64,000 nucleotides of DNA from Shewanella metallivivens (lineage in GTDB: Bacteria; Pseudomonadota; Gammaproteobacteria; Enterobacterales; Shewanellaceae). Location: the NCBI RefSeq assembly GCF_028750675.1, contig NZ_JAQQPZ010000015.1, positions 348,358 through 412,357 on the forward strand, written 5' to 3'. Shown here one piece after another: positions 1 through 64,000 of the stretch (the stretch's first letter is position 1; each line of letters begins with the position of its first letter). Both the position numbers and the translations under genes were made by a program. Under the pieces are notes generated by a model. The model ran no database searches. It worked only from the letters and a program-made list of their open reading frames with translations, and had not been told where the DNA came from.

Positions 1-282
1 GTAGAAGTTCATTATCGCGGTACGTTAATTGACGGTACGGAGTTTGACAGTTCATACGCTCGTGGTGAAACCGCTAAGTTCCCACTAAATCGCGTTATTC
101 CTGGCTGGACAGAAGGCGTACAGCTTATGCCTGTCGGTGCTAAGTATAAGTTTGTTATCCCTTCAGAGCTTGCATATGGTGAACGCGATACTGGGACGAT
201 CCCAGCTAATTCAACATTGGTTTTTGAAGTAGAACTCGTGTCTGTTGAAAAAGCCGCTGCAGCTGAAACTGAAACAAAATAA
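1..282 (+). CDS. FKBP-type peptidyl-prolyl cis-trans isomerase, 3' part only
   Basis: The reading frame is open from base 1 to a TAA at 280-282, so the 5' end lies outside the window. The 93 visible residues are the C-terminal half of an FKBP domain: [30 protein letters not shown] and the SELAYG strand, with the [13 protein letters not shown] ending. FKBP isomerases catalyse cis-trans isomerisation of Xaa-Pro bonds and act as chaperones. A short Ala/Glu/Lys tail ([12 protein letters not shown]) follows the domain, as in periplasmic FkpA-type proteins, but the missing N-terminus prevents a choice between FkpA and FklB/FKBP22 types. Confidence 0.93.
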
Positions 283-331
283 TCAGCTAGCTTGATTTCG
301 GTGTTAACGCCCGAAATACAGAGTGAATAGC

Positions 332-358
332 AAAAAAGGACGCATCGCGTCCTTTTTT
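332..358 (+). terminator. Rho-independent terminator after the FKBP gene
   Basis: A 12-bp stem (aaaaaaggacgc / gcgtcctttttt) with a 3-nt loop runs into a T-run. It sits 50 bp after the FKBP stop codon and about 95 bp before the end of the opposing zntB gene, so it may serve both strands. Confidence 0.85.
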
Positions 359-453
359 ATTACTTATCCAGAGTTCAGATTACTTATTTGCAACTGTAGA
401 GGCAGTTAAGCTCAGCGTTGTTAACGAAACTGACTGTAATCAATATCAACCAA

Positions 454-1419
454 TTACAGCCACTTTAAGCGATAAAATAGATACATTTGCAATGCAATTA
501 GGGCAATAAGACCACCACAGAATGCCGCAAATGCCCAGTTGGTTTCAGCACCTGGAATGCCGCCGATATTGACGCCCAGTAAGCCAGTTAAAAAACCAAG
601 CGGTAAAAAGACTGCTGAGATTAATGATAAAAAATACAGTCTTTGGTTCACTTGTTCAGACTGTTGAGATTGCAATTCTTCTTGGGTCACACTGGCTCGG
701 TCACGAATGGCATCTAAATCTTCAATGACGCGTATTAAGGTTTCATGAATTTCGCGCAAGCGTAGTTTATCGTTATCGTCAAATAGCTCGCTGGTTTCAT
801 GTAACATCCGCGAAAATGCTTCGCGTTGCGGTGCGAGGTAACGACGTAATACCACCGTTTGCCTGCGCAGTTCAGCAATGTCTGTACGTAGGCTTTTGTT
901 TACTTGGGTGACAACGCGCTCTTCTAACTCATCGAGCTGTTCTTCTAGTTTACCAATAAATTCAACTTTTCGTTGGGTTAAGCGCTCACAGATGGCCATG
1001 ATAAAGGCTGCAGTGTCGATTGGCCCCTTACCTTGAGTAATCGCATCGGCAATATCGACAACCGATTGCAATTGACGTTCGCAGGTCGATACGATTTTAT
1101 GCTCTTCAGCATATATGCGTATTGCGACCATATCTTCAGGATCTGAATTCGGGTTTAAGTTGACTCCGCGCAGCGCTAACAGCACCCCCTTACTTGAGTT
1201 AACCACTCGTGGGCGAGTGTCTGTGGCCAACAAAGTATCTGTTTCAACACGATCGAGACCTGAATTAAGGATCCATTTACGGGCTTTAGGTTCACGGTAG
1301 CGAAGGTGAAGCCACAGTAGGCCATCTTGTGGCTGCCACTGCGCAACTTGTTCTTCGGTAAGCGACTGGCCAGCATTTGGTCCAGTGAGTAGTAAGCTAT
1401 AAATAAAACCAGTATTCAT
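454..1419 (-). CDS. zntB: ZntB-type zinc transporter (CorA family)
   Basis: This 321-residue protein has the CorA-superfamily layout: a large cytoplasmic N-terminal domain, long helices from about residue 150 to 260 (rich in Glu/Arg/Gln), and two C-terminal membrane segments (about 262-285 and 295-316). The pore signature between them is GVNIGGIPG, the ZntB variant, where Mg2+ channels have GMN. ZntB proteins move Zn2+ across the inner membrane. Length is close to the usual 327 residues. The gene is alone, convergent with the FKBP gene and divergent from yacL. Metal specificity is inferred from the signature only. Confidence 0.9.
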   Translation of the reverse strand: MNTGFIYSLLLTGPNAGQSLTEEQVAQWQPQDGLLWLHLRYREPKARKWILNSGLDRVETDTLLATDTRPRVVNSSKGVLLALRGVNLNPNSDPEDMVAIRIYAEEHKIVSTCERQLQSVVDIADAITQGKGPIDTAAFIMAICERLTQRKVEFIGKLEEQLDELEERVVTQVNKSLRTDIAELRRQTVVLRRYLAPQREAFSRMLHETSELFDDNDKLRLREIHETLIRVIEDLDAIRDRASVTQEELQSQQSEQVNQRLYFLSLISAVFLPLGFLTGLLGVNIGGIPGAETNWAFAAFCGGLIALIALQMYLFYRLKWL

Positions 1420-1490
1420 TGTTTATTATTCCAAGTGTTCGCTATGTCAGCAATTTGCGCTAATGTTGAGTGCTGAACTAAGTTTATAAC

Positions 1491-1507
1491 GTTTATCGCT
1501 GATAAAC
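1491..1507. promoter_or_regulatory. Perfect 7-3-7 inverted repeat upstream of zntB
   Basis: GTTTATC-GCT-GATAAAC is a perfect inverted repeat about 72 bp upstream of the zntB start and about 110 bp upstream of yacL. Size and symmetry suit a dimeric regulator. It does not resemble the Zur consensus I know, so no regulator is named. Confidence 0.4.
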
Positions 1508-1618
1508 CGTATAAAGCGATTATTTATAGACTAAAAATGTCAATTGGATTAGATAACAAGCAGCAGGTTTGAATTTCATCGGTTAAAATAGAACTAACGC
1601 TAATTACAGAGCAATATT

Positions 1619-1990
1619 ATGGAATATCAATTTCGTCGCAACCGCCTAGAAGGGACGGTTTTTGCAGAGTTTAGTATGGATCATGAAGTACTTGGTCGCT
1701 GGTTTGCTGAAGAGCTTGGTGATGATAACAGCCGTGCTAACCATATCCTTACACAAATATTGTTAATCAAAAGCGGTAGCACCAATCACTGGCGGCATAT
1801 CGGTGCCGACTTAACCATTGATATCGACACCGAGCAAGTGCGAGTTTTTGCCAACGTTATCGATTTTGAAGAAGAGCATGAATTAGATGATGCAATGAAC
1901 TTGTATGACGCGGAGTCAGAGTCCTACTGCGGTTTAGAAGATTTTGAATCGGTATTGCAAAGTTGGTTAGCGTTTATTAATCAGAAATAA
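1619..1990 (+). CDS. yacL: YacL family protein (UPF0231)
   Basis: The 123-residue product aligns by eye along its whole length with E. coli YacL: the MEYQFRRN start, HEVLGRWFAEE, a mid-protein VFANVIDFE strand, then DDAMNLYDAESESYCGLEDFESVL near the C-terminus. The family is small, acidic and of unknown function, with no signal peptide or membrane segment, so it is probably cytosolic. It is a single gene, convergent with narP, and a GC-rich hairpin follows its stop codon. Confidence 0.85.
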   Translation: MEYQFRRNRLEGTVFAEFSMDHEVLGRWFAEELGDDNSRANHILTQILLIKSGSTNHWRHIGADLTIDIDTEQVRVFANVIDFEEEHELDDAMNLYDAESESYCGLEDFESVLQSWLAFINQK

Positions 1991-1996
1991 TATTTA

Positions 1997-2019
1997 CCCC
2001 ACACTCAATTGGTGTGGGG
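1997..2019. terminator. Hairpin between convergent yacL and narP
   Basis: CCCCACAC / GTGTGGGG arms (8 bp) enclose 7 nt. No clear T-run follows on either strand, so it may be a weak bidirectional terminator or only an mRNA-end stabiliser. Confidence 0.5.
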
Positions 2020-2051
2020 CATCAAGTCATACTAAAACTAGCCTGTAAGCG

Positions 2052-2681
2052 TTATTGGTTTAAATAACGGACGGCCATTTCGGTACGCGACTTCGCATTG
2101 GCTTTACGCAGTAAGTTTTTAACGTGCACTTTTACGGTACCTTCACTGATGTGCAAGTCATCTGAAATCATTCGATTACTCTTGCCTTCCGCCAACTCTT
2201 GTAATATCTGTAGCTCACGTGGGGTGAGGTTTTCAATCCAGGTGTTATCATCGGTGGCATTTTTTAACTCGTAAAGATAGGCTTCAACTTCGTTGCTGAT
2301 AACACGGTGCCCTAACATGGCTTTTTTAAGCTGTTCGAGTAATAAATCTGGCTCAGTGTCTTTGAGTAAATAGCCATCAGCACCTGCGCGCAGTAATCTA
2401 ACGACATCTTGCTTAGCATCGGAAACGGTTAAAATTACTATTCTCGCGGTAACCCCTTCTTGGCGCATCGCATTCAGCGTGTCTAAGCCTGACATGCCTT
2501 TCATGTTCAAATCGAGAAGGATGATGTCTGGCTCGTCATCAGCTACAGCAGTGAGGGCTTCTAAACCTGTGCCAGTTTCACCAAAAAGTAAAAAATCGCT
2601 GTCTGAGGTGATCAGTTGGCAAATACCTCGGCGTAACAAGGGATGATCATCTACAACAAGTACGGAATACGGCTTACCCAT
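2052..2681 (-). CDS. narP: Nitrate/nitrite response regulator NarP
   Basis: This is a 209-residue NarL/FixJ-type response regulator. The receiver domain (about 5-120) has the acidic pair D11-D12, the phospho-acceptor D57 in DIILLDLNM, and a KD pair near residue 107. A LuxR-type helix-turn-helix (LTPRELQILQELAEGKSNRMI through EGTVKVHVKNLLRK) fills about 148-204. Its start overlaps the 3' end of narQ by 8 bp, so the two are translationally coupled, with the sensor gene first. NarP binds paired heptamers related to TACYYMT as an inverted 7-2-7 repeat, and a candidate lies in front of the divergent nrfA. NarP is preferred over NarL because Shewanella genomes typically carry NarQP. Confidence 0.88.
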   Translation of the reverse strand: MGKPYSVLVVDDHPLLRRGICQLITSDSDFLLFGETGTGLEALTAVADDEPDIILLDLNMKGMSGLDTLNAMRQEGVTARIVILTVSDAKQDVVRLLRAGADGYLLKDTEPDLLLEQLKKAMLGHRVISNEVEAYLYELKNATDDNTWIENLTPRELQILQELAEGKSNRMISDDLHISEGTVKVHVKNLLRKANAKSRTEMAVRYLNQ

Positions 2682-4389
2682 TTAAAGGCTCCTGTTGAGG
2701 TGGAAAGCTAAGTGTAACGGTGGTGCCGCCATGCAGATTACTGTCAAATGTCACGACGCCATGTAATTTATTGGCTCGCTCATGCATGATGCCGATGCCA
2801 AAATGTTGATCGCGCTCTTGTAAATGTGACACACCAATACCGTCATCGCATATTGCTATCGTTATCATAGCACTATTTTTTAACTGGCAATCTACCACTA
2901 TATGGGCAGGCTTAGCATGTTTGATTGCGTTAAGTGTTGCTTCGCGGATCAATTGTAAAATGTGAATATGTTGCTTAGCTTCTAATAAGTGTGCTGACAA
3001 CTTGTAATTGAGTTTAATATCAACGTCGCTTTGCTGACGAAGCTGATCAAGCATGACTTCAATCGCTTGATTCAAATTGGGTTCTTTTATGGTTAATCTG
3101 AACGTGGATAATAACTCGCGTAATTGCACATAGGCAGTACTTACTCCTTCATTTATCTCCACTAACTGTCCGTCCACTTCAGGACTGCGACAGCTCTTAT
3201 GTAGGCTTTTTTTGAGCAAACTGACCTGGATTTTTAAAAATGACAATAATTGGCCAATTGAATCATGCAGTTCCCGAGCAATCACTGCACGTTCTTCCAT
3301 CAATGCCAGCTGTTGACGCTGCTCTGTGGCATTATGAATCGTAATAGAACGGGTGAGCATCATGGCAAAGTTTTCAAATAACTGCCGATTCAGTTGTTTA
3401 TCGGAAATAACATCTAAGTAACCTAATTGAGTCTGTTCAATGATCAATGGGAATTGAACCGAGCTGATGTTGTTTTCTTCGGGCCAACCGTCTTCTGCTT
3501 TGATGACATCGTGAGAGTCATCTTCATGCTTAATAACGAGCCTGATAAAGTCTAAATCTTCATAATATTTCAATTGATTTATAGCAGATTGTAGCGCTTT
3601 GTAATCTAGTTTGTCAGCATGCAACATCACAAGGTTATCGTATAAAAACTTAAGTTCATTATTTGCTCGAGTTAATGCATGGGTTTTATCGTTAACTTGT
3701 CCTTCTAAATCTTCATATAAATCGGCCAATTCAGAGGCGGTTTTTTGTAATGCGTTACCCAGTGAGGTGAGCTCAATATAATCCGTTTTAGGCACCTTAA
3801 CTTTAAAGTTACCTTTTGAAATGGTTGCTGCGCTGTCCATTAATAATTGCAGCGGTCTTACAACGCGTTTTCGGGTAAACACAACGGCCAGAACGGCTAT
3901 AGCTAATAAAATCACTAATCCAATAATCTGAATAATAACCAATAACTTAAGTTTGAATGCCGCAAAAAGTTCCATTTTTAATACTAGCGTATCAATGGTA
4001 TCAACAAAGTCTTTTAATGACGCCGAATACAGGCGAGCATTGCCCGCTTCGACATAGGCCCGCATGACTTGCCACTTATCAATGACGAGTAAATATTGCT
4101 CAGTTAATTCTTGTGGACTATACCAAGCTAATGTTCGTTTTAACGGTTCAGAATTAAGGGTGTTTTCAAACTCGATGATTTTTTCTTGAGCATTAATACT
4201 GCCAGCATTTGTAAATAACAGTAGGCGATAACTTTGCATGCGCATTGAACCTGAAGCATTAATGCCTTTGGCATCATCTAGGCTAAAGGTTAAGTTAACA
4301 ATAGAAAACATCGCTAGGCTTGATGACAGTAGAATGAGAACTAGCATTAAGCCTAAAATGGTTGAGGTAAGACTGCCTCGTGTAAACAT
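2674..4389 (-). CDS. narQ: Nitrate/nitrite sensor histidine kinase NarQ
   Basis: The 571-residue kinase has TM1 at about 10-33, a periplasmic sensor helix with the P-box ligand motif (KGINASGSMRMQSYR, about 41-55), TM2 at about 149-171, a HAMP linker, a signalling/GAF-like region, then HisKA_3 with the phospho-acceptor H375 in ARELHDSIGQLLSF. The ATPase domain follows, with the N-box REATLNAIKHA and CDDGIG. NarX/NarQ proteins bind nitrate or nitrite in the periplasm and phosphorylate NarL/NarP. It is the first gene of narQ-narP and divergent from nrfA across 281 bp. I did not see the cysteine cluster typical of NarX central regions. Confidence 0.88.
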   Translation of the reverse strand: MFTRGSLTSTILGLMLVLILLSSSLAMFSIVNLTFSLDDAKGINASGSMRMQSYRLLLFTNAGSINAQEKIIEFENTLNSEPLKRTLAWYSPQELTEQYLLVIDKWQVMRAYVEAGNARLYSASLKDFVDTIDTLVLKMELFAAFKLKLLVIIQIIGLVILLAIAVLAVVFTRKRVVRPLQLLMDSAATISKGNFKVKVPKTDYIELTSLGNALQKTASELADLYEDLEGQVNDKTHALTRANNELKFLYDNLVMLHADKLDYKALQSAINQLKYYEDLDFIRLVIKHEDDSHDVIKAEDGWPEENNISSVQFPLIIEQTQLGYLDVISDKQLNRQLFENFAMMLTRSITIHNATEQRQQLALMEERAVIARELHDSIGQLLSFLKIQVSLLKKSLHKSCRSPEVDGQLVEINEGVSTAYVQLRELLSTFRLTIKEPNLNQAIEVMLDQLRQQSDVDIKLNYKLSAHLLEAKQHIHILQLIREATLNAIKHAKPAHIVVDCQLKNSAMITIAICDDGIGVSHLQERDQHFGIGIMHERANKLHGVVTFDSNLHGGTTVTLSFPPQQEPLNG

Positions 4390-4538
4390 AAAGCCCTACT
4401 TTGCATGAAATTTATTAAAAAGATTAGGATAAGACAAAAGTATGGTTTCATCCCCTGTCCAATAGTGTGTTCTACATTAGGTGTACCTGCATTACATTAG
4501 CCAGTTAACGGAACTGTGAGATACATCCTGTTTACATG

Positions 4539-4552
4539 TTGATCTGGCGCAA
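4539..4552. promoter_or_regulatory. Candidate Fnr/EtrA box upstream of nrfA
   Basis: TTGAT-CTGG-CGCAA matches 8 of 10 defined bases of the Fnr consensus TTGAT-N4-ATCAA. It lies in the narQ-nrfA intergenic region, 28 bp (centre to centre) upstream of the NarP-like site. Anaerobic control of nrfA by Fnr-family regulators or Crp is known in the family; use of this site is inference. Confidence 0.5.
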
Positions 4553-4565
4553 ACTTTCTTCGCTA

Positions 4566-4581
4566 TACCCCATTGGAGGTA
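4566..4581. promoter_or_regulatory. Candidate NarP 7-2-7 operator upstream of nrfA
   Basis: The 16-bp sequence taccccattggaggta is two heptamers (TACCCCA and, on the other strand, TACCTCC) separated by TT. Each matches 6 of 7 positions of the NarL/NarP heptamer TACYYMT, in exactly the inverted 7-2-7 arrangement NarP prefers. It is about 90 bp upstream of nrfA and beside the narQP genes. Confidence 0.65.
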
Positions 4582-4670
4582 TGTCTAAATTTCAGATTAA
4601 TAGCTACTTTTGACCTTGGAGATGTCGTGGTTATTAAATTAAATATAATGTAACACGGAGATAAAGGGTG

Positions 4671-6065
4671 ATGAAGATGAACGCAAAATCAATTGCACTC
4701 AGTGCCGTTATCGCTGCAAGCTTTATGGCTGCTGGCGCAATGGCGAGTGATAAAACTGAGCCTCGTAATGAGGTATATAAAGATAAATTCTCAAATCAAT
4801 ACAACAGCTGGCATGCAACAGCAGAAAGCGAAGAAGTTGTTGATATGCTGGAGCAAGTACCTAGCTTAGTCGTTTTGTGGGCTGGTTACGGTTTCGCAAA
4901 AGACTATAACGCACCGCGTGGCCATATGTATGCTGTTACAGACGTAACCAATACATTACGTACAGGCGCACCAAAGAATGCTGAAGACGGCCCAATGCCA
5001 ATGGCATGTTGGAGCTGTAAAAGCCCTGATGTACCTCGTGTCATTGAAGAGCAAGGCGAAGATGGCTACTTCACAGGTAAATGGGCTAAAGGAGGCCCAG
5101 AAATCGTTAACGCACTTGGTTGTAGCGATTGTCACGTAAAAGGTTCACCAAAATTACGTATGTCTCGTCCATTCGCTGAACGTGCAATGACAACATTAAA
5201 TAACCCATTTGATAAAGCTTCTCGTCAAGACAAGCAGTCTATGGTGTGTGCTCAATGTCACGTTGAATACTACTTCGAGAAAACAGAAGACCGTAAAGGC
5301 TTTGTTAAATTCCCTTGGGATATGGGTACTACCGTTGAACAAATGGAAGCGTACTACGACAGCATGGAGTTCTCTGACTGGACTCACGCAGTGTCTAAAA
5401 CACCTATGCTAAAAGCACAACACCCAGGTTATGAAACTTGGCAGTTAGGTGTACACGGTCAAAACAATGTAAGTTGTGTTGATTGCCATATGCCTAAAGT
5501 GACTAATGACAAAGGCCGTAAATATACCGATCATAAAGTGGGTAATCCATTTGATCGCTTTGAAGAAACCTGTGCAACTTGTCATACTCAAAGCAAAGAG
5601 TTCTTGGTTGATTTAACGCATAAACGTAAAGCGAAGGTTCAAGAGCTTAAAGCTCGTGCTGAAGCGCAATTAGTGAAAGCTCACTTCGAAGCAAAAGCTG
5701 CTTGGGATGCGGGTGCAACTGAAGCTGAAATGAAGCCTATCCTTATGGATATTCGTCATTCACAATGGCGTTGGGACTATGCGACTGCATCACATGGTGT
5801 AACTGCTCATGCTCCTGATGAGGCATTACGTATTTTAGGTACTTCAGTTGATAAAGCTGCAGATGCTCGTGTTAAGTTAGCTCAGTTGTTAGCAACTAAA
5901 GGTGTTAAGCAACCAATCGCTTACCCAGACACATCAACTAAAGCTAAAGCGCAAGCAGCATTGGGCATGGATATGAAAACCATGAATGCTGAAAAAGCTG
6001 AATTCAAGAAAACACTGGTTCCTCAGTGGAAAGAAGAAGCTAAAAAGCGTGAAGCGACTTACTAA
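4671..6065 (+). CDS. nrfA: Pentahaem ammonia-forming cytochrome c nitrite reductase NrfA
   Basis: NrfA reduces nitrite to ammonium with six electrons in the periplasm. Counting from the GTG three bases upstream of the chosen start, the haem motifs are CWSCK (114-118, the catalytic haem with lysine in place of histidine) and the conventional CSDCH (152), CAQCH (194), CVDCH (270) and CATCH (302). A signal peptide ends at GAMA before SDKTE. The start is set at ATG 4671, 10 nt after acggag; GTG 4668 and ATG 4677 are alternatives. The gene is monocistronic with its own terminator. No nrfB, nrfC or nrfD follows, which in Shewanella is explained by electron supply from CymA (established knowledge; cymA is not in this window). 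Confidence 0.97.
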
Positions 6066-6119
6066 GTAACTTGCTACATTAAACAACTTATGTGTGAACC
6101 ATAAGCTGTTATCTCCAAT

Positions 6120-6147
6120 AAACCGTCCTTTTTAAGGGCGGTTTTTT
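6120..6147 (+). terminator. Rho-independent terminator after nrfA
   Basis: A stem aaccgtcctt / aagggcggtt (one G-T pair) with a TTT loop and a following T-run lies 55 bp after the nrfA stop codon. Confidence 0.85.
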
Positions 6148-6227
6148 AATTCAACCTTGCGCACAAACCTTCATCTGCTATCCATTCTAAAAGTGTCTAT
6201 AACGGCGATTTCTCTTTGTTCATAATG

Positions 6228-6244
6228 CGCACCAAAATGGGGCG
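6228..6244. promoter_or_regulatory. Candidate NtrC enhancer site 1 (distal)
   Basis: CGCACCA-AAA-TGGGGCG matches 11 of 14 defined bases of the NtrC palindrome TGCACCA-N3-TGGTGCA. Its centre is 32 bp from the second site, the three-turn spacing known from E. coli glnAp2. Confidence 0.6.
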
Positions 6245-6259
6245 CTATGATTTTTACGC

Positions 6260-6276
6260 TGCACTTTGTTGGTGCT
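6260..6276. promoter_or_regulatory. Candidate NtrC enhancer site 2 (proximal)
   Basis: TGCACTT-TGT-TGGTGCT matches 11 of 14 defined bases of the NtrC consensus. It is centred about 98 bp upstream of the start expected from the sigma-54-like promoter at 6340, where an enhancer of this type should sit. Confidence 0.65.
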
Positions 6277-6339
6277 TTTGTAAGCAGCTAAATTGGCGGG
6301 AATTATTTAAATTTCATATTAAACAGTACCTTATAAAAC

Positions 6340-6355
6340 TGGCCTGATGATTGAA
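6340..6355 (+). promoter_or_regulatory. Candidate sigma-54 promoter of glnK-amtB
   Basis: TGGCCTGATGATTGAA keeps the GG of the -24 element and the TTG of the -12 element at the correct distance (GG-N10-GA). It departs from TGGCAC-N5-TTGCA at two -24 positions and has GA in place of the usually invariant GC at -12. The 6413 start codon would lie about 48 nt downstream of the expected transcription start. Confidence 0.45.
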
Positions 6356-6412
6356 TTAGTTAGTTCAACAAATCAATAACAACTACATTTTTTCACACTT
6401 TTGGAGGTCGGG

Positions 6413-6751
6413 ATGAAACTCGTCAGCGCTATCATCAAGCCATTTAAATTGGATGATGTCCGTGAAGCAATAGCAAGCATGGGCATTGAAGGTATGACCG
6501 TTACTGAGGTTAAAGGATTTGGTCGTCAAAAAGGACACACTGAGCTTTATCGCGGTGCAGAATACCAAGTCGATTTTTTACCTAAAGTAAAACTTGAAAT
6601 TGCCACCAAAGCAGAAAATTTGGAAATGCTCCTTGAAGCGATTACCAAAGCCGCTCATACCGGCAAAATTGGTGATGGCAAAATCTTTGTGACAGATTTA
6701 GAACAAGCAGTCCGCATCCGTACGGGTGAGCTTGATAACGAAGCATTATAA
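6413..6751 (+). CDS. glnK: Nitrogen regulatory PII protein GlnK
   Basis: The product is 112 residues, the standard PII length. Tyr51, the uridylylation site of the T-loop, is present in ELYRGAEYQVDFLPK, and the B-loop reads THTGKIGDGKIFV-like (AAHTGKIGDGKIFV). The ATG at 6413 follows a ggagg Shine-Dalgarno at 6403-6407; an in-frame TTG at 6401 overlaps that site and is rejected. GlnK senses ATP/ADP and 2-oxoglutarate, signals nitrogen state, and blocks AmtB by inserting its T-loop. amtB begins 11 bp after its stop, the classic glnK-amtB operon, which supports GlnK over GlnB. Confidence 0.95.
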   Translation: MKLVSAIIKPFKLDDVREAIASMGIEGMTVTEVKGFGRQKGHTELYRGAEYQVDFLPKVKLEIATKAENLEMLLEAITKAAHTGKIGDGKIFVTDLEQAVRIRTGELDNEAL

Positions 6752-6761
6752 GGGGGCGATT

Positions 6762-8012
6762 ATGGAAGAGTTAACAAAATTAGGGCTTACAGTAACTGAA
6801 TTACGCTTTGCATTAGATACTTTTTACTTTCTAATTTCAGGCGCATTGGTGATGTGGATGGCGGCAGGTTTTGCAATGTTAGAAGCAGGGCTTGTGCGTT
6901 CAAAAAACACGACAGAAATTTTAACTAAAAACGTGTGCTTATATTCAATCGCTTGTGCGATGTTCTTATTAGTTGGCTACAATATTATGTATGTAGACAA
7001 TGCTGAAGGTGGCTTCATTCCTTCGTTTGGTTCGTTAATTGGCTCACAAGCTGATGGTGCTGACCATGCATTAGAATCTGACTTCTTCTTCCAGGTTGTG
7101 TTTGTTGCAACGGCGATGTCAATTGTTTCGGGTGCGGTAGCTGAGCGTATGAAGCTTTGGGCATTCTTAGCGTTTTCTGTTGTGATGACTGCGGTAATTT
7201 ACCCCGTTGAAGGTTACTGGACTTGGGGCGGTGGATTCTTATCAGAAGCAGGTTTCTTTGACTTTGCTGGTAGCGGAATTGTGCACATGGCTGGTGCAGC
7301 TGCAGCAATCTCTGGTGTATTACTGTTGGGTGCTCGTAAAGGTAAATATGGCGCAAACGGTCAAGTACAACCAATCCCAGGTTCAAACTTACCAATGGCA
7401 ACACTAGGTATGTTCATTTTATGGATGGGGTGGTTCGGCTTTAACGGTGGTTCTCAGTTATTAGTGTCAGATGCTGAAAACGCAACTGCAGTGGCTAAAA
7501 TCTTTGTAAACACTAACTCAGCAGCGGCCTTTGGTGCTATCTCTGCACTAATCGTATGTAAGGTTGTATGGGGTAAAGCTGACTTAACCATGATTTTAAA
7601 CGGTGCATTAGCAGGTCTTGTTGCTATTACTGCTGACCCATTATCACCTTCATTCTTAATGGCTGCTGTGATTGGCTTAATTGCTGGTGGCGTGGTTATC
7701 TTCTCAATTATAGCCTTTGACCGTGTTAAAATTGATGACCCAGTGGGTGCGATTTCAGTGCATGGAGTTGCGGGTTTCCTAGGGTTAATGTTAGTGCCTT
7801 TATCAAATGCTGACGCTAGCTTTGGTAGCCAGTTATATGGCGCTGCGGTTATCTTCATCTGGGTATTTGCTGCATCATTACTTGTATGGTTTGTATTGAA
7901 AATGACCATGGGTATTCGTGTAACAGAAGAAGAAGAATACAACGGTATGGATGTGTCTGATTGTGGTGTTGATGCTTATCCTGAGTTTGTGAGTGTTAAA
8001 TCTGCCGGATAA
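6762..8012 (+). CDS. amtB: Ammonium transporter AmtB
   Basis: This 416-residue Amt/Rh channel protein has about eleven to twelve hydrophobic segments. The twin pore histidines are in GSGIVHMAGAAAA and GAISVHGVAGFLG, and AERMKLW and the conserved C-terminal CGVDAYPEFV (GlnK contact) are present. It carries ammonium across the inner membrane. The ATG at 6762 follows agggggcgat and gives a natural N-terminus without a cleavable signal peptide; upstream in-frame ATG 6726 would lie inside glnK. It is the second gene of glnK-amtB. NrfA next door makes ammonium in the periplasm, its likely substrate. Confidence 0.95.
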   Translation: MEELTKLGLTVTELRFALDTFYFLISGALVMWMAAGFAMLEAGLVRSKNTTEILTKNVCLYSIACAMFLLVGYNIMYVDNAEGGFIPSFGSLIGSQADGADHALESDFFFQVVFVATAMSIVSGAVAERMKLWAFLAFSVVMTAVIYPVEGYWTWGGGFLSEAGFFDFAGSGIVHMAGAAAAISGVLLLGARKGKYGANGQVQPIPGSNLPMATLGMFILWMGWFGFNGGSQLLVSDAENATAVAKIFVNTNSAAAFGAISALIVCKVVWGKADLTMILNGALAGLVAITADPLSPSFLMAAVIGLIAGGVVIFSIIAFDRVKIDDPVGAISVHGVAGFLGLMLVPLSNADASFGSQLYGAAVIFIWVFAASLLVWFVLKMTMGIRVTEEEEYNGMDVSDCGVDAYPEFVSVKSAG

Positions 8013-8031
8013 CTCATTTTTACGATACGTT

Positions 8032-8063
8032 AAAAACAGAACCTTTGGGTTCTGTTTTTTTTT
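8032..8063 (+). terminator. Rho-independent terminator after amtB
   Basis: A stem aaaaacagaacc / ggttctgttttt with a 3-nt loop is followed by a long T-run, 20 bp after the amtB stop. Confidence 0.9.
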
Positions 8064-8198
8064 GCTGTTTGAGCCTGTATTCTGTTTAAGTTACCCCTCT
8101 TCATTTGTGCTAAGTGCTGTGGGTGTAGATTTACTGCTGCCATCTCAAGCAAAGTCTATGGAGCTTGAATAGGATTTTGGCAAAATGCGCATTACTGT

Positions 8199-8349
8199 GC
8201 TGATAAATTCGCCCTTCGGGGGGGCGTCACAAACCCCATTACGGCTTCAAATGACTTTGATGTAGAATGACTACAGCTGCAGTCATTTTCATTGTACTGG
8301 GTCTAGTGACGCAGCCTAAAATAGATCACATTCTAATAAGGATTGGTAT
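8199..8349 (+). repeat. Intergenic repeat copy A, interrupted or long form
   Basis: Bases 8199-8213 and 8314-8349 are together the same as the continuous 48-bp repeat at 10099-10146. Between them lie 100 extra bases, and GCC is present at both junctions. The extra segment has near-matching ends (GGCGTCAC / GTGACGCA inverted) and a 22-bp near-palindrome at 8265-8286. Either a small element inserted here, or copy B lost its centre. The right edge ends exactly at the start region of the 8348 gene. Confidence 0.7.
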
Positions 8350-8668
8350 GACACATCGTTTGGGATTGATCATTTTGATTATGGGGCTATTTATGAGCTC
8401 TGTAACTGAAGCTGGCACCGTTGTTGTGCGTAAATCATCGCAGCCGTTTGATGCGTTTGCTGTGCGCGACGAATTGCAGCAACAGCATGAGTGGCAGGAG
8501 CTTTTTCGTCAGCAACAACAAATATCCATTTTGCAATCTTTACCCCTAACCTGTATTGCTGTCAAAGGGGCTTTTTTGTACTTCAATTGCGGTCAGCATC
8601 ATTATCGCCCTTATCAATATCAACACCAGCAGTTATTTATTGAGATCGACTCGACTCAAGGACATTAG
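8348..8668 (+). CDS. Small secreted protein of unknown function
   Basis: The 106-residue product is not recognised. From ATG 8348 it begins with a signal peptide (MTHRLGLIILIMGLFMSSVTEA) followed by a Gln-rich mature part with two cysteines (LTCIAVKG, YFNCGQHH), which could form a disulphide. An AAGGA Shine-Dalgarno lies at 8338-8342 inside the repeat ending at 8349; an upstream in-frame ATG at 8267 would put 27 residues coded by the repeat in front of the signal peptide and is rejected. It precedes the TPR lipoprotein gene by 116 bp and may be co-transcribed. Confidence 0.6.
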   Translation: MTHRLGLIILIMGLFMSSVTEAGTVVVRKSSQPFDAFAVRDELQQQHEWQELFRQQQQISILQSLPLTCIAVKGAFLYFNCGQHHYRPYQYQHQQLFIEIDSTQGH

Positions 8669-8784
8669 CTATGTTGGCCTATTTTAGCCCTGTTTAATCA
8701 CTCCCCCAAGCGGTGCATTTGTGGCTGAAAACCAGTCTATTGACTACGCTTTAAGGTAGCTTAATTCTATCTGAGGCTTGAATC

Positions 8785-10005
8785 ATGTTGGCTTATCACC
8801 CAAGCAGGATCGCAAGTAAGGCATTATGCCTATCCCAAAAAGGACTTCAATTAACGGTTAAATTATTATTTATTAGCGTATTAATCTGCCTTTGTGCTTG
8901 TCAATCAACACAATCTAATGTGCAACGTATTGATATTAACACCCTGTTTTACGATGATTACTTTACCCCAGTATCAACCATTGATACCGATGATATATAT
9001 CAACTACCTGAAACATTTGTTGCCAAGTTTAGACGTCAATATTTGGCTGAACATACACTGAGAAGCCAAAATATACTGCCCAATGAATGGTTAGCACAAT
9101 ACATAGGTGCCGCCGAGGGTGGTTTTGAATATCGTGACCATTACACTCGATCCGCTAGAGAAACTGTCGTTAATCGCCAGGGGAACTGTATGTCTTTGGT
9201 GGTGCTGTCTGCAGCTTTAGCTGAGGTATTAAACGTGCCGGTTGAGTTTTATGATATTGACGTCGAACCCATTTGGGATCGCCGTGGTGGCTTTTTTTTG
9301 GTCAATGGTCATGTCAATTTAAACTTGATGCCTCCTGAAGATAGTAAAACCGTATTGCTTAGGGGCTCAAAAATGCTTGTGGATTTTTTACCTGAACGTT
9401 CAGTGAGGGCTTATCAAAGTAAGCGGGTTAATAAGCGGCAATTATCAGCAATGTATTTTAACAATATTGCCGCAGAAGCCTTGGTTAAAAACGACTATAA
9501 CCAAGCGTATGCCTTAGTTAAAAAAGCGATTATGTTAAACCCTGAATTTGTTGCAGCGATAAACACTTTGGCGGTGATTTATCGTCATAAAGGGTATGAA
9601 ACAGAAGCAGAACAAGCCTATCGAGCTGCATTACAAGTCAATCCGCAAGATTTATCAACCTTATATAATTTAGCGCTAATTTTAGGTGAGCAAGATCGGT
9701 TAACTGAGTGGGCTGAAGTGCATAAAGTATTAGAGTTGGCCAGAATTAATAACCCTTTTTATTACTTTGATATGGCGCAGCAAGCGTATTTTGATCGACA
9801 GTATCAAGATGCTCTTATGTGGTATAAGCGTGCAGTTGAAAAAGCAGACTACCGCCATGAGTTTTATTTTGGTTTATCGAGAGCGTATTGGGCAACGGGT
9901 GAACAGAGGCTTGCAGAAAAAAACCTTAAGCGAGCGTTAGCACTGAGTGATGTGGATAATAAACAGCGTTATCAAAGCAAGTTACAAGCCATGCGCCAAT
10001 ATTAG
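8785..10005 (+). CDS. Lipoprotein with transglutaminase-like domain and TPR repeats
   Basis: The 406-residue protein has a hydrophobic leader with a lipobox (LCAC, lipid Cys39). A transglutaminase-like segment follows: RQGNCMSLVVLSAALAE (Cys135 at the start of a helix), the strand VPVEFYDIDV, and NGHVNLNL (His176), the Cys-His layout of the fold. At least four TPR units then run from about 225 to 400 (NNIAAEALVKNDYNQAYALV, PEFVAAINTLAVIYRHKG, PQDLSTLYNLALI, HEFYFGLSRAYWATG). A periplasm-facing lipoprotein acting in protein assembly or peptide handling is plausible, but no function is known to me. It lies between two direct copies of a repeat. Confidence 0.75.
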   Translation: MLAYHPSRIASKALCLSQKGLQLTVKLLFISVLICLCACQSTQSNVQRIDINTLFYDDYFTPVSTIDTDDIYQLPETFVAKFRRQYLAEHTLRSQNILPNEWLAQYIGAAEGGFEYRDHYTRSARETVVNRQGNCMSLVVLSAALAEVLNVPVEFYDIDVEPIWDRRGGFFLVNGHVNLNLMPPEDSKTVLLRGSKMLVDFLPERSVRAYQSKRVNKRQLSAMYFNNIAAEALVKNDYNQAYALVKKAIMLNPEFVAAINTLAVIYRHKGYETEAEQAYRAALQVNPQDLSTLYNLALILGEQDRLTEWAEVHKVLELARINNPFYYFDMAQQAYFDRQYQDALMWYKRAVEKADYRHEFYFGLSRAYWATGEQRLAEKNLKRALALSDVDNKQRYQSKLQAMRQY

Positions 10006-10098
10006 CCAAGGTTATCAGTGCGCTAACAGTGACTTCGCATGAGTTTAATTATAAAAATGCTCAATAGGTGGCTCTTTTGCGTTGAGCTTAATATGTAC

Positions 10099-10146
10099 GC
10101 TGATAAATTCGCCTAAAATAGATCACATTCTAATAAGGATTGGTAT
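10099..10146 (+). repeat. Intergenic repeat copy B (48 bp, continuous form)
   Basis: The last 36 bp (10111-10146) are identical and in the same orientation as 8314-8349, and the first 15 bp equal 8199-8213. With copy A it encloses the 8348 and 8785 genes. No coding sequence is seen in 10006-10237. Confidence 0.75.
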
Positions 10147-10237
10147 TATATGTGACGCTTCTTAACCATGACAAACAGACACTAATATTGCTGCATATCA
10201 GGGTTTACGTTGAGGTATTATCTTGTTTCGTGAGGGA

Positions 10238-11101
10238 TTATTTGGTTAAGCGGTTGGCTTGTTGTGCAGGTTGATAGCTGTTTTGTTCAGCTAAACTAAG
10301 AATTTCTTGATAATGGTACGATTGCTTTAAAGTCGTAATGGCTTGGTCTAGGACTGCGGCGGTGTGTTTGTCGTGACAGGCTATCTTTCTTTCTGCTGGG
10401 GCAAACAAGGCGACTTCTGTCACAGCTTGGCTTGTATCGAGCTTTTTTTGCAATAAATGGCGGTAATACTCAAAAATACGTCTCTCAAGTACTACCGATT
10501 GAATATGGCCATTAAATAGCATTACAACTTGGCTTTTTTGATTGGATATTTCACTGTAAAGCGGGTTTTGCACGGATATTTCGCTAAATTCTTCACCAAG
10601 GTACTTGGCAGCATTTTGAAACCCTAACATCGAGATGGATTTAAGATCTTCAATTTTGTGAATATTTAGCTTGTTTTTAGTCAGATAAAATACGCTATTT
10701 TGATATTCAATTAAGCTTTGAGTATAAAACATCCCTTCAACATGGTCAGGTGTATTAATCATGCAATCAATTCTCTTGGTACTCACCAAGCGTTGAGCGC
10801 GTAGATTAGGAGCGTGAACAAGTTCTGTCATCGCAATATCACTTAGTTCAAGCGCTGTGACTAATAGCTCATATTGTACGCCTTGAGATTTATTGGCAAA
10901 AAAATACGGTGCAATACTATTGCTGGTTGAAAAGCTGATTTGGGTGATATTGGGCAATGAAGCTTGTTGTAGGGTTTGGGCGTGATGTTCGACTAAGATA
11001 TGAGGGAGTTCAGACGGATCGCTAATGATGTCATCTGCCGTAGTGGTTAGACAGATAAATAAGTTAAGCGTAACTAGCAAAAAAATGATGCTGTATTTCA
11101 A
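10238..11101 (-). CDS. Periplasmic solute-binding-like protein (SBP family 3 type)
   Basis: This 287-residue protein starts with a signal peptide (MKYSIIFLLVTLNLFICLTTTA). The body resembles extracellular amino-acid-binding-like proteins found in Shewanella and Vibrio as orphans: an early segment with APYFF, VQYELLVTALELSDI, RLVSTKRIDCMIN, then a second lobe from about 140 to 240. There is no ABC permease or ATPase gene next to it, so it may be a sensor-type or stray binding protein rather than a transporter part. The assignment rests on pattern only; the ligand is unknown. Confidence 0.6.
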   Translation of the reverse strand: MKYSIIFLLVTLNLFICLTTTADDIISDPSELPHILVEHHAQTLQQASLPNITQISFSTSNSIAPYFFANKSQGVQYELLVTALELSDIAMTELVHAPNLRAQRLVSTKRIDCMINTPDHVEGMFYTQSLIEYQNSVFYLTKNKLNIHKIEDLKSISMLGFQNAAKYLGEEFSEISVQNPLYSEISNQKSQVVMLFNGHIQSVVLERRIFEYYRHLLQKKLDTSQAVTEVALFAPAERKIACHDKHTAAVLDQAITTLKQSYHYQEILSLAEQNSYQPAQQANRLTK

Positions 11102-11492
11102 ACGTTAGATTTCCTATTGTGTTGTCCTTGTCTGTTATCGTCGATGTTTATCAGGTAGATAAGTTTTGCATATACCGATCATTACTGGGTTTGATACGGT
11201 GTGATAACCTATTCCTTGTCCAGTGCGAAAACGCATTTTGATTTACATCAGTATGGTTCATCAAATGTCTTGCATCAAGTGCACTTTTATTTTAGGTGGT
11301 AACCTCCCATTTTATATCGGCATAGTTGAGTAATACTTGATTGATTTGTCGATTGATACTGGTTAAATTGAACTTTCGTGTTCATTTTCCTGATGTACTC
11401 TACTCATTTTTATATCACTTTTATGAATTAACCCATTTATTTCAATCTATTGAATAAGCGATATTATAGATTTTGCCGGAGTTGTAACCACT
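11102..11492. other. 391-bp intergenic region between divergent genes
   Basis: This AT-rich region must hold the promoters of the solute-binding-like gene and of aroG. I looked for a TyrR box (TGTAAA-N6-TTTACA) and for Crp or Fnr sites and saw none convincing. No small gene or hairpin terminator was seen. Confidence 0.5.
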
Positions 11493-12548
11493 ATGTATTA
11501 TCAAAATGACGATATTCGTATCGATGAAATAAAAGAATTGCTACCACCTATTGCAATTCTTGAGCGATTTCCGGCTAGCGAGAATGCATCTGCGACCGTA
11601 TATAACGCCCGTAATAACATCCATAATATTCTAGCTGGCAAAGATGACCGTTTATTAGTGATCATTGGTCCGTGTTCAATTCATGACCCTTTGGCTGCAC
11701 TAGAGTATGGTGAGCGTTTAAATGTTTTACGTGAGCAGTATAAAGATCAGCTTGAAATTGTTATGCGTGTTTATTTTGAAAAGCCGCGAACAACAGTGGG
11801 CTGGAAAGGCTTAATTAACGATCCATACATGGACAATAGCTATCAATTAAACGATGGTTTACGCACTGCACGTAAATTATTGGTCGATTTAAATGAGTTT
11901 GGTATGCCAACCGCGGGTGAGTTTTTAGATATGATCACACCACAATATGTTGCCGATATGATGTGCTGGGGCGCCATTGGTGCACGTACAACAGAATCTC
12001 AGGTGCATCGAGAGCTGTCTTCAGGGCTCTCTTGTCCGGTTGGTTTTAAAAATGGTACTGATGGTACGATTAAAGTGGCGATTGATGCGATTGGTGCGGC
12101 TAATGCACCTCATCATTTTCTTTCGGTGACTAAGTTTGGTCATTCGGCGATTGTGTCAACGAAAGGTAATCCAGATTGCCATATCATTCTAAGAGGCGGT
12201 CGAGAGCCCAATTACAGTGCTGCGCATGTTGAAGATATTTCAGCGCAACTGAAAAAGTCAGGCCTTGCAGATAACATTATGATTGATTTTAGCCATGCCA
12301 ATAGCAGCAAGGACTATAAAAAACAAATGTTAGTGGCTAAAGACGTTGCTGAACAAATATCTGCTGGCAACCAAGCCATTTTTGGGGTGATGGTTGAAAG
12401 TCATTTGGTTGAAGGTCGCCAAGACTTAGTTGATGGTGTTGAATTATGTTACGGCCAAAGTATCACTGATGCCTGTATTGGCTGGGACGATACGGAGCAG
12501 TTATTGGCCACGTTGAATCAAAGTGTGGTTAATCGTCGCAAAGGTTAA
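11493..12548 (+). CDS. aroG: 3-deoxy-7-phosphoheptulonate (DAHP) synthase, AroG type
   Basis: The enzyme condenses phosphoenolpyruvate and erythrose 4-phosphate, the first step of the shikimate pathway. The 351-residue product is very like E. coli AroG by eye: MYYQNDDIRIDEIKELLPP, the IGPCSIHDP metal/PEP motif, FEKPRTTVGWKG, GAIGARTTESQVHRE, GFKNGTDGTIKVA, FSHANSSK and GVMVESHLVEG. It is a type I AroFGH enzyme; the N-terminus fits the Phe-sensitive AroG, but feedback specificity cannot be read with certainty. The gene is monocistronic with a shared terminator. Erythrose 4-phosphate links it to tkt and epd at 29-32 kb. Confidence 0.93.
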   Translation: MYYQNDDIRIDEIKELLPPIAILERFPASENASATVYNARNNIHNILAGKDDRLLVIIGPCSIHDPLAALEYGERLNVLREQYKDQLEIVMRVYFEKPRTTVGWKGLINDPYMDNSYQLNDGLRTARKLLVDLNEFGMPTAGEFLDMITPQYVADMMCWGAIGARTTESQVHRELSSGLSCPVGFKNGTDGTIKVAIDAIGAANAPHHFLSVTKFGHSAIVSTKGNPDCHIILRGGREPNYSAAHVEDISAQLKKSGLADNIMIDFSHANSSKDYKKQMLVAKDVAEQISAGNQAIFGVMVESHLVEGRQDLVDGVELCYGQSITDACIGWDDTEQLLATLNQSVVNRRKG

Positions 12549-12565
12549 TTAATACGTGCGAACAA

Positions 12566-12596
12566 AATAAGGCGCTAAATGCGCCTTATTTTTTTT
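12566..12596. terminator. Bidirectional terminator after aroG
   Basis: Stem aataaggcgc / gcgccttatt with loop TAAAT and a T-run on the plus strand. It overlaps the 3' end and stop codon of the opposing small gene. Confidence 0.85.
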
Positions 12597-12762
12597 CCTG
12601 CTGTGCTAAATATTCGTTTGCTTTTGCTAAGCTGCCAAATGCAGATATGAGATTGTTGCGGCCTTTGTCTTGTAATTCAGGGTTCCCTGATTCAATCATC
12701 ATCCATACCCAAGTTTGTATTAATTGTAATGGTGGGTATTGAACTTTCGTGCTATCCAACAT
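12586..12762 (-). CDS. Conserved-looking small protein, unknown function
   Basis: A 58-residue protein starting MLDSTKVQYPP and ending AKANEYLAQQEKK. ATG 12762 is chosen because AAGGA lies 7 nt upstream on that strand; an upstream in-frame ATG at 12807 has no such site. It has an aromatic helix (IQTWVWMMIE) and no signal peptide, and is probably cytosolic. It is convergent with aroG, sharing its terminator. I do not recognise a family. Confidence 0.6.
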   Translation of the reverse strand: MLDSTKVQYPPLQLIQTWVWMMIESGNPELQDKGRNNLISAFGSLAKANEYLAQQEKK

Positions 12763-13112
12763 AAAGCATCCTTTAAACGGGTAAATCGTTGTTTGTGAAT
12801 TACCCAAACAGTCGTTTATTTATTCCTGAAGAGTATCAAATAATATCTGTAGAAATAACTCTATTTAGACTTTAAAAGCTAAAAATGACCAAAAAAAAAT
12901 AAAAAGTAGTATAAAAGTGTATGCTATTTTTTGTTTTGTAAGTCTAAAGTTTTACTTGTCATAAGATTAAAGAATAAAAATATTGAGATGATTCAGTGCT
13001 TATTCCAGTAGATTGTGACGTAAGTCTGATAAGAAAATGCTTTATAATAAGACAATACTGATTAACCTCATGATCATATTGCCACGTTAAGCGGCCTAAC
13101 ATTGGAGTAACG
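12763..13112. other. 350-bp AT-rich intergenic region
   Basis: The region upstream of both the small minus-strand gene and the ABC exporter is very AT-rich, with A- and T-runs at 12887-12935. No RNA gene, repeat or recognised operator was seen. A minus-strand reading frame at 12959-13300 overlaps the exporter start and is not considered a gene. Confidence 0.5.
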
Positions 13113-14906
13113 ATGAGACCTTCTGCGTATTTTGAAGGCCCTGTAGGGAAACTGAACTGGCATGTTTTACAATTATTGTGGCCATATCTAATTGAGTTCA
13201 AAGGTCGAGTTTTGTTGGCAATGTTATGTTTGGTTATCGCTAAACTCGCCAGTGTCGGCTTGCCATTTATTCTAAAAGATCTTGTGGATACCTTGGACAC
13301 GTTAAGCGTTGAACAAGCTCTCGCAGTGCCATTTGGGTTGGTGATTGCTTATGGTGCAATACGCTTTCTTAATGTCATCATTGGTGAAGTACGCGATACG
13401 TTGTTTGGCCGTGTAACAGAGCGTGCTATTCGTCGTCTTGGCTTGGCTGTGTTTGAACATTTACATCGCTTAGATCTTGATTTTCATCTTGATCGTAGAA
13501 CCGGTGGTTTGTCGCGAGACATTGAACGCGGTACTAGTGGTGTGAGTTTTTTAATGCGTTTTATGGTGTTCAATATTGTGCCGACGCTGCTCGAGATAAC
13601 ACTGGTTATTGGGATTTTCTTTTTTAACTACGGCATTCAATTTGCGCTGATTACGTTTGTCTCAGTGATTGCTTATATCGGATATTCGATCAGAGCAACT
13701 GAATGGCGTACCGGTTTTGTGCGTGATGCAGCAAAAGCGGACTCGCTTGCCAATACCCGTGCCATTGACAGTCTTTTAAATTATGAAACCGTAAAATATT
13801 TTAATAATGAGTCTTATGAGTCACAACGCTACGATAATGCACTGGCTCAATGGGAAGTGGCTAAACGTAAAAACCGTTTGTCACTCCTAGCGCTAAACGG
13901 CGGGCAGGCGCTCATTATTGCTATTGCTATGACAGCGATGATGGCATTAGCTGCTCACGAGGTTTCATTAGGTATGATGACCATTGGTGATTTTGTATTA
14001 ATTAACGCTTTTATGATGCAGTTATTTATTCCACTCAATTTTTTAGGGTTTGTCTACCGTGAAATCCGAGGCGCTTTGGCTAATATTGAACGTATGTTCG
14101 ACATTATGGCTAATGTGCCACAAGTCGAAGACCAAGCAGGTGCTTCAACCATTAGCCCAAGTATAGGGGCAATAAAGTTTAATAATGTCAGCTTTCACTA
14201 TGATCAAAGACCAATTCTAAAGCAGGTGAGTTTTGAGGTTCCAGCGGGTAAAAAAATAGCCGTGGTTGGAGACAGTGGTGCAGGTAAATCGACCATCATT
14301 AAACTTTTGTTTCGTTTTTACGATGTCAAAAGTGGTTCAATTACCATTGATGGTATCGATATTCGACAATTGACCCAATTAGCGTTACGCCAAGCGATTG
14401 CTGTAGTGCCGCAAGATACGGTGTTATTTAACGATTCAATCTATGAAAACATTCGCTATGGCCGGCCTGATGCAACAGAAGATGAAATTAAACAAGCCAC
14501 TGAATTAGCACATTTGAGTGATTTTATTGATTCATTACCCGATAAAGGTAATACCAAGGTGGGTGAACGCGGGTTGAAACTTTCTGGCGGAGAAAAACAA
14601 CGGGTTGCAATTGCCCGTGCGGTGTTAAAAGGCGCACCGATTTTAGTGTTCGATGAAGCAACATCATCATTAGACTCTCGCTCTGAACAAGCGATTTTAA
14701 GTGCTTTGCGCGATGCAGCAAAAGGGCATACGAGTTTGGTCGTTGCGCATAGGTTATCGACCATTATTGATGCCGACCAAATTGTGGTGCTCAGTAAGGG
14801 TTGTATTGTCGAGCATGGAACTCACAGCAGTTTATTGGCTCAACAAGGGTTATATGCTCGGTTATGGCATATTCAACATGAGCAGAGCGACCCACTCAGC
14901 CAATAA
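13113..14906 (+). CDS. ABC exporter of the Atm1/HMT1 heavy-metal or thiol type
   Basis: This 597-residue half-transporter has a membrane domain with about six helices (about 25-310) and a C-terminal ATPase. Walker A is GDSGAGKST, the Q-loop follows AIAVVPQDT, the signature is LSGGEKQRVAIARA, Walker B is ILVFDEATSSLD, and the switch is VVAHRLS. The DTLFGRVTERAIRRLGLAVFEHLHRLDLDFHLDRRTGGLSRDI-like segment and NYETVKYFNNE are typical of the mitochondrial Atm1 / bacterial HMT1 group, which exports glutathione conjugates or metal-thiol complexes. It acts as an inner-membrane homodimer. ATG 13113 follows ggag. It is a lone gene; the substrate is inference. Confidence 0.87.
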   Translation: MRPSAYFEGPVGKLNWHVLQLLWPYLIEFKGRVLLAMLCLVIAKLASVGLPFILKDLVDTLDTLSVEQALAVPFGLVIAYGAIRFLNVIIGEVRDTLFGRVTERAIRRLGLAVFEHLHRLDLDFHLDRRTGGLSRDIERGTSGVSFLMRFMVFNIVPTLLEITLVIGIFFFNYGIQFALITFVSVIAYIGYSIRATEWRTGFVRDAAKADSLANTRAIDSLLNYETVKYFNNESYESQRYDNALAQWEVAKRKNRLSLLALNGGQALIIAIAMTAMMALAAHEVSLGMMTIGDFVLINAFMMQLFIPLNFLGFVYREIRGALANIERMFDIMANVPQVEDQAGASTISPSIGAIKFNNVSFHYDQRPILKQVSFEVPAGKKIAVVGDSGAGKSTIIKLLFRFYDVKSGSITIDGIDIRQLTQLALRQAIAVVPQDTVLFNDSIYENIRYGRPDATEDEIKQATELAHLSDFIDSLPDKGNTKVGERGLKLSGGEKQRVAIARAVLKGAPILVFDEATSSLDSRSEQAILSALRDAAKGHTSLVVAHRLSTIIDADQIVVLSKGCIVEHGTHSSLLAQQGLYARLWHIQHEQSDPLSQ

Positions 14907-15169
14907 TTTCTTAATTATCAAACTAGCTTTTGATGTGTTTTATATGTTTATTGTTACAATTATAACAAATGATTATTTTGACGATCTACAATAAGGTCGC
15001 TAATCTATAGCGCTGCGAGTTGTTAAATAAGGCATGTACACTTATATTGCTACTCGACACCTAGGCTTAAATCTGAACTAGTTGGTTATCCCACCGCTTA
15101 AATCCAAGCTGAGATTCATGTAAATATTGATCAATCTTTAAGGTACAAAATGATGTATGGAGGTGACTT

Positions 15170-15388
15170 ATGCATAATATTACGTTGATAGCGGCGTTAG
15201 AAGGCACCCGACATCAGGTGAAGACAGATTGGTTTGCTATTATGGCAATGTTAAAGCAACGCAATATGTCCGATGATGCCATCAGTATTGTGTATAACGA
15301 TTTATGTGCGGGGTTAAGGGTAACGACTCGAGGTTTAACATTGGCCAAAATGACAGAAGAACCTCAAGATCAAACCATTTTAAAGTAA
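15170..15388 (+). CDS. Small hypothetical protein
   Basis: A 72-residue protein beginning MHNITLIAALEGTRHQVKTDW, preceded by a strong ggaggt Shine-Dalgarno at 15159-15164, 5 nt before the ATG. That signal is the main reason to call the gene. The sequence has no signal peptide or membrane segment; a helix around MLKQRNMSDDAISIVYNDL is followed by RVTTRGLTLAKM. No family is recognised. The 260 bp before it contain only a short inverted repeat (ttgtta / taacaa near 14950). Confidence 0.55.
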   Translation: MHNITLIAALEGTRHQVKTDWFAIMAMLKQRNMSDDAISIVYNDLCAGLRVTTRGLTLAKMTEEPQDQTILK

Positions 15389-15594
15389 TTAACTTGCTTA
15401 ATACCAATCGTTTTGTAGGTGTTTATGAATCGATGCTGATCATATGTGAAATCAATGATGCATTAAAAACTAACGAATTCAAAATAGAGTGGAGTTAACG
15501 TTGTATGGGCTGGTAGTAGGCAAAGTGCAATTTATAGACAAACTAAAGTGTAGCTATGTAGCAATAGCTAAAGTAGGACCACCTGAAGTTTAAA

Positions 15595-15807
15595 CTATTT
15601 TTTTCTCCAGCCAATACATACCATCTTGATCAACGCTGCAGGCGAAGGATCGAGAGTTAAACGTTTGATTTTTCCGTGCTCAAAACAGACTAACTCGCCT
15701 TCGATCTCAATCATGCGATCGCAGTTTCGACAACTAATACTTAAGCTTTTTTCGTTAACGGGGATGTTATCCGCTTCAGTCTTTAACATATAACCCTTAA
15801 TCCACAT
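15595..15807 (-). CDS. Small protein with Cys-rich zinc-ribbon-like motif
   Basis: The 70-residue product contains CRNCDRMIEIEGELVCFEH, a C-x2-C-x11-C-x2-H arrangement suited to binding one Zn2+ ion. The rest is basic at the C-terminus (IGWRKK). The start at 15807 is supported by AGGA four bases upstream; ATG 15789 is an alternative. No family is recognised, and a structural or nucleic-acid-binding role is only a guess from the motif. The gene is solitary with an inverted repeat just upstream of its start. Confidence 0.5.
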   Translation of the reverse strand: MWIKGYMLKTEADNIPVNEKSLSISCRNCDRMIEIEGELVCFEHGKIKRLTLDPSPAALIKMVCIGWRKK

Positions 15808-15817
15808 TTGTTCCTAA

Positions 15818-15843
15818 ATCACATCAAAGTCATTTAATGTGAT
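15818..15843. promoter_or_regulatory. Inverted repeat upstream of the zinc-ribbon-like gene
   Basis: ATCACAT-N12-ATGTGAT lies 10 bp upstream of the 15807 start. The half-sites resemble Crp half-sites, but the 12-bp spacer is wrong for Crp. It may be an operator for another dimeric regulator. Confidence 0.35.
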
Positions 15844-16149
15844 ATATGTCATATTCCATTCTACACCTTATTCATGATTTCAGCAAAGCGATCCTGAGAG
15901 ATTCATGACTATATTCACTATCTCTTTCGTCTAGGTTAATTTGATTATGGCTAATCGAAAAGTGGTAGGAGTGATCTGTCGATGAGCCAGTCAGTGGTAA
16001 ATAAAGAATATTAATTACTAACTTTTTCAACGGTCTTGTTCGCATTGGCAAACAAAGTCATATTTAATGCACTGGAGACTATCGTATTGATAAGCTCCAT
16101 TTATCGCCTCATCATTAATAGGTATAAACTCTTATCTATACTCACTTTT
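15844..16149. other. 306-bp intergenic region
   Basis: The region between the upstream side of the small zinc-ribbon-like gene and the 3' end of the glutamate-synthase-like gene holds no recognised gene, RNA, clear terminator or repeat. Confidence 0.5.
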
Positions 16150-17637
16150 TTATTCCATATGTCGATAATGTTTATCTAATGTCACAGCCACTCCGGTACT
16201 TTGAACAATACGAGCGTGATGACGTGTTAGATATCTAGGGTCGACAACACCGCATGAGTGAGCAATCATGGTTAAATCGTAATGTAAAAAGTGGTTATAA
16301 TTTGCAACACGAGCCGATTTATTTTTAGGATCCAGGCCTTTTTGCAAGCGAGTGTTGTGGGTTGTTATGCCAGTGGGACAAGTATCTTTATTGCATTGCA
16401 GGGATTGAATGCAGCCTAAAGCAAACATGTTACCTCTAGCTGAAGCAATAAAGTCAGCTCCCGTGGCCAATGCCCAAGCAACATTAGATGGCATGACTAA
16501 CTTACCGGTTGCGATGATTTTAATACGCTGTTTTAAACCGCGCTCGTTCAATAAATCAACCAACAATGGCAAGCTTTGTTTTAATGGTAAGCCGACATTA
16601 TCCATCAATGCTTGAGGCGCAGCACCTGTGCCGCCGTCTGAGCTATCGAGAGTAAAAAAGTCAGGCGCAGACTCGATTCCACGTCGCTCTATTTCATCAC
16701 ATAATTCGCTTACCCAGGTAATGTCACCTAAAACGGCTTTAATGCCTGTGGGCTTACCGGTGATATCGCGAACTTGGTTTATCATGTCGAGGATATCGCT
16801 TACACCTTTAAATTCAACATGACCATTAGGGCTAATGGAATCCTGCCCGAGAGGAATACCTCTAATGGCGGCAATTTCTTCAGTGACTTTAACCGCAGGT
16901 AAAATTCCGCCTTTACCGGGTTTTGCACCTTGGCTTAATTTTATTTCAAACATTTTGACTTCAGGATGGGCTGCTATGTCTGTCAACTTTTGCGAGTCTA
17001 GATGGCCTTGTTCATTGCGCACCCCGTACTTTGCCGTGCCGATTTGAAACACTAAATCACAATGCCCTTTTAAATGGTACGGGCTCAGCCCACCTTCACC
17101 GGTATTTAACCAACAACCAGCTTTCGCGGCGCCATGTGATAATGCCGTTATTGCTGGGCGTGATAACGCCCCAAAACTCATAGCAGAAATATGACAAATC
17201 TTCTCAGTACTATAGGGGTGTTGGCAGTTGGGACCAACTGTTACTGCTATCGGCTGATGTTGTTCATGATCACTAATGGGGAAGGCCGAGTTCATAAACA
17301 TAACTGTGCCAGGCTTGTCTAATACCTGGGTTGAGCCAAAAGCGATAGTACGATCAACATTTTTGGCTGCACGATATACCCAACTACGTTCGGCGCGGTT
17401 GAAAGGTAATTCTTCGCGGTCTTGAGAGAAAAAATATTGTCTAAAAAATTCACCTTGTTTTTCAAATAAATATCGAAAGCGGCCAATAACAGGGTAGTTG
17501 TGGCGAACGGCCTGCTTAGTTTGAAGTTTGTCGGCGATGTACATGTAAATAACGGCAATAAGCAATAGCCAAAACAGCACTAAAAATAAACCTGAAAACA
17601 AGTCTATCCCCCACATAAACCAATGTTGTTGTCCCAT
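16150..17637 (-). CDS. Membrane-anchored FMN-binding glutamate synthase-like protein
   Basis: The 495-residue protein has one N-terminal membrane segment (about 10-33) followed by a GltB-type FMN-binding barrel: MSFGALSRPAITALSHGA, GEGGLSPYHLKGHCDLVFQIGTAKYG, IKLSQGAKPGKGG, DGGTGAAP and the cysteine cluster CIQSLQCNKDTCPTG that holds a 3Fe-4S cluster in glutamate synthases. It lacks the amidotransferase domain, so it is not a complete glutamate synthase; such stand-alone proteins are described only as a glutamate synthase family. ATG 17637 follows AAGGA; the in-frame TTG at 17697 is rejected. It is monocistronic, and the electron donor is unknown. Confidence 0.85.
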   Translation of the reverse strand: MGQQHWFMWGIDLFSGLFLVLFWLLLIAVIYMYIADKLQTKQAVRHNYPVIGRFRYLFEKQGEFFRQYFFSQDREELPFNRAERSWVYRAAKNVDRTIAFGSTQVLDKPGTVMFMNSAFPISDHEQHQPIAVTVGPNCQHPYSTEKICHISAMSFGALSRPAITALSHGAAKAGCWLNTGEGGLSPYHLKGHCDLVFQIGTAKYGVRNEQGHLDSQKLTDIAAHPEVKMFEIKLSQGAKPGKGGILPAVKVTEEIAAIRGIPLGQDSISPNGHVEFKGVSDILDMINQVRDITGKPTGIKAVLGDITWVSELCDEIERRGIESAPDFFTLDSSDGGTGAAPQALMDNVGLPLKQSLPLLVDLLNERGLKQRIKIIATGKLVMPSNVAWALATGADFIASARGNMFALGCIQSLQCNKDTCPTGITTHNTRLQKGLDPKNKSARVANYNHFLHYDLTMIAHSCGVVDPRYLTRHHARIVQSTGVAVTLDKHYRHME

Positions 17638-17831
17638 GCTACGGTCCTTAATAAGCGTATCTATTTCTACAATATTAGTCGTGATGAGTTTGAGCAAGTT
17701 AAATTGATGATATTAATCAGTAGACTAAATTGACTTACCACGGCATGGCCTAAAAAGATCATCACAGCACTTTAGAAATTACCAAACTGGTCGATAATTA
17801 AGCTATCGGTCATTGCACGTGAGCCAAAGTT

Positions 17832-18431
17832 ATGGATATTAAGACAACCAATAGCACGAGTGTCACCACTCAAAGTAGCACTCAAAACACAATCAATCAG
17901 CAAGCGACAAAAAGCAATGCAGCAGAACCTAAATTGACCAACAACCAACTTAGCCGCCAAATGATGAATAACTCGATTTTAGCTGCCCAAGAAGAAGTGA
18001 GTATTGCCGCAGGAGATAAATCGATGGCATTGCTTTATCGTGCTGCGATTGAAGCCATCAATGAGGAGCTTGCCCCAACCATGGGGGAAAATGCGGTCCA
18101 AAAAAACGCTGAAGAAGGTATTGATTACTCGCCTGAAGCTACCGCCGAGCGCATAGTCAGTTTTGCTACTCAATTTTTTTCGGTTCATCAGCAGCAAAAT
18201 CAATCGATGGGATTTGAAGAGCAGGTCAGTAGTTTTATGGTTAAGATTGGTGATGCCATTGACCAAGGCTTTAAAGAAGCCAGTGACATTTTGTCTGGAT
18301 TGAAAGTATTAGAAGGCGACATTGCAGATGGTGTAGACCAAACCTATGAATTGATTCAGCAAAAACTGGCGCAGTTTGCACAAGATAGGTTAGAGGCTAA
18401 TGCCGCTAAAACAGAGACCAAAGAGGCTTAA
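17832..18431 (+). CDS. DUF5610-type hypothetical protein
   Basis: This 199-residue soluble, acidic protein has a low-complexity Ser/Thr/Gln/Asn N-terminus (residues 1-40), then a helical region with YRAAIEAINEELAP, YSPEATAERIVSFATQFFSVH and VGDAIDQGFKEASDILSGLK, ending in a charged tail. The conserved YSPEATAERIV...FF core is the pattern of the DUF5610 family of marine gammaproteobacteria. No signal peptide or membrane segment is seen. Function is unknown. The gene is 194 bp downstream of and divergent from the glutamate-synthase-like gene. Confidence 0.65.
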   Translation: MDIKTTNSTSVTTQSSTQNTINQQATKSNAAEPKLTNNQLSRQMMNNSILAAQEEVSIAAGDKSMALLYRAAIEAINEELAPTMGENAVQKNAEEGIDYSPEATAERIVSFATQFFSVHQQQNQSMGFEEQVSSFMVKIGDAIDQGFKEASDILSGLKVLEGDIADGVDQTYELIQQKLAQFAQDRLEANAAKTETKEA

Positions 18432-18520
18432 CCTTACGTCATGATATTGATGACTTTATCTAGACGTTGCAGTAGATATCATAAATAAACTTAGACTATT
18501 AATTAAGCAAATATCTGTAT

Positions 18521-18549
18521 AGATTGGTATTATTATTTATCGCCAATCT
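18521..18549 (+). repeat. Inverted repeat just upstream of fpr
   Basis: AGATTGG and CCAATCT form perfect 7-bp arms around 15 nt, ending 2 bp before the aaagga ribosome site of fpr. The left arm carries the gattggtat word that also ends the repeats at 8349 and 10146. It could be a small leader hairpin that affects translation, or a repeat remnant. Confidence 0.4.
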
Positions 18550-18564
18550 AAAAGGATAACCGCC

Positions 18565-19314
18565 ATGTGGATTAACGGTACTGTACTCAAACGCATTGAT
18601 TGGAATGACAAATTATTTTCTTTGCGTATCAAAGCTGACATTGAACCTTTTATAGCAGGGCAATTTATAAAGCTAAGCCAAAAACGTGACGATAAGCGTG
18701 TAGCCCGAGCTTATTCCCTCGTTAACCCACCCGGCACTGATTATGTTGAAGTGCTCGCTGTGGCGGTTGAAGAGGGGCAACTTTCTCCCGTTCTACAAAG
18801 TCTAACTCCTGGTGATACAGTCGAAATTACCCCCAAAGCCATCGGGTTTATGACACTAGATGAAATCCCTCAAGGCGCCTTACAAGGCAAACATTTGTGG
18901 TTTTTAGCGACAGGAACGGCTGTCGGGCCGTTTATTTCTATGTTGGCCACAGATGAGCCTTGGGAGCGGTTCGAAAAAGTGGTGCTTGTTTATGGTGTTA
19001 GACTCGCCGAGGATTTAGCTTATCTTGATACCATTAAGCAGCTTCAGCACACATACCCACAACAATTTATTTTTATCCCTATCGTGACCCGTGAAGACTT
19101 TCCTGATGCATTATCTTGCAGGATCCCCGATGGAATAACCAGTGGTCTAATAGAGCAAAAAGCGGGTTTAGATATTAATGCAGAACACTCACAAGTGATG
19201 ATTTGTGGTAATCCAGGGATGATTAGTGACGCGCAAGCCGCATTAATCGAAAAGGGGCTGAATAAAAACTTACGTCGTGTTCCAGGGCAAATCACCGTTG
19301 AAAAGTATTGGTAA
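18565..19314 (+). CDS. fpr: Ferredoxin/flavodoxin-NADP+ reductase Fpr
   Basis: The 249-residue flavoprotein exchanges electrons between NADPH and ferredoxin or flavodoxin. The FAD site is RVARAYSLVNPPG, the NADP-binding loop is FLATGTAVGPFISML, MICGNPGMI is near the end, and the protein closes with the aromatic VEKYW, as bacterial subclass I FPRs do (E. coli ends VEHYW). The start has an aaagga site at 18551-18556. It is a single gene; the next gene downstream is the Fur-controlled fbpA. No SoxS-type operator was identified. Confidence 0.93.
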   Translation: MWINGTVLKRIDWNDKLFSLRIKADIEPFIAGQFIKLSQKRDDKRVARAYSLVNPPGTDYVEVLAVAVEEGQLSPVLQSLTPGDTVEITPKAIGFMTLDEIPQGALQGKHLWFLATGTAVGPFISMLATDEPWERFEKVVLVYGVRLAEDLAYLDTIKQLQHTYPQQFIFIPIVTREDFPDALSCRIPDGITSGLIEQKAGLDINAEHSQVMICGNPGMISDAQAALIEKGLNKNLRRVPGQITVEKYW

Positions 19315-19435
19315 TTTTCATTTTTAACCAATGAATCTCAGTATTAAAGCTAGATTATTTTACAATCTGTTGACTAAAACGTCGAAAAGATCAAACAACA
19401 CTTGCTCAATATGTGACGTTTATTTATCATTGTAT

Positions 19436-19454
19436 GTAATTGATAATCGTTATC
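19436..19454. promoter_or_regulatory. Fur box upstream of fbpA
   Basis: The 19-mer GTAATTGATAATCGTTATC matches 15 of 19 positions of the Fur consensus (GATAAT three-hexamer form). It is about 50 bp upstream of the fbpA start, where it would cover the promoter. Iron-dependent repression of an iron(III) transporter fits. Confidence 0.8.
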
Positions 19455-19504
19455 ACTTACATTCTAAAGGGCTTATTTAAGCTTGTTAACAGGAGAGTGC
19501 CACA

Positions 19505-20512
19505 ATGAAATTGCTCAATAACGTCGTATTGTTAGGGTTAGCCGGTATGACATTTTCTGCCACAGCAGCCGATCCACTGACCGTTTATTCTTATCGCCAA
19601 GCATTTTTAGTTGAGCCCATCCTAGCAAAGTTTACTGAACAAACCGGCGTTGACGTCAATGTGGTGTTTGCTAAAGATGGCATCGCAGAGCGTATAGCAC
19701 GTGAAGGTCGCTTATCTCCTGCCGATGTCGTATTAACCTCAGATTTTTCGCGTTTAATGGAATTAGTTGAAAAAGATTTGGTTAGCCCAGTTAATAGCCC
19801 TGCTATTGATGAAAATATCCCTGCGCAATATCGCTCACCTAATCACGATTGGTACGCATTAACCATGCGAGTACGTAATGTATATTCTTCAAAAGAGCGT
19901 ACTGGCAAAATAGATATTGATTATCAAGATTTAGCTTCAGAGCAATACAAAGGCAAAATTTGTACTCGTAGTGGTAAGCATCCTTATAATATTGCACTTG
20001 TTGCATCGATGATTGCCCATGATGGCGAGGCCAAAACTAAAACTTGGCTAGAAGGCGTTAAAGCTAATTTAGCCCGTAAACCGCAAGGTAATGACCGCGA
20101 TCAAGTGTTGGCGATTAAAGAAGGCTTATGCGACATCGCCATAGGTAATAGCTACTATTACGGTAAAATGATGATGGATAAAAACCAAAAGAGTTGGGCA
20201 GAAGCGGTTTATATTAACTTTCCAAATCAGCAAAACCGAGGCGCGCATATCAACGTATCAGGTATGGCGTTAGCAAAGCATGCACCTAATAAAGATAACG
20301 CCATTAAATTGATGGAGTTTTTAACTTCGAATGTTGCCCAAGGTATGTATGCTGAAGTGAATATGGAATATCCAGTGAAAGCGGATGTTGCGCCATCTAA
20401 GCTTGTGGCATCGTGGGGCGACTTTAAAGCCGACTCATTGCCTGTTTATAAATTAGCAGAAAACCACCAAGCAGCAATTAAGTTATTAGATGAAGTAAAA
20501 TTTGATCTGTAA
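19505..20512 (+). CDS. fbpA: Iron(III) ABC transporter, periplasmic binding protein
   Basis: The 335-residue protein has a signal peptide ending SATAADP, then the FbpA/FutA/Idi-type fold: VYSYRQAFLVEPILAKFTEQTG, ARKPQGNDRDQV and the iron-binding tyrosines in IAIGNSYYYGKM. These proteins bind ferric iron in the periplasm and pass it to FbpB/C. It is the first gene of fbpABC, with a Fur box in front and a strong hairpin after it. The name follows common Shewanella usage (FbpA or FutA). Confidence 0.92.
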   Translation: MKLLNNVVLLGLAGMTFSATAADPLTVYSYRQAFLVEPILAKFTEQTGVDVNVVFAKDGIAERIAREGRLSPADVVLTSDFSRLMELVEKDLVSPVNSPAIDENIPAQYRSPNHDWYALTMRVRNVYSSKERTGKIDIDYQDLASEQYKGKICTRSGKHPYNIALVASMIAHDGEAKTKTWLEGVKANLARKPQGNDRDQVLAIKEGLCDIAIGNSYYYGKMMMDKNQKSWAEAVYINFPNQQNRGAHINVSGMALAKHAPNKDNAIKLMEFLTSNVAQGMYAEVNMEYPVKADVAPSKLVASWGDFKADSLPVYKLAENHQAAIKLLDEVKFDL

Positions 20513-20535
20513 TTAAGTGCAGTTTTTTTAAGTAT

Positions 20536-20566
20536 CAGCGCGTTGTTAAATGATAATAACGCGCTG
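20536..20566 (+). repeat. Strong hairpin between fbpA and fbpB
   Basis: Thirteen-bp arms (CAGCGCGTTGTTA / TAATAACGCGCTG, one G-U pair) enclose a 5-nt loop. No T-run follows, so it is unlikely to be a plain terminator. Its place after the binding-protein gene suits an mRNA stabiliser that lets fbpA transcript outlive fbpBC, as known for several ABC operons; that role is inference. Confidence 0.7.
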
Positions 20567-20585
20567 AATCAATTCGGTAGACTTT

Positions 20586-22217
20586 ATGATATTAGGCTTA
20601 ACCAGAAGCTGGTCGCTTATTGGTTATTTGATTACTGCAGTATTATTGTTACCGCTACTTGCTCTTATTGTTCAGGCTACTCAGCCAGACGAGGCGGTAT
20701 TCTCCCATCTGTTTAACACGGTATTACCTACCTATATTTACAATAGCTTGCAGTTAATGTTACTCGTTGGAGGTGGTTCACTGGTTATTGCCCTCCCAGC
20801 AGCTTGGTTTATTGCCCGTTGTGAGTTTCCTGGGCGGCGTTATTTTCAATGGTTATTGTTATTACCCCTCGCCATGCCAGCTTATATTGTTGCTTATGTT
20901 TATACCGATATGCTTGATTATGCAGGCCCTGTGCAGCGTGCAATGCGAGCATGGTTTGAGTGGCAAACACCGCATGATTATTACTTCCCCGCTATTCGCA
21001 GTATTGGCTGTGCAGCGATTGTGTTGTCGTTGGTATTATTTCCGTATATCTACCTGCTGGCTCGCACTGCATTTATGGAGCAATCGTCTCACTTTTTACA
21101 TGCCTCTAAAGTGATGGGCTGTGGGCCTTGGCGGAGCTTTTGGCGATTAGCATTACCCATGGCGCGTCCTGCGCTTGCTGTTGGGGTTGCGTTAGTGGCA
21201 ATGGAGACCGCTGCCGACTTTGCCACGGTAAGTTATTTTGCGGTACCGACGTTAACCACGGCGGTTTACGACACATGGTTAGGTTATGGTAGTTTAACCG
21301 CTGCGGCTAAGTTGTCGGCCATTATGCTATTGGTGGTATTTAGCATGGTTGGGGTTGAGCGTTTTGCTCGGCGTAAACAGCAATTATTTCAAAAACAGTC
21401 GAAAATGAGTGAAGCCGATAGATACCAATTAGCGCCAGCCAAAGCATGGGCTGCGTGGAGCTATTGTATGGGTTTAATAGCGATATCATTTTTACTGCCT
21501 TTTGTTGTGCTGTGCACATACGCGGTTGACTACTTTAGTGAAAGTTGGGATGACCGTTTTTTGCAGTACAGTATTAATAGTTTATATATAGCGGCTATTG
21601 TGAGCTTTATCTGTGTGGCTCTGGCGGTTGTGTTAATGTTTGTTAGACGCGTGAGCCCGCGCCGAAGCGATCAGCTTGCCTCACGATTGAGTAGCACAGG
21701 CTATGCATTGCCTGGCACGGTTTTAGCTATAGGTGTATTGGTTCCGCTGACTTATGCTGACTTTGCTATTAATGACTTAATGGCGTGGTTTGGCGCTAAA
21801 GGCCCTGGGCTATTGTTTACAGGTAGCGTATTTGCGTTAATCTTCGCATTTTGCGTGCGCTTTATTGCGATTGCCATTGGTAGTCTAGAGAGCAGTTATA
21901 AACGTATTTCACCATCACTTGATATGGCAAGTATCACGTTAGGCCAATCACCTCGACAGTTGTTACGCAATGTCCATCTTCCATTATTGCGTAAAGGCAT
22001 GTTTACTGGCGCATTATTAGTGTTTATTGAAAGCATGAAAGAATTACCTGCAGCATTGTTGCTTCGCCCTATTGGGTTTGAAAACCTCGCCACGAATGTC
22101 TTTCAATTTGTCTCAGATGAGAAACTAGAGCATGGCGCTTTAGCCGCAATTGTTATTGTGTTGGTTGGGCTAGTACCATTGATTTATTTGAACCGTTCGT
22201 TGGAGCAATCACGCTAA
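20586..22217 (+). CDS. fbpB: Iron(III) ABC transporter, permease
   Basis: The 543-residue membrane protein is a fused double permease with two sets of about six helices, as in SfuB/FbpB. Each half ends with an EAA-type loop: HASKVMGCGPWRSFWRLALPMARPA near 190 and DMASITLGQSPRQLLRNVHLPLLRKG near 455. It forms the channel for ferric iron in the inner membrane. It starts 73 bp after fbpA, behind the hairpin at 20536-20566, and its stop codon is one base before the fbpC start, so fbpB and fbpC are tightly coupled. Confidence 0.93.
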   Translation: MILGLTRSWSLIGYLITAVLLLPLLALIVQATQPDEAVFSHLFNTVLPTYIYNSLQLMLLVGGGSLVIALPAAWFIARCEFPGRRYFQWLLLLPLAMPAYIVAYVYTDMLDYAGPVQRAMRAWFEWQTPHDYYFPAIRSIGCAAIVLSLVLFPYIYLLARTAFMEQSSHFLHASKVMGCGPWRSFWRLALPMARPALAVGVALVAMETAADFATVSYFAVPTLTTAVYDTWLGYGSLTAAAKLSAIMLLVVFSMVGVERFARRKQQLFQKQSKMSEADRYQLAPAKAWAAWSYCMGLIAISFLLPFVVLCTYAVDYFSESWDDRFLQYSINSLYIAAIVSFICVALAVVLMFVRRVSPRRSDQLASRLSSTGYALPGTVLAIGVLVPLTYADFAINDLMAWFGAKGPGLLFTGSVFALIFAFCVRFIAIAIGSLESSYKRISPSLDMASITLGQSPRQLLRNVHLPLLRKGMFTGALLVFIESMKELPAALLLRPIGFENLATNVFQFVSDEKLEHGALAAIVIVLVGLVPLIYLNRSLEQSR

Positions 22218-22218
22218 C

Positions 22219-23253
22219 ATGTCTACTTTATCTATTCAGAATGTCACCAGTGATTACCAAGGACAGGTGATTTTAAAGCAGTTAGATTTAACCCTACAGC
22301 AAGGCGAAATCGTCGCGTTATTAGGTCCCAGTGGTTGTGGGAAAACCACATTGTTAAAAGCGATAGCGGGGTTACAGGCCATCAGTGAAGGCAGTATAAG
22401 CATTAATGGTCAGGTGCTCAGCGGTAATGGGGTTTTCGTTGCCAGTGAGCAACGAGGCGTGGGAATGATTTTTCAAGATTATGCTTTATTCCCTCATTTA
22501 ACGGTTGCTGAGAATATTTTATTTGGGGTTAAAGGCTTAAATAAGCCTGAGCGCCAAACAAGATTAGAGGACATGCTTGAACTGGTTAAGTTAACTGGGC
22601 TTGGGGAGCGCTATCCTCATGAACTCTCTGGTGGGCAACAACAACGAGTGTCTATTGCGCGGTCTTTGGCATATGAGCCTGAACTTATGTTACTTGACGA
22701 GCCTTTTTCCAATATTGATGCTCAAGTGAGGCATGAGATGATGCTAGAAATTCGCGCCATTTTAAAACAGCGCAATGTCAGTGCTGTGTTTGTCACTCAC
22801 AGTAAAGACGAAGCCTTTGTATTTGCCGATCAATTAGCATTGTTTGAGCAAGGCCGAATCGTGCAACATGGTGCTGCAGAAATCTTATATTCACATCCAA
22901 ACAGCCACTACGTTGCCGACTTTTTGGGTACTACAAATTACCTGGATGTGACGGTAACTGCAGAAAAACAAGTGGATTCACTTCTAGGGAATGTCATTAG
23001 CACGACATCCTTACCTTATGCTATCGGTTCTCAAGGGCAGTTATTATTAAGGCCACAGCAAATTCTGCTACAAGCTGATGACAATGGTGACGCTGAAATT
23101 ATCGACAGGCGCTTTTTAGGATCGGTTTGCCATTATCATATTATGCAACATGGGGTGTTTTTGGAAGTAAACAGCCCAATGATGAATTTTAGTATAGGGC
23201 AACGAGTTAAGTTAATTATTCCGCAGCATTCATTGGTGGTTTTTAGTGAATAA
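22219..23253 (+). CDS. fbpC: Iron(III) ABC transporter, ATP-binding protein
   Basis: The 344-residue ATPase has Walker A GPSGCGKT near 38-45, the Q-loop in MIFQDYALFPHLT, signature LSGGQQQRVSIARS, Walker B ELMLLDEPFSNID and the switch histidine in FVTHSKDEA. A C-terminal TOBE-like regulatory domain (about 240-344) is present. It powers ferric iron import with FbpA and FbpB. It is the last gene of the operon; an AT-rich inverted repeat (23252-23277) without T-run spans its stop. Confidence 0.94.
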   Translation: MSTLSIQNVTSDYQGQVILKQLDLTLQQGEIVALLGPSGCGKTTLLKAIAGLQAISEGSISINGQVLSGNGVFVASEQRGVGMIFQDYALFPHLTVAENILFGVKGLNKPERQTRLEDMLELVKLTGLGERYPHELSGGQQQRVSIARSLAYEPELMLLDEPFSNIDAQVRHEMMLEIRAILKQRNVSAVFVTHSKDEAFVFADQLALFEQGRIVQHGAAEILYSHPNSHYVADFLGTTNYLDVTVTAEKQVDSLLGNVISTTSLPYAIGSQGQLLLRPQQILLQADDNGDAEIIDRRFLGSVCHYHIMQHGVFLEVNSPMMNFSIGQRVKLIIPQHSLVVFSE

Positions 23254-23277
23254 TTATCATTTTAGTTGATGATAATT
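23252..23277. repeat. AT-rich inverted repeat at the fbpC stop codon
   Basis: AATTATCA / TGATAATT arms (8 bp) enclose 10 nt and include the fbpC stop region. It looks Fur-like in composition, but does not align with the 19-mer Fur consensus; it is more likely a weak 3'-end hairpin. Confidence 0.4.
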
Positions 23278-23434
23278 TACCATCATATGCAGTTATTGAT
23301 TTAAATGTGAGAGTACATCAAGTAATTTGTTTGTAATTAAGCTAAAGTGATTTGGCTTATCAAATCAAACATGATCAAATTGTTAAGTTATAAGCATTTA
23401 GGCCGACAAACAGTATTAAGGTGGATGAGTTAAT

Positions 23435-24373
23435 ATGGGTAACCAAGTTATGCCTCGTGAACAATTAGGGATTTGCGCGGAAGGTAATTTACACAGTGTA
23501 TATTTAATGTTTAATGCCATCGATGGCGTAGAAAAACAGTTACGCCCTTCAATTGCCAATGTGGCGCAATACATTTATGAACTCACGGACCAATATGCCG
23601 ACAGTGCTTTTAACGGATTTGTGGGAATTGGCGCTAATTTTTGGGACACATTTTATCCTCAAGCCCGCCCAGCATTGCTTAAACCGTTTCCTTCAATGAA
23701 TGAAGGCAATCGTGATGCCCCCGCAATGGAATACGACCTTTTTGTCCATATTCGTTGCGATCGTTATGATATTTTGCACTTAGTGGCTAATGAAATTAAC
23801 CAAATGTTTGAAGATTTGGTCGAACTTGTTGATGAAGAACGTGGCTTCCGCTTTATGGATAGCCGAGATTTAACCGGTTTTGTTGATGGCACTGAAAACC
23901 CTAAAGGGCGTCATCGTCAGGAAGTGGCATTAGTCGGTAGTGAAGATGCAGAGTTTACTTCAGGCAGTTATGTTCACGTACAAAAGTACAAGCATAATTT
24001 GAGTAAATGGCACCGTTTGCCACTTAAAAAGCAAGAAGATATATATGGCCGTACCAAGGTTGACGATATTGAATATGCCTCAGACGATAAACCGCTTACA
24101 AGCCATACCAAACGGGTAAATTTAAAAGATGACCAAGGTAATTCGCTTGAGATTTTACGCCAAAGCATGCCTTATGGTTCGGTAAAAGAGCAAGGGTTAG
24201 TGTTTATTTCAGTGTGTCGTACACCAGAGCATTTTGAGAAAATGTTACATAGCATGGTTCATGGTGATGCTCATGGTAATCACGACCACTTAATGCTGTT
24301 CACTAAAGCCCTTACTGGGTCTTCATTCTTTGTGCCATCACTTGATTTTTTAACTCAATTTGATGATGCATAG
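23435..24373 (+). CDS. Dye-decolorizing peroxidase, TyrA/YfeX type
   Basis: The 312-residue haem protein matches the DyP family. D151 of the GFVDGTENP motif, the proximal H224 (SHTKRV) and distal R242 (LRQSMPYG) are at the positions known for Shewanella oneidensis TyrA, whose structure has been solved. DyP enzymes reduce peroxides and oxidise dyes or haem-derived substrates; the cellular substrate is not settled. No Tat or Sec signal is present, so it is cytoplasmic. It follows fbpABC, an arrangement also remembered from S. oneidensis. It starts at ATG 23435 and is convergent with argR. Confidence 0.92.
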   Translation: MGNQVMPREQLGICAEGNLHSVYLMFNAIDGVEKQLRPSIANVAQYIYELTDQYADSAFNGFVGIGANFWDTFYPQARPALLKPFPSMNEGNRDAPAMEYDLFVHIRCDRYDILHLVANEINQMFEDLVELVDEERGFRFMDSRDLTGFVDGTENPKGRHRQEVALVGSEDAEFTSGSYVHVQKYKHNLSKWHRLPLKKQEDIYGRTKVDDIEYASDDKPLTSHTKRVNLKDDQGNSLEILRQSMPYGSVKEQGLVFISVCRTPEHFEKMLHSMVHGDAHGNHDHLMLFTKALTGSSFFVPSLDFLTQFDDA

Positions 24374-24386
24374 GGCTCGATTATAC

Positions 24387-24422
24387 AATAAAAAAGCAAT
24401 GCCATGGCATTGCTTTTTTATT
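24387..24422. terminator. Bidirectional terminator between DyP gene and argR
   Basis: A perfect 36-bp palindrome centred on CCATGG: left half AATAAAAAAGCAATGCCA. A-run and T-run on the two sides suit termination from both convergent genes. Confidence 0.92.
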
Positions 24423-24438
24423 CAGTCTACTTGTTTTT

Positions 24439-24909
24439 TTATTCGCTATAGTTAAATAATGATTTAACAGTTTCTAGTGTATCATCAATGGTTTTGATAC
24501 TAGCTGGGCAGATAAAAATAGTATCATCGCCTGCAATTGTACCTAAAATACCTTCTGGTTTACCTATTGAATCAAGTAAACGGGCAATCAATTGTGCTGC
24601 ACCTGGGCTTGTACGTACCACAATCATAGCTTGGTTGTGATCGACGTCTAGTACTAGGTTTTTCAATGGGCTGCCAGCAGTAGGCACCCCTAATTCAGCT
24701 GGAAGGCAATATACCATCTCTTGCTTGGCATTGCGGGTACGAACCGCGCCAAATTTACTAAGCATGCGCGACACTTTAGATTGATTAATATTACCGAATC
24801 CTTCGGTTTGTAGCGCATTAACAATCTCGCTTTGGCTTCCAAAACGCTCTTCTTTTAGAATCGCTTTAAAGGTTTTTACGAGCTCATCCTGATTTTTTGT
24901 CGCTGGCAT
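24439..24909 (-). CDS. argR: Arginine repressor ArgR
   Basis: The 156-residue protein (same length as E. coli ArgR) has a winged-helix N-terminus ([33 protein letters not shown]) and a C-terminal arginine-binding oligomerisation domain ([29 protein letters not shown]). It binds ARG boxes as a hexamer with arginine and represses arginine synthesis. Two ARG-box-like sites upstream point to self-control. In many gammaproteobacteria argR is divergent from mdh; here the upstream gene is a META-domain lipoprotein and no mdh is seen in the window. Confidence 0.95.
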
Positions 24910-24945
24910 AGTGAAAATTCATCTTATCGTTGTTATATAAAAAAT

Positions 24946-24963
24946 TTATAATTGTTATTCAAA
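24946..24963. promoter_or_regulatory. Weaker ARG box near the argR start
   Basis: TTATAATTGTTATTCAAA matches about 15 of 18 positions of WNTGAATWWWWATTCANW, with an intact ATTCA half. It lies about 40 bp upstream of argR, probably over the promoter. Confidence 0.45.
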
Positions 24964-25017
24964 AAACGAGTTCATTTTGAATAGATTGCCTGATTAAGTC
25001 AACAACGAATCAGATTT

Positions 25018-25035
25018 CTTGAATAAAAATTCATT
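25018..25035. promoter_or_regulatory. Strong ARG box upstream of argR
   Basis: CTTGAATAAAAATTCATT matches 17 of 18 positions of the ArgR consensus WNTGAATWWWWATTCANW. It is about 110 bp upstream of argR and about 100 bp from the 3' end of the META-domain gene, so it most likely serves argR. Confidence 0.75.
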
Positions 25036-25133
25036 TCAAAAGTGGAACTTTATGCTGACACTTTAAATCTTGCCGTGGACGTATTGTAAAGCAGGCTGGC
25101 CGACTTACCTCATGGTTTGGATGATTTGTTTCG

Positions 25134-25550
25134 TTAGCCAGTGTGTTTGGTCAATCGCAGCAATGTATCACCGTTGGCAGACATTAAGTTAAGCTTACCA
25201 TCTGAAATATCAACGTGTTTTACTAATGAGATTGCTTGCATTAATTTAGCTTCTTGCGCCATAAGAGCATCAATACAGGCTTTCATGGTTGCGCCTTGCG
25301 TAGCAATTTGTAATCGACTGCCTTGTTGAACATAATGCCCAAAAAATTGATTACAACTATTATTGCCGCTTAATTGACCATTTTGAGAAAAGACAATATT
25401 GGCAGGACTGTTGTAAATGGCCGGTGTATCGACGACAACGTCAACATTCCATGTGCCAAGTAACTGTTCCTGAGTGACGATTTGGGGTTGAGTTTGACAG
25501 GCGCTAAGGCCTGAAAGCAATCCTATGGCACAAAGAATAGGCTTTATCAT
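25134..25550 (-). CDS. META domain lipoprotein, HslJ-like
   Basis: The 138-residue protein begins with a lipoprotein signal (LLSGLSAC, lipidation at the Cys near residue 18). A META/HslJ domain follows: LLGTWNVDVV, FSQNGQLSGNNSCNQFFGHYV, the ATMKAC strand and LMQAISLVKHV. E. coli HslJ is a heat-inducible outer-membrane-associated protein tied to novobiocin tolerance; the general role of the domain is unclear. The gene is upstream of argR on the same strand, 224 bp away, and not obviously co-transcribed. Confidence 0.8.
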   Translation of the reverse strand: MIKPILCAIGLLSGLSACQTQPQIVTQEQLLGTWNVDVVVDTPAIYNSPANIVFSQNGQLSGNNSCNQFFGHYVQQGSRLQIATQGATMKACIDALMAQEAKLMQAISLVKHVDISDGKLNLMSANGDTLLRLTKHTG

Positions 25551-25660
25551 ACGGCGAATACTCCTATAATAAAAAATAGCGATTATTCTACTACTGCTAG
25601 GGGGTATTTAGGCGGATAATGGTCATTTTTATTGGTTTAATTAACACGATTTAACCTGTG

Positions 25661-25891
25661 ATGAGTATTCATATGATCAAACTGCTAAAAGTACTGCATT
25701 TTATTGGCATCCTTATGTTATTAGCTGGGGGGTACTTGTATTTGCAGACTGATTTCACTCAGCAAGTGAGCGGTATGTTAATGGTCGCATCCCTGATAGG
25801 GATTGGCACGCTAATTATGTCACCTTTGCCTGTCGCACTGGTGTTTGAGTGGGCGCGAAAACAATCGACATCAGATAAGCCAGAGGAGTAG
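25661..25891 (+). CDS. Small inner-membrane protein, unknown
   Basis: The product is 76 residues with two hydrophobic helices (LLKVLHFIGILMLLAGGYLYL and VSGMLMVASLIGIGTLIMSP) and a charged C-terminal tail (EWARKQSTSDKPEE). GTG 25658 and ATG 25673 are alternative starts; no good Shine-Dalgarno settles the matter. It ends 3 bp before the TTG start of the GNAT gene, so the three genes to 26820 look like one operon. No family is recognised. Confidence 0.55.
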   Translation: MSIHMIKLLKVLHFIGILMLLAGGYLYLQTDFTQQVSGMLMVASLIGIGTLIMSPLPVALVFEWARKQSTSDKPEE

Positions 25892-25894
25892 CTA

Positions 25895-26461
25895 TTGTTA
25901 TTCACTATCCGAAAAGGTGCATTAATTGACGCCGCAGCTATTGTGCAATTAGAGCGTAAGCATATTAATGACGAGCTGAGTAAGCCTGTTGCAGCGTTGC
26001 ATGCGCATTCGTTTACGCTTAACGAGGTCAAAACGTTAATTAATCATCACTGGCTGGCGGTTGCAGAGGACCAAGGGGAAATTATTGGTTATGTCATCGC
26101 GACTAAATGGGCGTTTTTTTCCTCTCAACCCTTATATCGTCATATTATTCAAAAGATTAAGTTTTCTGATTTAGATGGCTGCGCATTATCGACCACAAAC
26201 ACCTGCCAATATGGGCCTGTTTGGGTTCATCCGTCTTTTCGAGGCAAAGGTGTGTTTGAAGCCTTAGTCAATGAACTTAAGCATCAGGTAAAAGGGACTT
26301 ATCCGTTTATGGTTACGTTTATTTCGGCTGATAATGTACGTTCACTTGTTGCCCACAAAAACAAAGCGGCTATGTATCTGCTTGAAGATTTTACATTTGA
26401 ACAGCGTGATTATCAGTTACTGGTTACTCACACTGATCAATCTGCTGAGGCAAATTCATGA
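25895..26461 (+). CDS. GNAT family N-acetyltransferase
   Basis: The 188-residue protein starts with TTG (25895), which is supported by a gaggag Shine-Dalgarno at 25883-25888, 6 nt upstream. The acetyl-CoA-binding motif of GNAT enzymes is VWVHPSFRGKGVFEALVNELK (about 110-130), followed by VTFISADNVRSLVAHKNKAAMYLLEDFTF, the typical second half where the acceptor site forms. The substrate cannot be told. It is coupled to its downstream neighbour by an ATGA overlap. Confidence 0.8.
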   Translation: MLFTIRKGALIDAAAIVQLERKHINDELSKPVAALHAHSFTLNEVKTLINHHWLAVAEDQGEIIGYVIATKWAFFSSQPLYRHIIQKIKFSDLDGCALSTTNTCQYGPVWVHPSFRGKGVFEALVNELKHQVKGTYPFMVTFISADNVRSLVAHKNKAAMYLLEDFTFEQRDYQLLVTHTDQSAEANS

Positions 26462-26820
26462 GCATGAATTTTGAAACTCTGTTTAGTCCCTATTTAACCT
26501 TGCGGTTGGCGGCTTTTGATAATATGAAGTTAATTGCAGCGGTGCTAAGCGAGGCTGGTGAAGTTTATCAATGCGTAGAGGCTAATCTGTTAGTAGACAC
26601 TTTCAGTGAGCAGCGGAATCGAGGCTATTTTGTGCAATGGGGTGATCGTTGGTTATCTTGTGGGTTAACTCACTCTTATGCATCGCCGATTGTATTAATG
26701 ACGAAAATTGATCTTGAGCAGATTGATGTGGCCTCGGTGACTTTGATAACTGTGCCTGTGATGTCAATGCAGCAAGTGGGTTTTATGTGTATTGAAAGCG
26801 CCCACTTTGATCATTGTTAA
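26458..26820 (+). CDS. Hypothetical protein coupled to the GNAT gene
   Basis: A 120-residue soluble protein whose ATG overlaps the TGA of the GNAT gene (ATGA), a sign of translational coupling and of joint function. It starts MSMNFETLFSPYLTLRLAAF and ends with CIESAHFDHC. No signal peptide, membrane helix or known motif is visible. It may be a partner subunit or a product unrelated in chemistry to the acetyltransferase. Confidence 0.6.
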   Translation: MSMNFETLFSPYLTLRLAAFDNMKLIAAVLSEAGEVYQCVEANLLVDTFSEQRNRGYFVQWGDRWLSCGLTHSYASPIVLMTKIDLEQIDVASVTLITVPVMSMQQVGFMCIESAHFDHC

Positions 26821-26836
26821 GTTAATTACGTTCGCT

Positions 26837-27415
26837 TTAGAGGGTGCGGCATAGTTGCATTATAACTAAGGGGCGTTTATCACTATGGTAACGCTGATAC
26901 AGTTGGAGAATATCTGCGGGGATTTGATTGGTTTGCTGTGGTGTAACTAAATTAAATTGCTGCTTTTGGTACAAGGGCTGTAGTGTTGCTTCTGTAAATA
27001 AAAAGCACTTTCTATCTATTAAATAAGGATTTATAAAGGCGAGCAAGTCGTTGGCGATACCTTTCGCGCGAGAGTCTGGCTCAACGAGCATGCCGTTGAG
27101 CAGTTGAAATTGCCCTACAGGTTTGATTCTGACTGCTGCAATAATGTTAGCGGGTAAATTTAATATCTTGTTTGTGCCAGTTAAGGTTTGTCTTGTACGC
27201 ACTTGTGGTGTTGATGGTGACTTATTGTCAACCAAAGCCGGAGTATGATATTGCCAAATGACTGCAACAGACTCTTTCACGGATACCCTTGCATAGGGCA
27301 TATGTTGACGGTAAAAAAGCTTTAGCGCTGACCACTGTTTTATTTGAGCTAGGCTGTCAGTACAACCTGTACTTCCACTCAATAGGTGGGTATCTATCCA
27401 GTCAGCTTTAATCAT
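26837..27415 (-). CDS. GNAT-like acetyltransferase, divergent
   Basis: The 192-residue protein has a GNAT-like core: AAVRIKPVGQFQLLNGMLVEPDSRAKGIANDLLAFINPYL, where SRAKGI stands for the usual RGxG acetyl-CoA loop. The N-terminal 60 residues and the C-terminus are not recognised. It is convergent with the preceding operon (16 bp apart) and upstream of, but oriented like, metK behind a terminator. Two GNAT-type genes within 1.5 kb may be ancient duplicates or coincidence. Confidence 0.6.
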   Translation of the reverse strand: MIKADWIDTHLLSGSTGCTDSLAQIKQWSALKLFYRQHMPYARVSVKESVAVIWQYHTPALVDNKSPSTPQVRTRQTLTGTNKILNLPANIIAAVRIKPVGQFQLLNGMLVEPDSRAKGIANDLLAFINPYLIDRKCFLFTEATLQPLYQKQQFNLVTPQQTNQIPADILQLYQRYHSDKRPLVIMQLCRTL

Positions 27416-27440
27416 AACTATTTACTGTATTTCTATTAAC

Positions 27441-27467
27441 AAAAAACCGCCTTAAGGCGGTTTTTTT
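27441..27467. terminator. Terminator after metK
   Basis: AAAAAACCGCC-TTAA-GGCGGTTTTTT is a symmetrical hairpin with A- and T-runs. It lies 17 bp past the metK stop on the minus strand, and could also insulate the GNAT-like gene promoter. Confidence 0.88.
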
Positions 27468-27483
27468 GGTAATGCAGGGTTAA

Positions 27484-28635
27484 TTATAAACCGGCATCTG
27501 CACGTAATATTTCTGCTTTGTCTGTCGCTTCCCAAGGGAAGATATCACGACCAAAGTGACCGTAAGCTGCAGTTTGTTGATAGATAGGGCGCGCCAAATC
27601 TAACATTGCAGTTAAGCCATATGGACGCAATTCGAAGTGTTGACGTACTAACTTAATCAAGACTTCTTCAGACACTTTACCAGTGCCGAAGGTTTCGATG
27701 CTGATAGATGTTGGCTCTGCAACACCAATAGCGTAAGACACTTGCAGCTCACAACGATCAGCAAGACCCGCTGCAACAATGTTTTTAGCAACATAACGTG
27801 CTGCATAAGCTGCGCTACGGTCAACTTTTGATGGGTCTTTACCAGAGAAAGCACCACCACCATGACGTGCCATGCCGCCGTATGTGTCAACGATGATTTT
27901 ACGACCAGTTAGGCCACAATCGCCAACCGGACCACCAATCACGAAGCGACCTGTAGGGTTAATAAAGTATTTCGTGTCTTTATTTAACCACTGAGCAGGT
28001 AATACTGGCTTGATGATGGTTTCCATTACCGCTTCAATCAAATCAGATTGAGTGACGTCTTCACGGTGTTGAGTTGATAACACAATGGCATCAATACCGA
28101 TAATTTTGCCTTCATCGTAAGCAAAAGTAACTTGGCTTTTTGCATCTGGGCGTAACCAAGGTAATGTGCCATCTTTACGCACTTCAGACTGACGCTTCAC
28201 TAATTTGTGAGCATAAGTAATCGGTGCTGGCATTAATACGTCAGTTTCATTGCTGGCATAACCAAACATTAAGCCCTGGTCGCCTGCGCCCTGTTCTGCA
28301 GGATCGCTTCGGTCAACACCTTGGTTAATGTCTGGCGATTGCTTACCAATGGCGTTTAATACTGCACATGAGTCTGCATCAAACCCCATATCTGAATGGG
28401 TATAGCCAATTTCACGCACGGTTTTACGGGTAATTTCTTCAATATCGACCCAAGCAGAAGTGGTGACTTCGCCGCCCACTAATACCATGCCTGTTTTGAC
28501 ATATGTTTCGCACGCAACACGAGCTTTAGGATCTTGCTCAAGGATTGCGTCTAATACCGCATCAGAAATCTGATCGGCGATTTTATCTGGATGACCTTCT
28601 GAGACCGACTCAGAGGTAAACAAGTGCTTTGCCAT
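27484..28635 (-). CDS. metK: S-adenosylmethionine synthase MetK
   Basis: MetK makes S-adenosylmethionine from methionine and ATP. The 383-residue protein (E. coli 384) opens with [24 protein letters not shown], has the ATP motif [12 protein letters not shown] and the glycine-rich [23 protein letters not shown]. It is a cytosolic tetramer. Two tandem MetJ boxes lie 31 bp upstream, so repression by MetJ with SAM is expected. In Shewanella the metK and tkt-epd-pgk-fba genes are usual neighbours, as here. Confidence 0.98.
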
Positions 28636-28666
28636 AATTGGAAAATCTCGTTGGTTGCATTTGAAT

Positions 28667-28682
28667 ATACGTCTAGACGTCT
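28667..28682. promoter_or_regulatory. Tandem MetJ boxes upstream of metK
   Basis: ATACGTCT (7 of 8) directly followed by AGACGTCT (8 of 8) forms two adjacent met boxes. MetJ dimers bind such tandem 8-mers cooperatively. They lie 31 bp upstream of the metK start codon. Confidence 0.88.
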
Positions 28683-29175
28683 ATTTTAATCGAAATCGAA
28701 ATCGATAACACCCCCCTAATACGAATTTAACCTAAGAATTGTGCAATACATCAGCAATATAATTTACCCAGTGGGGTTTAGTGATGAGTAAAAATAGGTT
28801 AATTGATTGAATTATAGTTAATTAATGAGTGTGTTGATTGCTTTTGCTGTCTGTAGGATGGTCAATGTGGGGGAATATTTTTTGCTAATAATGTGATTTT
28901 AGTAGTGAAAATAAACGGCCTATTTAATCGAATATCCTCAATAAATCATGTCAGTGTCAACAAATCATTACTGCCCACAGAGCAAGATATCGACAGTCGA
29001 TTTATTGCAAAGCTCAGTTAAATCGGTAGGGACATGCAAACCCGCGTACAACAAAGATCATCGTCAGAGCACATAAAAAACAACTGGAGAAATTTTAATT
29101 TGCGTCCCATCGCCTAGTAGGGGAAAATGCCTATCCACAATTGCCGTTAGATCTCACAAACAAGCAGGAGAGAGC
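28683..29175. other. 493-bp intergenic region between metK and tkt
   Basis: Apart from the MetJ boxes it is largely featureless, with a triple ATCGAA-like repeat next to the boxes (28690-28705). The tkt ribosome site aggagag is at 29166-29173. No small gene or RNA was recognised. A promoter for the long tkt-epd-pgk-fba block must lie here. Confidence 0.5.
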
Positions 29176-31170
29176 ATGTCTTCTCGTAAAGTACTCGCTA
29201 ATGCCATTCGCGCCCTAAGTATGGACGCGGTTCAAAAAGCTAACTCTGGTCACCCTGGTGCACCAATGGGGATGGCTGATATCGCAGAAGTGCTATGGAA
29301 CGATTTTCTAAAGCATAACCCGACTAACCCAAACTGGGCTGATCGCGATCGTTTCATTTTATCAAACGGTCACGGTTCAATGCTTATTTACTCTTTACTG
29401 CATTTATCTGGTTATGAATTACCTATTGAAGAGCTAAAGCAATTCCGTCAGTTACACTCTAAAACACCTGGCCACCCAGAGTTTGGTTATACTCCTGGTG
29501 TTGAAACCACAACGGGTCCTTTAGGCGCTGGTATTAGTAACGCTGTAGGTATGGCGATTGCTGAAAAAACCTTAGCAGCCCAGTTTAACCGCCCAGGCTT
29601 TGATATTGTTGACCACTACACTTATTGTTTCTTGGGTGATGGCTGCTTAATGGAAGGTATTTCTCACGAAGCCTGTTCATTAGCGGGTACCTTAGGTCTA
29701 GGTAAGTTAGTGGCATTTTGGGATGACAACGGTATTTCTATTGATGGTCATGTTGAAGGTTGGTTCACAGACGATACACCTAAGCGTTTTGAATCATACG
29801 GCTGGCATGTGATTGCGGGTGTTGACGGTCATAACCCTGAAGCGATCCGTGCCGCAATTGAAGAAGCTAAGTCAGTGACTGACAAGCCATCAATGATTTG
29901 CTGCAAAACCATTATTGGTTTTGGTTCACCAAATAAGTCTGGCAGTCATGATTGTCACGGCGCACCATTAGGTGATGCTGAAATTGCTGCAGCACGCGAA
30001 TTTTTAAACTGGCCACATGCACCGTTTGATATTCCGTCTGACGTTTATGCTGGTTGGGATGCTAAACAAAAAGGTGTGGCTAACGAAGCTTCATGGAATG
30101 ATAAGTTTGCTGCATACCAAGCTGCGTTCCCAGAGCTTGCTGCTGAATATGATCGCCGTGTATTAAAAGGTGATTTACCTGCCGATTTTGAAGCCAAGGC
30201 ACAAGCGTATATTCAAGAGTGTCAAGATAAAGCGGAAGGTATTGCCAGCCGTAAAGCATCACAAAATGCTATTGGTTTCTTTGGCGCGATGTTACCAGAG
30301 TTATTAGGCGGCAGTGCTGACTTAGCCGGTTCAAACTTAACGCTGTGGTCTGGTTCAAAAGGGATTCAAGATGATCCTGCTGGTAACTACATTTATTACG
30401 GTGTTCGTGAGTTTGGCATGAGCGGCATTATGAACGGCGCATCTTTGCATGGTGGTTTTATTAACTATGGCGCGACCTTCATGATGTTCATGGAATATGC
30501 ACGTAATGCGGTACGTATGTCAGCATTAATGGGTATCCAAAATATTTTCGTTTATACCCATGACTCTATCGGTCAAGGTGAAGATGGTCCTACTCATCAA
30601 CCTGTTGAGCAACTTGCAAACTTACGTCTAACGCCAAATATGGCAGTATGGCGTCCATGTGATGCGGCTGAAACCGCAGTGTCGTGGAAGGCGGCTATTG
30701 AGCGTCGTAATGCACCCACGTCATTAATCTTTAGCCGTCAAGGTCTTAAAGCTCAAGCGCGTACCGCTGAGCAATTAGCTAACGTAGCTAAAGGTGGTTA
30801 TGTATTGTCTGATTGTGAAGGCACTGCAGAGGTGATTTTGATTGCTACCGGCAGTGAAGTGCAATTAGCGATGGACTCAGCAGCAGAGCTCACTAAGCTT
30901 GGTCAAAAAGTGCGTGTGGTTTCAATGCCATCGACAACTGAATTTGACAAGCAAGATGCAGCTTATAAAGAGTCTGTATTACCAAAAGCGGTCACTAAAC
31001 GCGTGGCGATTGAAGCGGCTCATACTGATTTTTGGTATAAGTATGTTGGTTTTGAAGGCGGCGTTGTGGGTATGACGACCTTTGGTGAGTCTGCTCCTGG
31101 TGGTGATTTGCTTAAACATTTCGGCTTCACTGTTGATAATGTAGTAAAAACTGTCCAGTCTTTAGGATAA
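29176..31170 (+). CDS. tkt: Transketolase
   Basis: The 664-residue enzyme transfers C2 units in the pentose phosphate pathway using thiamine diphosphate. Visible are [42 protein letters not shown], the ThDP motif [13 protein letters not shown] (GDG...N-type), [21 protein letters not shown] and [14 protein letters not shown]. Length matches E. coli TktA (663). It makes erythrose 4-phosphate, used by Epd next door and by AroG at 11.5 kb. A terminator follows, so epd may need read-through or its own promoter. Confidence 0.98.
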
Positions 31171-31217
31171 TCGCTTGCCATTAAACACTTATCTATTAAG
31201 TGTTTAATCTGTATAAT

Positions 31218-31251
31218 AACGACCTGCAATGCAATTGTAGGTCGTTTTTTT
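31218..31251 (+). terminator. Terminator after tkt
   Basis: Stem AACGACCTGCAAT / ATTGTAGGTCGTT (one G-T pair) followed by a T-run, about 50 bp past the tkt stop. Confidence 0.85.
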
Positions 31252-31355
31252 ATGTTTGCAATTTCACAAAAATAATATGCTAAGTCACTCATGTTTAGGC
31301 TTTTTATATAACTGACTTAATAACATGTGCTTAGGTTAATTACTCTGGACCCTAA

Positions 31356-32375
31356 ATGATTCGAGTTGCAATTAATGGATATGGTCGAATTGGCCGCTCA
31401 ATTCTTCGTGCATTGTACGAGTCGGGTAAACGCCAGCAAATTCAGATTGTCGCGATTAATGAACTCGCAAAACCTGAAGCCATTTGTCACCTTACGCAAT
31501 ACGACACCACCCACGGACGTTTTAAGCACACCGTCCGCCTCGATGGTGACAAGCTGTTGATTGGCGATGACAATATCCAATTATTTAATCAAGCAGAGGC
31601 GAGCTTATTGCCTTGGCGCGATCTTGATATTGATATTGTATATGAGGCCACTGGTAGCTTAATTGACCGTCAAGCTTGCGAAGCGCACATTCAAGCTGGC
31701 GCAAAACAAGTGTTGATTAGTCACCCATCGTCAGCTGATGTGGATGGCACTATTGTTTATGGTGTTAATCATGATTTGCTGCGCCCAGAACACACTGTCA
31801 TTTCAAATGCATCGTGTACAACCAATTGTATCGTGCCGGTTATCGATGTACTTGATCGGCATTTTGGGGTTAAAAGCGGCGCTATAACCACTATCCATTC
31901 GGCAATGAACGATCAACAGGTGATTGACGCTTACCATGATGATTTACGTCGTACGCGAGCTGCAGGGCAATCTATTATCCCTGTAGACACCAAATTAGCC
32001 CGTGGTATCGAACGTATTTTGCCTCACATGCAAGATAAATTTGAAGCGATCTCAGTAAGGGTTCCCACCATTAATGTGACCGCAATCGACTTATCTGTCA
32101 CTCTTGATAAAAAAGTCGATATTGAACAGATAAACAAAGTATTAGAACTTGCTTCAAACGGCAGTTTTAATGGTATTTTAGGCTATACTGACGAGCCGTT
32201 AGTGTCGTGTGACTTTAACCACGATCCGCGCTCAAGTATTGTCGATGGCACTCAGACTCGGGTCAGCGCAGGCCATTTGGTCAAATTATTATTATGGTGC
32301 GACAACGAATGGGGTTTTGCTAATCGAATGCTCGATACCAGTTTAGCAATGATCCAAGCTAAACAAGTGCAATAG
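31356..32375 (+). CDS. epd: D-erythrose-4-phosphate dehydrogenase
   Basis: The 339-residue product is GAPDH-like: NAD-binding [17 protein letters not shown] at the start, the catalytic cysteine in [32 protein letters not shown] and NEWGFANRM near the end. Epd differs from GapA in this HSAMNDQQ segment and oxidises erythrose 4-phosphate to 4-phosphoerythronate for pyridoxal phosphate synthesis. Length equals E. coli Epd. It lies before pgk and fba, the conserved epd-pgk-fba order. Confidence 0.95.
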
Positions 32376-32455
32376 CTATCAATCAATTTATCTGTAATGG
32401 GTATTAAACCGGTTACATCAAAGTTTTGTTTTTAACTTAAAAGGAAAGGCTAATT

Positions 32456-33631
32456 ATGGCAATTATTAACATGACAGATTTAGATCTACAAAATAAGCGC
32501 GTGCTTATTCGTGAAGATTTAAACGTACCTGTCAGTGACGGTGTGGTGACCAGTGATGCGCGTTTACGTGCGTCTTTGCCAACCATTCAACTCGCACTAC
32601 AAAAAGGCGCCGCCGTGATGGTGATGTCGCATTTAGGTCGCCCGACAGAAGGCGAATTTAATGCTGAGTATTCAATGCAACCCGTGGTCGACTATTTAGC
32701 AAAAGCATTAGATTGCCCAGTGCGTTTAGTCAGTGACTATCTAGATGGTGTCGATGTTAACGTTGGTGAAGTAGTGGTGTTTGAAAACGTCCGTTTTAAC
32801 CTTGGTGAAGGTAAAAACGATGACACATTAGCCAAGAAAATGGCGGCATTATGTGACGTATACGTTATGGATGCCTTTGGTACTGCGCACCGCGCTCAAG
32901 CATCGACCCACGGTGTCGGTGTGTATGCTCCTGTTGCGTGTGCGGGCCCTTTACTCGCGCAAGAATTAGATGCATTAGGCAAAGCGTTGGATAACCCTGC
33001 TCGCCCAATGGTGGCCATTGTCGGTGGGTCAAAAGTATCAACTAAGCTAACCGTGCTTGAAAGTTTATCAACGAAAGTAGATCAACTGGTAGTGGGTGGT
33101 GGTATTGCTAATACCTTTATTGCTGCTGCCGGCCATAACGTTGGTAAATCGCTGTTTGAAGCTGATTTAGTTGAAGAAGCAAAGCGTCTTGTGGCTAATG
33201 CGCAAAGCCGTGGTGGCGACATTCCGGTACCAACGGATGTGGTCGTTGCCAGTGAGTTTAGTCCAACGGCCGCGGCAACACTTAAGTCAGTGACTGATGT
33301 GACAGACGGCGATATGATTTTTGATATCGGTCCAGATAGCGCAGAAGCGTTGGCAAAAATTATTGAGCAAGCCGGCACCATCGTCTGGAATGGGCCAGTA
33401 GGTGTATTCGAGTTTGATCAATTTGGTGAAGGCACTAAACGTATCGCGCAAGCGATTGCTGAGTCAAAAGCATTTTCTATTGCGGGCGGCGGTGACACGC
33501 TAGCAGCGGTAGATAAATATAACATTGCTGACAAAGTGTCTTACATCTCTACTGGTGGTGGTGCTTTCCTTGAGTTTTTAGAAGGTAAAGAATTACCCGC
33601 AGTGGCAATGCTTGAAAAACGTGGCGCCTAA
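32456..33631 (+). CDS. pgk: Phosphoglycerate kinase
   Basis: The 391-residue glycolytic enzyme transfers phosphate from 1,3-bisphosphoglycerate to ADP. It begins with the pattern [16 protein letters not shown] and includes [37 protein letters not shown], the ATP site [17 protein letters not shown] and [16 protein letters not shown] 32456 follows aaggaaagg. It is 80 bp after epd and 147 bp before fba, probably one transcript. Confidence 0.98.
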
Positions 33632-33778
33632 GTTCACGTCTTAAGTTATTGTAACTACAATATAATTATTATAAAAATGCGCTGTTGTTGCCTAAAGGAA
33701 ATGGGTAGTAGCAGCGTTAAAAATCCGTCCAAACGATAGCGACCTAGGTGAGCAATCACCCTATTAATGGAGAACAAA

Positions 33779-34843
33779 ATGGCTCTTATCTCTCTACGAC
33801 AACTGCTTGATCATGCTGCTGAGCATGGTTATGGCGTCCCTGCATTTAACGTAAACAACCTTGAACAAATGCGTGCCATTATGCAAGCGGCTGAAGCGAC
33901 TGACAGTCCTGTGATTGTGCAAGCATCTGCCGGTGCGCGTAAATATGCTCGCCCACAGTTTTTAAAGTACCTGATGGCCGCTGCCCTTGAGCAGTATCCT
34001 GATATTCCTGTGTGTATTCACCAGGATCACGGTACCGATCCTGATATTTGTCAGCGTTCAATTCAGTTAGGCATGTCATCTGTGATGATGGATGGCTCGT
34101 TAATGGCTGATGGTAAAACTCCGGCATCTTACGAATACAACGTCGATGTCACTCGCCGTACCGTTGCATTTGCTCATGCATGTGGTGTGTCAGTTGAAGG
34201 CGAAATCGGTTGTTTAGGCAGTTTAGAAACAGGCCAAGCAGGCGAAGAAGATGGTGTGGGTGCATCTGGTATTTTAAGCATGGATCAAATGCTTACAACA
34301 CCAGAAGAAGCCGCTCGTTTTGTTGCTGACACTCATGTAGATGCGTTAGCGATTGCGATTGGTACTAGCCATGGCGCATACAAGTTTAGCCGTAAACCTA
34401 CTGGTGATGTGTTACGAATTGACCGTATTAAAGAAATTCATGCGCGTATTCCAAACACTCATTTGGTTATGCACGGTTCTTCATCTGTACCACAAGAGTG
34501 GCTGCAAATCATTAACCAATACGGTGGCGAAATTCCAGAAACTTACGGTGTGCCATTAGAAGAAATCGTCGAAGGTATCAAGCACGGTGTGCGTAAAGTG
34601 AATATCGACACCGATTTACGCTTAGCGTCAACCGGTGCTATCCGTAAGTTCTTAGCTGAACATCCTGCTGAATTTGATCCACGTAAATTCCTAAAAGCAT
34701 CGATGGAAGCAATGGCAGACATTTGTACTACTCGTTACGAAGCATTTGGCTGTGCGGGTATGGCGTCTAAAATTAAGCCTAAGTCTCTGCAAGCGATGTA
34801 TAAAGCGTATCAATCTGGTGAGCTTGATCCAAAAATCATGTAA
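33779..34843 (+). CDS. fba: Fructose-bisphosphate aldolase, class II
   Basis: The 354-residue zinc aldolase splits fructose 1,6-bisphosphate. [30 protein letters not shown], the catalytic [23 protein letters not shown], the zinc ligand region [11 protein letters not shown], and [11 protein letters not shown] are characteristic of the Calvin-cycle (CbbA) subtype of class II, not of E. coli FbaA. ATG 33779 is chosen with ggaga at 33769-33773; an ATG at 33767 overlaps that site. It is the last gene of the block, closed by a perfect-palindrome terminator. Confidence 0.97.
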
Positions 34844-34868
34844 ACCAAATTAGCGAATATTGTTATTC

Positions 34869-34901
34869 AATGGTCCACTGAATTCAGTGGACCATTTTTT
34901 T
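34869..34901. terminator. Terminator after fba
   Basis: A perfect 28-bp palindrome (AATGGTCCACTGAA and its complement) centred on GAATTC is followed by seven T residues, 26 bp after the fba stop. Confidence 0.92.
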
Positions 34902-35029
34902 GTAAATAAATTACGAAAAAATGTTGTTTTTTTAAACGTCATCACGCATGATCTGCGCCCTAAAAATGTCATAGTTTATTGCTATAACCCTATCTAGAAC
35001 GCAATTTTAATTTCACAGTAGAACTCGCA

Positions 35030-36370
35030 ATGCATTCAAGTTCAGACAAGCCTTTATCCTTATTTTCATTAACTTGGCCACTATTTGTTGATTTTGCGCT
35101 GCATTTTTTAACCGCAGCCATTAACACGTTTATGATCAGCCATGTGTCATATCAAGGTGTCGCCGCTTTATCGGTCGGCAATATGGTATTTGAACTGGCG
35201 ATTACGTTATTTAGTTTCGTCAGTATTGGTGCAAGTGTGGTGATCACTCAGTATTTAGGCTCGCAAAATAAATCAGCTGCCAGTGCAGTGGTTTATTCGT
35301 CTATTGGGTTTAACTTTTTGGTGGGGTTGGCGGCGGCTGCCGGTATTTTATTCGGTGCTAGCACCATTTTGAGTTTAATGAATTTGCCTGCTGAATTAAT
35401 GGCTGATGGTAAATTGTATCTAAACATTGTGGGTTTGTGTCTTATCCCTGAAGCCATGGCAATGTGCTTAGCGGCAGGTATGCGTGCTCATGGGTACACT
35501 CAGCAGGCTATGTGGGTCACATTGTCGATGAATATCATCACCTTTGTCGGTAACTTATTATTACTGTATGGCTGGTTTGGTATACCACAAATGGGCGTTG
35601 CTGGTGTCGCCATTAGCACTGTTGCGGGGCGATTAGTCGGTATGACAATGATGGCAGTGTTGTTTGTACGCTATACCGGTATAGAGATACATATACCAAG
35701 CATATTGCGTCCAGAGACAAAGATGCTTAAAAAAGTATTCCATATTGGTTTACCTGCAGCAGGTGAAAACCTGTCGTGGATGCTGCAATTTATGGTGGTT
35801 ACATCGTTTGTCGGTTTAATGGGCGATAAGGCTCTTGCTGCGCAGTCATTATATTTCCAAATTTGTATGTTTATCTTGTTGTTTGGCCTCTCTATTGGCA
35901 TTGGGAACGAGATTATTATTGGCCACATGGTTGGCGCTAAAAAGCTTAAAGCGGCAGAACATCAAATGTACCGTGCCTTAAAGTTAGGTTTGATGGTGAC
36001 TACGGTTGTTGCATTATTTGCTGCTGTTTTAGGCCCAAACTTGGTCGCTTGGTTTACTGATGAAACCGACATTGCCTTATTAGTCGGCCAGTTATTCATA
36101 CTCACTTTATTGATGGAGCCTGGGCGCACGTTCAATCTTATTGTGATTAATGCCTTAAGAGCCAGTGGTGATGCTAAGTTCCCATTTTTTATGGGCTTGT
36201 TTTCTATGTGGTGTATTGCCGTGCCTGGCGCATATGTATTAGGAATTCATTACGAACTTGGGTTGATAGGCATTTGGGCTGCACTCGCATTGGATGAGTG
36301 GGTTAGAGGGTTAGCGATGCTATGGCGCTGGCGAAGTGGCCGTTGGCAATCGAAAAGCTTAATTGCTTGA
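35030..36370 (+). CDS. MATE family multidrug efflux transporter
   Basis: The 446-residue protein has about twelve membrane segments in two related halves. The first opens with TWPLFVDFALHFLTAAINTFMISHV and VSIGASVVITQYLGSQN; the second repeats the pattern with IGLPAAGENLSWMLQFMVVTSFVGLMGD and IGNEIIIGHMVGA. MATE pumps export cationic drugs or metabolites with Na+ or H+ in exchange. No adjacent regulator is present; the substrate cannot be read from the sequence. The gene has a weak ribosome site and no clear own terminator. Confidence 0.88.
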   Translation: MHSSSDKPLSLFSLTWPLFVDFALHFLTAAINTFMISHVSYQGVAALSVGNMVFELAITLFSFVSIGASVVITQYLGSQNKSAASAVVYSSIGFNFLVGLAAAAGILFGASTILSLMNLPAELMADGKLYLNIVGLCLIPEAMAMCLAAGMRAHGYTQQAMWVTLSMNIITFVGNLLLLYGWFGIPQMGVAGVAISTVAGRLVGMTMMAVLFVRYTGIEIHIPSILRPETKMLKKVFHIGLPAAGENLSWMLQFMVVTSFVGLMGDKALAAQSLYFQICMFILLFGLSIGIGNEIIIGHMVGAKKLKAAEHQMYRALKLGLMVTTVVALFAAVLGPNLVAWFTDETDIALLVGQLFILTLLMEPGRTFNLIVINALRASGDAKFPFFMGLFSMWCIAVPGAYVLGIHYELGLIGIWAALALDEWVRGLAMLWRWRSGRWQSKSLIA

Positions 36371-36392
36371 TGAACATGTAAATTGTTTCATA

Positions 36393-36407
36393 TTGATTGA
36401 GATCACA
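36393..36407. promoter_or_regulatory. Candidate Fnr/Crp site upstream of the DUF481 gene
   Basis: TTGAT-TGAG-ATCAC matches 9 of 10 defined bases of the Fnr box. Read one base earlier (36392-36407), ATTGA-N6-TCACA is also 8 of 10 for Crp. A plausible -10 (TAATAT, 36435-36440) lies about 35 bp downstream, consistent with an activator site near -41 to -47. Confidence 0.5.
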
Positions 36408-36506
36408 TTTTTTTCAATTTAACATCGAAAGTGGTAATATGCCTGAAAATTTAGACAAGATAGCCATCTAAACGATTTTTAAGTCGTAAATAAAGGACGA
36501 AATGAC

Positions 36507-37247
36507 ATGAAGAAACTGCTACTTACCGCAGCTATTACACTCGCCATGCCATTTGCAGCACATGCTGGAAGTGATTTTGTTGAAGGCGATGCCACATTTG
36601 CTGGCGAAGCTGAGTTAGGCGCTACGTTAACAACCGGTAATACTGATACCTCTTCGTTAAAAGCACGTTTAGCCTTAAAGCAAGAACTAGGCAACTGGGA
36701 AAACCAGTATGTGTTAGAAGGGTTATATAAAGAAGATACCGAAGAAGTCACTGCTAAACGCTACTTTTTAGGTGTACAGGGCGATTATCAAATTAATGAT
36801 ATTAGCTACCTGTTTGCTAACACTAACTATGAAGTCGATCCATTCACTGGTTATGATTTTACCTCTACAACCTCAGCGGGTTACGGTTATCGTTTTATCG
36901 ATACCGAAAGAATGTCTTTAAAAGCTGAGGCTGGTCCTGGTTATATTTATCAGCAGCTTGACGATGAAACCGCACTAGCTGAAGGTTATGACAGTGATGA
37001 CAGCGTCGTGGTTCACGCCGTGGTCGACTTTCAAACTAAAGTCGGTGAATCATCTAAGTTCCAGCAAAAATTTGTGGCTGACTGGGGTGAAAAATTAGAT
37101 GGACGCTCTGAAACCTCGTTAACTGCTAATATTATTGGGGCATTAGCGATGAAGTTTGCTGTGATTGTTCGTTATAATAGTGATCCGCTTGATGACAAGA
37201 AAAGCACTGATACAGAAACCAACATGACATTGCTTTATTCATTTTAA
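36507..37247 (+). CDS. DUF481 family outer-membrane beta-barrel-like protein
   Basis: The 246-residue protein has a signal peptide (MKKLLLTAAITLAMPFAAHA) and alternating beta-strand pattern throughout: GEAELGATLTTGNTDTSSLKARLALKQE at the start (the TGNTDTSS hallmark of DUF481/YdiY) and a terminal MTLLYSF ending in phenylalanine, as outer-membrane proteins do. Function is unknown; YdiY-like proteins are thought to be acid- or anaerobiosis-linked. A clear aagga site precedes the ATG. It has a terminator of its own and a possible Fnr/Crp site upstream. Confidence 0.85.
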   Translation: MKKLLLTAAITLAMPFAAHAGSDFVEGDATFAGEAELGATLTTGNTDTSSLKARLALKQELGNWENQYVLEGLYKEDTEEVTAKRYFLGVQGDYQINDISYLFANTNYEVDPFTGYDFTSTTSAGYGYRFIDTERMSLKAEAGPGYIYQQLDDETALAEGYDSDDSVVVHAVVDFQTKVGESSKFQQKFVADWGEKLDGRSETSLTANIIGALAMKFAVIVRYNSDPLDDKKSTDTETNMTLLYSF

Positions 37248-37262
37248 GTCAATGTCATCCCG

Positions 37263-37289
37263 AAAAAGCTGGCTTAGCCAGCTTTTTTT
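37263..37289 (+). terminator. Terminator after the DUF481 gene
   Basis: Stem AAAAAGCTGGC / GCCAGCTTTTT with a TTA loop and T-run, 16 bp after the stop codon. Confidence 0.9.
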
Positions 37290-37545
37290 ATGTCCGTGTT
37301 TCGAGAGAGTAGAGACGTTGTGCGTGTCATTACGATTTTTACCTGCAGACATAGCGAAGAGCATGGATGTAGTTGGCATTATTCGCTTTGTTATGGTTCA
37401 GTGATACATAGCTCATAAAACCGTCATATTCGAGGGGCTGTTCACGTAATAACAATCTTATTAGCTTGTTTTTATGGCATTTATTCGAATTCGCATAGGT
37501 TTAGGAGTATACTTTTTTTATCAGTAGCGACGCTGAGACAGTACC

Positions 37546-38289
37546 ATGCAAATAGGATGTTGTTGGTTTGATAAAGAGCGACGTTTGTTAACTGATCAGG
37601 CAAAATCGACTCAGTGGCATTTGAACGATCATGAATATTGGGTGCTAGAGCAATTAGTTCTGCATCGGGGCCAAGTTGTGCCATTAACTACGCTTCAAAC
37701 CGTAGTGCTTGACAGCGGTGCCCATCAATTACCACATAACGAGCTTGTCAGCATTATTTATCATATTATTGATTACTTATGCGCCAAACATTCTAACCTT
37801 GTAGAATACATCCCACAGCAAGGTGTCATTCTTTATCCCGCCACGCAGGGTAAACATACCAAAATACTCGACTTACCTAACCGCTTACTGTCTTGGGGGC
37901 AGTATGGGATTATTATTGTGGCATTATTGGTCGTGCTACTGTTTGTGCTATCGAACCTTAATCCCCCATTATTTGCCAAAGCCGACGTTATAAGACAAGT
38001 GCTCACAGCAAATGGGCAGATGGTGCAATTATCAGTATTTGATAATCAATCGCCACAAGATGCTATTTTGCATGCCGACTGCTTATCGAATCAACTACAA
38101 ATGTGTCATGAGGTTCGCTGGAACGCTATTAGCGCCGCGATTTCTACTGATCGCCATTATGTTAGCTTTATTTTGAGCCAGTCGGAGACGCAATCATTAC
38201 AGTTTAAAAACATTAAATTAGCTGTAGATGATATGCATTCGCCATTTATCACTCAAGAATGGCTTCATAAGGTGCTTATTTGTGGCTAA
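37546..38289 (+). CDS. Membrane-bound winged-helix transcriptional regulator, ToxR/CadC-like
   Basis: The 247-residue protein has a trans_reg_C winged-helix domain at about 25-98: LNDHEYWVLEQLVLHRGQVV, a helix SIIYHIIDYLCAKH at the place of the recognition helix, and the wing VEYIPQQGVILYP. A single membrane segment follows (about 119-137, YGIIIVALLVVLLFVLS), then a periplasmic domain of about 110 residues with two cysteines (ADCLSNQLQMCHEV). That is the layout of ToxR/TcpP/CadC, which sense outside the membrane and bind DNA inside. The recognition helix is poor in basic residues, so DNA binding needs testing. It overlaps the next gene's region. Confidence 0.72.
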   Translation: MQIGCCWFDKERRLLTDQAKSTQWHLNDHEYWVLEQLVLHRGQVVPLTTLQTVVLDSGAHQLPHNELVSIIYHIIDYLCAKHSNLVEYIPQQGVILYPATQGKHTKILDLPNRLLSWGQYGIIIVALLVVLLFVLSNLNPPLFAKADVIRQVLTANGQMVQLSVFDNQSPQDAILHADCLSNQLQMCHEVRWNAISAAISTDRHYVSFILSQSETQSLQFKNIKLAVDDMHSPFITQEWLHKVLICG

Positions 38290-38299
38290 TAGGATAGGA

Positions 38300-38875
38300 G
38301 TGAAGTGGCGAAAAAGAGCGCGGCGATTATTGCAATCAAAGCGGGGCAAGTTGTTGTTTGTATTAACGTGGGTGTTTGTCTTATTTGCCTTAACTCATGT
38401 GCTTGAATATTTTGTTCCTCCGCATCAACAATGGCATTTGTCTTGTCGTGCCGATGGCTATTTTGACCCGCAACAAGCTCAGATAACGTCCTCAGTTGTT
38501 AGTGAATTATTGTTAACCTTCACACTTGAATATCAAGATGCTGCCTTACGTTACCATTTGGGTAATGAGTCATTACCGGCCGAATCGATTGTGCTGCAAG
38601 GAAATGTGGTAAAGGTCGATTTTGGCGCCTTAAATTACGCATTACAAATGCAACTAAAAAGTAAAAAGTTAAATAATGACAGTATGTTACTTGACTATTT
38701 GTTAAATGAATTAGCGGTAGGTGAATCACAACTCCTTGAGGGTGATTTATTGCCATTGCAGGTGCAAATCCTTAATGCTAATGATGATCAATTGCGGGCA
38801 ACCTTAACGTTTATACCCAGTAACAGCATATGGTCTTGTGAGATAATCCCGGCAGTTCTGCCTCAGCCACATTGA
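38300..38875 (+). CDS. Single-pass membrane protein partner of the ToxR-like regulator
   Basis: The 191-residue protein starts (GTG 38300, AGGA at 38291-38294) with a basic stretch MKWRKRARRLLQSKRGK, then one membrane segment (about 16-36) and a periplasmic domain with two cysteines (HLSCRADG and SIWSCEI), ending after WSCEIIPAVLPQPH. GTG 38282 is an alternative start and would overlap the upstream stop. Size, topology and position directly after a ToxR-like gene resemble ToxS, the periplasmic partner of ToxR, but I see no sequence likeness that proves it. Confidence 0.62.
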   Translation: MKWRKRARRLLQSKRGKLLFVLTWVFVLFALTHVLEYFVPPHQQWHLSCRADGYFDPQQAQITSSVVSELLLTFTLEYQDAALRYHLGNESLPAESIVLQGNVVKVDFGALNYALQMQLKSKKLNNDSMLLDYLLNELAVGESQLLEGDLLPLQVQILNANDDQLRATLTFIPSNSIWSCEIIPAVLPQPH

Positions 38876-38942
38876 ATAAATTCATCTTTAGGTTACTATC
38901 GATAACATCGATGAAACTTTAAATGGTATGTAAGTTAAAACA

Positions 38943-40394
38943 GTGGCAAAAGTTAAAGTAAAACAAGAAGAAGCGTTATCAATTAAATTTAGCCATCAAA
39001 TGGCTCCAGGGGATCAGCGTACATTTGATTTGTACTTCTATTTGCCTACAGAGATGGGGATCGGTTCACACACCCTCGATGAAGAAGAATATTATCATAG
39101 CGGTATTTTAGGCCGTCGTTCATATTACTCTAAAGGTTTGCACCTGCCGCTGGTTCAATCACGTTTCATTAGTTTAAACAAACGGACCATGGAAGAGTTT
39201 CGTTTATATCTTAATTTATTTGCCTATCAATTTGCCGTCGCCATTGAGACTGATGGTAAAGAGCTTCGCCAAAAAAGTGATGCCAGTGAGTTTTATTTGG
39301 CATTAGACGAACTGTGTGATGTGGTGTTGCAATTACTTAAAAAATTTCGTCGTAATGAACCGAGCGATCCAAAGTGGAAGTCGTATTTTGAGCACGCAGA
39401 TAATTACCTTTCGTGGTTTTGTGAGCAGCAATTACTTAAAATATTAGCTCATTCGCCTCGCAGCTCAGACTTTAGTGAGGTAAAAGATAAAGCTTTGGAT
39501 TTATGTCGTAGCGAAAACTATTATCGCGAACAAGTGTGTAAATACAATTCGATGCAAACCCAGCAAGATGCGAATCGGATATCGAATAAAATGTTGTTGC
39601 TGCGACGCCTTATCCAACAAGGCGTGGTATTAAAAGAAGAGCTAAAACCACTTGGTGTTGGGCTAAAAAAGTTTGTAACAGGCCTTGCAACCGGTTTGGT
39701 GATGCTTGTCGTGTCGGCATTAATTATTAAAGCCCAGGGCTTTTTTAATGGCCTAACCCTGACCCTAGTCCTTACATTGGCGGTAATTTACGGATTCAGG
39801 GAAATCTTTAAAGAAGACTTTCGTAACGCAATGTGGCGTTTTATTCAACGCGGGCGTCCACGTTGGAGCCGTATTTTACGTGACACAAGCACACAAGCTA
39901 TTGTTGCTAAACAACTGGTTTGGCTTGAGTTTATGCGTTCGCAAGACATTCCAGATACCGTGTCTGAAATCATGAAGCATCGAAATAGCCAAAACAAGGT
40001 CGACTCGACAGTGTTGCATTACCGTATTGCGACTAAAGTGGCGAATAAACCCTTTGAGGCCGGATATTCTGAAATTCAAGAGCAAGTTAACTTTAGCTTA
40101 GTGCCATTTGCTCGTCATTTAGAACGTGGCAAAGCCAAAATCTACAAAGAGTCTGACGGTAATATCAGTAATGAATCTGTTGAGCGTCGCTATCAAGTCA
40201 ATCTTGTTGCAGTGTTACGAGATGGCAAGCAACAGCCAGAGTATGCTCGCTTTAAAGTCACGATGAATCGCTCAAGTATTGTAGAAATTACCGAAAGTAA
40301 ATTGCCTGATAACATCCAGCCTTTTACATCTGAAGCTGACAGCAATTTAAGCGAAGAGACTCAAGTCGTTGATCACCAACAGGTCGACCCCTGA
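38943..40394 (+). CDS. Large membrane protein of unknown function
   Basis: The 483-residue protein starts at GTG 38943. The N-terminal 240 residues are soluble and helical, with FDLYFYLPTEMGIGSHTLDEEEYYHSGILGRRSYYS near the start and several Cys. Two membrane helices lie at about 243-263 and 268-286, and a soluble C-terminal region of 190 residues ends in an acidic tail. Both ends should face the same side, most likely the cytoplasm. It is 67 bp after the ToxS-like gene on the same strand. I do not recognise a family; it appears as a conserved hypothetical in this genus. Confidence 0.75.
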   Translation: MAKVKVKQEEALSIKFSHQMAPGDQRTFDLYFYLPTEMGIGSHTLDEEEYYHSGILGRRSYYSKGLHLPLVQSRFISLNKRTMEEFRLYLNLFAYQFAVAIETDGKELRQKSDASEFYLALDELCDVVLQLLKKFRRNEPSDPKWKSYFEHADNYLSWFCEQQLLKILAHSPRSSDFSEVKDKALDLCRSENYYREQVCKYNSMQTQQDANRISNKMLLLRRLIQQGVVLKEELKPLGVGLKKFVTGLATGLVMLVVSALIIKAQGFFNGLTLTLVLTLAVIYGFREIFKEDFRNAMWRFIQRGRPRWSRILRDTSTQAIVAKQLVWLEFMRSQDIPDTVSEIMKHRNSQNKVDSTVLHYRIATKVANKPFEAGYSEIQEQVNFSLVPFARHLERGKAKIYKESDGNISNESVERRYQVNLVAVLRDGKQQPEYARFKVTMNRSSIVEITESKLPDNIQPFTSEADSNLSEETQVVDHQQVDP

Positions 40395-40397
40395 TCC

Positions 40398-40434
40398 AAT
40401 TAACCATAGACCAAGGTTCGGCTTATGGTTAATT
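40398..40434. terminator. Hairpin between convergent genes
   Basis: AATTAACCATA / TATGGTTAATT (11 bp, perfect) enclose 15 nt and include the stop codon of the opposing sensor gene. No T-run is present, so termination is uncertain. Confidence 0.5.
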
Positions 40435-42675
40435 GAGGTGGTCGGTATAGGTTGGCCGGGTAAACGCTTGGCAAATGCTTTGGTCCACGGACTGCTTAGC
40501 ACGCTTTAGCGCAATTTCAGCATTAGCCAGGTATTGCTCTAAACTTTGTGGTGACATGTACCCTGCAATCCCAATATTTATCCCTTCAGCCAGTTGGTTT
40601 TCGGTTAAGCGGTGCATCACATTCATTGCGTATTGATATGCATTGGTGGCATTGGTATCTGGTAATAAAACAACCAATTTACCGAGTTGCCACTGGGCAA
40701 TTTGATAGTTAAGCGGTAATTCGATTAACAACTGCAATTCAATGTCTTTTTGGCGTTTTTCTAACTGGCTCATGTTGCCCATGTTACTGAAAATACCTTC
40801 GGGGTTAATGTCCATGACTAATAAACTCGATTGAATTTTAGTTTGTTCGTTGAGGTTATTAAAGTGATGTTCTAACTCCGTTAGTCGCAAAACAATGGCG
40901 CTACTGTGGCCAAACACATTACTGCTATTGTGTACTGCTACCGTGGGGGCAGTCTCTTCAAAAGTACAAATTAAGTACTCAATATCACCATCAAATGTAA
41001 GTTGTCCTGCCAAGGTTGTTTTTAGGCACTGATTATAACGGCTTTGGGTAAACGGCATGATTTGCGCAGTCCATTCACCCTGTAAGCTAATTTGGGCGCA
41101 AATGTTTTGCCACTGGTTTTTAAGCTCATCGCCCAATAAATCGGTGATCGGGATATCGGTTTCACCATTGAGCGCCATCAGGTGATCGAACTGACTATTG
41201 CATTTAATCAATTTTCCGTTTGAGTCTGTTAATGCTGTGGCGACGGCGCTGTCGCTCAATAGTTGGTACAAATATGCTTGGCGTTGGCTGTCATATAGAA
41301 TGGTAATATCTTCAAAGGTAACCAACCAATATGACTCTTTGCTATTGGGGCATAACTCACTTCTTATATGGGCTTGTAACGTGCTATTAACACTTTCAAT
41401 GTTCACTTCTCCTCGCCATTGTTGGTGGTGTGCTAATGCTTCTTTAATTTGTTTAAAGCGATCGTTATCGAGCTGCAATACTCGCTGGAAATTACGGTCG
41501 GTTAAGGTATCAACCGACAAGGCAAGCGCTTTTGCTGCTTTAGGGTTGGCGCTGCTTATTCGGCCGCTGTCATTCACTATCAAACAGCTTATTTCACTGT
41601 TAAATAACCCTTGGCTTAACTGTAAACTATTGAGTTTAGCTCGGCGCTCAAGCACAAACAGATGTCTTAATACGATTAAGGCCGATGCCAGTAGAGCGAT
41701 TAACGCGCCAGCAATCAAAATCACCATACGCCATTCGAGGTAACGGGCGGCAATATCATCGTGACGGATATACGACAATAAAAAGTATTCTCTTTTGGTT
41801 TCGTATTGGCTGGTCAGCTCAACTTTTAAATAAACAAAGGTGGCATCGTTACTGTAAAACTGGCCAAAATTGTTCATTGCCATTTCTTTCCATAAATCTG
41901 GATAGGTTTGCTTAAGACTAGACCCTAATGAGTCAGGCATATTGCTTAAAGGCTCAGGTTGATTTGCTCCTGCGTACAAAAATCCTTGAGTGTCGAGTAA
42001 CAACATGGGGGAGTTTTGATTAAAAAATGCAGGCTTAATTGATTCAAGTAATTTGGTGATTGAGTTGTAAGTGACTAAGTAACCTTTGATGCTTTGGTCG
42101 GGGTTTTCTATCCAAGACAATTGATAAAAGTAGGGTTCAAGCAGGCCATCTATTGGTGTGAATGACATGGGCGATGTGTAAATATCGCGGCCACCCATAT
42201 TGCGGCTAGAACCTAGCAGTGTGGCTGGCAGTTGCATGTTGTCGAAACTGTCTGTGGTTGAAAAGCGTAAGTTTCCTTGTGGATCGTACAGAGACAAGCC
42301 TAGTAGCTCAGGAATATTCTGTGTGAGCGAGCTCCAACTGTCGATGACTTTACGTTGTTGTACTTTTGAAGGTTGTTGCAAATACTGCCTAAGTAATTCG
42401 GCTTTAGAAAAGGTTTGAGTTCTAAATTGTAGGAACGCGACTTTATCCGAGGCCAACGAGGCAACAGTTTGTAGTTCACTGTAGCGTTGATCTGCCCAGT
42501 CTTCTTGTAAACGGCGCTCACCTAAATTCACAACCATGTTGGTGATTATAAACACCGCAATGAGCAGAATAATTAATTGGCTGAGCAGCGATAAAATGTG
42601 CTGCTGTGACCATCGCGCTGCTTGTGATGAAATTAATAACGGATTAGAAGAGCTTACTACTTTGCGTTTAAACAT
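40429..42675 (-). CDS. Membrane sensor with dCACHE, two PAS and a degenerate GGDEF domain
   Basis: The 748-residue protein has TM1 at about 30-50, a periplasmic double-Cache-like region (about 50-310, with LLGLSLYDPQGNLRFSTT and MLLLDTQGFLYAG), TM2 at about 317-340, and PAS-like domains at about 350-460 and 468-570. The last 160 residues fold like a GGDEF domain, but where the active site should be the sequence reads WQLGKLVVLLPDTN: no GG[DE]EF is present. It is thus probably a signal receiver without cyclase activity. The gene is monocistronic and convergent with the 38943 gene. Confidence 0.75.
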   Translation of the reverse strand: MFKRKVVSSSNPLLISSQAARWSQQHILSLLSQLIILLIAVFIITNMVVNLGERRLQEDWADQRYSELQTVASLASDKVAFLQFRTQTFSKAELLRQYLQQPSKVQQRKVIDSWSSLTQNIPELLGLSLYDPQGNLRFSTTDSFDNMQLPATLLGSSRNMGGRDIYTSPMSFTPIDGLLEPYFYQLSWIENPDQSIKGYLVTYNSITKLLESIKPAFFNQNSPMLLLDTQGFLYAGANQPEPLSNMPDSLGSSLKQTYPDLWKEMAMNNFGQFYSNDATFVYLKVELTSQYETKREYFLLSYIRHDDIAARYLEWRMVILIAGALIALLASALIVLRHLFVLERRAKLNSLQLSQGLFNSEISCLIVNDSGRISSANPKAAKALALSVDTLTDRNFQRVLQLDNDRFKQIKEALAHHQQWRGEVNIESVNSTLQAHIRSELCPNSKESYWLVTFEDITILYDSQRQAYLYQLLSDSAVATALTDSNGKLIKCNSQFDHLMALNGETDIPITDLLGDELKNQWQNICAQISLQGEWTAQIMPFTQSRYNQCLKTTLAGQLTFDGDIEYLICTFEETAPTVAVHNSSNVFGHSSAIVLRLTELEHHFNNLNEQTKIQSSLLVMDINPEGIFSNMGNMSQLEKRQKDIELQLLIELPLNYQIAQWQLGKLVVLLPDTNATNAYQYAMNVMHRLTENQLAEGINIGIAGYMSPQSLEQYLANAEIALKRAKQSVDQSICQAFTRPTYTDHLN

Positions 42676-42744
42676 TGAGTTACTTTTTTAGCATTCACTT
42701 ATCAGCAATACTAGCATGAAGGTGCAGAAGGAAGCATGTCTAGT

Positions 42745-43353
42745 TTAGCCAATCTTATCTAATTCTCGTTGCTTAAATTGAGTGCCGTATTGTTCAGCAA
42801 TTGTGCGGCAACGGTCTATATTAACGTTTTCCAAACCGTTTATGGCCGTGACCTGTACTTGCGCAATATATTTCGGTGCTAACTCAATAAATTTAAGCAG
42901 CGCTTCGTACGAGTTTGCGAGCTTAGGGCGGCAGTGTTGTAAATAACCTTCTGGAGTGTCGGCATTGAGTGAAATCGATAAGCTGTCTACACACTGGCTT
43001 AACTCCGGCAGGATATTACGGCGATGAAAATGATTGCCTAATCCGTCGGTATTGACTCTTACTTTACCGCCACGGGCTTTAATTTCTTTTGCGACTTGTA
43101 ATAAACAGTTCAAATTTAATGTTGATTCGCCAAAGCCACAAAAAACGTACTCTTCAATTTGTGTGACATCGCCTAATAACGGAATGATGTCTTCTGCGGT
43201 GATGGGTTTACTTAATGATAAGTCGTATTCATGCACCTGTTTTGAACCATTGTGTTTTGGACAAAATTGGCATCGTAAAGTACATCTAGCGGTAATGTTG
43301 AGATAACGATGATGACCAATATCGTAAATTAAGGTGGGCTTTGTTGTACTCAT
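42745..43353 (-). CDS. Radical SAM protein, TatD-associated type
   Basis: The 202-residue protein holds the radical SAM cluster motif CTLRCQFC (C-x3-C-x2-C) at about residue 24-31, then FCGFGESTLNLN (GGE-like SAM loop) and VRVNTDGLGN. It matches the small radical SAM proteins often coded near tatD (the TatD family-associated group). Here no tatD gene is adjacent. The reaction is unknown. It uses a 4Fe-4S cluster and S-adenosylmethionine, and acts in the cytosol. Confidence 0.8.
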   Translation of the reverse strand: MSTTKPTLIYDIGHHRYLNITARCTLRCQFCPKHNGSKQVHEYDLSLSKPITAEDIIPLLGDVTQIEEYVFCGFGESTLNLNCLLQVAKEIKARGGKVRVNTDGLGNHFHRRNILPELSQCVDSLSISLNADTPEGYLQHCRPKLANSYEALLKFIELAPKYIAQVQVTAINGLENVNIDRCRTIAEQYGTQFKQRELDKIG

Positions 43354-43436
43354 AATAATTGCGGTGATTAGATTAACATTGGCATATTGTAACGAAATAA
43401 GCGTAGTTGCTTTGTTGTTTGGCTCGCATAAAGCAT

Positions 43437-43469
43437 AAAAAAGCAGAGCGAATATTGCTCTGCTTTTTT
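43437..43469. terminator. Terminator of the RND operon
   Basis: Stem AAAAAAGCAGAGC / GCTCTGCTTTTTT with a 7-nt loop, 21 bp past the RND pump stop on the minus strand. It is symmetrical and could act on either strand. Confidence 0.88.
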
Positions 43470-43489
43470 GCTCGTTGGCTTAAGTGGTG

Positions 43490-46400
43490 TTAATGCTGAT
43501 CTTCTGAAGCCAATGGTTCTGCAGTCGTTTTAGGTTGCCACCACCAAATAAAGAATCGTCTTAATACACGTTTAAAATCATCTAAAATAATGTACAAAAT
43601 CGGTACTAAAATCAGGGTCACCACGGTTGAGAATAAAATACCAAACGCGAGCGATGTTGCCATTGGGATAACAATTTTAGCCTGTAAACTGCGTTCCATG
43701 ATAATGGGCACTAAGCCAACAAAGGTTGTTAACGAGGTTAAAATAATCGCTCTAAATCGGTAACAGCCCGAGTCAATCGCCGATTGCATTAACGACTTGC
43801 CTTGTTCACGTGCGCGGTTAACAAAGTCGACTAAAATCAGTGAGTCGTTTACCACGACGCCTGCTAACGCCACAATGCCGCATAAACTCAAGATACTCAT
43901 TGATAACCCAAGAATAAAGTGACCGAACAAGGCGCCAATCATGCCAAATGGAATAACCGACATAATGATTAATGGCTGGGTGTACGACTTAAGCGGAATC
44001 GCCATTAAGGCGTAGATGGTGAACATGGCAAAGAAAAAGCCTTGTGCCAAACCTAGCATTGCATTTTGCTCATCTAAGCTGCCGCCATCTAACGCTGAAG
44101 CTACTTTAGGGTATTGTGCGGTTAATTCGGGTAAGAAGTCTTGTTGAATTTCTGCCACCACTTTTGATGGTTCAACATTGTTTTTATTTACATTGGCGCT
44201 GATGGTAATTGCTCTGCGGCCATCAACTCGAGTAATTGAGGCGTAAGACTCACCTAGCTCGATTTCTGCCACGGTAGAAAATGGTACCGCTACACCTGAG
44301 GGGGTGCGGATGAGCATGTTTTCAAGGTCGCCAATAGTACGGCGCTGATCAAGCGGGTAACGTACCATGACTTTAACTTCTTCTTTATTACGCAAGATCC
44401 GTTGAGCTTCATAACCATAAAAGCCATACCGCACCTGGCGTGCTAAGTCTGACAATGTTAGCCCTTGTGCTTCAGCTTCTGGGCGGATGTTTAACCGTAT
44501 CTCATGTGAGCCAGATGAGAAGTTATCGGTAATATCAAACACACCTTCGTAAGTCGCTAATTTAGATTTAAGCGCTTTGGATGCCTCAGACAGTTGGGCT
44601 AAATCACTAGAGGTTAAGCGGAACGATAAATCTCCACCGGCATCGTTGGTGCTGGCATTAATCGTTAATTTTTTAACCGATAGCAGTTCTGGCAATTGCT
44701 TGCGCCACTCTTGTGCAATAGAAACGCCGTCGACTTCGCGGTCTTCACCTTTTGTCAGCTCGGTAAATACAAAGGCACTGCTGCGCGAGCTAAGCTCAAT
44801 ATAGCTGTGTTTCACCATTGGGTAACCGTATTGGTCTTCAAGTTTGGTGTTCATTTTGTATAACGCATCTTCAACTTGTTGAAGCACTTTTAAGGTGTTT
44901 TCTTCTGAGCTGCCTTCTTCCATTTCAAGCTGAACTTGAATAAAGTCTGACGGAATATCAGGGAAAAATACCCAACGCACTTTACCGCTTTGTACGAGCG
45001 CCAGCGATAAAATTAATACACCAATAAATACCGCCACCACGCTGTAACGCACTTTAATGCAGCGTTCTAAAAAGTGACGATATTTGTTGTGAATAAAGTG
45101 CTGTAACCATTCGTTCAACGCAAATTTTATTTTTGAAAATAGATGGGTAGGGGCGGTCCTTTTTTTGATTTTCATGTGGGCTAAATGCGCCGGTAGAATC
45201 AGCTTTGATTCCACTAGCGAAAATGCTAAACATAAAATCACGACCATGCCGATGGATTTCCAGATAACCCCCATAGGACCCGATACCATAATCATCGGGA
45301 TAAAGGCGGCAATAGTGGTCAAAACCCCAAAAGTGGCTGGCATTGCTACATTTTGCACCCCTTTAATCACATTGTTTAGGGAGTGGCCATTTTCTTCGAG
45401 TTCAGTGTAAGCACTTTCGCCGATGACAATGGCATCGTCGACCACTATCCCCAGCACCAGAATAAAGGCGAATAAGGTCAACATGTTGATAGACATATTG
45501 AAAGGCTCAATAGGCATTAATAGCATGGTGCCCAAAAAGCATACCGGTAACCCCAACATGACCCAAAATGCGAGTTTAAGGTCTAAAAACAAGGCTAAAA
45601 TAATAAATACCAACAGTGCGCCATAAAACATGTTTGACAACATCATGTTTAAACGGCCTTGCAGGTAGTGTGTTAAGTCACCCCAAGTATCCAGTTCAAT
45701 GTTACTTGGTAGGGTGAGTTTGCGCTTGGCGACATAGTCTTTAACTTGAGAGGCTATATCTAAAGCATTTTGGTCATCAATACTGGCTATTTCTATCACT
45801 GCTGCCGGTTTGCCATTAAAACGGGTGTATTCTAAACGCTCTTCAAAATCATCATTAATGGTCGCCACTTGTGGCAACATTATACGACTACCGTCTGCTC
45901 GAGTTGTCACTACTATTTTGGCAAAGTCATCGGCATTGTAGGCCTGACCTTTGGTGCGCAATAAAATATCGCCATCTTGAGCTCGAATCGCGCCGCCGGG
46001 TAAGTCGATAGATGAGTTCTGTACGGCTAATGCAACTTGGGTAAAGGTGATGCCATACTCACGCAGCTTATCTTCAGAAAGTTCAATGCCAATTTCGTAA
46101 TCGCGCACACCATTCACTGTTGCACGTGTGACTGCAGGCAAATCGGTAATATCATCACGGATTGCTTTAGCCATTTCTTTCATGTCATGTAGATTCATAT
46201 CTCCATAGACAGACACCCAAATCACGCTGTTTTCAGGTTTTATTTGGTAAATGTTGGGTTTTTCAATGTTGTCAGGGAAGGTCGCAATCGCATCGACCCG
46301 CAGTTTTGCTTCGTCGAGCACTTGCTGTACATCGTAGCCGTCTTCAACTTCAATGGTTACTGAGCCAACGCTGTCACTGGCAACTGATGTGACCTTGTCA

Positions 46401-46642
46401 ATGCCGCTGATGTCTTGAATCGCTTCTTCGATTTTGATGTTAATCCCTTCTTCAATTTCTTGTGGCGCTGCACCGGGGTATGCCACATTGATATTGATTA
46501 GGTTTAATTCAAAAGTAGGAAACACTTCTTTATTAATGATAAACGTACTAAATAAACCGCCGATAAGCAGTGCTGCCATGAGTAAGTTTGCCGCGACACT
46601 GTTGCGGGCAAACCAGGCAATTATTCCTTTATTGGTATCCAT
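43490..46642 (-). CDS. RND family efflux transporter, inner-membrane pump
   Basis: The 1050-residue protein has the AcrB-type layout: TM1 near residue 15-35, a large periplasmic loop (about 40-335), TM2-6, a second loop (about 560-870) and TM8-12. The proton-relay aspartates are in TM4 (LGIVVDDAIVIGE). PGAAPQEIEEGINIKIEEAIQ and FFPDIPSDFIQVQLEME are typical of the heavy RND exporters of Shewanella and Vibrio. It exports drugs or other small molecules using protons. It lies 2 bp after the adaptor gene; no TolC-type gene is in the operon, so a general outer-membrane channel must be used. Confidence 0.93.
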   Translation of the reverse strand: MDTNKGIIAWFARNSVAANLLMAALLIGGLFSTFIINKEVFPTFELNLININVAYPGAAPQEIEEGINIKIEEAIQDISGIDKVTSVASDSVGSVTIEVEDGYDVQQVLDEAKLRVDAIATFPDNIEKPNIYQIKPENSVIWVSVYGDMNLHDMKEMAKAIRDDITDLPAVTRATVNGVRDYEIGIELSEDKLREYGITFTQVALAVQNSSIDLPGGAIRAQDGDILLRTKGQAYNADDFAKIVVTTRADGSRIMLPQVATINDDFEERLEYTRFNGKPAAVIEIASIDDQNALDIASQVKDYVAKRKLTLPSNIELDTWGDLTHYLQGRLNMMLSNMFYGALLVFIILALFLDLKLAFWVMLGLPVCFLGTMLLMPIEPFNMSINMLTLFAFILVLGIVVDDAIVIGESAYTELEENGHSLNNVIKGVQNVAMPATFGVLTTIAAFIPMIMVSGPMGVIWKSIGMVVILCLAFSLVESKLILPAHLAHMKIKKRTAPTHLFSKIKFALNEWLQHFIHNKYRHFLERCIKVRYSVVAVFIGVLILSLALVQSGKVRWVFFPDIPSDFIQVQLEMEEGSSEENTLKVLQQVEDALYKMNTKLEDQYGYPMVKHSYIELSSRSSAFVFTELTKGEDREVDGVSIAQEWRKQLPELLSVKKLTINASTNDAGGDLSFRLTSSDLAQLSEASKALKSKLATYEGVFDITDNFSSGSHEIRLNIRPEAEAQGLTLSDLARQVRYGFYGYEAQRILRNKEEVKVMVRYPLDQRRTIGDLENMLIRTPSGVAVPFSTVAEIELGESYASITRVDGRRAITISANVNKNNVEPSKVVAEIQQDFLPELTAQYPKVASALDGGSLDEQNAMLGLAQGFFFAMFTIYALMAIPLKSYTQPLIIMSVIPFGMIGALFGHFILGLSMSILSLCGIVALAGVVVNDSLILVDFVNRAREQGKSLMQSAIDSGCYRFRAIILTSLTTFVGLVPIIMERSLQAKIVIPMATSLAFGILFSTVVTLILVPILYIILDDFKRVLRRFFIWWWQPKTTAEPLASEDQH

Positions 46643-46644
46643 AA

Positions 46645-47838
46645 TTATTCACCTGCTGTCGTAGCAGCTTCTGGGGGCGTATCTGTGCTAGTGGGTTCTT
46701 CACCCAATATTTTCACTTTTTGCCCTGAGCTTAAGCTGTTGACACTGGTCGTTGATACTCGCTCATTGGCTTTAAAACTGCCTTTGATGTAAAGCGTATC
46801 AACGTCTGAGCGGATAATATTGACCTGACGCATTTCGATGATGTTGTCTTGGGTCACCACTGCCACTTGGCCGTTACGGACAACATGGCGTGGCAATGTG
46901 ACAACATCATTAACGGTGCGACCAGTGATAACAGCGTTAACAAAGCTGCCGTATTTAAGCGGTAATTGATTTGAGGTGTTGGTGTTACGAAGATAAGGGT
47001 CGCGAATTTCGGCCACCAGATACACCATGCGAGTTTGTTCATCAATCACGTTTTCGCTACGTACAATCGAGCCTTGCCATGTGGCTTGTTTACCGGCAAG
47101 TTGAGCTGTGAGTGTTACGCTGGTGTCTGGGTTTTCGACAGACTCAAGGTAGGCGAGCTCTTCGTTTGTGAGCGGTAATCTAATTTCAGCGATGCTGGTA
47201 TCGTATAGTTCGCCTAGATTAGTGCCCAGTGTGACGTATTGGCCTAAATCGACATTGCGCGCTTTGATGATGCCGTCAAAAGGTGCACGGATAACAGTAC
47301 GTTCTAAATTACGCTGAGCTCGTGCTAATGCTGCTTGGGCATACTTGACGTTAGCCTGTTCTTTTTTTAATTGCGGGATCCGCAATCCAAGTTCTGGTGG
47401 CAGCCCATTACCAAAATCTTTAAATTCTACTTTTGCGACTTCGCCGCGCGCTTTTTCTTCGTTTAATGCGGCAGTGGCTTGTGCGAGTGTGGCCTCAGCT
47501 TGGATTAAATCGGCCTCATAGTCTGAGGGTTCAATAATGGCCAGTTGCTCGCCTTTTTTTACCACGCCACCGGCAACAAAGTTTGCTGAAATGCTTAGCA
47601 TGCGCCCTTGGACTTCGGTGACTAATTGCGTTTTGTATTTGGGGTTAACCACACCGTATGACGGTAAGTTCAGTGATAAGGTTTGTGGCGTCACGGTTTG
47701 TACATCAACAATAGGAATGTTGATGGGTTCATCTTTTTGCTCTGGAGCTTCCTGGGTATTAATTAATAACCAGGCCGCTGCAGCAAACACTGCAATAATA
47801 AAGAGTGGTGACAGTCTTCTTAGAATTGTTTTTATCAT
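46645..47838 (-). CDS. RND efflux membrane fusion protein (periplasmic adaptor)
   Basis: The 397-residue adaptor has an N-terminal membrane anchor (about 12-27, LFIIAVFAAAAWLLI), the lipoyl half-motif YKTQLVTEVQGRMLSISANFVAGGVVKKGEQLAIIEP, a helical hairpin (about 108-180) and APFDGIIKARNVDLGQYV for the second lipoyl half, then beta-barrel and membrane-proximal domains. It bridges the pump to the outer-membrane channel. It is the first gene of the two-gene operon. The 370 bp upstream are gene-free and contain a Crp-like site. Confidence 0.92.
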   Translation of the reverse strand: MIKTILRRLSPLFIIAVFAAAAWLLINTQEAPEQKDEPINIPIVDVQTVTPQTLSLNLPSYGVVNPKYKTQLVTEVQGRMLSISANFVAGGVVKKGEQLAIIEPSDYEADLIQAEATLAQATAALNEEKARGEVAKVEFKDFGNGLPPELGLRIPQLKKEQANVKYAQAALARAQRNLERTVIRAPFDGIIKARNVDLGQYVTLGTNLGELYDTSIAEIRLPLTNEELAYLESVENPDTSVTLTAQLAGKQATWQGSIVRSENVIDEQTRMVYLVAEIRDPYLRNTNTSNQLPLKYGSFVNAVITGRTVNDVVTLPRHVVRNGQVAVVTQDNIIEMRQVNIIRSDVDTLYIKGSFKANERVSTTSVNSLSSGQKVKILGEEPTSTDTPPEAATTAGE

Positions 47839-48180
47839 TTCTATTGCGTATCCATGCTTAAATAAGACTAAAGACAGTTAACTACGTTGGTTAACATGTT
47901 CATTCAGATTCATTTTATTACTCATCGTTTATAAATTAACAGAGTCTTGGGCTTAGCTAAATAGTTTTATGTAAATAAAATGTTTCTAATTTTTAGTTTG
48001 TTGCCTATTTTGCGATTGAATCTAAATAAATCGTAGTTATTGGCATAAATAAATGAAAGTGGAAGCTTGTTGAGTTGTAATTATTCCCTTTTAATCAATG
48101 TATTAGGTCACGCCTTTGGGGTGGGTGTTTTTTGCGCTAAAATTGACATTTCTTGACACTTTTTGCCGTATCGCGTCTAG
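47839..48180. other. Long gene-free region upstream of the RND operon
   Basis: About 340 bp between the adaptor start and the Crp-like site are AT-rich with no gene, RNA or recognised repeat; a GC-rich patch at 48109-48130 could pair weakly. It could be a long 5' leader if transcription starts near the Crp-like site. Confidence 0.45.
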
Positions 48181-48185
48181 TTAAT

Positions 48186-48201
48186 TGTGATATATCTCAC
48201 T
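48186..48201. promoter_or_regulatory. Crp-like site upstream of the RND operon
   Basis: TGTGA-TATATC-TCACT matches 9 of 10 defined bases of the Crp consensus TGTGA-N6-TCACA. It lies between the srmB terminator and the adaptor gene, about 350 bp from the latter. Which transcript it controls is uncertain. Confidence 0.6.
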
Positions 48202-48210
48202 TAGGCAATA

Positions 48211-48244
48211 AAAAAAGCGAATTATTTAATAATTCGCTTTTTTT
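48211..48244. terminator. Terminator after srmB
   Basis: Stem AAAAAAGCGAATTA / TAATTCGCTTTTTT with a 5- to 6-nt loop and flanking A/T-runs, 24 bp past the srmB stop on the minus strand. Confidence 0.9.
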
Positions 48245-48267
48245 ATTGGAGAGCATAGTGTGAAAAA

Positions 48268-49488
48268 TTACTTTTTCTTATTCTTTTTAGACTTCACTTT
48301 GGCATCTTTTGCATTGGCTTTTTTCTTGCCTGGCACCTTTGCTTCTTTGTGCTTAGGGCGAAGCTCTTCAATCACACGACGCTTGAGTGGCAGTTCGATA
48401 TAACGCTCAATTTTAGACACAATACGCATGTCATGCGCTTCAACTAACGAAATTGCTGTACCTTTTGCGCCTGCGCGTGCTGTACGCCCAATACGGTGAA
48501 CATAGGCATCAGCAGAACGTGGCATATCATAGTTGATGACATGAGTGATGTCGTCAATGTCGATACCGCGAGCTGCAACATCGGTTGCGAGTAATACGTT
48601 TACTTCGCCTTTTGAGAACTTACCTAATGCCTGGAAGCGTTTTTTCTGTTCCATATCGCCGCGCATAAACGCACAGGGAATATTGGCTTTTAGTAATAGC
48701 CCTTCAAGACTGGCAACGATGTCACGGGTTTTAACAAATACAATGGCACGTTTAACGTTTTCTTGGCGTAAAATATGACTCAGTAAGGCAAATTTATGAG
48801 CGTTGTCATCGGCAAGGTGGATCCATTGATGCACTTTGGCTTTTTCGCTGCGTGGCGATTCAACATCGACAACGACAGGATCGTTTAATAACTCACGCGC
48901 AAAGCGGTTAACGCCGTTGCCCTCAAGTGTTGCCGAAAATAACATGTTTTGCTTACGACCTTGGGCTTCAATGGCAATCGTTTGTACCACAGATGAAAAC
49001 CCCATATCGAGCATACGGTCAGCTTCATCGATGATCAAAATTTCAACTTCAGTAGCATCAAACTTATCTTTATCTAGGTATTCCATTAATCGGCCTGGTG
49101 TGGCGATCAATATGTCGATGTTATCTTCTAACGCTTCTTCTTGAGGGCCGTAAGGCACACCACCAGTAATGATGGCGATATTAAGATCAAGGTCGGTTGC
49201 TAGGTGGCAAGCATAGCGATGAATCTGGCTGGCAAGTTCGCGTGTTGGCGTTAATACCAAAATACGTGCTTGCCCCTCAAAGCGGCGAGGAAAGTCGATA
49301 AGATGCTGTAAAGCAGGCAGTAAAAAACTGGCTGTTTTACCGGTGCCGGTTGGCGCACGCGCTAAAATATCCCGCTGATCCATGGCCAATGGAATGGTTT
49401 GTTGCTGAATAGTGGTAGGGGTGTTGTGTCCCATGGCCTTGAGTGACTCTAATAAGCTAGGGTCGAGCTGGAAATCTTCAAATTGCAT
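48268..49488 (-). CDS. srmB: DEAD-box RNA helicase SrmB
   Basis: The 406-residue helicase has motif Q (FEDFQLDPSLLESLKAMGHNTPTTIQQQTIP), motif I ARAPTGTGKT, Ia PTRELASQ, II DEADRML, III SAT, V ATDVAARGID and VI HRIGRTARAG. A Lys-rich tail (about 370-406) follows, usual for RNA-binding helicases. SrmB assists early assembly of the 50S ribosomal subunit. The assignment over other DEAD-box proteins rests on the N-terminus and on trmN6 next door, as in E. coli, although there the two genes are divergent and here they are in line. Confidence 0.88.
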   Translation of the reverse strand: MQFEDFQLDPSLLESLKAMGHNTPTTIQQQTIPLAMDQRDILARAPTGTGKTASFLLPALQHLIDFPRRFEGQARILVLTPTRELASQIHRYACHLATDLDLNIAIITGGVPYGPQEEALEDNIDILIATPGRLMEYLDKDKFDATEVEILIIDEADRMLDMGFSSVVQTIAIEAQGRKQNMLFSATLEGNGVNRFARELLNDPVVVDVESPRSEKAKVHQWIHLADDNAHKFALLSHILRQENVKRAIVFVKTRDIVASLEGLLLKANIPCAFMRGDMEQKKRFQALGKFSKGEVNVLLATDVAARGIDIDDITHVINYDMPRSADAYVHRIGRTARAGAKGTAISLVEAHDMRIVSKIERYIELPLKRRVIEELRPKHKEAKVPGKKKANAKDAKVKSKKNKKK

Positions 49489-49541
49489 GCGCTGGTCTCG
49501 CTGAAAAATAGTTGAGTATTATAGCTGACCTAATGAGCAGG

Positions 49542-50270
49542 CTAAAGCTTTAAGTAGAAAGGGCGGCATAAATCTATCATCGTGTCGCTGTATCCCCCTT
49601 GTTTATTGCGAATAGCCATTTGCAGATACTGAGTTTTCTCCGTAGTGTCTGTGGCATGTTTGAGCACCAGTATCGAACGATTTGGCGATTTTCCTTCAGC
49701 GCTAATGATTTCGAGGTGCTTGGCAACAAAGAGTGTGTGCCCTTTAAGCTGTTGAATAAAACTGGCTAAACTCTGTTGTGGCAAAATAAGACTGGCGTGG
49801 CCATGTGGCGCAAGTAATTGGCTAATCGCGTGCTGCAATTCTGCAAATGACAAAGTGTTAGTATGTCTTGCATCGGCACGGGCACTATTTTTGGCTTGAG
49901 TGCCTTGTTCAAAGTACGGTGGATTGCAAATAATATGGTCGAATAAAGATACAGGGATGAGGCTTTTTTGCTGTAGAAAGCCCTGAATCGAACCTTGATA
50001 CACTTGTACTTTATTGGCCCAAGGGCTTTGCTCAACATTATGTTTACAGGCATTGGCTGCTGCAGAATCGAGTTCGACTGCAGTAATTTGTGTGTGTTCT
50101 AGGCTGCGTTGTGCAGCCATTAAGCTCAATAATCCGCTTCCTGCGCCAATATCAAGAATATGACTTGATTGGGTGAGCTGTGCCCATGCGCCAAGAATAA
50201 CGGCATCGGTGCTGACTGCCATACCACATTGCTCATCGTCGATATGAAATTGTTTAAACGTAAAAGGCAT
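49542..50270 (-). CDS. trmN6: tRNA1(Val) (adenine(37)-N6)-methyltransferase
   Basis: The 242-residue SAM-dependent enzyme has motif I ILDIGAGSGLLSLM, the acidic end VELDSAA and the catalytic NPPYF motif (IICNPPYFEQ) shared by N6-adenine methyltransferases. It begins MPFTFKQFHIDDEQCGMAVSTDAVILGAW, as in E. coli TrmN6 (YfiC). It methylates A37 of tRNA1-Val. It lies 53 bp upstream of srmB on the same strand and may be co-transcribed with it. Confidence 0.92.
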   Translation of the reverse strand: MPFTFKQFHIDDEQCGMAVSTDAVILGAWAQLTQSSHILDIGAGSGLLSLMAAQRSLEHTQITAVELDSAAANACKHNVEQSPWANKVQVYQGSIQGFLQQKSLIPVSLFDHIICNPPYFEQGTQAKNSARADARHTNTLSFAELQHAISQLLAPHGHASLILPQQSLASFIQQLKGHTLFVAKHLEIISAEGKSPNRSILVLKHATDTTEKTQYLQMAIRNKQGGYSDTMIDLCRPFYLKL

Positions 50271-50355
50271 AATTTAGCAGTGGCTATTGGGTTAATGTGA
50301 ACGTTACGGCTGATGGTAATCGTTTTGAGTTAACGTGTCGTGAGTTAATTGACGC

Positions 50356-50652
50356 TTGGGTCAGTTGATCTTTGCCGGTTGAGTTTTGTTTGAGTTAAAA
50401 CACGTTTTAATCGAGTCGAATGGATTGATACCTAGTCATCTGAGCAACTCTTTAATTCATAAAGCGTCGTTCAACAAAGAGTAAAACGTTTTTAGCCGAA
50501 CCCTTCGGGCAGCGTTTGTTGGCCATTTTTACTGCGTTATCGACTTTTTATCTAGAATAACGACACCTCAAAGCCTCTGCCATGCAATTGTATATGTGCG
50601 TAATAGACAACAATTCGCTGCAAAAATAACCTTGAAAGATCAACTGCCCCTA
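50356..50652. mobile_element. MITE-like element with 25-bp imperfect terminal inverted repeats
   Basis: The ends 50356-50380 and 50628-50652 are inverted copies: a perfect 12-bp core (CAGTTGATCTTT at 50362 and its complement at 50635) with GGG outside it and GGTT four bases inside it. An inner inverted pair (ATTTTTACTGCG near 50529 and CGCTGCAAAAAT near 50616) lies within. The 297 bp have no gene. The size, ends and lack of coding fit a non-autonomous miniature element; the family name is unknown. Confidence 0.7.
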
Positions 50653-51044
50653 GGATAAATCGTTGAGCTTTTGTTATCAAAATTTAAACTAAAAAAGATA
50701 ACTTGGCGATTATGTACACAAGTCTTGACATAAATGCATTACAAAAACGTTATTTTCGTTATTTTACTTAGCAAAGCTTGTGTCTATTAATGATGTTTGG
50801 TATTAGTTTGGCCGTTTTAGTTCAGTTAAATGGTGTAAAAAGTCTAACTGTAGCTATTTGGGCAAGGATGTAGCTGATAAAAATAGGACTAGATGTTCAT
50901 TTTATATCATTTCACAGCAGAATTTAGTATTTAAAAGTGTATTTTTAACTTTACAAAAAGTGGGCGCGTTCAGTTCAGCAGTAGCTAATTTTGGCGTAAT
51001 CAATTAGGTTTGTTAAAAAACATAACAATAAAAAGAGGCAAGTA
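50653..51044. other. 392-bp gene-free region upstream of brnQ
   Basis: AT-rich leader with a repeated AACGTTATTTTCG-like word near 50748. No gene or known operator (for example a clear Lrp site) was identified. brnQ's ribosome site (agagg) is at 51034-51038. Confidence 0.45.
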
Positions 51045-52370
51045 GTGCAAACAACCAAGATGAGTTTGACGGATACGCTAGGGTTAGGCTTTATGACTTT
51101 CGCGTTCTTTTTAGGCGCAGGAAACTTAATTTTTCCTCCTTTTGCAGGCATGTTAGCTGGCGAAAATATGTCTTTTGCGATGCTCGGTTTTTTGATTACC
51201 GCCGTGGGGATGCCATTGATTGGTCTCATTGCCGTTGCCAAAGCTAATGGTAAAGTTATGGCACTGTTACCCGCGTTTGCTGCCACCGCATTGGCTGTCG
51301 CTATTTACATTATTATTGGCCCTGCATTTGCCGCGCCGCGTACCGGATTAGTGGCGTTTGAAATTGGCGCTAGACCCTTTATTAGCAATCCAGATGCAGT
51401 AATGATGTTAGCGGGTAAAGAATTCAATATCGCACAATTAATTTACACTTTAGTGTTTTTCTCTATTGTGATGTTTTTGTCTTTATTTCCAGGCAAGTTA
51501 CTGGATAACGTGGGCAAGGTGTTAACCCCTATTTTGATTTTACTATTAGTCAGTTTAGCCAGTTCAGTGATTATTTTACCTGGGTTTGAAGTCAATCAAC
51601 CGGTAGGTGAATACATCAATAGCCCATTAACGAAGGGGATTATTGAAGGCTACAACACCATGGATACCTTGGCTTCTTTAATGTTTGGTATGTTGATTAT
51701 TGACTTACTGCGTAAAAAAGGGGTTAACGATACAACAGATCAAACCAAGTATTTAGTTCGTGCAGCCTTTATTGCCGCTGGCGGATTAGCATTTGTTTAT
51801 GTGTCGTTATTTTATCTTGGTGCATCGGCCGGTGATTTTGCGATTGGCGCTGAAAATGGCGGCCAAATCCTCACAAACTATGTGACTCATCATTTTGGCA
51901 GTATCGGCACGTTAATGCTGTCGACGGTAGTGACCCTTGCTTGCCTAACCACGGCGGTTGGTTTGGTGACAGCGTGTGCCGAGTTTTTTAATGAGTTAAT
52001 GCCTAAATTGTCGTATAAATTATTGGTTGTATTGTTAAGCGCAATTTGTGCCACGGTCGCTAACGTGGGCTTGTCACAATTAATCAGTGTCAGTATTCCG
52101 GTGTTGATGACGATTTACCCAGTGGCAATTGCCTTGGTGTTAGTGACATTTTTAACTGAGCGTTTTGTTCGTCCGGCTTTTTCACACAGAGTGATTTTAA
52201 GTGTAGCGTTATTTTTTGGGATTTTTGATGGTTTGCAAACCGCAGGCATGGACATGAGCTTCTTGGACTTCATGCCACTGCACGCTGAGGGTATGGCGTG
52301 GTTATTACCGACAGCTCTGACCGCCATGGTGTGTTTGTTTTTACCCAAAAAACGCCTTTCTGCCGCGTAA
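51045..52370 (+). CDS. brnQ: Branched-chain amino acid transporter BrnQ
   Basis: The 441-residue protein has about twelve membrane helices and the LIVCS signature at the start: LGLGFMTFAFFLGAGNLIFPPFAGMLAG. It takes up leucine, isoleucine and valine with Na+ or H+. The start is GTG 51045, which has an AGAGG site 6 nt upstream; ATG 51060 lacks one at useful distance. Length matches E. coli BrnQ (439). It is monocistronic, with a long leader and a MITE-like element further upstream. Confidence 0.94.
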   Translation: MQTTKMSLTDTLGLGFMTFAFFLGAGNLIFPPFAGMLAGENMSFAMLGFLITAVGMPLIGLIAVAKANGKVMALLPAFAATALAVAIYIIIGPAFAAPRTGLVAFEIGARPFISNPDAVMMLAGKEFNIAQLIYTLVFFSIVMFLSLFPGKLLDNVGKVLTPILILLLVSLASSVIILPGFEVNQPVGEYINSPLTKGIIEGYNTMDTLASLMFGMLIIDLLRKKGVNDTTDQTKYLVRAAFIAAGGLAFVYVSLFYLGASAGDFAIGAENGGQILTNYVTHHFGSIGTLMLSTVVTLACLTTAVGLVTACAEFFNELMPKLSYKLLVVLLSAICATVANVGLSQLISVSIPVLMTIYPVAIALVLVTFLTERFVRPAFSHRVILSVALFFGIFDGLQTAGMDMSFLDFMPLHAEGMAWLLPTALTAMVCLFLPKKRLSAA

Positions 52371-52485
52371 CCTTTTGGGGGAAATAGTCTAAAATTCATA
52401 ATGTGAAGTGAATAAAGGCAAACAATAAGACGGCGTTATGATATTTTATCTAACGTCGTTTTTTTACCTTGCTAGAGATTTTACT

Positions 52486-53391
52486 TTGGTTAAACCTGCA
52501 TATCAGCCTAACCCATTAATTAACCAGTTTTTAGATGATTTATGGTCTACAAAAGGGTTAAGCGATAATACCTTGGCTTCGTATCGTACCGACTTACAGC
52601 ACGTAGAACGTTATGTGTTATCGCAAGGGCTTGATTTATTGCGTGTTGATCAAGGCTTACTGCGTGACTATTTGAATGCTCGTTTTGAAGAGCAGTTTGC
52701 TAAAAGCAGTACCGCCAGATTATTGAGCAGTTTACGACGTTTTTATGGCTACTTATTGATCAAGCAACTAATTAGTGAAGATCCTACCGCCTTGATTAAG
52801 TCACCTAAATTAGCACGTCAGCTACCTGACTCATTGTCTGAGGCGCAAATAGACAGCTTACTTGCAGAGCCGAATGAGGATGATCCGATAGAATGTCGTG
52901 ATAAAGCCATGTTGGAACTGTTATATGCCACAGGCCTTCGTGTTACTGAGTTGGTGAGCTTAACTATGGAGCAAATAAGCTTACGCCAAGGGCTTGTGAG
53001 AGTGGTGGGCAAAGGCGGTAAAGAGCGTTTAGTGCCCTTAGGCGAGTTAGCGGTAGCTGAAGTTGAGCAGTACATGCGCTTTGCTCGTGGCGAATTATTG
53101 AATATGAAGCAATCTGATGTGGTGTTTCCATCAAGACGCGGAAAAATGATGACTCGGCAAACGTTTTGGCATCGGATTAAATTGTATGCGGCAAGAGCTG
53201 GGATCCAGTGCCATTTGTCTCCGCATACTTTACGTCATGCTTTTGCAACTCATTTGCTCAATCATGGCGCGGATTTACGTGTGGTACAATTATTACTTGG
53301 CCACAGTGATTTATCGACAACCCAAATCTATACCCATGTGGCAAAAGTGCGCTTGCAACAGCTTCATAGTCAGCACCATCCTCGTGGTTAG
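52486..53391 (+). CDS. xerD: Site-specific tyrosine recombinase XerD
   Basis: XerD with XerC resolves chromosome dimers at dif. The catalytic residues R (ATGLRVTELVSL), K (VGKGGKERLVPL), H-x-x-R (LSPHTLRHAFATHLL), H/W (LLGHSDLSTTQIYTHV) and the terminal tyrosine are all present. TTG 52486 gives 301 residues, near E. coli's 298. ATG 52438 adds MIFYLTSFFYLARDF, which is not expected in the family; no ribosome site decides. It begins xerD-dsbC-recJ, the conserved enterobacterial order. It is housekeeping, not evidence of an island. Confidence 0.9.
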   Translation: MVKPAYQPNPLINQFLDDLWSTKGLSDNTLASYRTDLQHVERYVLSQGLDLLRVDQGLLRDYLNARFEEQFAKSSTARLLSSLRRFYGYLLIKQLISEDPTALIKSPKLARQLPDSLSEAQIDSLLAEPNEDDPIECRDKAMLELLYATGLRVTELVSLTMEQISLRQGLVRVVGKGGKERLVPLGELAVAEVEQYMRFARGELLNMKQSDVVFPSRRGKMMTRQTFWHRIKLYAARAGIQCHLSPHTLRHAFATHLLNHGADLRVVQLLLGHSDLSTTQIYTHVAKVRLQQLHSQHHPRG

Positions 53392-53515
53392 TGTTATTGA
53401 TATCAAATCCTTACATTTAAGCGTTTGAGTATTTGTTGCGTTCATTTAATTAAATCTGTAAGTTTTGCTTACGAAGTCGGGTCTATTCAATCACCCGTGT
53501 CAATTAGGAATTATC

Positions 53516-54244
53516 ATGAAGTTAACTAAAGCAATTGTCCTTGTTGCTAGCCTTGTCATTACGCCAATTTTGTCTGCAGCTACAGCAACGGATGTGTCAA
53601 ATGAATCAGCTTTAAAACAAAAGCTTACCGAGACTTTAGGGGTTAATGTGGCAAAAGTGCAACCTTCTCCTGTTGATGGTTTGTACCAAGTGTTCACTGA
53701 CCGTGGTGTGTTATATGTGACTAAAGATGGCAGTAAATTATTTCATGGTAATTTATATGATTTAGATCATGACATGAAAAATCTTACTGAGCTTGCGTTG
53801 GCGGCTCCTCGTTTAGAAATGCTTAAACCATTTGAACAAGATATGTTGGTTTATAAAGCCAAAAACGAAAAGCACGTAGTGACTATTTTTACTGATGTTG
53901 ATTGTGGTTTTTGTCGTAAGTTACATAATCAAATGCAGGGTTATAATGATTTAGGCATTACTATTCGGTATTTAGCTTATCCACGTGCTGGCATACCTTC
54001 TGCTAATGCCGATGAAATGCAAGCGGTATGGTGTGCAAAAGATCCGTTACAAGCGATGACAGAAGCCAAAACAGGTGGCAATGTTAAATCGGCAAGCTGT
54101 GATATCGATATAGCCAAGCAGTTTCAGCTAGGTCAGGCATTCGGTGTAACAGGAACACCGGCAATAGTGTTAGCCAATGGCGTGATGGTACCAGGTTATC
54201 AACCACCTGCTGACTTACTGCGAACAATTGAGTCAAACTTATAA
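53516..54244 (+). CDS. dsbC: Thiol:disulphide isomerase DsbC
   Basis: The 243-residue periplasmic isomerase has a signal peptide ending SAATA, a dimerisation domain (about 25-85) and a thioredoxin domain with the active site DVDCGFCRK and the cis-proline loop GVTGTPAIV. DsbC reshuffles wrong disulphides and is kept reduced by DsbD. ATG 53516 follows TTAGGAATTATC; an in-frame ATG at 53465 would destroy the signal peptide. It is in the xerD-dsbC-recJ order, but a terminator divides it from recJ. Confidence 0.95.
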   Translation: MKLTKAIVLVASLVITPILSAATATDVSNESALKQKLTETLGVNVAKVQPSPVDGLYQVFTDRGVLYVTKDGSKLFHGNLYDLDHDMKNLTELALAAPRLEMLKPFEQDMLVYKAKNEKHVVTIFTDVDCGFCRKLHNQMQGYNDLGITIRYLAYPRAGIPSANADEMQAVWCAKDPLQAMTEAKTGGNVKSASCDIDIAKQFQLGQAFGVTGTPAIVLANGVMVPGYQPPADLLRTIESNL

Positions 54245-54282
54245 TTCATAGTCGTCAAGTAAGTCGTTATTGCGTAATATCT

Positions 54283-54307
54283 AAGGTGAGCTCCGGCTCA
54301 CCTTTTT
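54283..54307 (+). terminator. Terminator between dsbC and recJ
   Basis: Stem AAGGTGAGC / GCTCACCTT with loop TCCG and a short T-run. It suggests recJ has its own promoter in the 120 bp that follow, or is reached by read-through. Confidence 0.8.
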
Positions 54308-54429
54308 GTTATTTAACTTTTCATCTCAATCCACGTTAATAAATGAATCAAACCAAGTAAGGCGTCATTTGATTATCATTTAATAACTTGAGCTGAGTGG
54401 TTTACTCATTGTTCGAATAAGGTTGTCTC

Positions 54430-56154
54430 TTGTCACACAAAATAGTCCGTCGTCCACAAGTTGATGATTCACACTTACCTGCGTCATTACCACCATTTTT
54501 AAAGCAGCTTTATGCTCGTCGTGGTGTCACAGAAACAGACTGCGAATTAGTGCTCACCAAATTACTTCGCCCAGAAACCATGAAAGGCTTGTCTGAAGCC
54601 GCAGTGTTCATCGCGGATGCAATGGCTGCTAAAAAGTCGATTTTAATCGTTGGTGATTTTGATGCCGATGGGGCGACATCAACCAGCGTGTGTATGTTGG
54701 CATTAAAGATGATGGGCGCGATTAAGGTGGATTACTTAATCCCTAATCGTTTTGACTATGGCTATGGCCTGAGCCCCGAAATTGTTGCCGTTGCCTATTC
54801 TAAATCCGCAGATGTATTGATTACTGTCGATAATGGTATTTCATCTATTGAAGGGGTCGCAGCAGCCAAGTTATTAGGCATGCAAGTTGTGGTCACAGAC
54901 CATCATTTACCTGGGAAATCGTTGCCTAATGCTGATGTGATAGTTAACCCAAATCAACCGGGGTGTGAGTTTGCCAGTAAATCGATTGCTGGGGTTGGTG
55001 TGGCTTTTTACTTAATGTCAGCTTTACGGGCAGAGTTACGTAAACGAGATTGGTATCAACAGCATCATATTAGTGAACCGAACCTTGGCTCTTTATTGGA
55101 TATTGTGGCGTTAGGGACTGTAGCTGATGTGGTTTCACTTGATGCTAATAATCGTATTCTAGTTAATGCTGGCTTACAGCGGGTGAGAAGCGGCCGTTGT
55201 CGCGTTGGCATCACGGCGTTGTTAGAAGTGGCTAAACGAAGCCCAGATAAAATTGTGGCCGCAGATTTTGGTTTTGCTGTTGGGCCTCGGTTAAATGCAG
55301 CTGGACGTTTAGACGAAATGTCGCTTGGGGTTGAAACTCTGTTGTGTGATGACATCATGCGAGCCAGAAGGATGGCTGCCGAATTAGACGGTTTAAATCA
55401 AGAGCGTCGTGAACTTGAAACTGGCATGCAGCAAGAAGCGCTTAAAAGTTTGCAGCAGGTATCGCTCAATGAAGATGATTTACCCTGGGGCATTGCCATT
55501 TTTCAAGATGATTGGCATCAAGGTGTGATTGGTATTTTGGCATCGAGAATTAAAGACCGTTATCACCGCCCTGTGATTGCGTTTGCCGATGCGGGTGAGG
55601 GCGAAATTAAAGGGTCGGCACGTTCAATTAAAGGCTTGCATATGCGTGACTTGCTCGAGCGTATAAATAGCCAGCACCCGGGAATGATCATCAAATTTGG
55701 TGGTCATGCTATGGCGGCGGGATTATCGCTTAACGCAGATGCATTTGAACCGTTTAAACAAGCTTATGATAATGCCGTACGGGATGTTCTTGAGTATGAG
55801 CAATTGACCGGTGAATTGCTTTCCGATGGGGAGCTACCTGCTGAGTTAATCAGTCTTGATACCGCATTTACTTTACGCAATGCAGGGCCGTGGGGGCAGT
55901 CGTTTGAAGAGCCATTGTTCGATGGCGTTTTCAGGGTTGTCCAGCAACGTATTGTTGGAGATAAACACCTCAAATTACTCGTGGAAACCCCTTGTGGCAC
56001 CTTAATGCTCGATGGTATAGCATTTAATATTGATCTCGCTATTTGGCCAGACGCCACGATTCAACAAGCAAGGATTGTTTATAAGTTAGATGTGAATGAG
56101 TTTCGTGGCAATCAAACGGTGCAGCTAATGGTCGATTACATCGAGCCGATGTAA
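54430..56154 (+). CDS. recJ: Single-stranded-DNA-specific exonuclease RecJ
   Basis: The 574-residue DHH-family nuclease degrades single-stranded DNA 5' to 3' in recombination and mismatch repair. DHH motifs are VGDFDADGATSTSV, TVDNGIS and VVTDHHLPG; the DHHA1 domain has FGGHAMAAGLSL near 425. Start TTG 54430 has AAGG 7 nt upstream and gives MSHKIVRRPQVDD, matching E. coli RecJ (577). A MITE-like element begins 39 bp past its stop. Confidence 0.95.
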   Translation: MSHKIVRRPQVDDSHLPASLPPFLKQLYARRGVTETDCELVLTKLLRPETMKGLSEAAVFIADAMAAKKSILIVGDFDADGATSTSVCMLALKMMGAIKVDYLIPNRFDYGYGLSPEIVAVAYSKSADVLITVDNGISSIEGVAAAKLLGMQVVVTDHHLPGKSLPNADVIVNPNQPGCEFASKSIAGVGVAFYLMSALRAELRKRDWYQQHHISEPNLGSLLDIVALGTVADVVSLDANNRILVNAGLQRVRSGRCRVGITALLEVAKRSPDKIVAADFGFAVGPRLNAAGRLDEMSLGVETLLCDDIMRARRMAAELDGLNQERRELETGMQQEALKSLQQVSLNEDDLPWGIAIFQDDWHQGVIGILASRIKDRYHRPVIAFADAGEGEIKGSARSIKGLHMRDLLERINSQHPGMIIKFGGHAMAAGLSLNADAFEPFKQAYDNAVRDVLEYEQLTGELLSDGELPAELISLDTAFTLRNAGPWGQSFEEPLFDGVFRVVQQRIVGDKHLKLLVETPCGTLMLDGIAFNIDLAIWPDATIQQARIVYKLDVNEFRGNQTVQLMVDYIEPM

Positions 56155-56192
56155 TGAGGGAGACCGCATTAGTACAAGGATGTACTGACCTT

Positions 56193-56449
56193 ATATCATT
56201 GCGCGTTAGTAAGTGATCTCTCAGCGAGAATTTAAAAGGGCTTAAACAAGGCGAATGACTGAATGAATAGTTTTTCTCTTTCGAAGTCATGCAACGCAGT
56301 GTAAGCAACTCGCCACAAAGGAATGCCCCAGCCGCTTTTGCTTTACGTTCTCGCTATTTGAAAGGGAACAACCATGACTACATAGCGACGCCTTAATCAA
56401 AAACCGCTGGACGCATTTACAGTGGTCACTTATTAATGCGCAATGGTAT
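56193..56449. mobile_element. MITE-like element with about 26-bp terminal inverted repeats
   Basis: The left end 56193-56218 and right end 56424-56449 are inverted copies differing at 4 of 26 positions (core CATTGCGC, then TTA, then TAAGTGA; for example CATTGCGCGTTAGTAAGTG on the left). The 257 bp between have no convincing gene. The ends are flanked by TTA / TAA, compatible with insertion at TA. No transposase is near, so it is non-autonomous. Confidence 0.78.
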
Positions 56450-56462
56450 TAATAGAACTGAA

Positions 56463-56498
56463 AACAAAAAGGCCTCGCAATGCGAGGCCTTTTTGTTA
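56463..56498. terminator. Terminator after tRNA-Phe
   Basis: Near-perfect palindrome AACAAAAAGGCCTCGCA-A-TGCGAGGCCTTTTTGTT, 37 bp past the tRNA 3' end on the minus strand. Confidence 0.88.
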
Positions 56499-56534
56499 AT
56501 CTTTTATTAGTCGCGTTAGCCACCAATGTAAATA

Positions 56535-56610
56535 TGGTGCCCGAACCCGGAATCGAACCAGGGACACGAGGATTTTCAATCCTCTGCTCTACCGACTGAG
56601 CTATTCGGGC
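56535..56610 (-). tRNA. tRNA-Phe (GAA)
   Basis: On the minus strand a 76-nt cloverleaf starts GCCCGAA and ends TTCGGGCACCA, with CCA encoded. The anticodon stem-loop is GAGGA-TTGAAAA-TCCTC, giving anticodon GAA. The T-arm contains GGTTCGATTCC. It stands alone with its own terminator, between recJ and bamD. Confidence 0.97.
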
Positions 56611-57000
56611 GACGGACGCAATTTAAAGGGTTTTGGCCTGTTGAGTCAACTTGTTTTTACTATTTATCTTAAAAATCGATTTGTTTGGACGTATTTTATC
56701 CGTATCGGCGTTAATTTATTCATTTTGTTAATATCAAACCTGATTAGAATGCGAGCTATTTTAGTTAGTCGTCGTTTAGTTGCATCAACGTCATTTGAAG
56801 CCTAAATGGGGGGCGAAGGGCGAAATTATCAACGTGATCTTCTTTAGGGGCTGTTGTCGGGCGCACTATGCCCTCAAAAGGCTGTCGCGAATTCTGCACT
56901 AATAATGTTCGCTAAAGAGCACTCTCTCATGCGGATTTGTATCACTGCCCGCAAGTTGGTTTTGCACTCAAAAAGTGGTTTGCCATTTTTTACATCTATA

Positions 57001-57023
57001 AAAAAACGCTCCGAAGAGCGTTT
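57001..57023 (-). terminator. Terminator after bamD
   Basis: On the minus strand AAACGCTC-TTCG-GAGCGTTT is followed by a T-run (A-run 57001-57006 here). A UUCG tetraloop closes the hairpin. It is 25 bp past the bamD stop. Confidence 0.85.
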
Positions 57024-57047
57024 GATTCATTCAATGATATGCAATCA

Positions 57048-57809
57048 CTAGTTAGTGAGCATTTTATTGTTAGGGAAGTTTGCTCGCATCACCATTTTTA
57101 TGTGTTCTTGGAGTTTTTCTTGACCTAATTCTTCGTATGCTTCAGACATGATTTCTAAAGCACGTTCGGTTGCTGGTGTACCTGGGAATTTTTCCATCAC
57201 AGTTTGCGCGCGAATTGCTGCTGCACTCCAAGCGTTCATTTTGATATAATACTCGGCTACCCGAATAGAATATTGTGCTAAACGGTTTTTCAAAAACTGC
57301 ATACGGTGTTGCGCATCGGCAGCATATTTACTATTTGGGTATGATTTAATTAAGCGGTCAAAATCTTTAAATGCATCTTGAGCATTTTTAGGATCACGAT
57401 CAGTACGATCGATATTCATTAAATCGTGAAATAAATAATTATCCGCCTGCATATTGGTTAAACCGCGCATATAATGCACGTAATCAATATTAGGGTGTGT
57501 TGGGTTGAGGCGTAAAAAGCGGTCAATATTGGCAATCCCAGAGGCTGCGTCGTCCATTTTGTAATACGCATAAATCAAATCTAATTGAACTTGGGTCTTA
57601 TGCGGACCAAAAGGATAACGAGAATCCAATGCTTCAAGTGAACGTACGGCTTTAGAATAATTACCTAATTCCATTGACGTTCTAGCTTGGGTATATAGCT
57701 GATCAGGCGATGCTTTTTGTGTAAATTCATCTTCTTTTGGACTGCTACTACAGGCTGTTAAAGCCAGTGAAAGTATTACTAGGGCGACACCTTGGGCAAA
57801 TTTATACAT
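57048..57809 (-). CDS. bamD: Outer membrane assembly lipoprotein BamD
   Basis: The 253-residue lipoprotein has the leader MYKFAQGVALVILSLALTAC (lipobox LTAC) and five TPR-like repeats: TSMELGNYSKAVRSLEALDSRYPFG, LDLIYAYYKMDDAASGIANIDRFLRLNP, and a further set ending in EEL...EHIKMVMRANFP. BamD belongs to the BamABCDE complex that inserts outer-membrane proteins. ATG 57809 is chosen; an in-frame TTG at 57821 adds four residues. It is divergent from rluD, as in many gammaproteobacteria. Confidence 0.94.
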   Translation of the reverse strand: MYKFAQGVALVILSLALTACSSSPKEDEFTQKASPDQLYTQARTSMELGNYSKAVRSLEALDSRYPFGPHKTQVQLDLIYAYYKMDDAASGIANIDRFLRLNPTHPNIDYVHYMRGLTNMQADNYLFHDLMNIDRTDRDPKNAQDAFKDFDRLIKSYPNSKYAADAQHRMQFLKNRLAQYSIRVAEYYIKMNAWSAAAIRAQTVMEKFPGTPATERALEIMSEAYEELGQEKLQEHIKMVMRANFPNNKMLTN

Positions 57810-57932
57810 ACTTGAATTCAATTCTTTTTAAGTTGTTGTTAAGAATTTTTCCATTTCACGGTAAAATAGAAAACATCCGATTGTAACAGATAGCACATTC
57901 ACTTTGGACCCCTAAACTGGGGTACGGTTCCT

Positions 57933-58907
57933 ATGACACAAGAGATTAATCTAAAAAGCGAGATCACAGCAACACAAACCGGTCTAAGATTAGACCAAGC
58001 ATTAGCAGGTTTGTTCCCTGACTACTCTCGTACACGCATCAAGGAATGGATCCTATCTGGTGCAGTTACTGTTGACGGTATCACAGTCGACAAGCCACGG
58101 GAAAAGGTTTTCGAGTCTCAATTGATAGAAGTTGCAGCCACACTTGAAGAAGAAGTGCGTGCGAAGGCGCAAGCTATCGATTTAAATATTGTTTATGAAG
58201 ATGACCATATCATTGTTGTTAATAAGCAAGCAGGTCTAGTTGTACATCCTGGCGCTGGTAATGCAGACGGCACATTGATGAATGCCTTATTACATCATTG
58301 CCCAGACATTGAACATGTTCCGAGAGCCGGTATTGTGCATCGTTTAGACAAAGACACAACGGGCTTAATGGTTGTAGCCAAAACCGTTGAAGCACAAACT
58401 CATTTAGTTGCTGCATTGCAAGCACGTGACATTGTGCGTGAATATGAAGCGATTGTGCTCGGTACGATGACAGCGGGTGGCACAGTGGATGAGCCGATTG
58501 AACGTCATGCTACAAGACGGACACAAATGGCGGTGATTCATGGGGGGCGTCCGTCAGTGACGCATTACCGTGTGGCTGAAAAGTTCCGCGCTCATACGCG
58601 TTTGCGTTTACGCCTAGAAACCGGCCGTACTCACCAAATTCGTGTACACATGGCGCACATTGGTCATGTATTGGTTGGCGATCCTGTTTATGGTGGCCGC
58701 CCAAGACCCCCTAAAAATGCCAGCCCAGAGTTTTTTGAATTACTCAAAAGCTTTAACCGCCAGGCATTACATGCGGTGCGTTTAGAGTTAGCGCATCCAT
58801 TTACATGCGAAATCATGACCTGGCATGCGCCAATTCCTGATGACATGGTTGAGCTGACCAAAGCATTACGTGAAGATACGCAATTAAATCCTATCGAGTA
58901 TTTATAA
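57933..58907 (+). CDS. rluD: 23S rRNA pseudouridine synthase RluD
   Basis: The 324-residue enzyme has an S4 RNA-binding domain (RLDQALAGLFPDYSRTRIKEWILSGAVTVDG) and the synthase domain with the catalytic aspartate in GIVHRLDKDTTGLMVVAKT. It makes pseudouridines 1911, 1915 and 1917 in helix 69 of 23S rRNA. Its stop overlaps the next start (TAATG), so pgeF is translationally coupled. It is divergent from bamD. Confidence 0.95.
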   Translation: MTQEINLKSEITATQTGLRLDQALAGLFPDYSRTRIKEWILSGAVTVDGITVDKPREKVFESQLIEVAATLEEEVRAKAQAIDLNIVYEDDHIIVVNKQAGLVVHPGAGNADGTLMNALLHHCPDIEHVPRAGIVHRLDKDTTGLMVVAKTVEAQTHLVAALQARDIVREYEAIVLGTMTAGGTVDEPIERHATRRTQMAVIHGGRPSVTHYRVAEKFRAHTRLRLRLETGRTHQIRVHMAHIGHVLVGDPVYGGRPRPPKNASPEFFELLKSFNRQALHAVRLELAHPFTCEIMTWHAPIPDDMVELTKALREDTQLNPIEYL

Positions 58908-59647
58908 TGCTCCAGCACGATTGGCTTTTACCTGATAATGTCGCAATAGCGATGACGGATCGACATGGCGGATGCAGTTTAGCGCCATTTGACAGTTTAA
59001 ATTTAGGGTTACATGTTGGCGATAATCAACAACATGTTTTAACTAATCGTGCTTCTTTACGCGAGCGATTATCTTTACCTGCTGAACCACTATGGCTTGA
59101 ACAGGTGCATGGTGTAGATGTGGTGAATATGGCGCATCTACAACTGAGTGAATCGCCCAGTGATTTACCTATTAAAGCCGATGCAAGTTATAGCAATAAA
59201 GCCGGTGATGTTTGCGCTGTGATGACAGCAGACTGTTTACCTGTATTGTTGTGCAATCAACAAGGTACTGAAATTGCAGCAGCACATGCTGGTTGGCGTG
59301 GGCTGTGTGCTGGCATTATTGAACAAACCGTTGCACTATTTAACACACCAACAACTGAGCTTATGGCTTATTTAGGCCCTGCAATTGGGCCACAGACTTT
59401 TGAGGTCGGGGCAGAGGTGCGGGAGGCTTTTATACAAAAACACCCTTATGCTGAACAATATTTTACGGCCTATAACAATAAGTACCTTGCCGATTTGCCA
59501 GGCCTTGCGACGTTCCGTTTGTTGCAAATGGGCGTGTCACAAGTGTTTAATGCCAACGTGTGTACCTTTTCTCATTCTGATTATTTTTCTTACCGTCGCG
59601 ATCATCACACTGGCCGTATGGCATCGCTTATTTGGTTAAAATCTTAA
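58907..59647 (+). CDS. pgeF: PgeF/YfiH family protein (peptidoglycan editing factor, multicopper polyphenol oxidase family)
   Basis: The 246-residue protein of the YfiH/DUF152 family shows MTDRHGGCSLAPFDSLNLGLHVGD, QVHGVDV, MTADCLPVLLC, AAAHAGWRGLCAGI and FSYRRDHHTGRMASLIWL, which hold the conserved His/Cys metal site. PgeF of E. coli removes wrongly inserted L-serine from peptidoglycan precursors; older names are laccase or polyphenol oxidase. It overlaps rluD and lies before clpB, the rluD-yfiH-clpB order of E. coli. Confidence 0.92.
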   Translation: MLQHDWLLPDNVAIAMTDRHGGCSLAPFDSLNLGLHVGDNQQHVLTNRASLRERLSLPAEPLWLEQVHGVDVVNMAHLQLSESPSDLPIKADASYSNKAGDVCAVMTADCLPVLLCNQQGTEIAAAHAGWRGLCAGIIEQTVALFNTPTTELMAYLGPAIGPQTFEVGAEVREAFIQKHPYAEQYFTAYNNKYLADLPGLATFRLLQMGVSQVFNANVCTFSHSDYFSYRRDHHTGRMASLIWLKS

Positions 59648-59702
59648 CGAACTTGCCAAGTTCAAAAAACGAACAATTTTTTGATCTAGATTAAGTTTTA
59701 AG

Positions 59703-59730
59703 CTTGAATTTAAAATTATCGCCCCCATCT
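59703..59730 (+). promoter_or_regulatory. Sigma-32 heat-shock promoter of clpB
   Basis: CTTGAA (59703-59708), a 14-bp spacer and CCCCATCT (59723-59730) match the sigma-32 consensus CTTGAAA-N11-16-CCCCATNT. The expected start is near 59737, about 60 bp ahead of the clpB ATG. Confidence 0.85.
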
Positions 59731-59799
59731 TTAAAGTAACAAATTATTCATTTCTGAATTAATTTCCCATTACATAAGTATCAGATCCTAGGAGGTTAT

Positions 59800-62373
59800 A
59801 TGAGACTCGATCGTATGACTAATAAGTTTCAAATTGCCATTTCTGATGCCCAATCATTAGCCTTGGGGCGCGATCATCAATTTATCGAACCCACTCACTT
59901 AATGATGGCGCTACTCAATCAAGATTCTGGCTCTATTCATCCATTATTAACCCAAGCTGGCATTCGTGTTAGCGCGCTTCGTTCTGCCGTGACCCAGGAG
60001 TTGGAGCGTTTACCACAAGTTGATGGTACCGGTGGCGATGTTCAATTGTCTCAAGGATTAATCCGTCTACTGAATTTATGCGACAAGCTCGCCCAAAAAC
60101 GTAAAGACAAATACATCTCGTCTGAATTGTTTGTGTTAGCGGCACTTGAAAACAACGATGCACTGTCAAAAGCGTTAAAAGAGTCGGGTGCCAGCAAAGA
60201 ACTCATGGAAAAAACCATTGAGGACATGCGCGGCGGCCAAAAAGTTGATGATCCAAATGCTGAAGATCAGCGCCAAGCGTTAAAAAAGTTTACCGTTGAT
60301 TTAACCGAGCGTGCCGAGCAGGGCAAACTGGATCCTGTGATTGGTCGTGACGATGAAATTCGCCGCACCATTCAGGTGTTGCAGCGCCGGAGTAAAAACA
60401 ACCCTGTGTTAATCGGTGAGCCTGGCGTAGGTAAAACAGCCATTGTTGAAGGGCTGGCGCAACGGATCATTAATGGTGAGGTGCCAGAGGGCATTAAAAA
60501 CAAGCGAGTGTTATCACTCGACATGGGCTCGCTTATTGCTGGCGCAAAATATCGCGGTGAGTTTGAAGAACGTTTAAAAGCAGTATTAAACGAATTGTCA
60601 CAAGAAGAAGGGCAGGTCATCTTGTTTATTGATGAACTGCATACCATGGTGGGCGCCGGTAAAGGTGAAGGTGCCATGGATGCTGGCAACATGTTAAAGC
60701 CTGCGTTAGCCCGTGGTGACTTGCATTGTGTTGGCGCCACAACGTTAGATGAGTATCGTCAATACATTGAAAAAGATGCAGCACTTGAGCGTCGTTTCCA
60801 AAAAGTGATTGTTGATGAGCCTAGTGTTGAAGACACTATCGCTATTTTACGTGGTTTAAAAGAGCGTTACGAATTGCATCATCATGTTGAAATAACCGAT
60901 CCTGCCATTGTTGCCGCAGCAACCATGTCACATCGTTATATTTCAGACAGAAAATTACCCGACAAAGCTATCGACTTAATTGACGAAGCGGCATCGAGCA
61001 TTCGTATGCAAATCGACTCTAAGCCAGAGGCGTTGGACAAATTAGAGCGTCGTGCGATTCAGTTAAAGCTTGAAGAGCAAGCGCTCAGTAAAGAAACCGA
61101 CGACGCCAGCCGCAAACGTTTAGACTTTTTACAACAAGAGTTGAAAGAAGTGGAAAGCCACGCAGCTGAGCTCAATGAGATTTGGCATACTGAAAAAGCC
61201 GCTCTTGCAGGTACGCAGCATATCAAAGCGGATCTTGAGCAAGCTCGCCTCGATTTAGAGGTGGCAAGACGTGCCGGCGATTTAACTCGCATGTCCGAAT
61301 TGCAGTATGGAAGGATCCCTGAGCTTGAAAAGCAGCTCGATTTGGCGTCACAAGCTGAAATGCAAGATATGACCTTATTACGCAATAAGGTTACCGATAT
61401 CGAAATTGCAGAAGTGTTATCAAAAGCAACAGGTATTCCCGTTTCAAAAATGCTTGAAGGTGAGCGCGAAAAACTCTTGCACATGGAAGATGCATTACAC
61501 GAACGGGTTATTGGTCAACATGAAGCCGTCGATGCAGTATCAAATGCCATTCGTCGTAGCCGTGCAGGGCTTGCAGATCCACAGCGCCCTATAGGTTCAT
61601 TTTTGTTCCTTGGGCCAACCGGTGTCGGTAAAACAGAGCTTTGTAAATCACTGGCTAAGTTTTTGTTTGATACCGAATCGGCATTGGTGCGCATCGATAT
61701 GTCAGAGTTTATGGAAAAGCACACCGTGTCACGCCTAGTCGGTGCACCTCCCGGATATGTCGGGTATGAAGAGGGCGGCTATCTAACAGAAGCGGTTCGT
61801 CGTAAACCGTATTCGGTTATCTTGCTTGATGAAGTTGAAAAAGCGCATCCCGATGTGTTTAACATTTTACTGCAAGTGTTAGATGACGGCAGGTTAACTG
61901 ATGGTCAAGGCCGTACGGTTGATTTTAAAAATACCGTCATCATCATGACATCTAACTTAGGTTCAGATCGTATCCAAGAAAGCTTTGGTCGCGCCAGTTA
62001 TGATGAAATGAAACAAAGCGTGATGGAGGTGGTGATGCAAAACTTCCGTCCAGAGTTTTTAAACCGTGTCGATGAATCTGTGGTGTTCCATCCATTGGAT
62101 GCCGAGAACATTAAACATATTGCTAGCATTCAGCTTGAGCTATTGCGTAAGCGGTTGGCTGAGAAAGAGTTTGATATTCAGTTAACTGATGCGGCGTTAT
62201 CGCTAATCGCCGAAGCCGGTTTCGACCCTGTTTATGGTGCGCGCCCATTAAAACGTGCCCTACAGCAAGAAGTTGAAAACCCATTGGCGCAAAAACTCCT
62301 TCGCGGACAATTGCTGCCAGGTAAAATGATTAACGTTGATGTGGTTGATGGTCAGTTAACATTTGAGCAATAA
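59800..62373 (+). CDS. clpB: ATP-dependent disaggregase ClpB
   Basis: The 857-residue Hsp100 chaperone (same length as E. coli ClpB) has the N-domain ([23 protein letters not shown]), AAA1 with Walker A GEPGVGKT near 206, a coiled-coil M-domain (about 410-530, [19 protein letters not shown] and onward) and AAA2 with GPTGVGKT near 605. With DnaK it rescues aggregated proteins. The start has a ggagg site. A sigma-32-type promoter precedes it, and a terminator closes it. Confidence 0.98.
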
Positions 62374-62389
62374 ACCAACTGCGTAAAAT

Positions 62390-62415
62390 AAAAAGGGAGC
62401 GAAGGCTCCCTTTTT
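62390..62415 (+). terminator. Terminator after clpB
   Basis: Stem AAAAAGGGAGC / GCTCCCTTTTT with loop GAAG, 17 bp past the clpB stop. Confidence 0.92.
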
Positions 62416-62532
62416 ATTTGAGTGTTTGCTATTTAACCTGAGTTAGGGATAAGAGATGAATTATACTATTTAAAATCAGCATATTAACCCACTTCACTTT
62501 CACGGTTGTCAATTGTTATGCTAACAAGGCGA

Positions 62533-62546
62533 ATTGACGCGTCAAT
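62533..62546. promoter_or_regulatory. Perfect 14-bp palindrome downstream of clpB
   Basis: ATTGACGCGTCAAT lies in the gene-free space between clpB and the DUF4124 gene, next to the word aaggcgaat, which also occurs in the MITE-like element at 56.2 kb. It may be part of a repeat rather than an operator. Confidence 0.35.
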
Positions 62547-62623
62547 ACGACTATTGTAAGCCGATTCAATGCAGATAGTAGGGCAAAGGACCGTTTGAAA
62601 GTCGTTTATTATCCAGAGTCAGG

Positions 62624-63064
62624 TTATTTACAAAATAACTTTACCCGTTCAGTGTTTTCGGCAATCGCAGCTTGTCTTTGCTCTTCTGTCATGGCAACGG
62701 TTTCACCGGTTTCTTTGTTCTGTTGGTTTAACTGGGTATGAGTCGTTAATACATTAAGGCTGTGCTTAGCACTTTCGCAAATTTCTACAGCTTGTTTTTG
62801 GTCTTGTGCATTAATGATCTGTGCCGACTTTTCTAAATCAGTCATCTCTTTAGTGGGTGGCGTTTTTCTTTGCGGAGTACGAGTTCCTATTTTGGCAGGT
62901 TCCATATCTTCGCTATAAATTAATGTAGCATCTACACCCTTAGGTGGCTGCTGGCTGTAATGTACTACGCCGGCTTTATCAACCCATGTATAAATGGGTT
63001 CAGCATACAAAAAACAGCTAAAGGTAATAACGATTAAACTAATAACTAAACGAAAAGTTCCCAT
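62624..63064 (-). CDS. DUF4124 domain secreted protein
   Basis: The 146-residue protein starts at ATG 63064 (MGTFRLVISLIVITFSCFLYA), a signal peptide, followed by the DUF4124 motif PIYTWVDKAGVVHYSQQPPKG. The rest is charged and helical with two Cys (VEICESAK, VKLFCK). An in-frame ATG at 63175 would overlap the pssA start and bury the signal peptide, so it is rejected. DUF4124 proteins are periplasmic and of unknown function. It is divergent from pssA across 98 bp. Confidence 0.75.
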   Translation of the reverse strand: MGTFRLVISLIVITFSCFLYAEPIYTWVDKAGVVHYSQQPPKGVDATLIYSEDMEPAKIGTRTPQRKTPPTKEMTDLEKSAQIINAQDQKQAVEICESAKHSLNVLTTHTQLNQQNKETGETVAMTEEQRQAAIAENTERVKLFCK

Positions 63065-63162
63065 GTGAGTTCCCAAGGCTAAAATGACCCTATGCTTGAT
63101 TGTTCCAAAATATGCTATCTTGAGTATAAATCCAACATCTAAAACAATATTGTTTAAAGTGT

Positions 63163-64000
63163 ATGCAAAATTCATCCAATCAAACAGTAAAAAATAAAGG
63201 TATTTACTTATTACCTAACTTATTTACCACAGCAGGACTCTTTTCTGGGTTCTATGCCGTGATTTCATCTATGAATGGTCACTTTGAATCTGCAGCAATA
63301 GCAATCTTTATTGCGATGATTTGTGATGGACTAGACGGAAGAGTGGCTAGACTCACTAATACCCAAAGCGACTTTGGTGCCGAATACGATAGCATGGCCG
63401 ACATGGTGTCGTTTGGGATGGCTCCAGCAATATTAGTTTATAACTGGGCTTTACAAGATTTAGGTAAAATAGGTTGGCTCGCTGCATTTATCTATTGTGC
63501 ATCTGCTGCACTCAGACTTGCCCGATTTAACACGCAAGTGGGTGTTGCAGATAAACGCTTTTTTCAAGGGCTTGCCAGCCCAGCTGCTGCAGCATTAATC
63601 GCCGGAAGTATCTGGAGTGGTAGCAAATATGAAATTGATCCAACAAATATTAGTTATATCGTTGCCTTTGTTACCGCCTTAACTGGGCTATTAATGGTCA
63701 GTAATTTCAGATATCACTCATTTAAAGAAGTCGATTGGCGCGGTAGAGTCAATTTCATCGTCATGCTATTACTGGTTGGCGTATTTGTTGTTGTTTCTGT
63801 CGAACCGGCGATTATTTTGTGCTTAGGGTTTTACATATATGCCTTATCAGGACCTGTTATTACAATCAAAACCATTAAAAAGTTAAAGGTTGAGCATATT
63901 GTAGGGGATGAGCCAGTTCATGCTGATAAAACAGAGCTCCAGCAGGACGCTGTAGACCCTCATGTCGAAGACAAAACCCAAGCAATGCCATCAAAAGATA
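63163..64000 (+). CDS. pssA: CDP-diacylglycerol-serine O-phosphatidyltransferase, 3' end outside window
   Basis: The frame from ATG 63163 stays open to base 64000 (279 codons), so the stop is outside. The protein begins MQNSSNQTVKNKGIYLLPNLFTT, has about seven membrane helices and the CDP-alcohol phosphatidyltransferase motif in residues 55-80: CDGLDGRVARLTNTQSDFG, then EYDSMAD (DG-x2-AR-x8-G-x3-D-x3-D). This is the Bacillus-type integral membrane PssA that makes phosphatidylserine. The acidic C-terminal tail (from about 245) is variable. The motif decides the family; a phosphatidylglycerophosphate synthase is less likely from the N-terminus (LPNLFTTAGLFSGFYA). Confidence 0.88.
   Translation, partial: MQNSSNQTVKNKGIYLLPNLFTTAGLFSGFYAVISSMNGHFESAAIAIFIAMICDGLDGRVARLTNTQSDFGAEYDSMADMVSFGMAPAILVYNWALQDLGKIGWLAAFIYCASAALRLARFNTQVGVADKRFFQGLASPAAAALIAGSIWSGSKYEIDPTNISYIVAFVTALTGLLMVSNFRYHSFKEVDWRGRVNFIVMLLLVGVFVVVSVEPAIILCLGFYIYALSGPVITIKTIKKLKVEHIVGDEPVHADKTELQQDAVDPHVEDKTQAMPSKD

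Follow-up and report, generated by a model that had tools for sequence, protein, structure and literature searches.

A putative co-component membrane sensor pair of Shewanella with an altered DNA-contact face in its winged helix

Two genes of Shewanella metallivivens, A and B, very probably encode a co-component membrane sensor, and this assignment is well supported by the sequences and the predicted models. A and B overlap and share their inheritance. In the clade of this copy the winged helix is changed on the face that would contact DNA, so that the output there is probably not ordinary ToxR-like operator binding. The pair lies in the window, that is, the whole stretch of 64,000 nucleotides that was analysed, and shows the following features.

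37504..37513, + strand: GGAGTATACT box upstream of A, likely a -10 region
37546..38289, + strand: gene A, reading frame of 247 aa; winged helix, one membrane span and periplasmic alpha-beta domain
37546..37842, + strand: winged-helix domain of A, residues 1-99 (predicted model, fold and profile matches)
37735..37776, + strand: recognition helix of A, residues 64-77, without Lys or Arg (model helix, charge count, alignment columns)
37801..37833, + strand: wing of A, residues 86-96 (model strands 86-89 and 93-96, alignment columns)
37894..37953, + strand: membrane helix of A, residues 117-136 (predicted model)
37987..38286, + strand: periplasmic domain of A, from about residue 148 (model, order b-b-a-b-b-b-a)
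38104..38106, + strand: Cys187 codon of A (Cys in 74/74 rows)
38269-38274, + strand: AAGGTG, Shine-Dalgarno-like, before B (our own reading of the letters)
38281..38283, + strand: Cys246 codon of A, penultimate residue (Cys in 74/74 rows), overlapped by the GTG start of B
38282..38875, + strand: gene B, 197 aa when started at GTG; single membrane span, then lipocalin-like barrel
38339..38410, + strand: membrane helix of B, residues 20-43 (predicted model)
38444..38446, + strand: Cys55 of B in the first strand, 51-58 (Cys in 74/74 rows; model strand)
38837..38839, + strand: Cys186 of B in the last strand, 182-188 (Cys in 74/74 rows; model strand)

The original prediction described A as a winged-helix protein with one span and a Cys-containing periplasmic domain. 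The reading frame is in place and the predicted model (mean pLDDT 83.6, pTM 0.42) agrees; the winged helix, whose absence would speak against the prediction, is present in it. In the periplasmic domain, the model places strands at residues 148 and 159, a helix at 170, strands at 194, 205 and 218, and a helix at 237. Three Cys are periplasmic (179, 187 and 246), and Cys179 is kept in just 10 of the 74 rows. The model of B (mean pLDDT 83.2) consists of the helix 20-43 and eight strands; the fifth and sixth strands are separated by a helical segment (135-152). The models of A and B were each made from one 36-row alignment, with all sequences from one genus.

A single-pass protein with two periplasmic Cys had been predicted directly after A. 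This was confirmed, with the start moved to GTG 38282. Of 74 distinct full-length pairs, 58 have a GTG at that place, precisely 8 nt before A ends, which makes this codon rather than ATG 38228 the very likely start of B. In 67 of the 74, the codon for the C-terminal Cys of A is overlapped by a start codon in the frame of B. Counted from the GTG, Cys55 and Cys186 are the only Cys of B. The 74 pairs come from a collection of loci with 83 distinct A frames, from which seven without family B downstream and two short ones with B (L030 and L067) were excluded; one of the seven, L090, does not belong to the family. In L030, from S. benthica KT99, both A and B are cut short, and L148 of genome G440 is the same A frame. 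A CadC-type one-component regulator, which acts as a single protein with no partner gene, does not fit, as a family B gene lies directly downstream in 76 of the 83 A frames.

The window's A alone matched no Pfam family at E<=1, whereas Trans_reg_C was matched by 28 of 36 A-family members at the same threshold (best 1.1e-9). Thus, the weak sequence likeness noted earlier holds for the single sequence and not for the family. When a profile of the 36 members was compared with the PDB, the best matches were the cytoplasmic domains of ToxR (1.4e-6 to 2.1e-6), narrowly ahead of OmpR-family regulators (from 4.3e-6); TcpP followed at 1.2e-5. In the fold comparison with VIA-align, A residues 1-99 matched ToxR (8b4d_C) with Z 12.7, rmsd 2.2 and 96 aligned residues, and OmpR reached Z 12.3. 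OmpR and other OmpR-family rows are tied within 1 of ToxR in this list, which covers residues 1-100 only and is filled by the winged helix; that the periplasmic domains of VtrA and ToxR are absent from it therefore carries no weight.

For B, the best fold match was VtrC. Residues 49-189 were aligned by VIA-align to 5kev_B with Z 11.0 and rmsd 3.2 (120 aligned, 6% identical), and ToxS gave Z 10.2 and rmsd 3.2 for 8alo_B (123 aligned) and Z 8.6 and rmsd 4.0 for 8u2f_A (122 aligned). The best unrelated lipocalin reached Z 7.8. The sequence profile of B had no meaningful match in the PDB, and Foldseek gave none at E<=0.001 (best VtrC, 6.9e-3). None of the 36 B members was matched by the Pfam model of ToxS (PF17323) or of FidL at E<=1. 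In the genus, the ToxS model matched one of 60 genomes, at other places, and none of 185 genomes of the class; no control genome matched in either search, which leaves the negative for the class without weight. The one Shewanella genome with ToxS matches is G003 (L090 and L091), and in L090 a ToxR-like frame, apart from the window's family, stands beside the match.

Kinch 2022 (PMC9214523) defined a co-component superfamily that comprises ToxR/ToxS and VtrA/VtrC; Shewanella is absent from its main text. In most, not all, of the published pairs the genes overlap at the C-terminal Cys codon, and the periplasmic domains of VtrA and ToxR have the order b2-a-b3-a (PMC9214523). Several of the families have Cys in the first and last strands of the partner and close to the C-terminal end of the first protein, and Cys at those positions form disulfides in models and structures of the superfamily (PMC9214523). 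The Shewanella pair is alike in gene order, in the overlap at the Cys codon, in the winged helix and one predicted span each, in the element order of A (the order of elements only) and in an eight-stranded lipocalin-like partner with Cys in its first and last strands. It differs in that Shewanella has two paralogous cassettes, one of which has lost the DNA-contact signature. VtrA/VtrC of V. parahaemolyticus has overlapping genes as well; however, VtrA has no disulfide, and B shares 6% identity with VtrC in the fold alignment. The proposed ToxR/ToxS-like topology is therefore supported by profile, predicted fold, gene order and Cys positions. As a family the sensor pair is new, as had been suggested; as a kind it is not, since it fits the superfamily defined in 2022.

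Among 129 genomes of the genus, the A profile was found in 120 (E<=1e-10), a count in which a few matches, for example in G479, are to the winged helix of some other protein, and the B profile in 117. Counted from the table, two or more B matches were present in 83 genomes, one in 34 and none in 12. In 197 genomes of the order, B was found in 10; nine belong to Shewanella and the tenth to a different genus of the family. A was found in 18 of the 197; seven of these lie outside the family, where mainly the winged helix and span were matched. By this distribution of sequence matches, the A/B pair is a Shewanellaceae family. Among 30 loci found in genome contigs, 29 have a Shewanella title. The remaining one (L006) is a 6 kb contig titled Marinomonas phaeophyticola, in which A is 93% identical; it is probably Shewanella contamination. 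Our limited literature search found no Shewanella co-component system.

In a quick tree with several long branches, cassette 2 formed one clade of 29 rows (SH-aLRT 99) with a canonical recognition helix, and the window's A was placed within cassette 1 in a clade of 21 rows (SH-aLRT 96); 24 rows belong to the rest of cassette 1. The window's A is 23% identical to the A of the second cassette in its own genome (A2), and B is 16% identical to B2. Over all row pairs of the 74 cassettes, the identities of A and B correlate at 0.92, a value confounded by shared descent. Among rows whose A is less than 70% identical, the nearest B was of the same cassette class in 74/74.

The second cassette of the own genome lies at G000:C5. 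Next to it, in divergent orientation, is a gene whose product has a Tat signal and two CxxCH motifs. This neighbour presumably resembles the split-Soret diheme cytochrome family, and a Pfam search with it gave no match. A split-Soret diheme cytochrome is listed as SO0939 of S. oneidensis in a part of PMC3623810. In the A of this cassette and of cassette 2 in G025 (L051 5041-5862 and L066 4614-5462), a C-terminal extension runs past the Cys and the overlap is lost. The window's cassette is followed by a 483-aa protein without a Pfam match of note (38943-40394), which is also found after the second cassette of tandem loci (e.g. L018, L024 and L028) and not after cassette 2 of the own genome. Residue 6 of A (37561-37563) is a cytoplasmic Cys near the N terminus; it is present in 21/21 rows of the window's clade, 23/24 of other cassette 1 and 27/29 of cassette 2.

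The recognition helix had been described as unusually poor in basic residues, and this description was borne out. The window's A has no Lys or Arg in residues 62-79 and a single one in residues 62-99. In the matching stretch of 36-38 residues, 16 OmpR-type domains of the same genome each have at least 5, with a median of 6.5; the genome has 17 such domains, and the A of the second cassette was left out of the comparison. The net charge of the winged helix is -4 in the window's A, with a median of -5 in its clade. R96 of ToxR is reported as important by NMR and conservation in a section of PMC8517210, and T99 and Y105 as required for DNA binding in a section of PMC6733452. The latter two appear to correspond to T111 and Y117 with an offset of 12. 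At the positions of R96, T111 and Y117, which were transferred by eye from the profile alignment, the window's A has Ile75, Tyr88 and Val94.

Position R96: Arg is found in 29/29 rows of cassette 2, and Arg or Lys in 17/24 of other cassette 1. The 21 rows of the window's clade have Lys in two, Arg in none and Ile in 12.

Positions T111 and Y117: Thr is kept at T111 in 29/29 rows of cassette 2, 5/24 of other cassette 1 and 0/21 of the window's clade. At Y117, cassette 2 has Tyr in 29/29 and other cassette 1 has Tyr or Phe in 24/24; the window's clade has neither in any of 21 rows, with Val, Ala or Ile instead. Since T111 is mostly changed in other cassette 1 too, only R96 and Y117 separate the window's clade from it.

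When 39 loci were classed by their nearest row, 26 genomes fell in the window's clade. Arg is present at R96 in one of them (G447) and Lys in two, and none has Tyr or Phe at Y117. Pairwise identity of the recognition helix averages 0.36 both in the window's clade and in other cassette 1, against 0.75 in cassette 2. Within the winged helix, no part is less conserved in either cassette-1 group; in cassette 2, no segment is more conserved. From these comparisons, control of transcription through DNA binding seems doubtful for the window's copy. A rule that the A of cassette 1 (A1) is low in basic residues only beside a second cassette is not strict: 25 of the 26 clade genomes have at least two B and G223 has one. 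The link also fails in the other direction, because L023, L027 and others keep basic helices beside cassette 2.

Selection on A was estimated by the Nei-Gojobori method from pooled pairs, which are not independent, and two segments of one group were saturated. In the window's closest group, dN/dS was 0.03-0.17 across segments. For the recognition helix, three groups gave 0.166, 0.050 and 0.128, and for the wing 0.027, 0.037 and an undefined value. One 27-residue segment had 0.336 (6 non-synonymous and 4 synonymous changes); all others computed were below 0.19. The winged helix of the window's A is thus still under purifying selection.

Target operators adjacent to the pair had been considered as a check, and none upstream of the window's A was convincing. 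Scans of the upstream region for promoters (4 against 5.8 expected) and terminators (2 against 1.5 expected) stayed at the shuffle level, and its repeats were weak except for a terminator-like hairpin at 37263-37287. Nine aligned upstream sequences have GAGTATAC in common, and the exact 10-mer GGAGTATACT occurs in 5/21 clade rows (shuffle expectation 0.0). Many A genes are preceded at 59-78 nt by a GATCACAG box, which by eye lies about 18-20 nt before a -10; presumably it resembles half of a CRP site. The box was found in 24/29 rows of cassette 2 (one at 203 nt), 10/24 of other cassette 1 and 0/21 of the window's clade; in the own genome it is at G000:C5:199876-199909. The upstream alignment of L007 has no GATCACAG box. 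We dropped the idea that GATCACAG is an operator that disappeared when the DNA contacts did: 6/21 rows of the window's clade carry GATCACAA at the same distance, and absence of the box therefore does not follow contact loss. A genome search for the box plus a -10 gave 5 places versus 3 in a reversed control. Therefore, no regulon could be called.

Relatives have lost parts of the system. We re-searched 23 of the 129 genomes, hand-picked for differing or odd A/B counts; since not every odd-count genome was taken, the following counts are lower bounds. A cassette-1 frame that ends shortly after the span was found in at least 12 genomes: eight open frames of 154-175 aa, three more divergent ones of 141-144 and one of 142 in G020. 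Such frames, reduced to winged helix and span with no partner beside, are L159-L165, L028, L029, L153 and L168-L170. In the stretches fetched from 11 of the 12 genomes (G453 was left out), no family B stands beside the sensorless frame. Apart from G020, each of the 12 genomes has a full-length A besides, with a single B match; G020 has neither B nor a second A, and therefore counts against a reading in trans. Between the winged helices of L028, titled S. insulae, and L029, titled S. aquimarina and identical in protein to L165 of G033, there are 5 non-synonymous and 31 synonymous changes (dN/dS 0.033). Other pairs of sensorless frames gave 0.07-0.16, and the 29-residue tail of one pair 0.42.

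A different arrangement was found in G228, G244 and G005 (L155, L156 and L157). An A1 winged helix with its span adjoins a sensor chain, and B follows. The second chain has a span and a cassette-2-like periplasmic domain without a winged helix; in G005 the first frame continues to profile position 170, with a stop beyond. No further cassette-2 winged helix was found in these three genomes, either at the loci or genome-wide at E<=1e-10. The winged helix of the first chain gave dN/dS of 0.095 and 0.108, with the third pair saturated. For the span and periplasm of the second chain the values were 0.04-0.055, and its N-terminal 36 residues were looser (0.22-0.36). By these values, both chains evolve under purifying selection.

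In ToxR/ToxS, strand 5 of ToxR completes the barrel of ToxS and a bile acid is bound in the barrel pocket, as described in a part of PMC10624426. By analogy with this pair and with VtrA/VtrC, the periplasmic domain of A would complete the barrel of B, whose pocket would bind a small, probably lipid-like molecule, and the complex would pass the signal through the span of A to the winged helix. In the window's clade, A may then act through protein contacts or on an altered DNA target. The complementary losses, together with the constraint on the remaining parts, are the reason to consider that A1 and A2 act jointly. We tentatively propose a two-cassette co-component system in which chains in mixed complexes divide the labour between sensor and DNA reader. 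In the window's clade, A1 would keep the sensor and its partner without DNA contacts and signal through an intact A2; elsewhere, A1 is reduced to winged helix and span. In the three genomes with split chains, A2 lacks the winged helix and A1 most or all of the sensor, and reader and sensor would be on separate chains. G020 and G223 fit joint action poorly. To our knowledge, from a limited literature search, no co-component system has reader and sensor in trans. TcpP and ToxR are a precedent for two membrane winged helices acting together; both are reported DNA binders in the relevant part of PMC6733452, whereas in Shewanella one may not be.

About as likely as joint action, and to be taken seriously, is that A binds DNA specifically at a different operator with a rebuilt contact face. 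The low clade dN/dS in recognition helix and wing argues that the surface is maintained, and a variable recognition helix is not special to the window's clade, as other cassette 1 has the same identity of 0.36 with 17/24 rows basic at R96. Against this stand the one Lys/Arg in residues 62-99, where 16 own OmpR-type domains have at least 5, the charge of -4 (clade median -5) with all three of R96, T111 and Y117 changed, and a recognition helix whose conservation is the highest of any segment in cassette 2 (0.75) but the lowest within the winged helix for the window's clade (0.36). The same charge loss at the DNA face, and the cassettes 1 that are broken or reduced in other species, could suggest a decaying paralogue without remaining function. 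We regard this as very improbable, since dN/dS is below 0.19 in all computed segments but one (0.336), and the cassette has retained Cys187, Trp192, Cys246, B and, for the most part, the overlap. As the rows compared were chosen as full length, their open frames alone prove nothing.

The Cys pairs of A (187-246) and B (55-186), which lie near the strands that would pair, are most likely structural disulfides, judged by analogy with the superfamily. That they are thiol switches, with redox as the primary signal, is unlikely. Their presence in 74/74 rows would fit such a role, as would the gene for the Tat-signal protein with its two CxxCH motifs next to cassette 2 in the own genome. However, disulfides are formed at these Cys positions in superfamily models and structures (PMC9214523), and this cytochrome-like gene does not adjoin the window's cassette. 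Hardly credible is that the pair is a true ToxR/ToxS orthologue. Its winged helix is nearest to ToxR, by a narrow margin, it has the penultimate Cys, and its downstream partner has a barrel that matches ToxS at Z 10.2. Yet none of 36 B members has a ToxS Pfam match, which occurs in only one of 60 genus genomes and elsewhere in it, B is as near or nearer to VtrC than to ToxS, and the ToxR contact residues are lost, with Ile, Tyr and Val at R96, T111 and Y117.

If the pair is a co-component sensor as proposed, a superfamily of virulence control would extend to environmental bacteria. The natural series of part losses would offer a handle on how a membrane-bound winged helix relays a periplasmic signal to DNA, and may bear on whether sensor and reader must share one chain.
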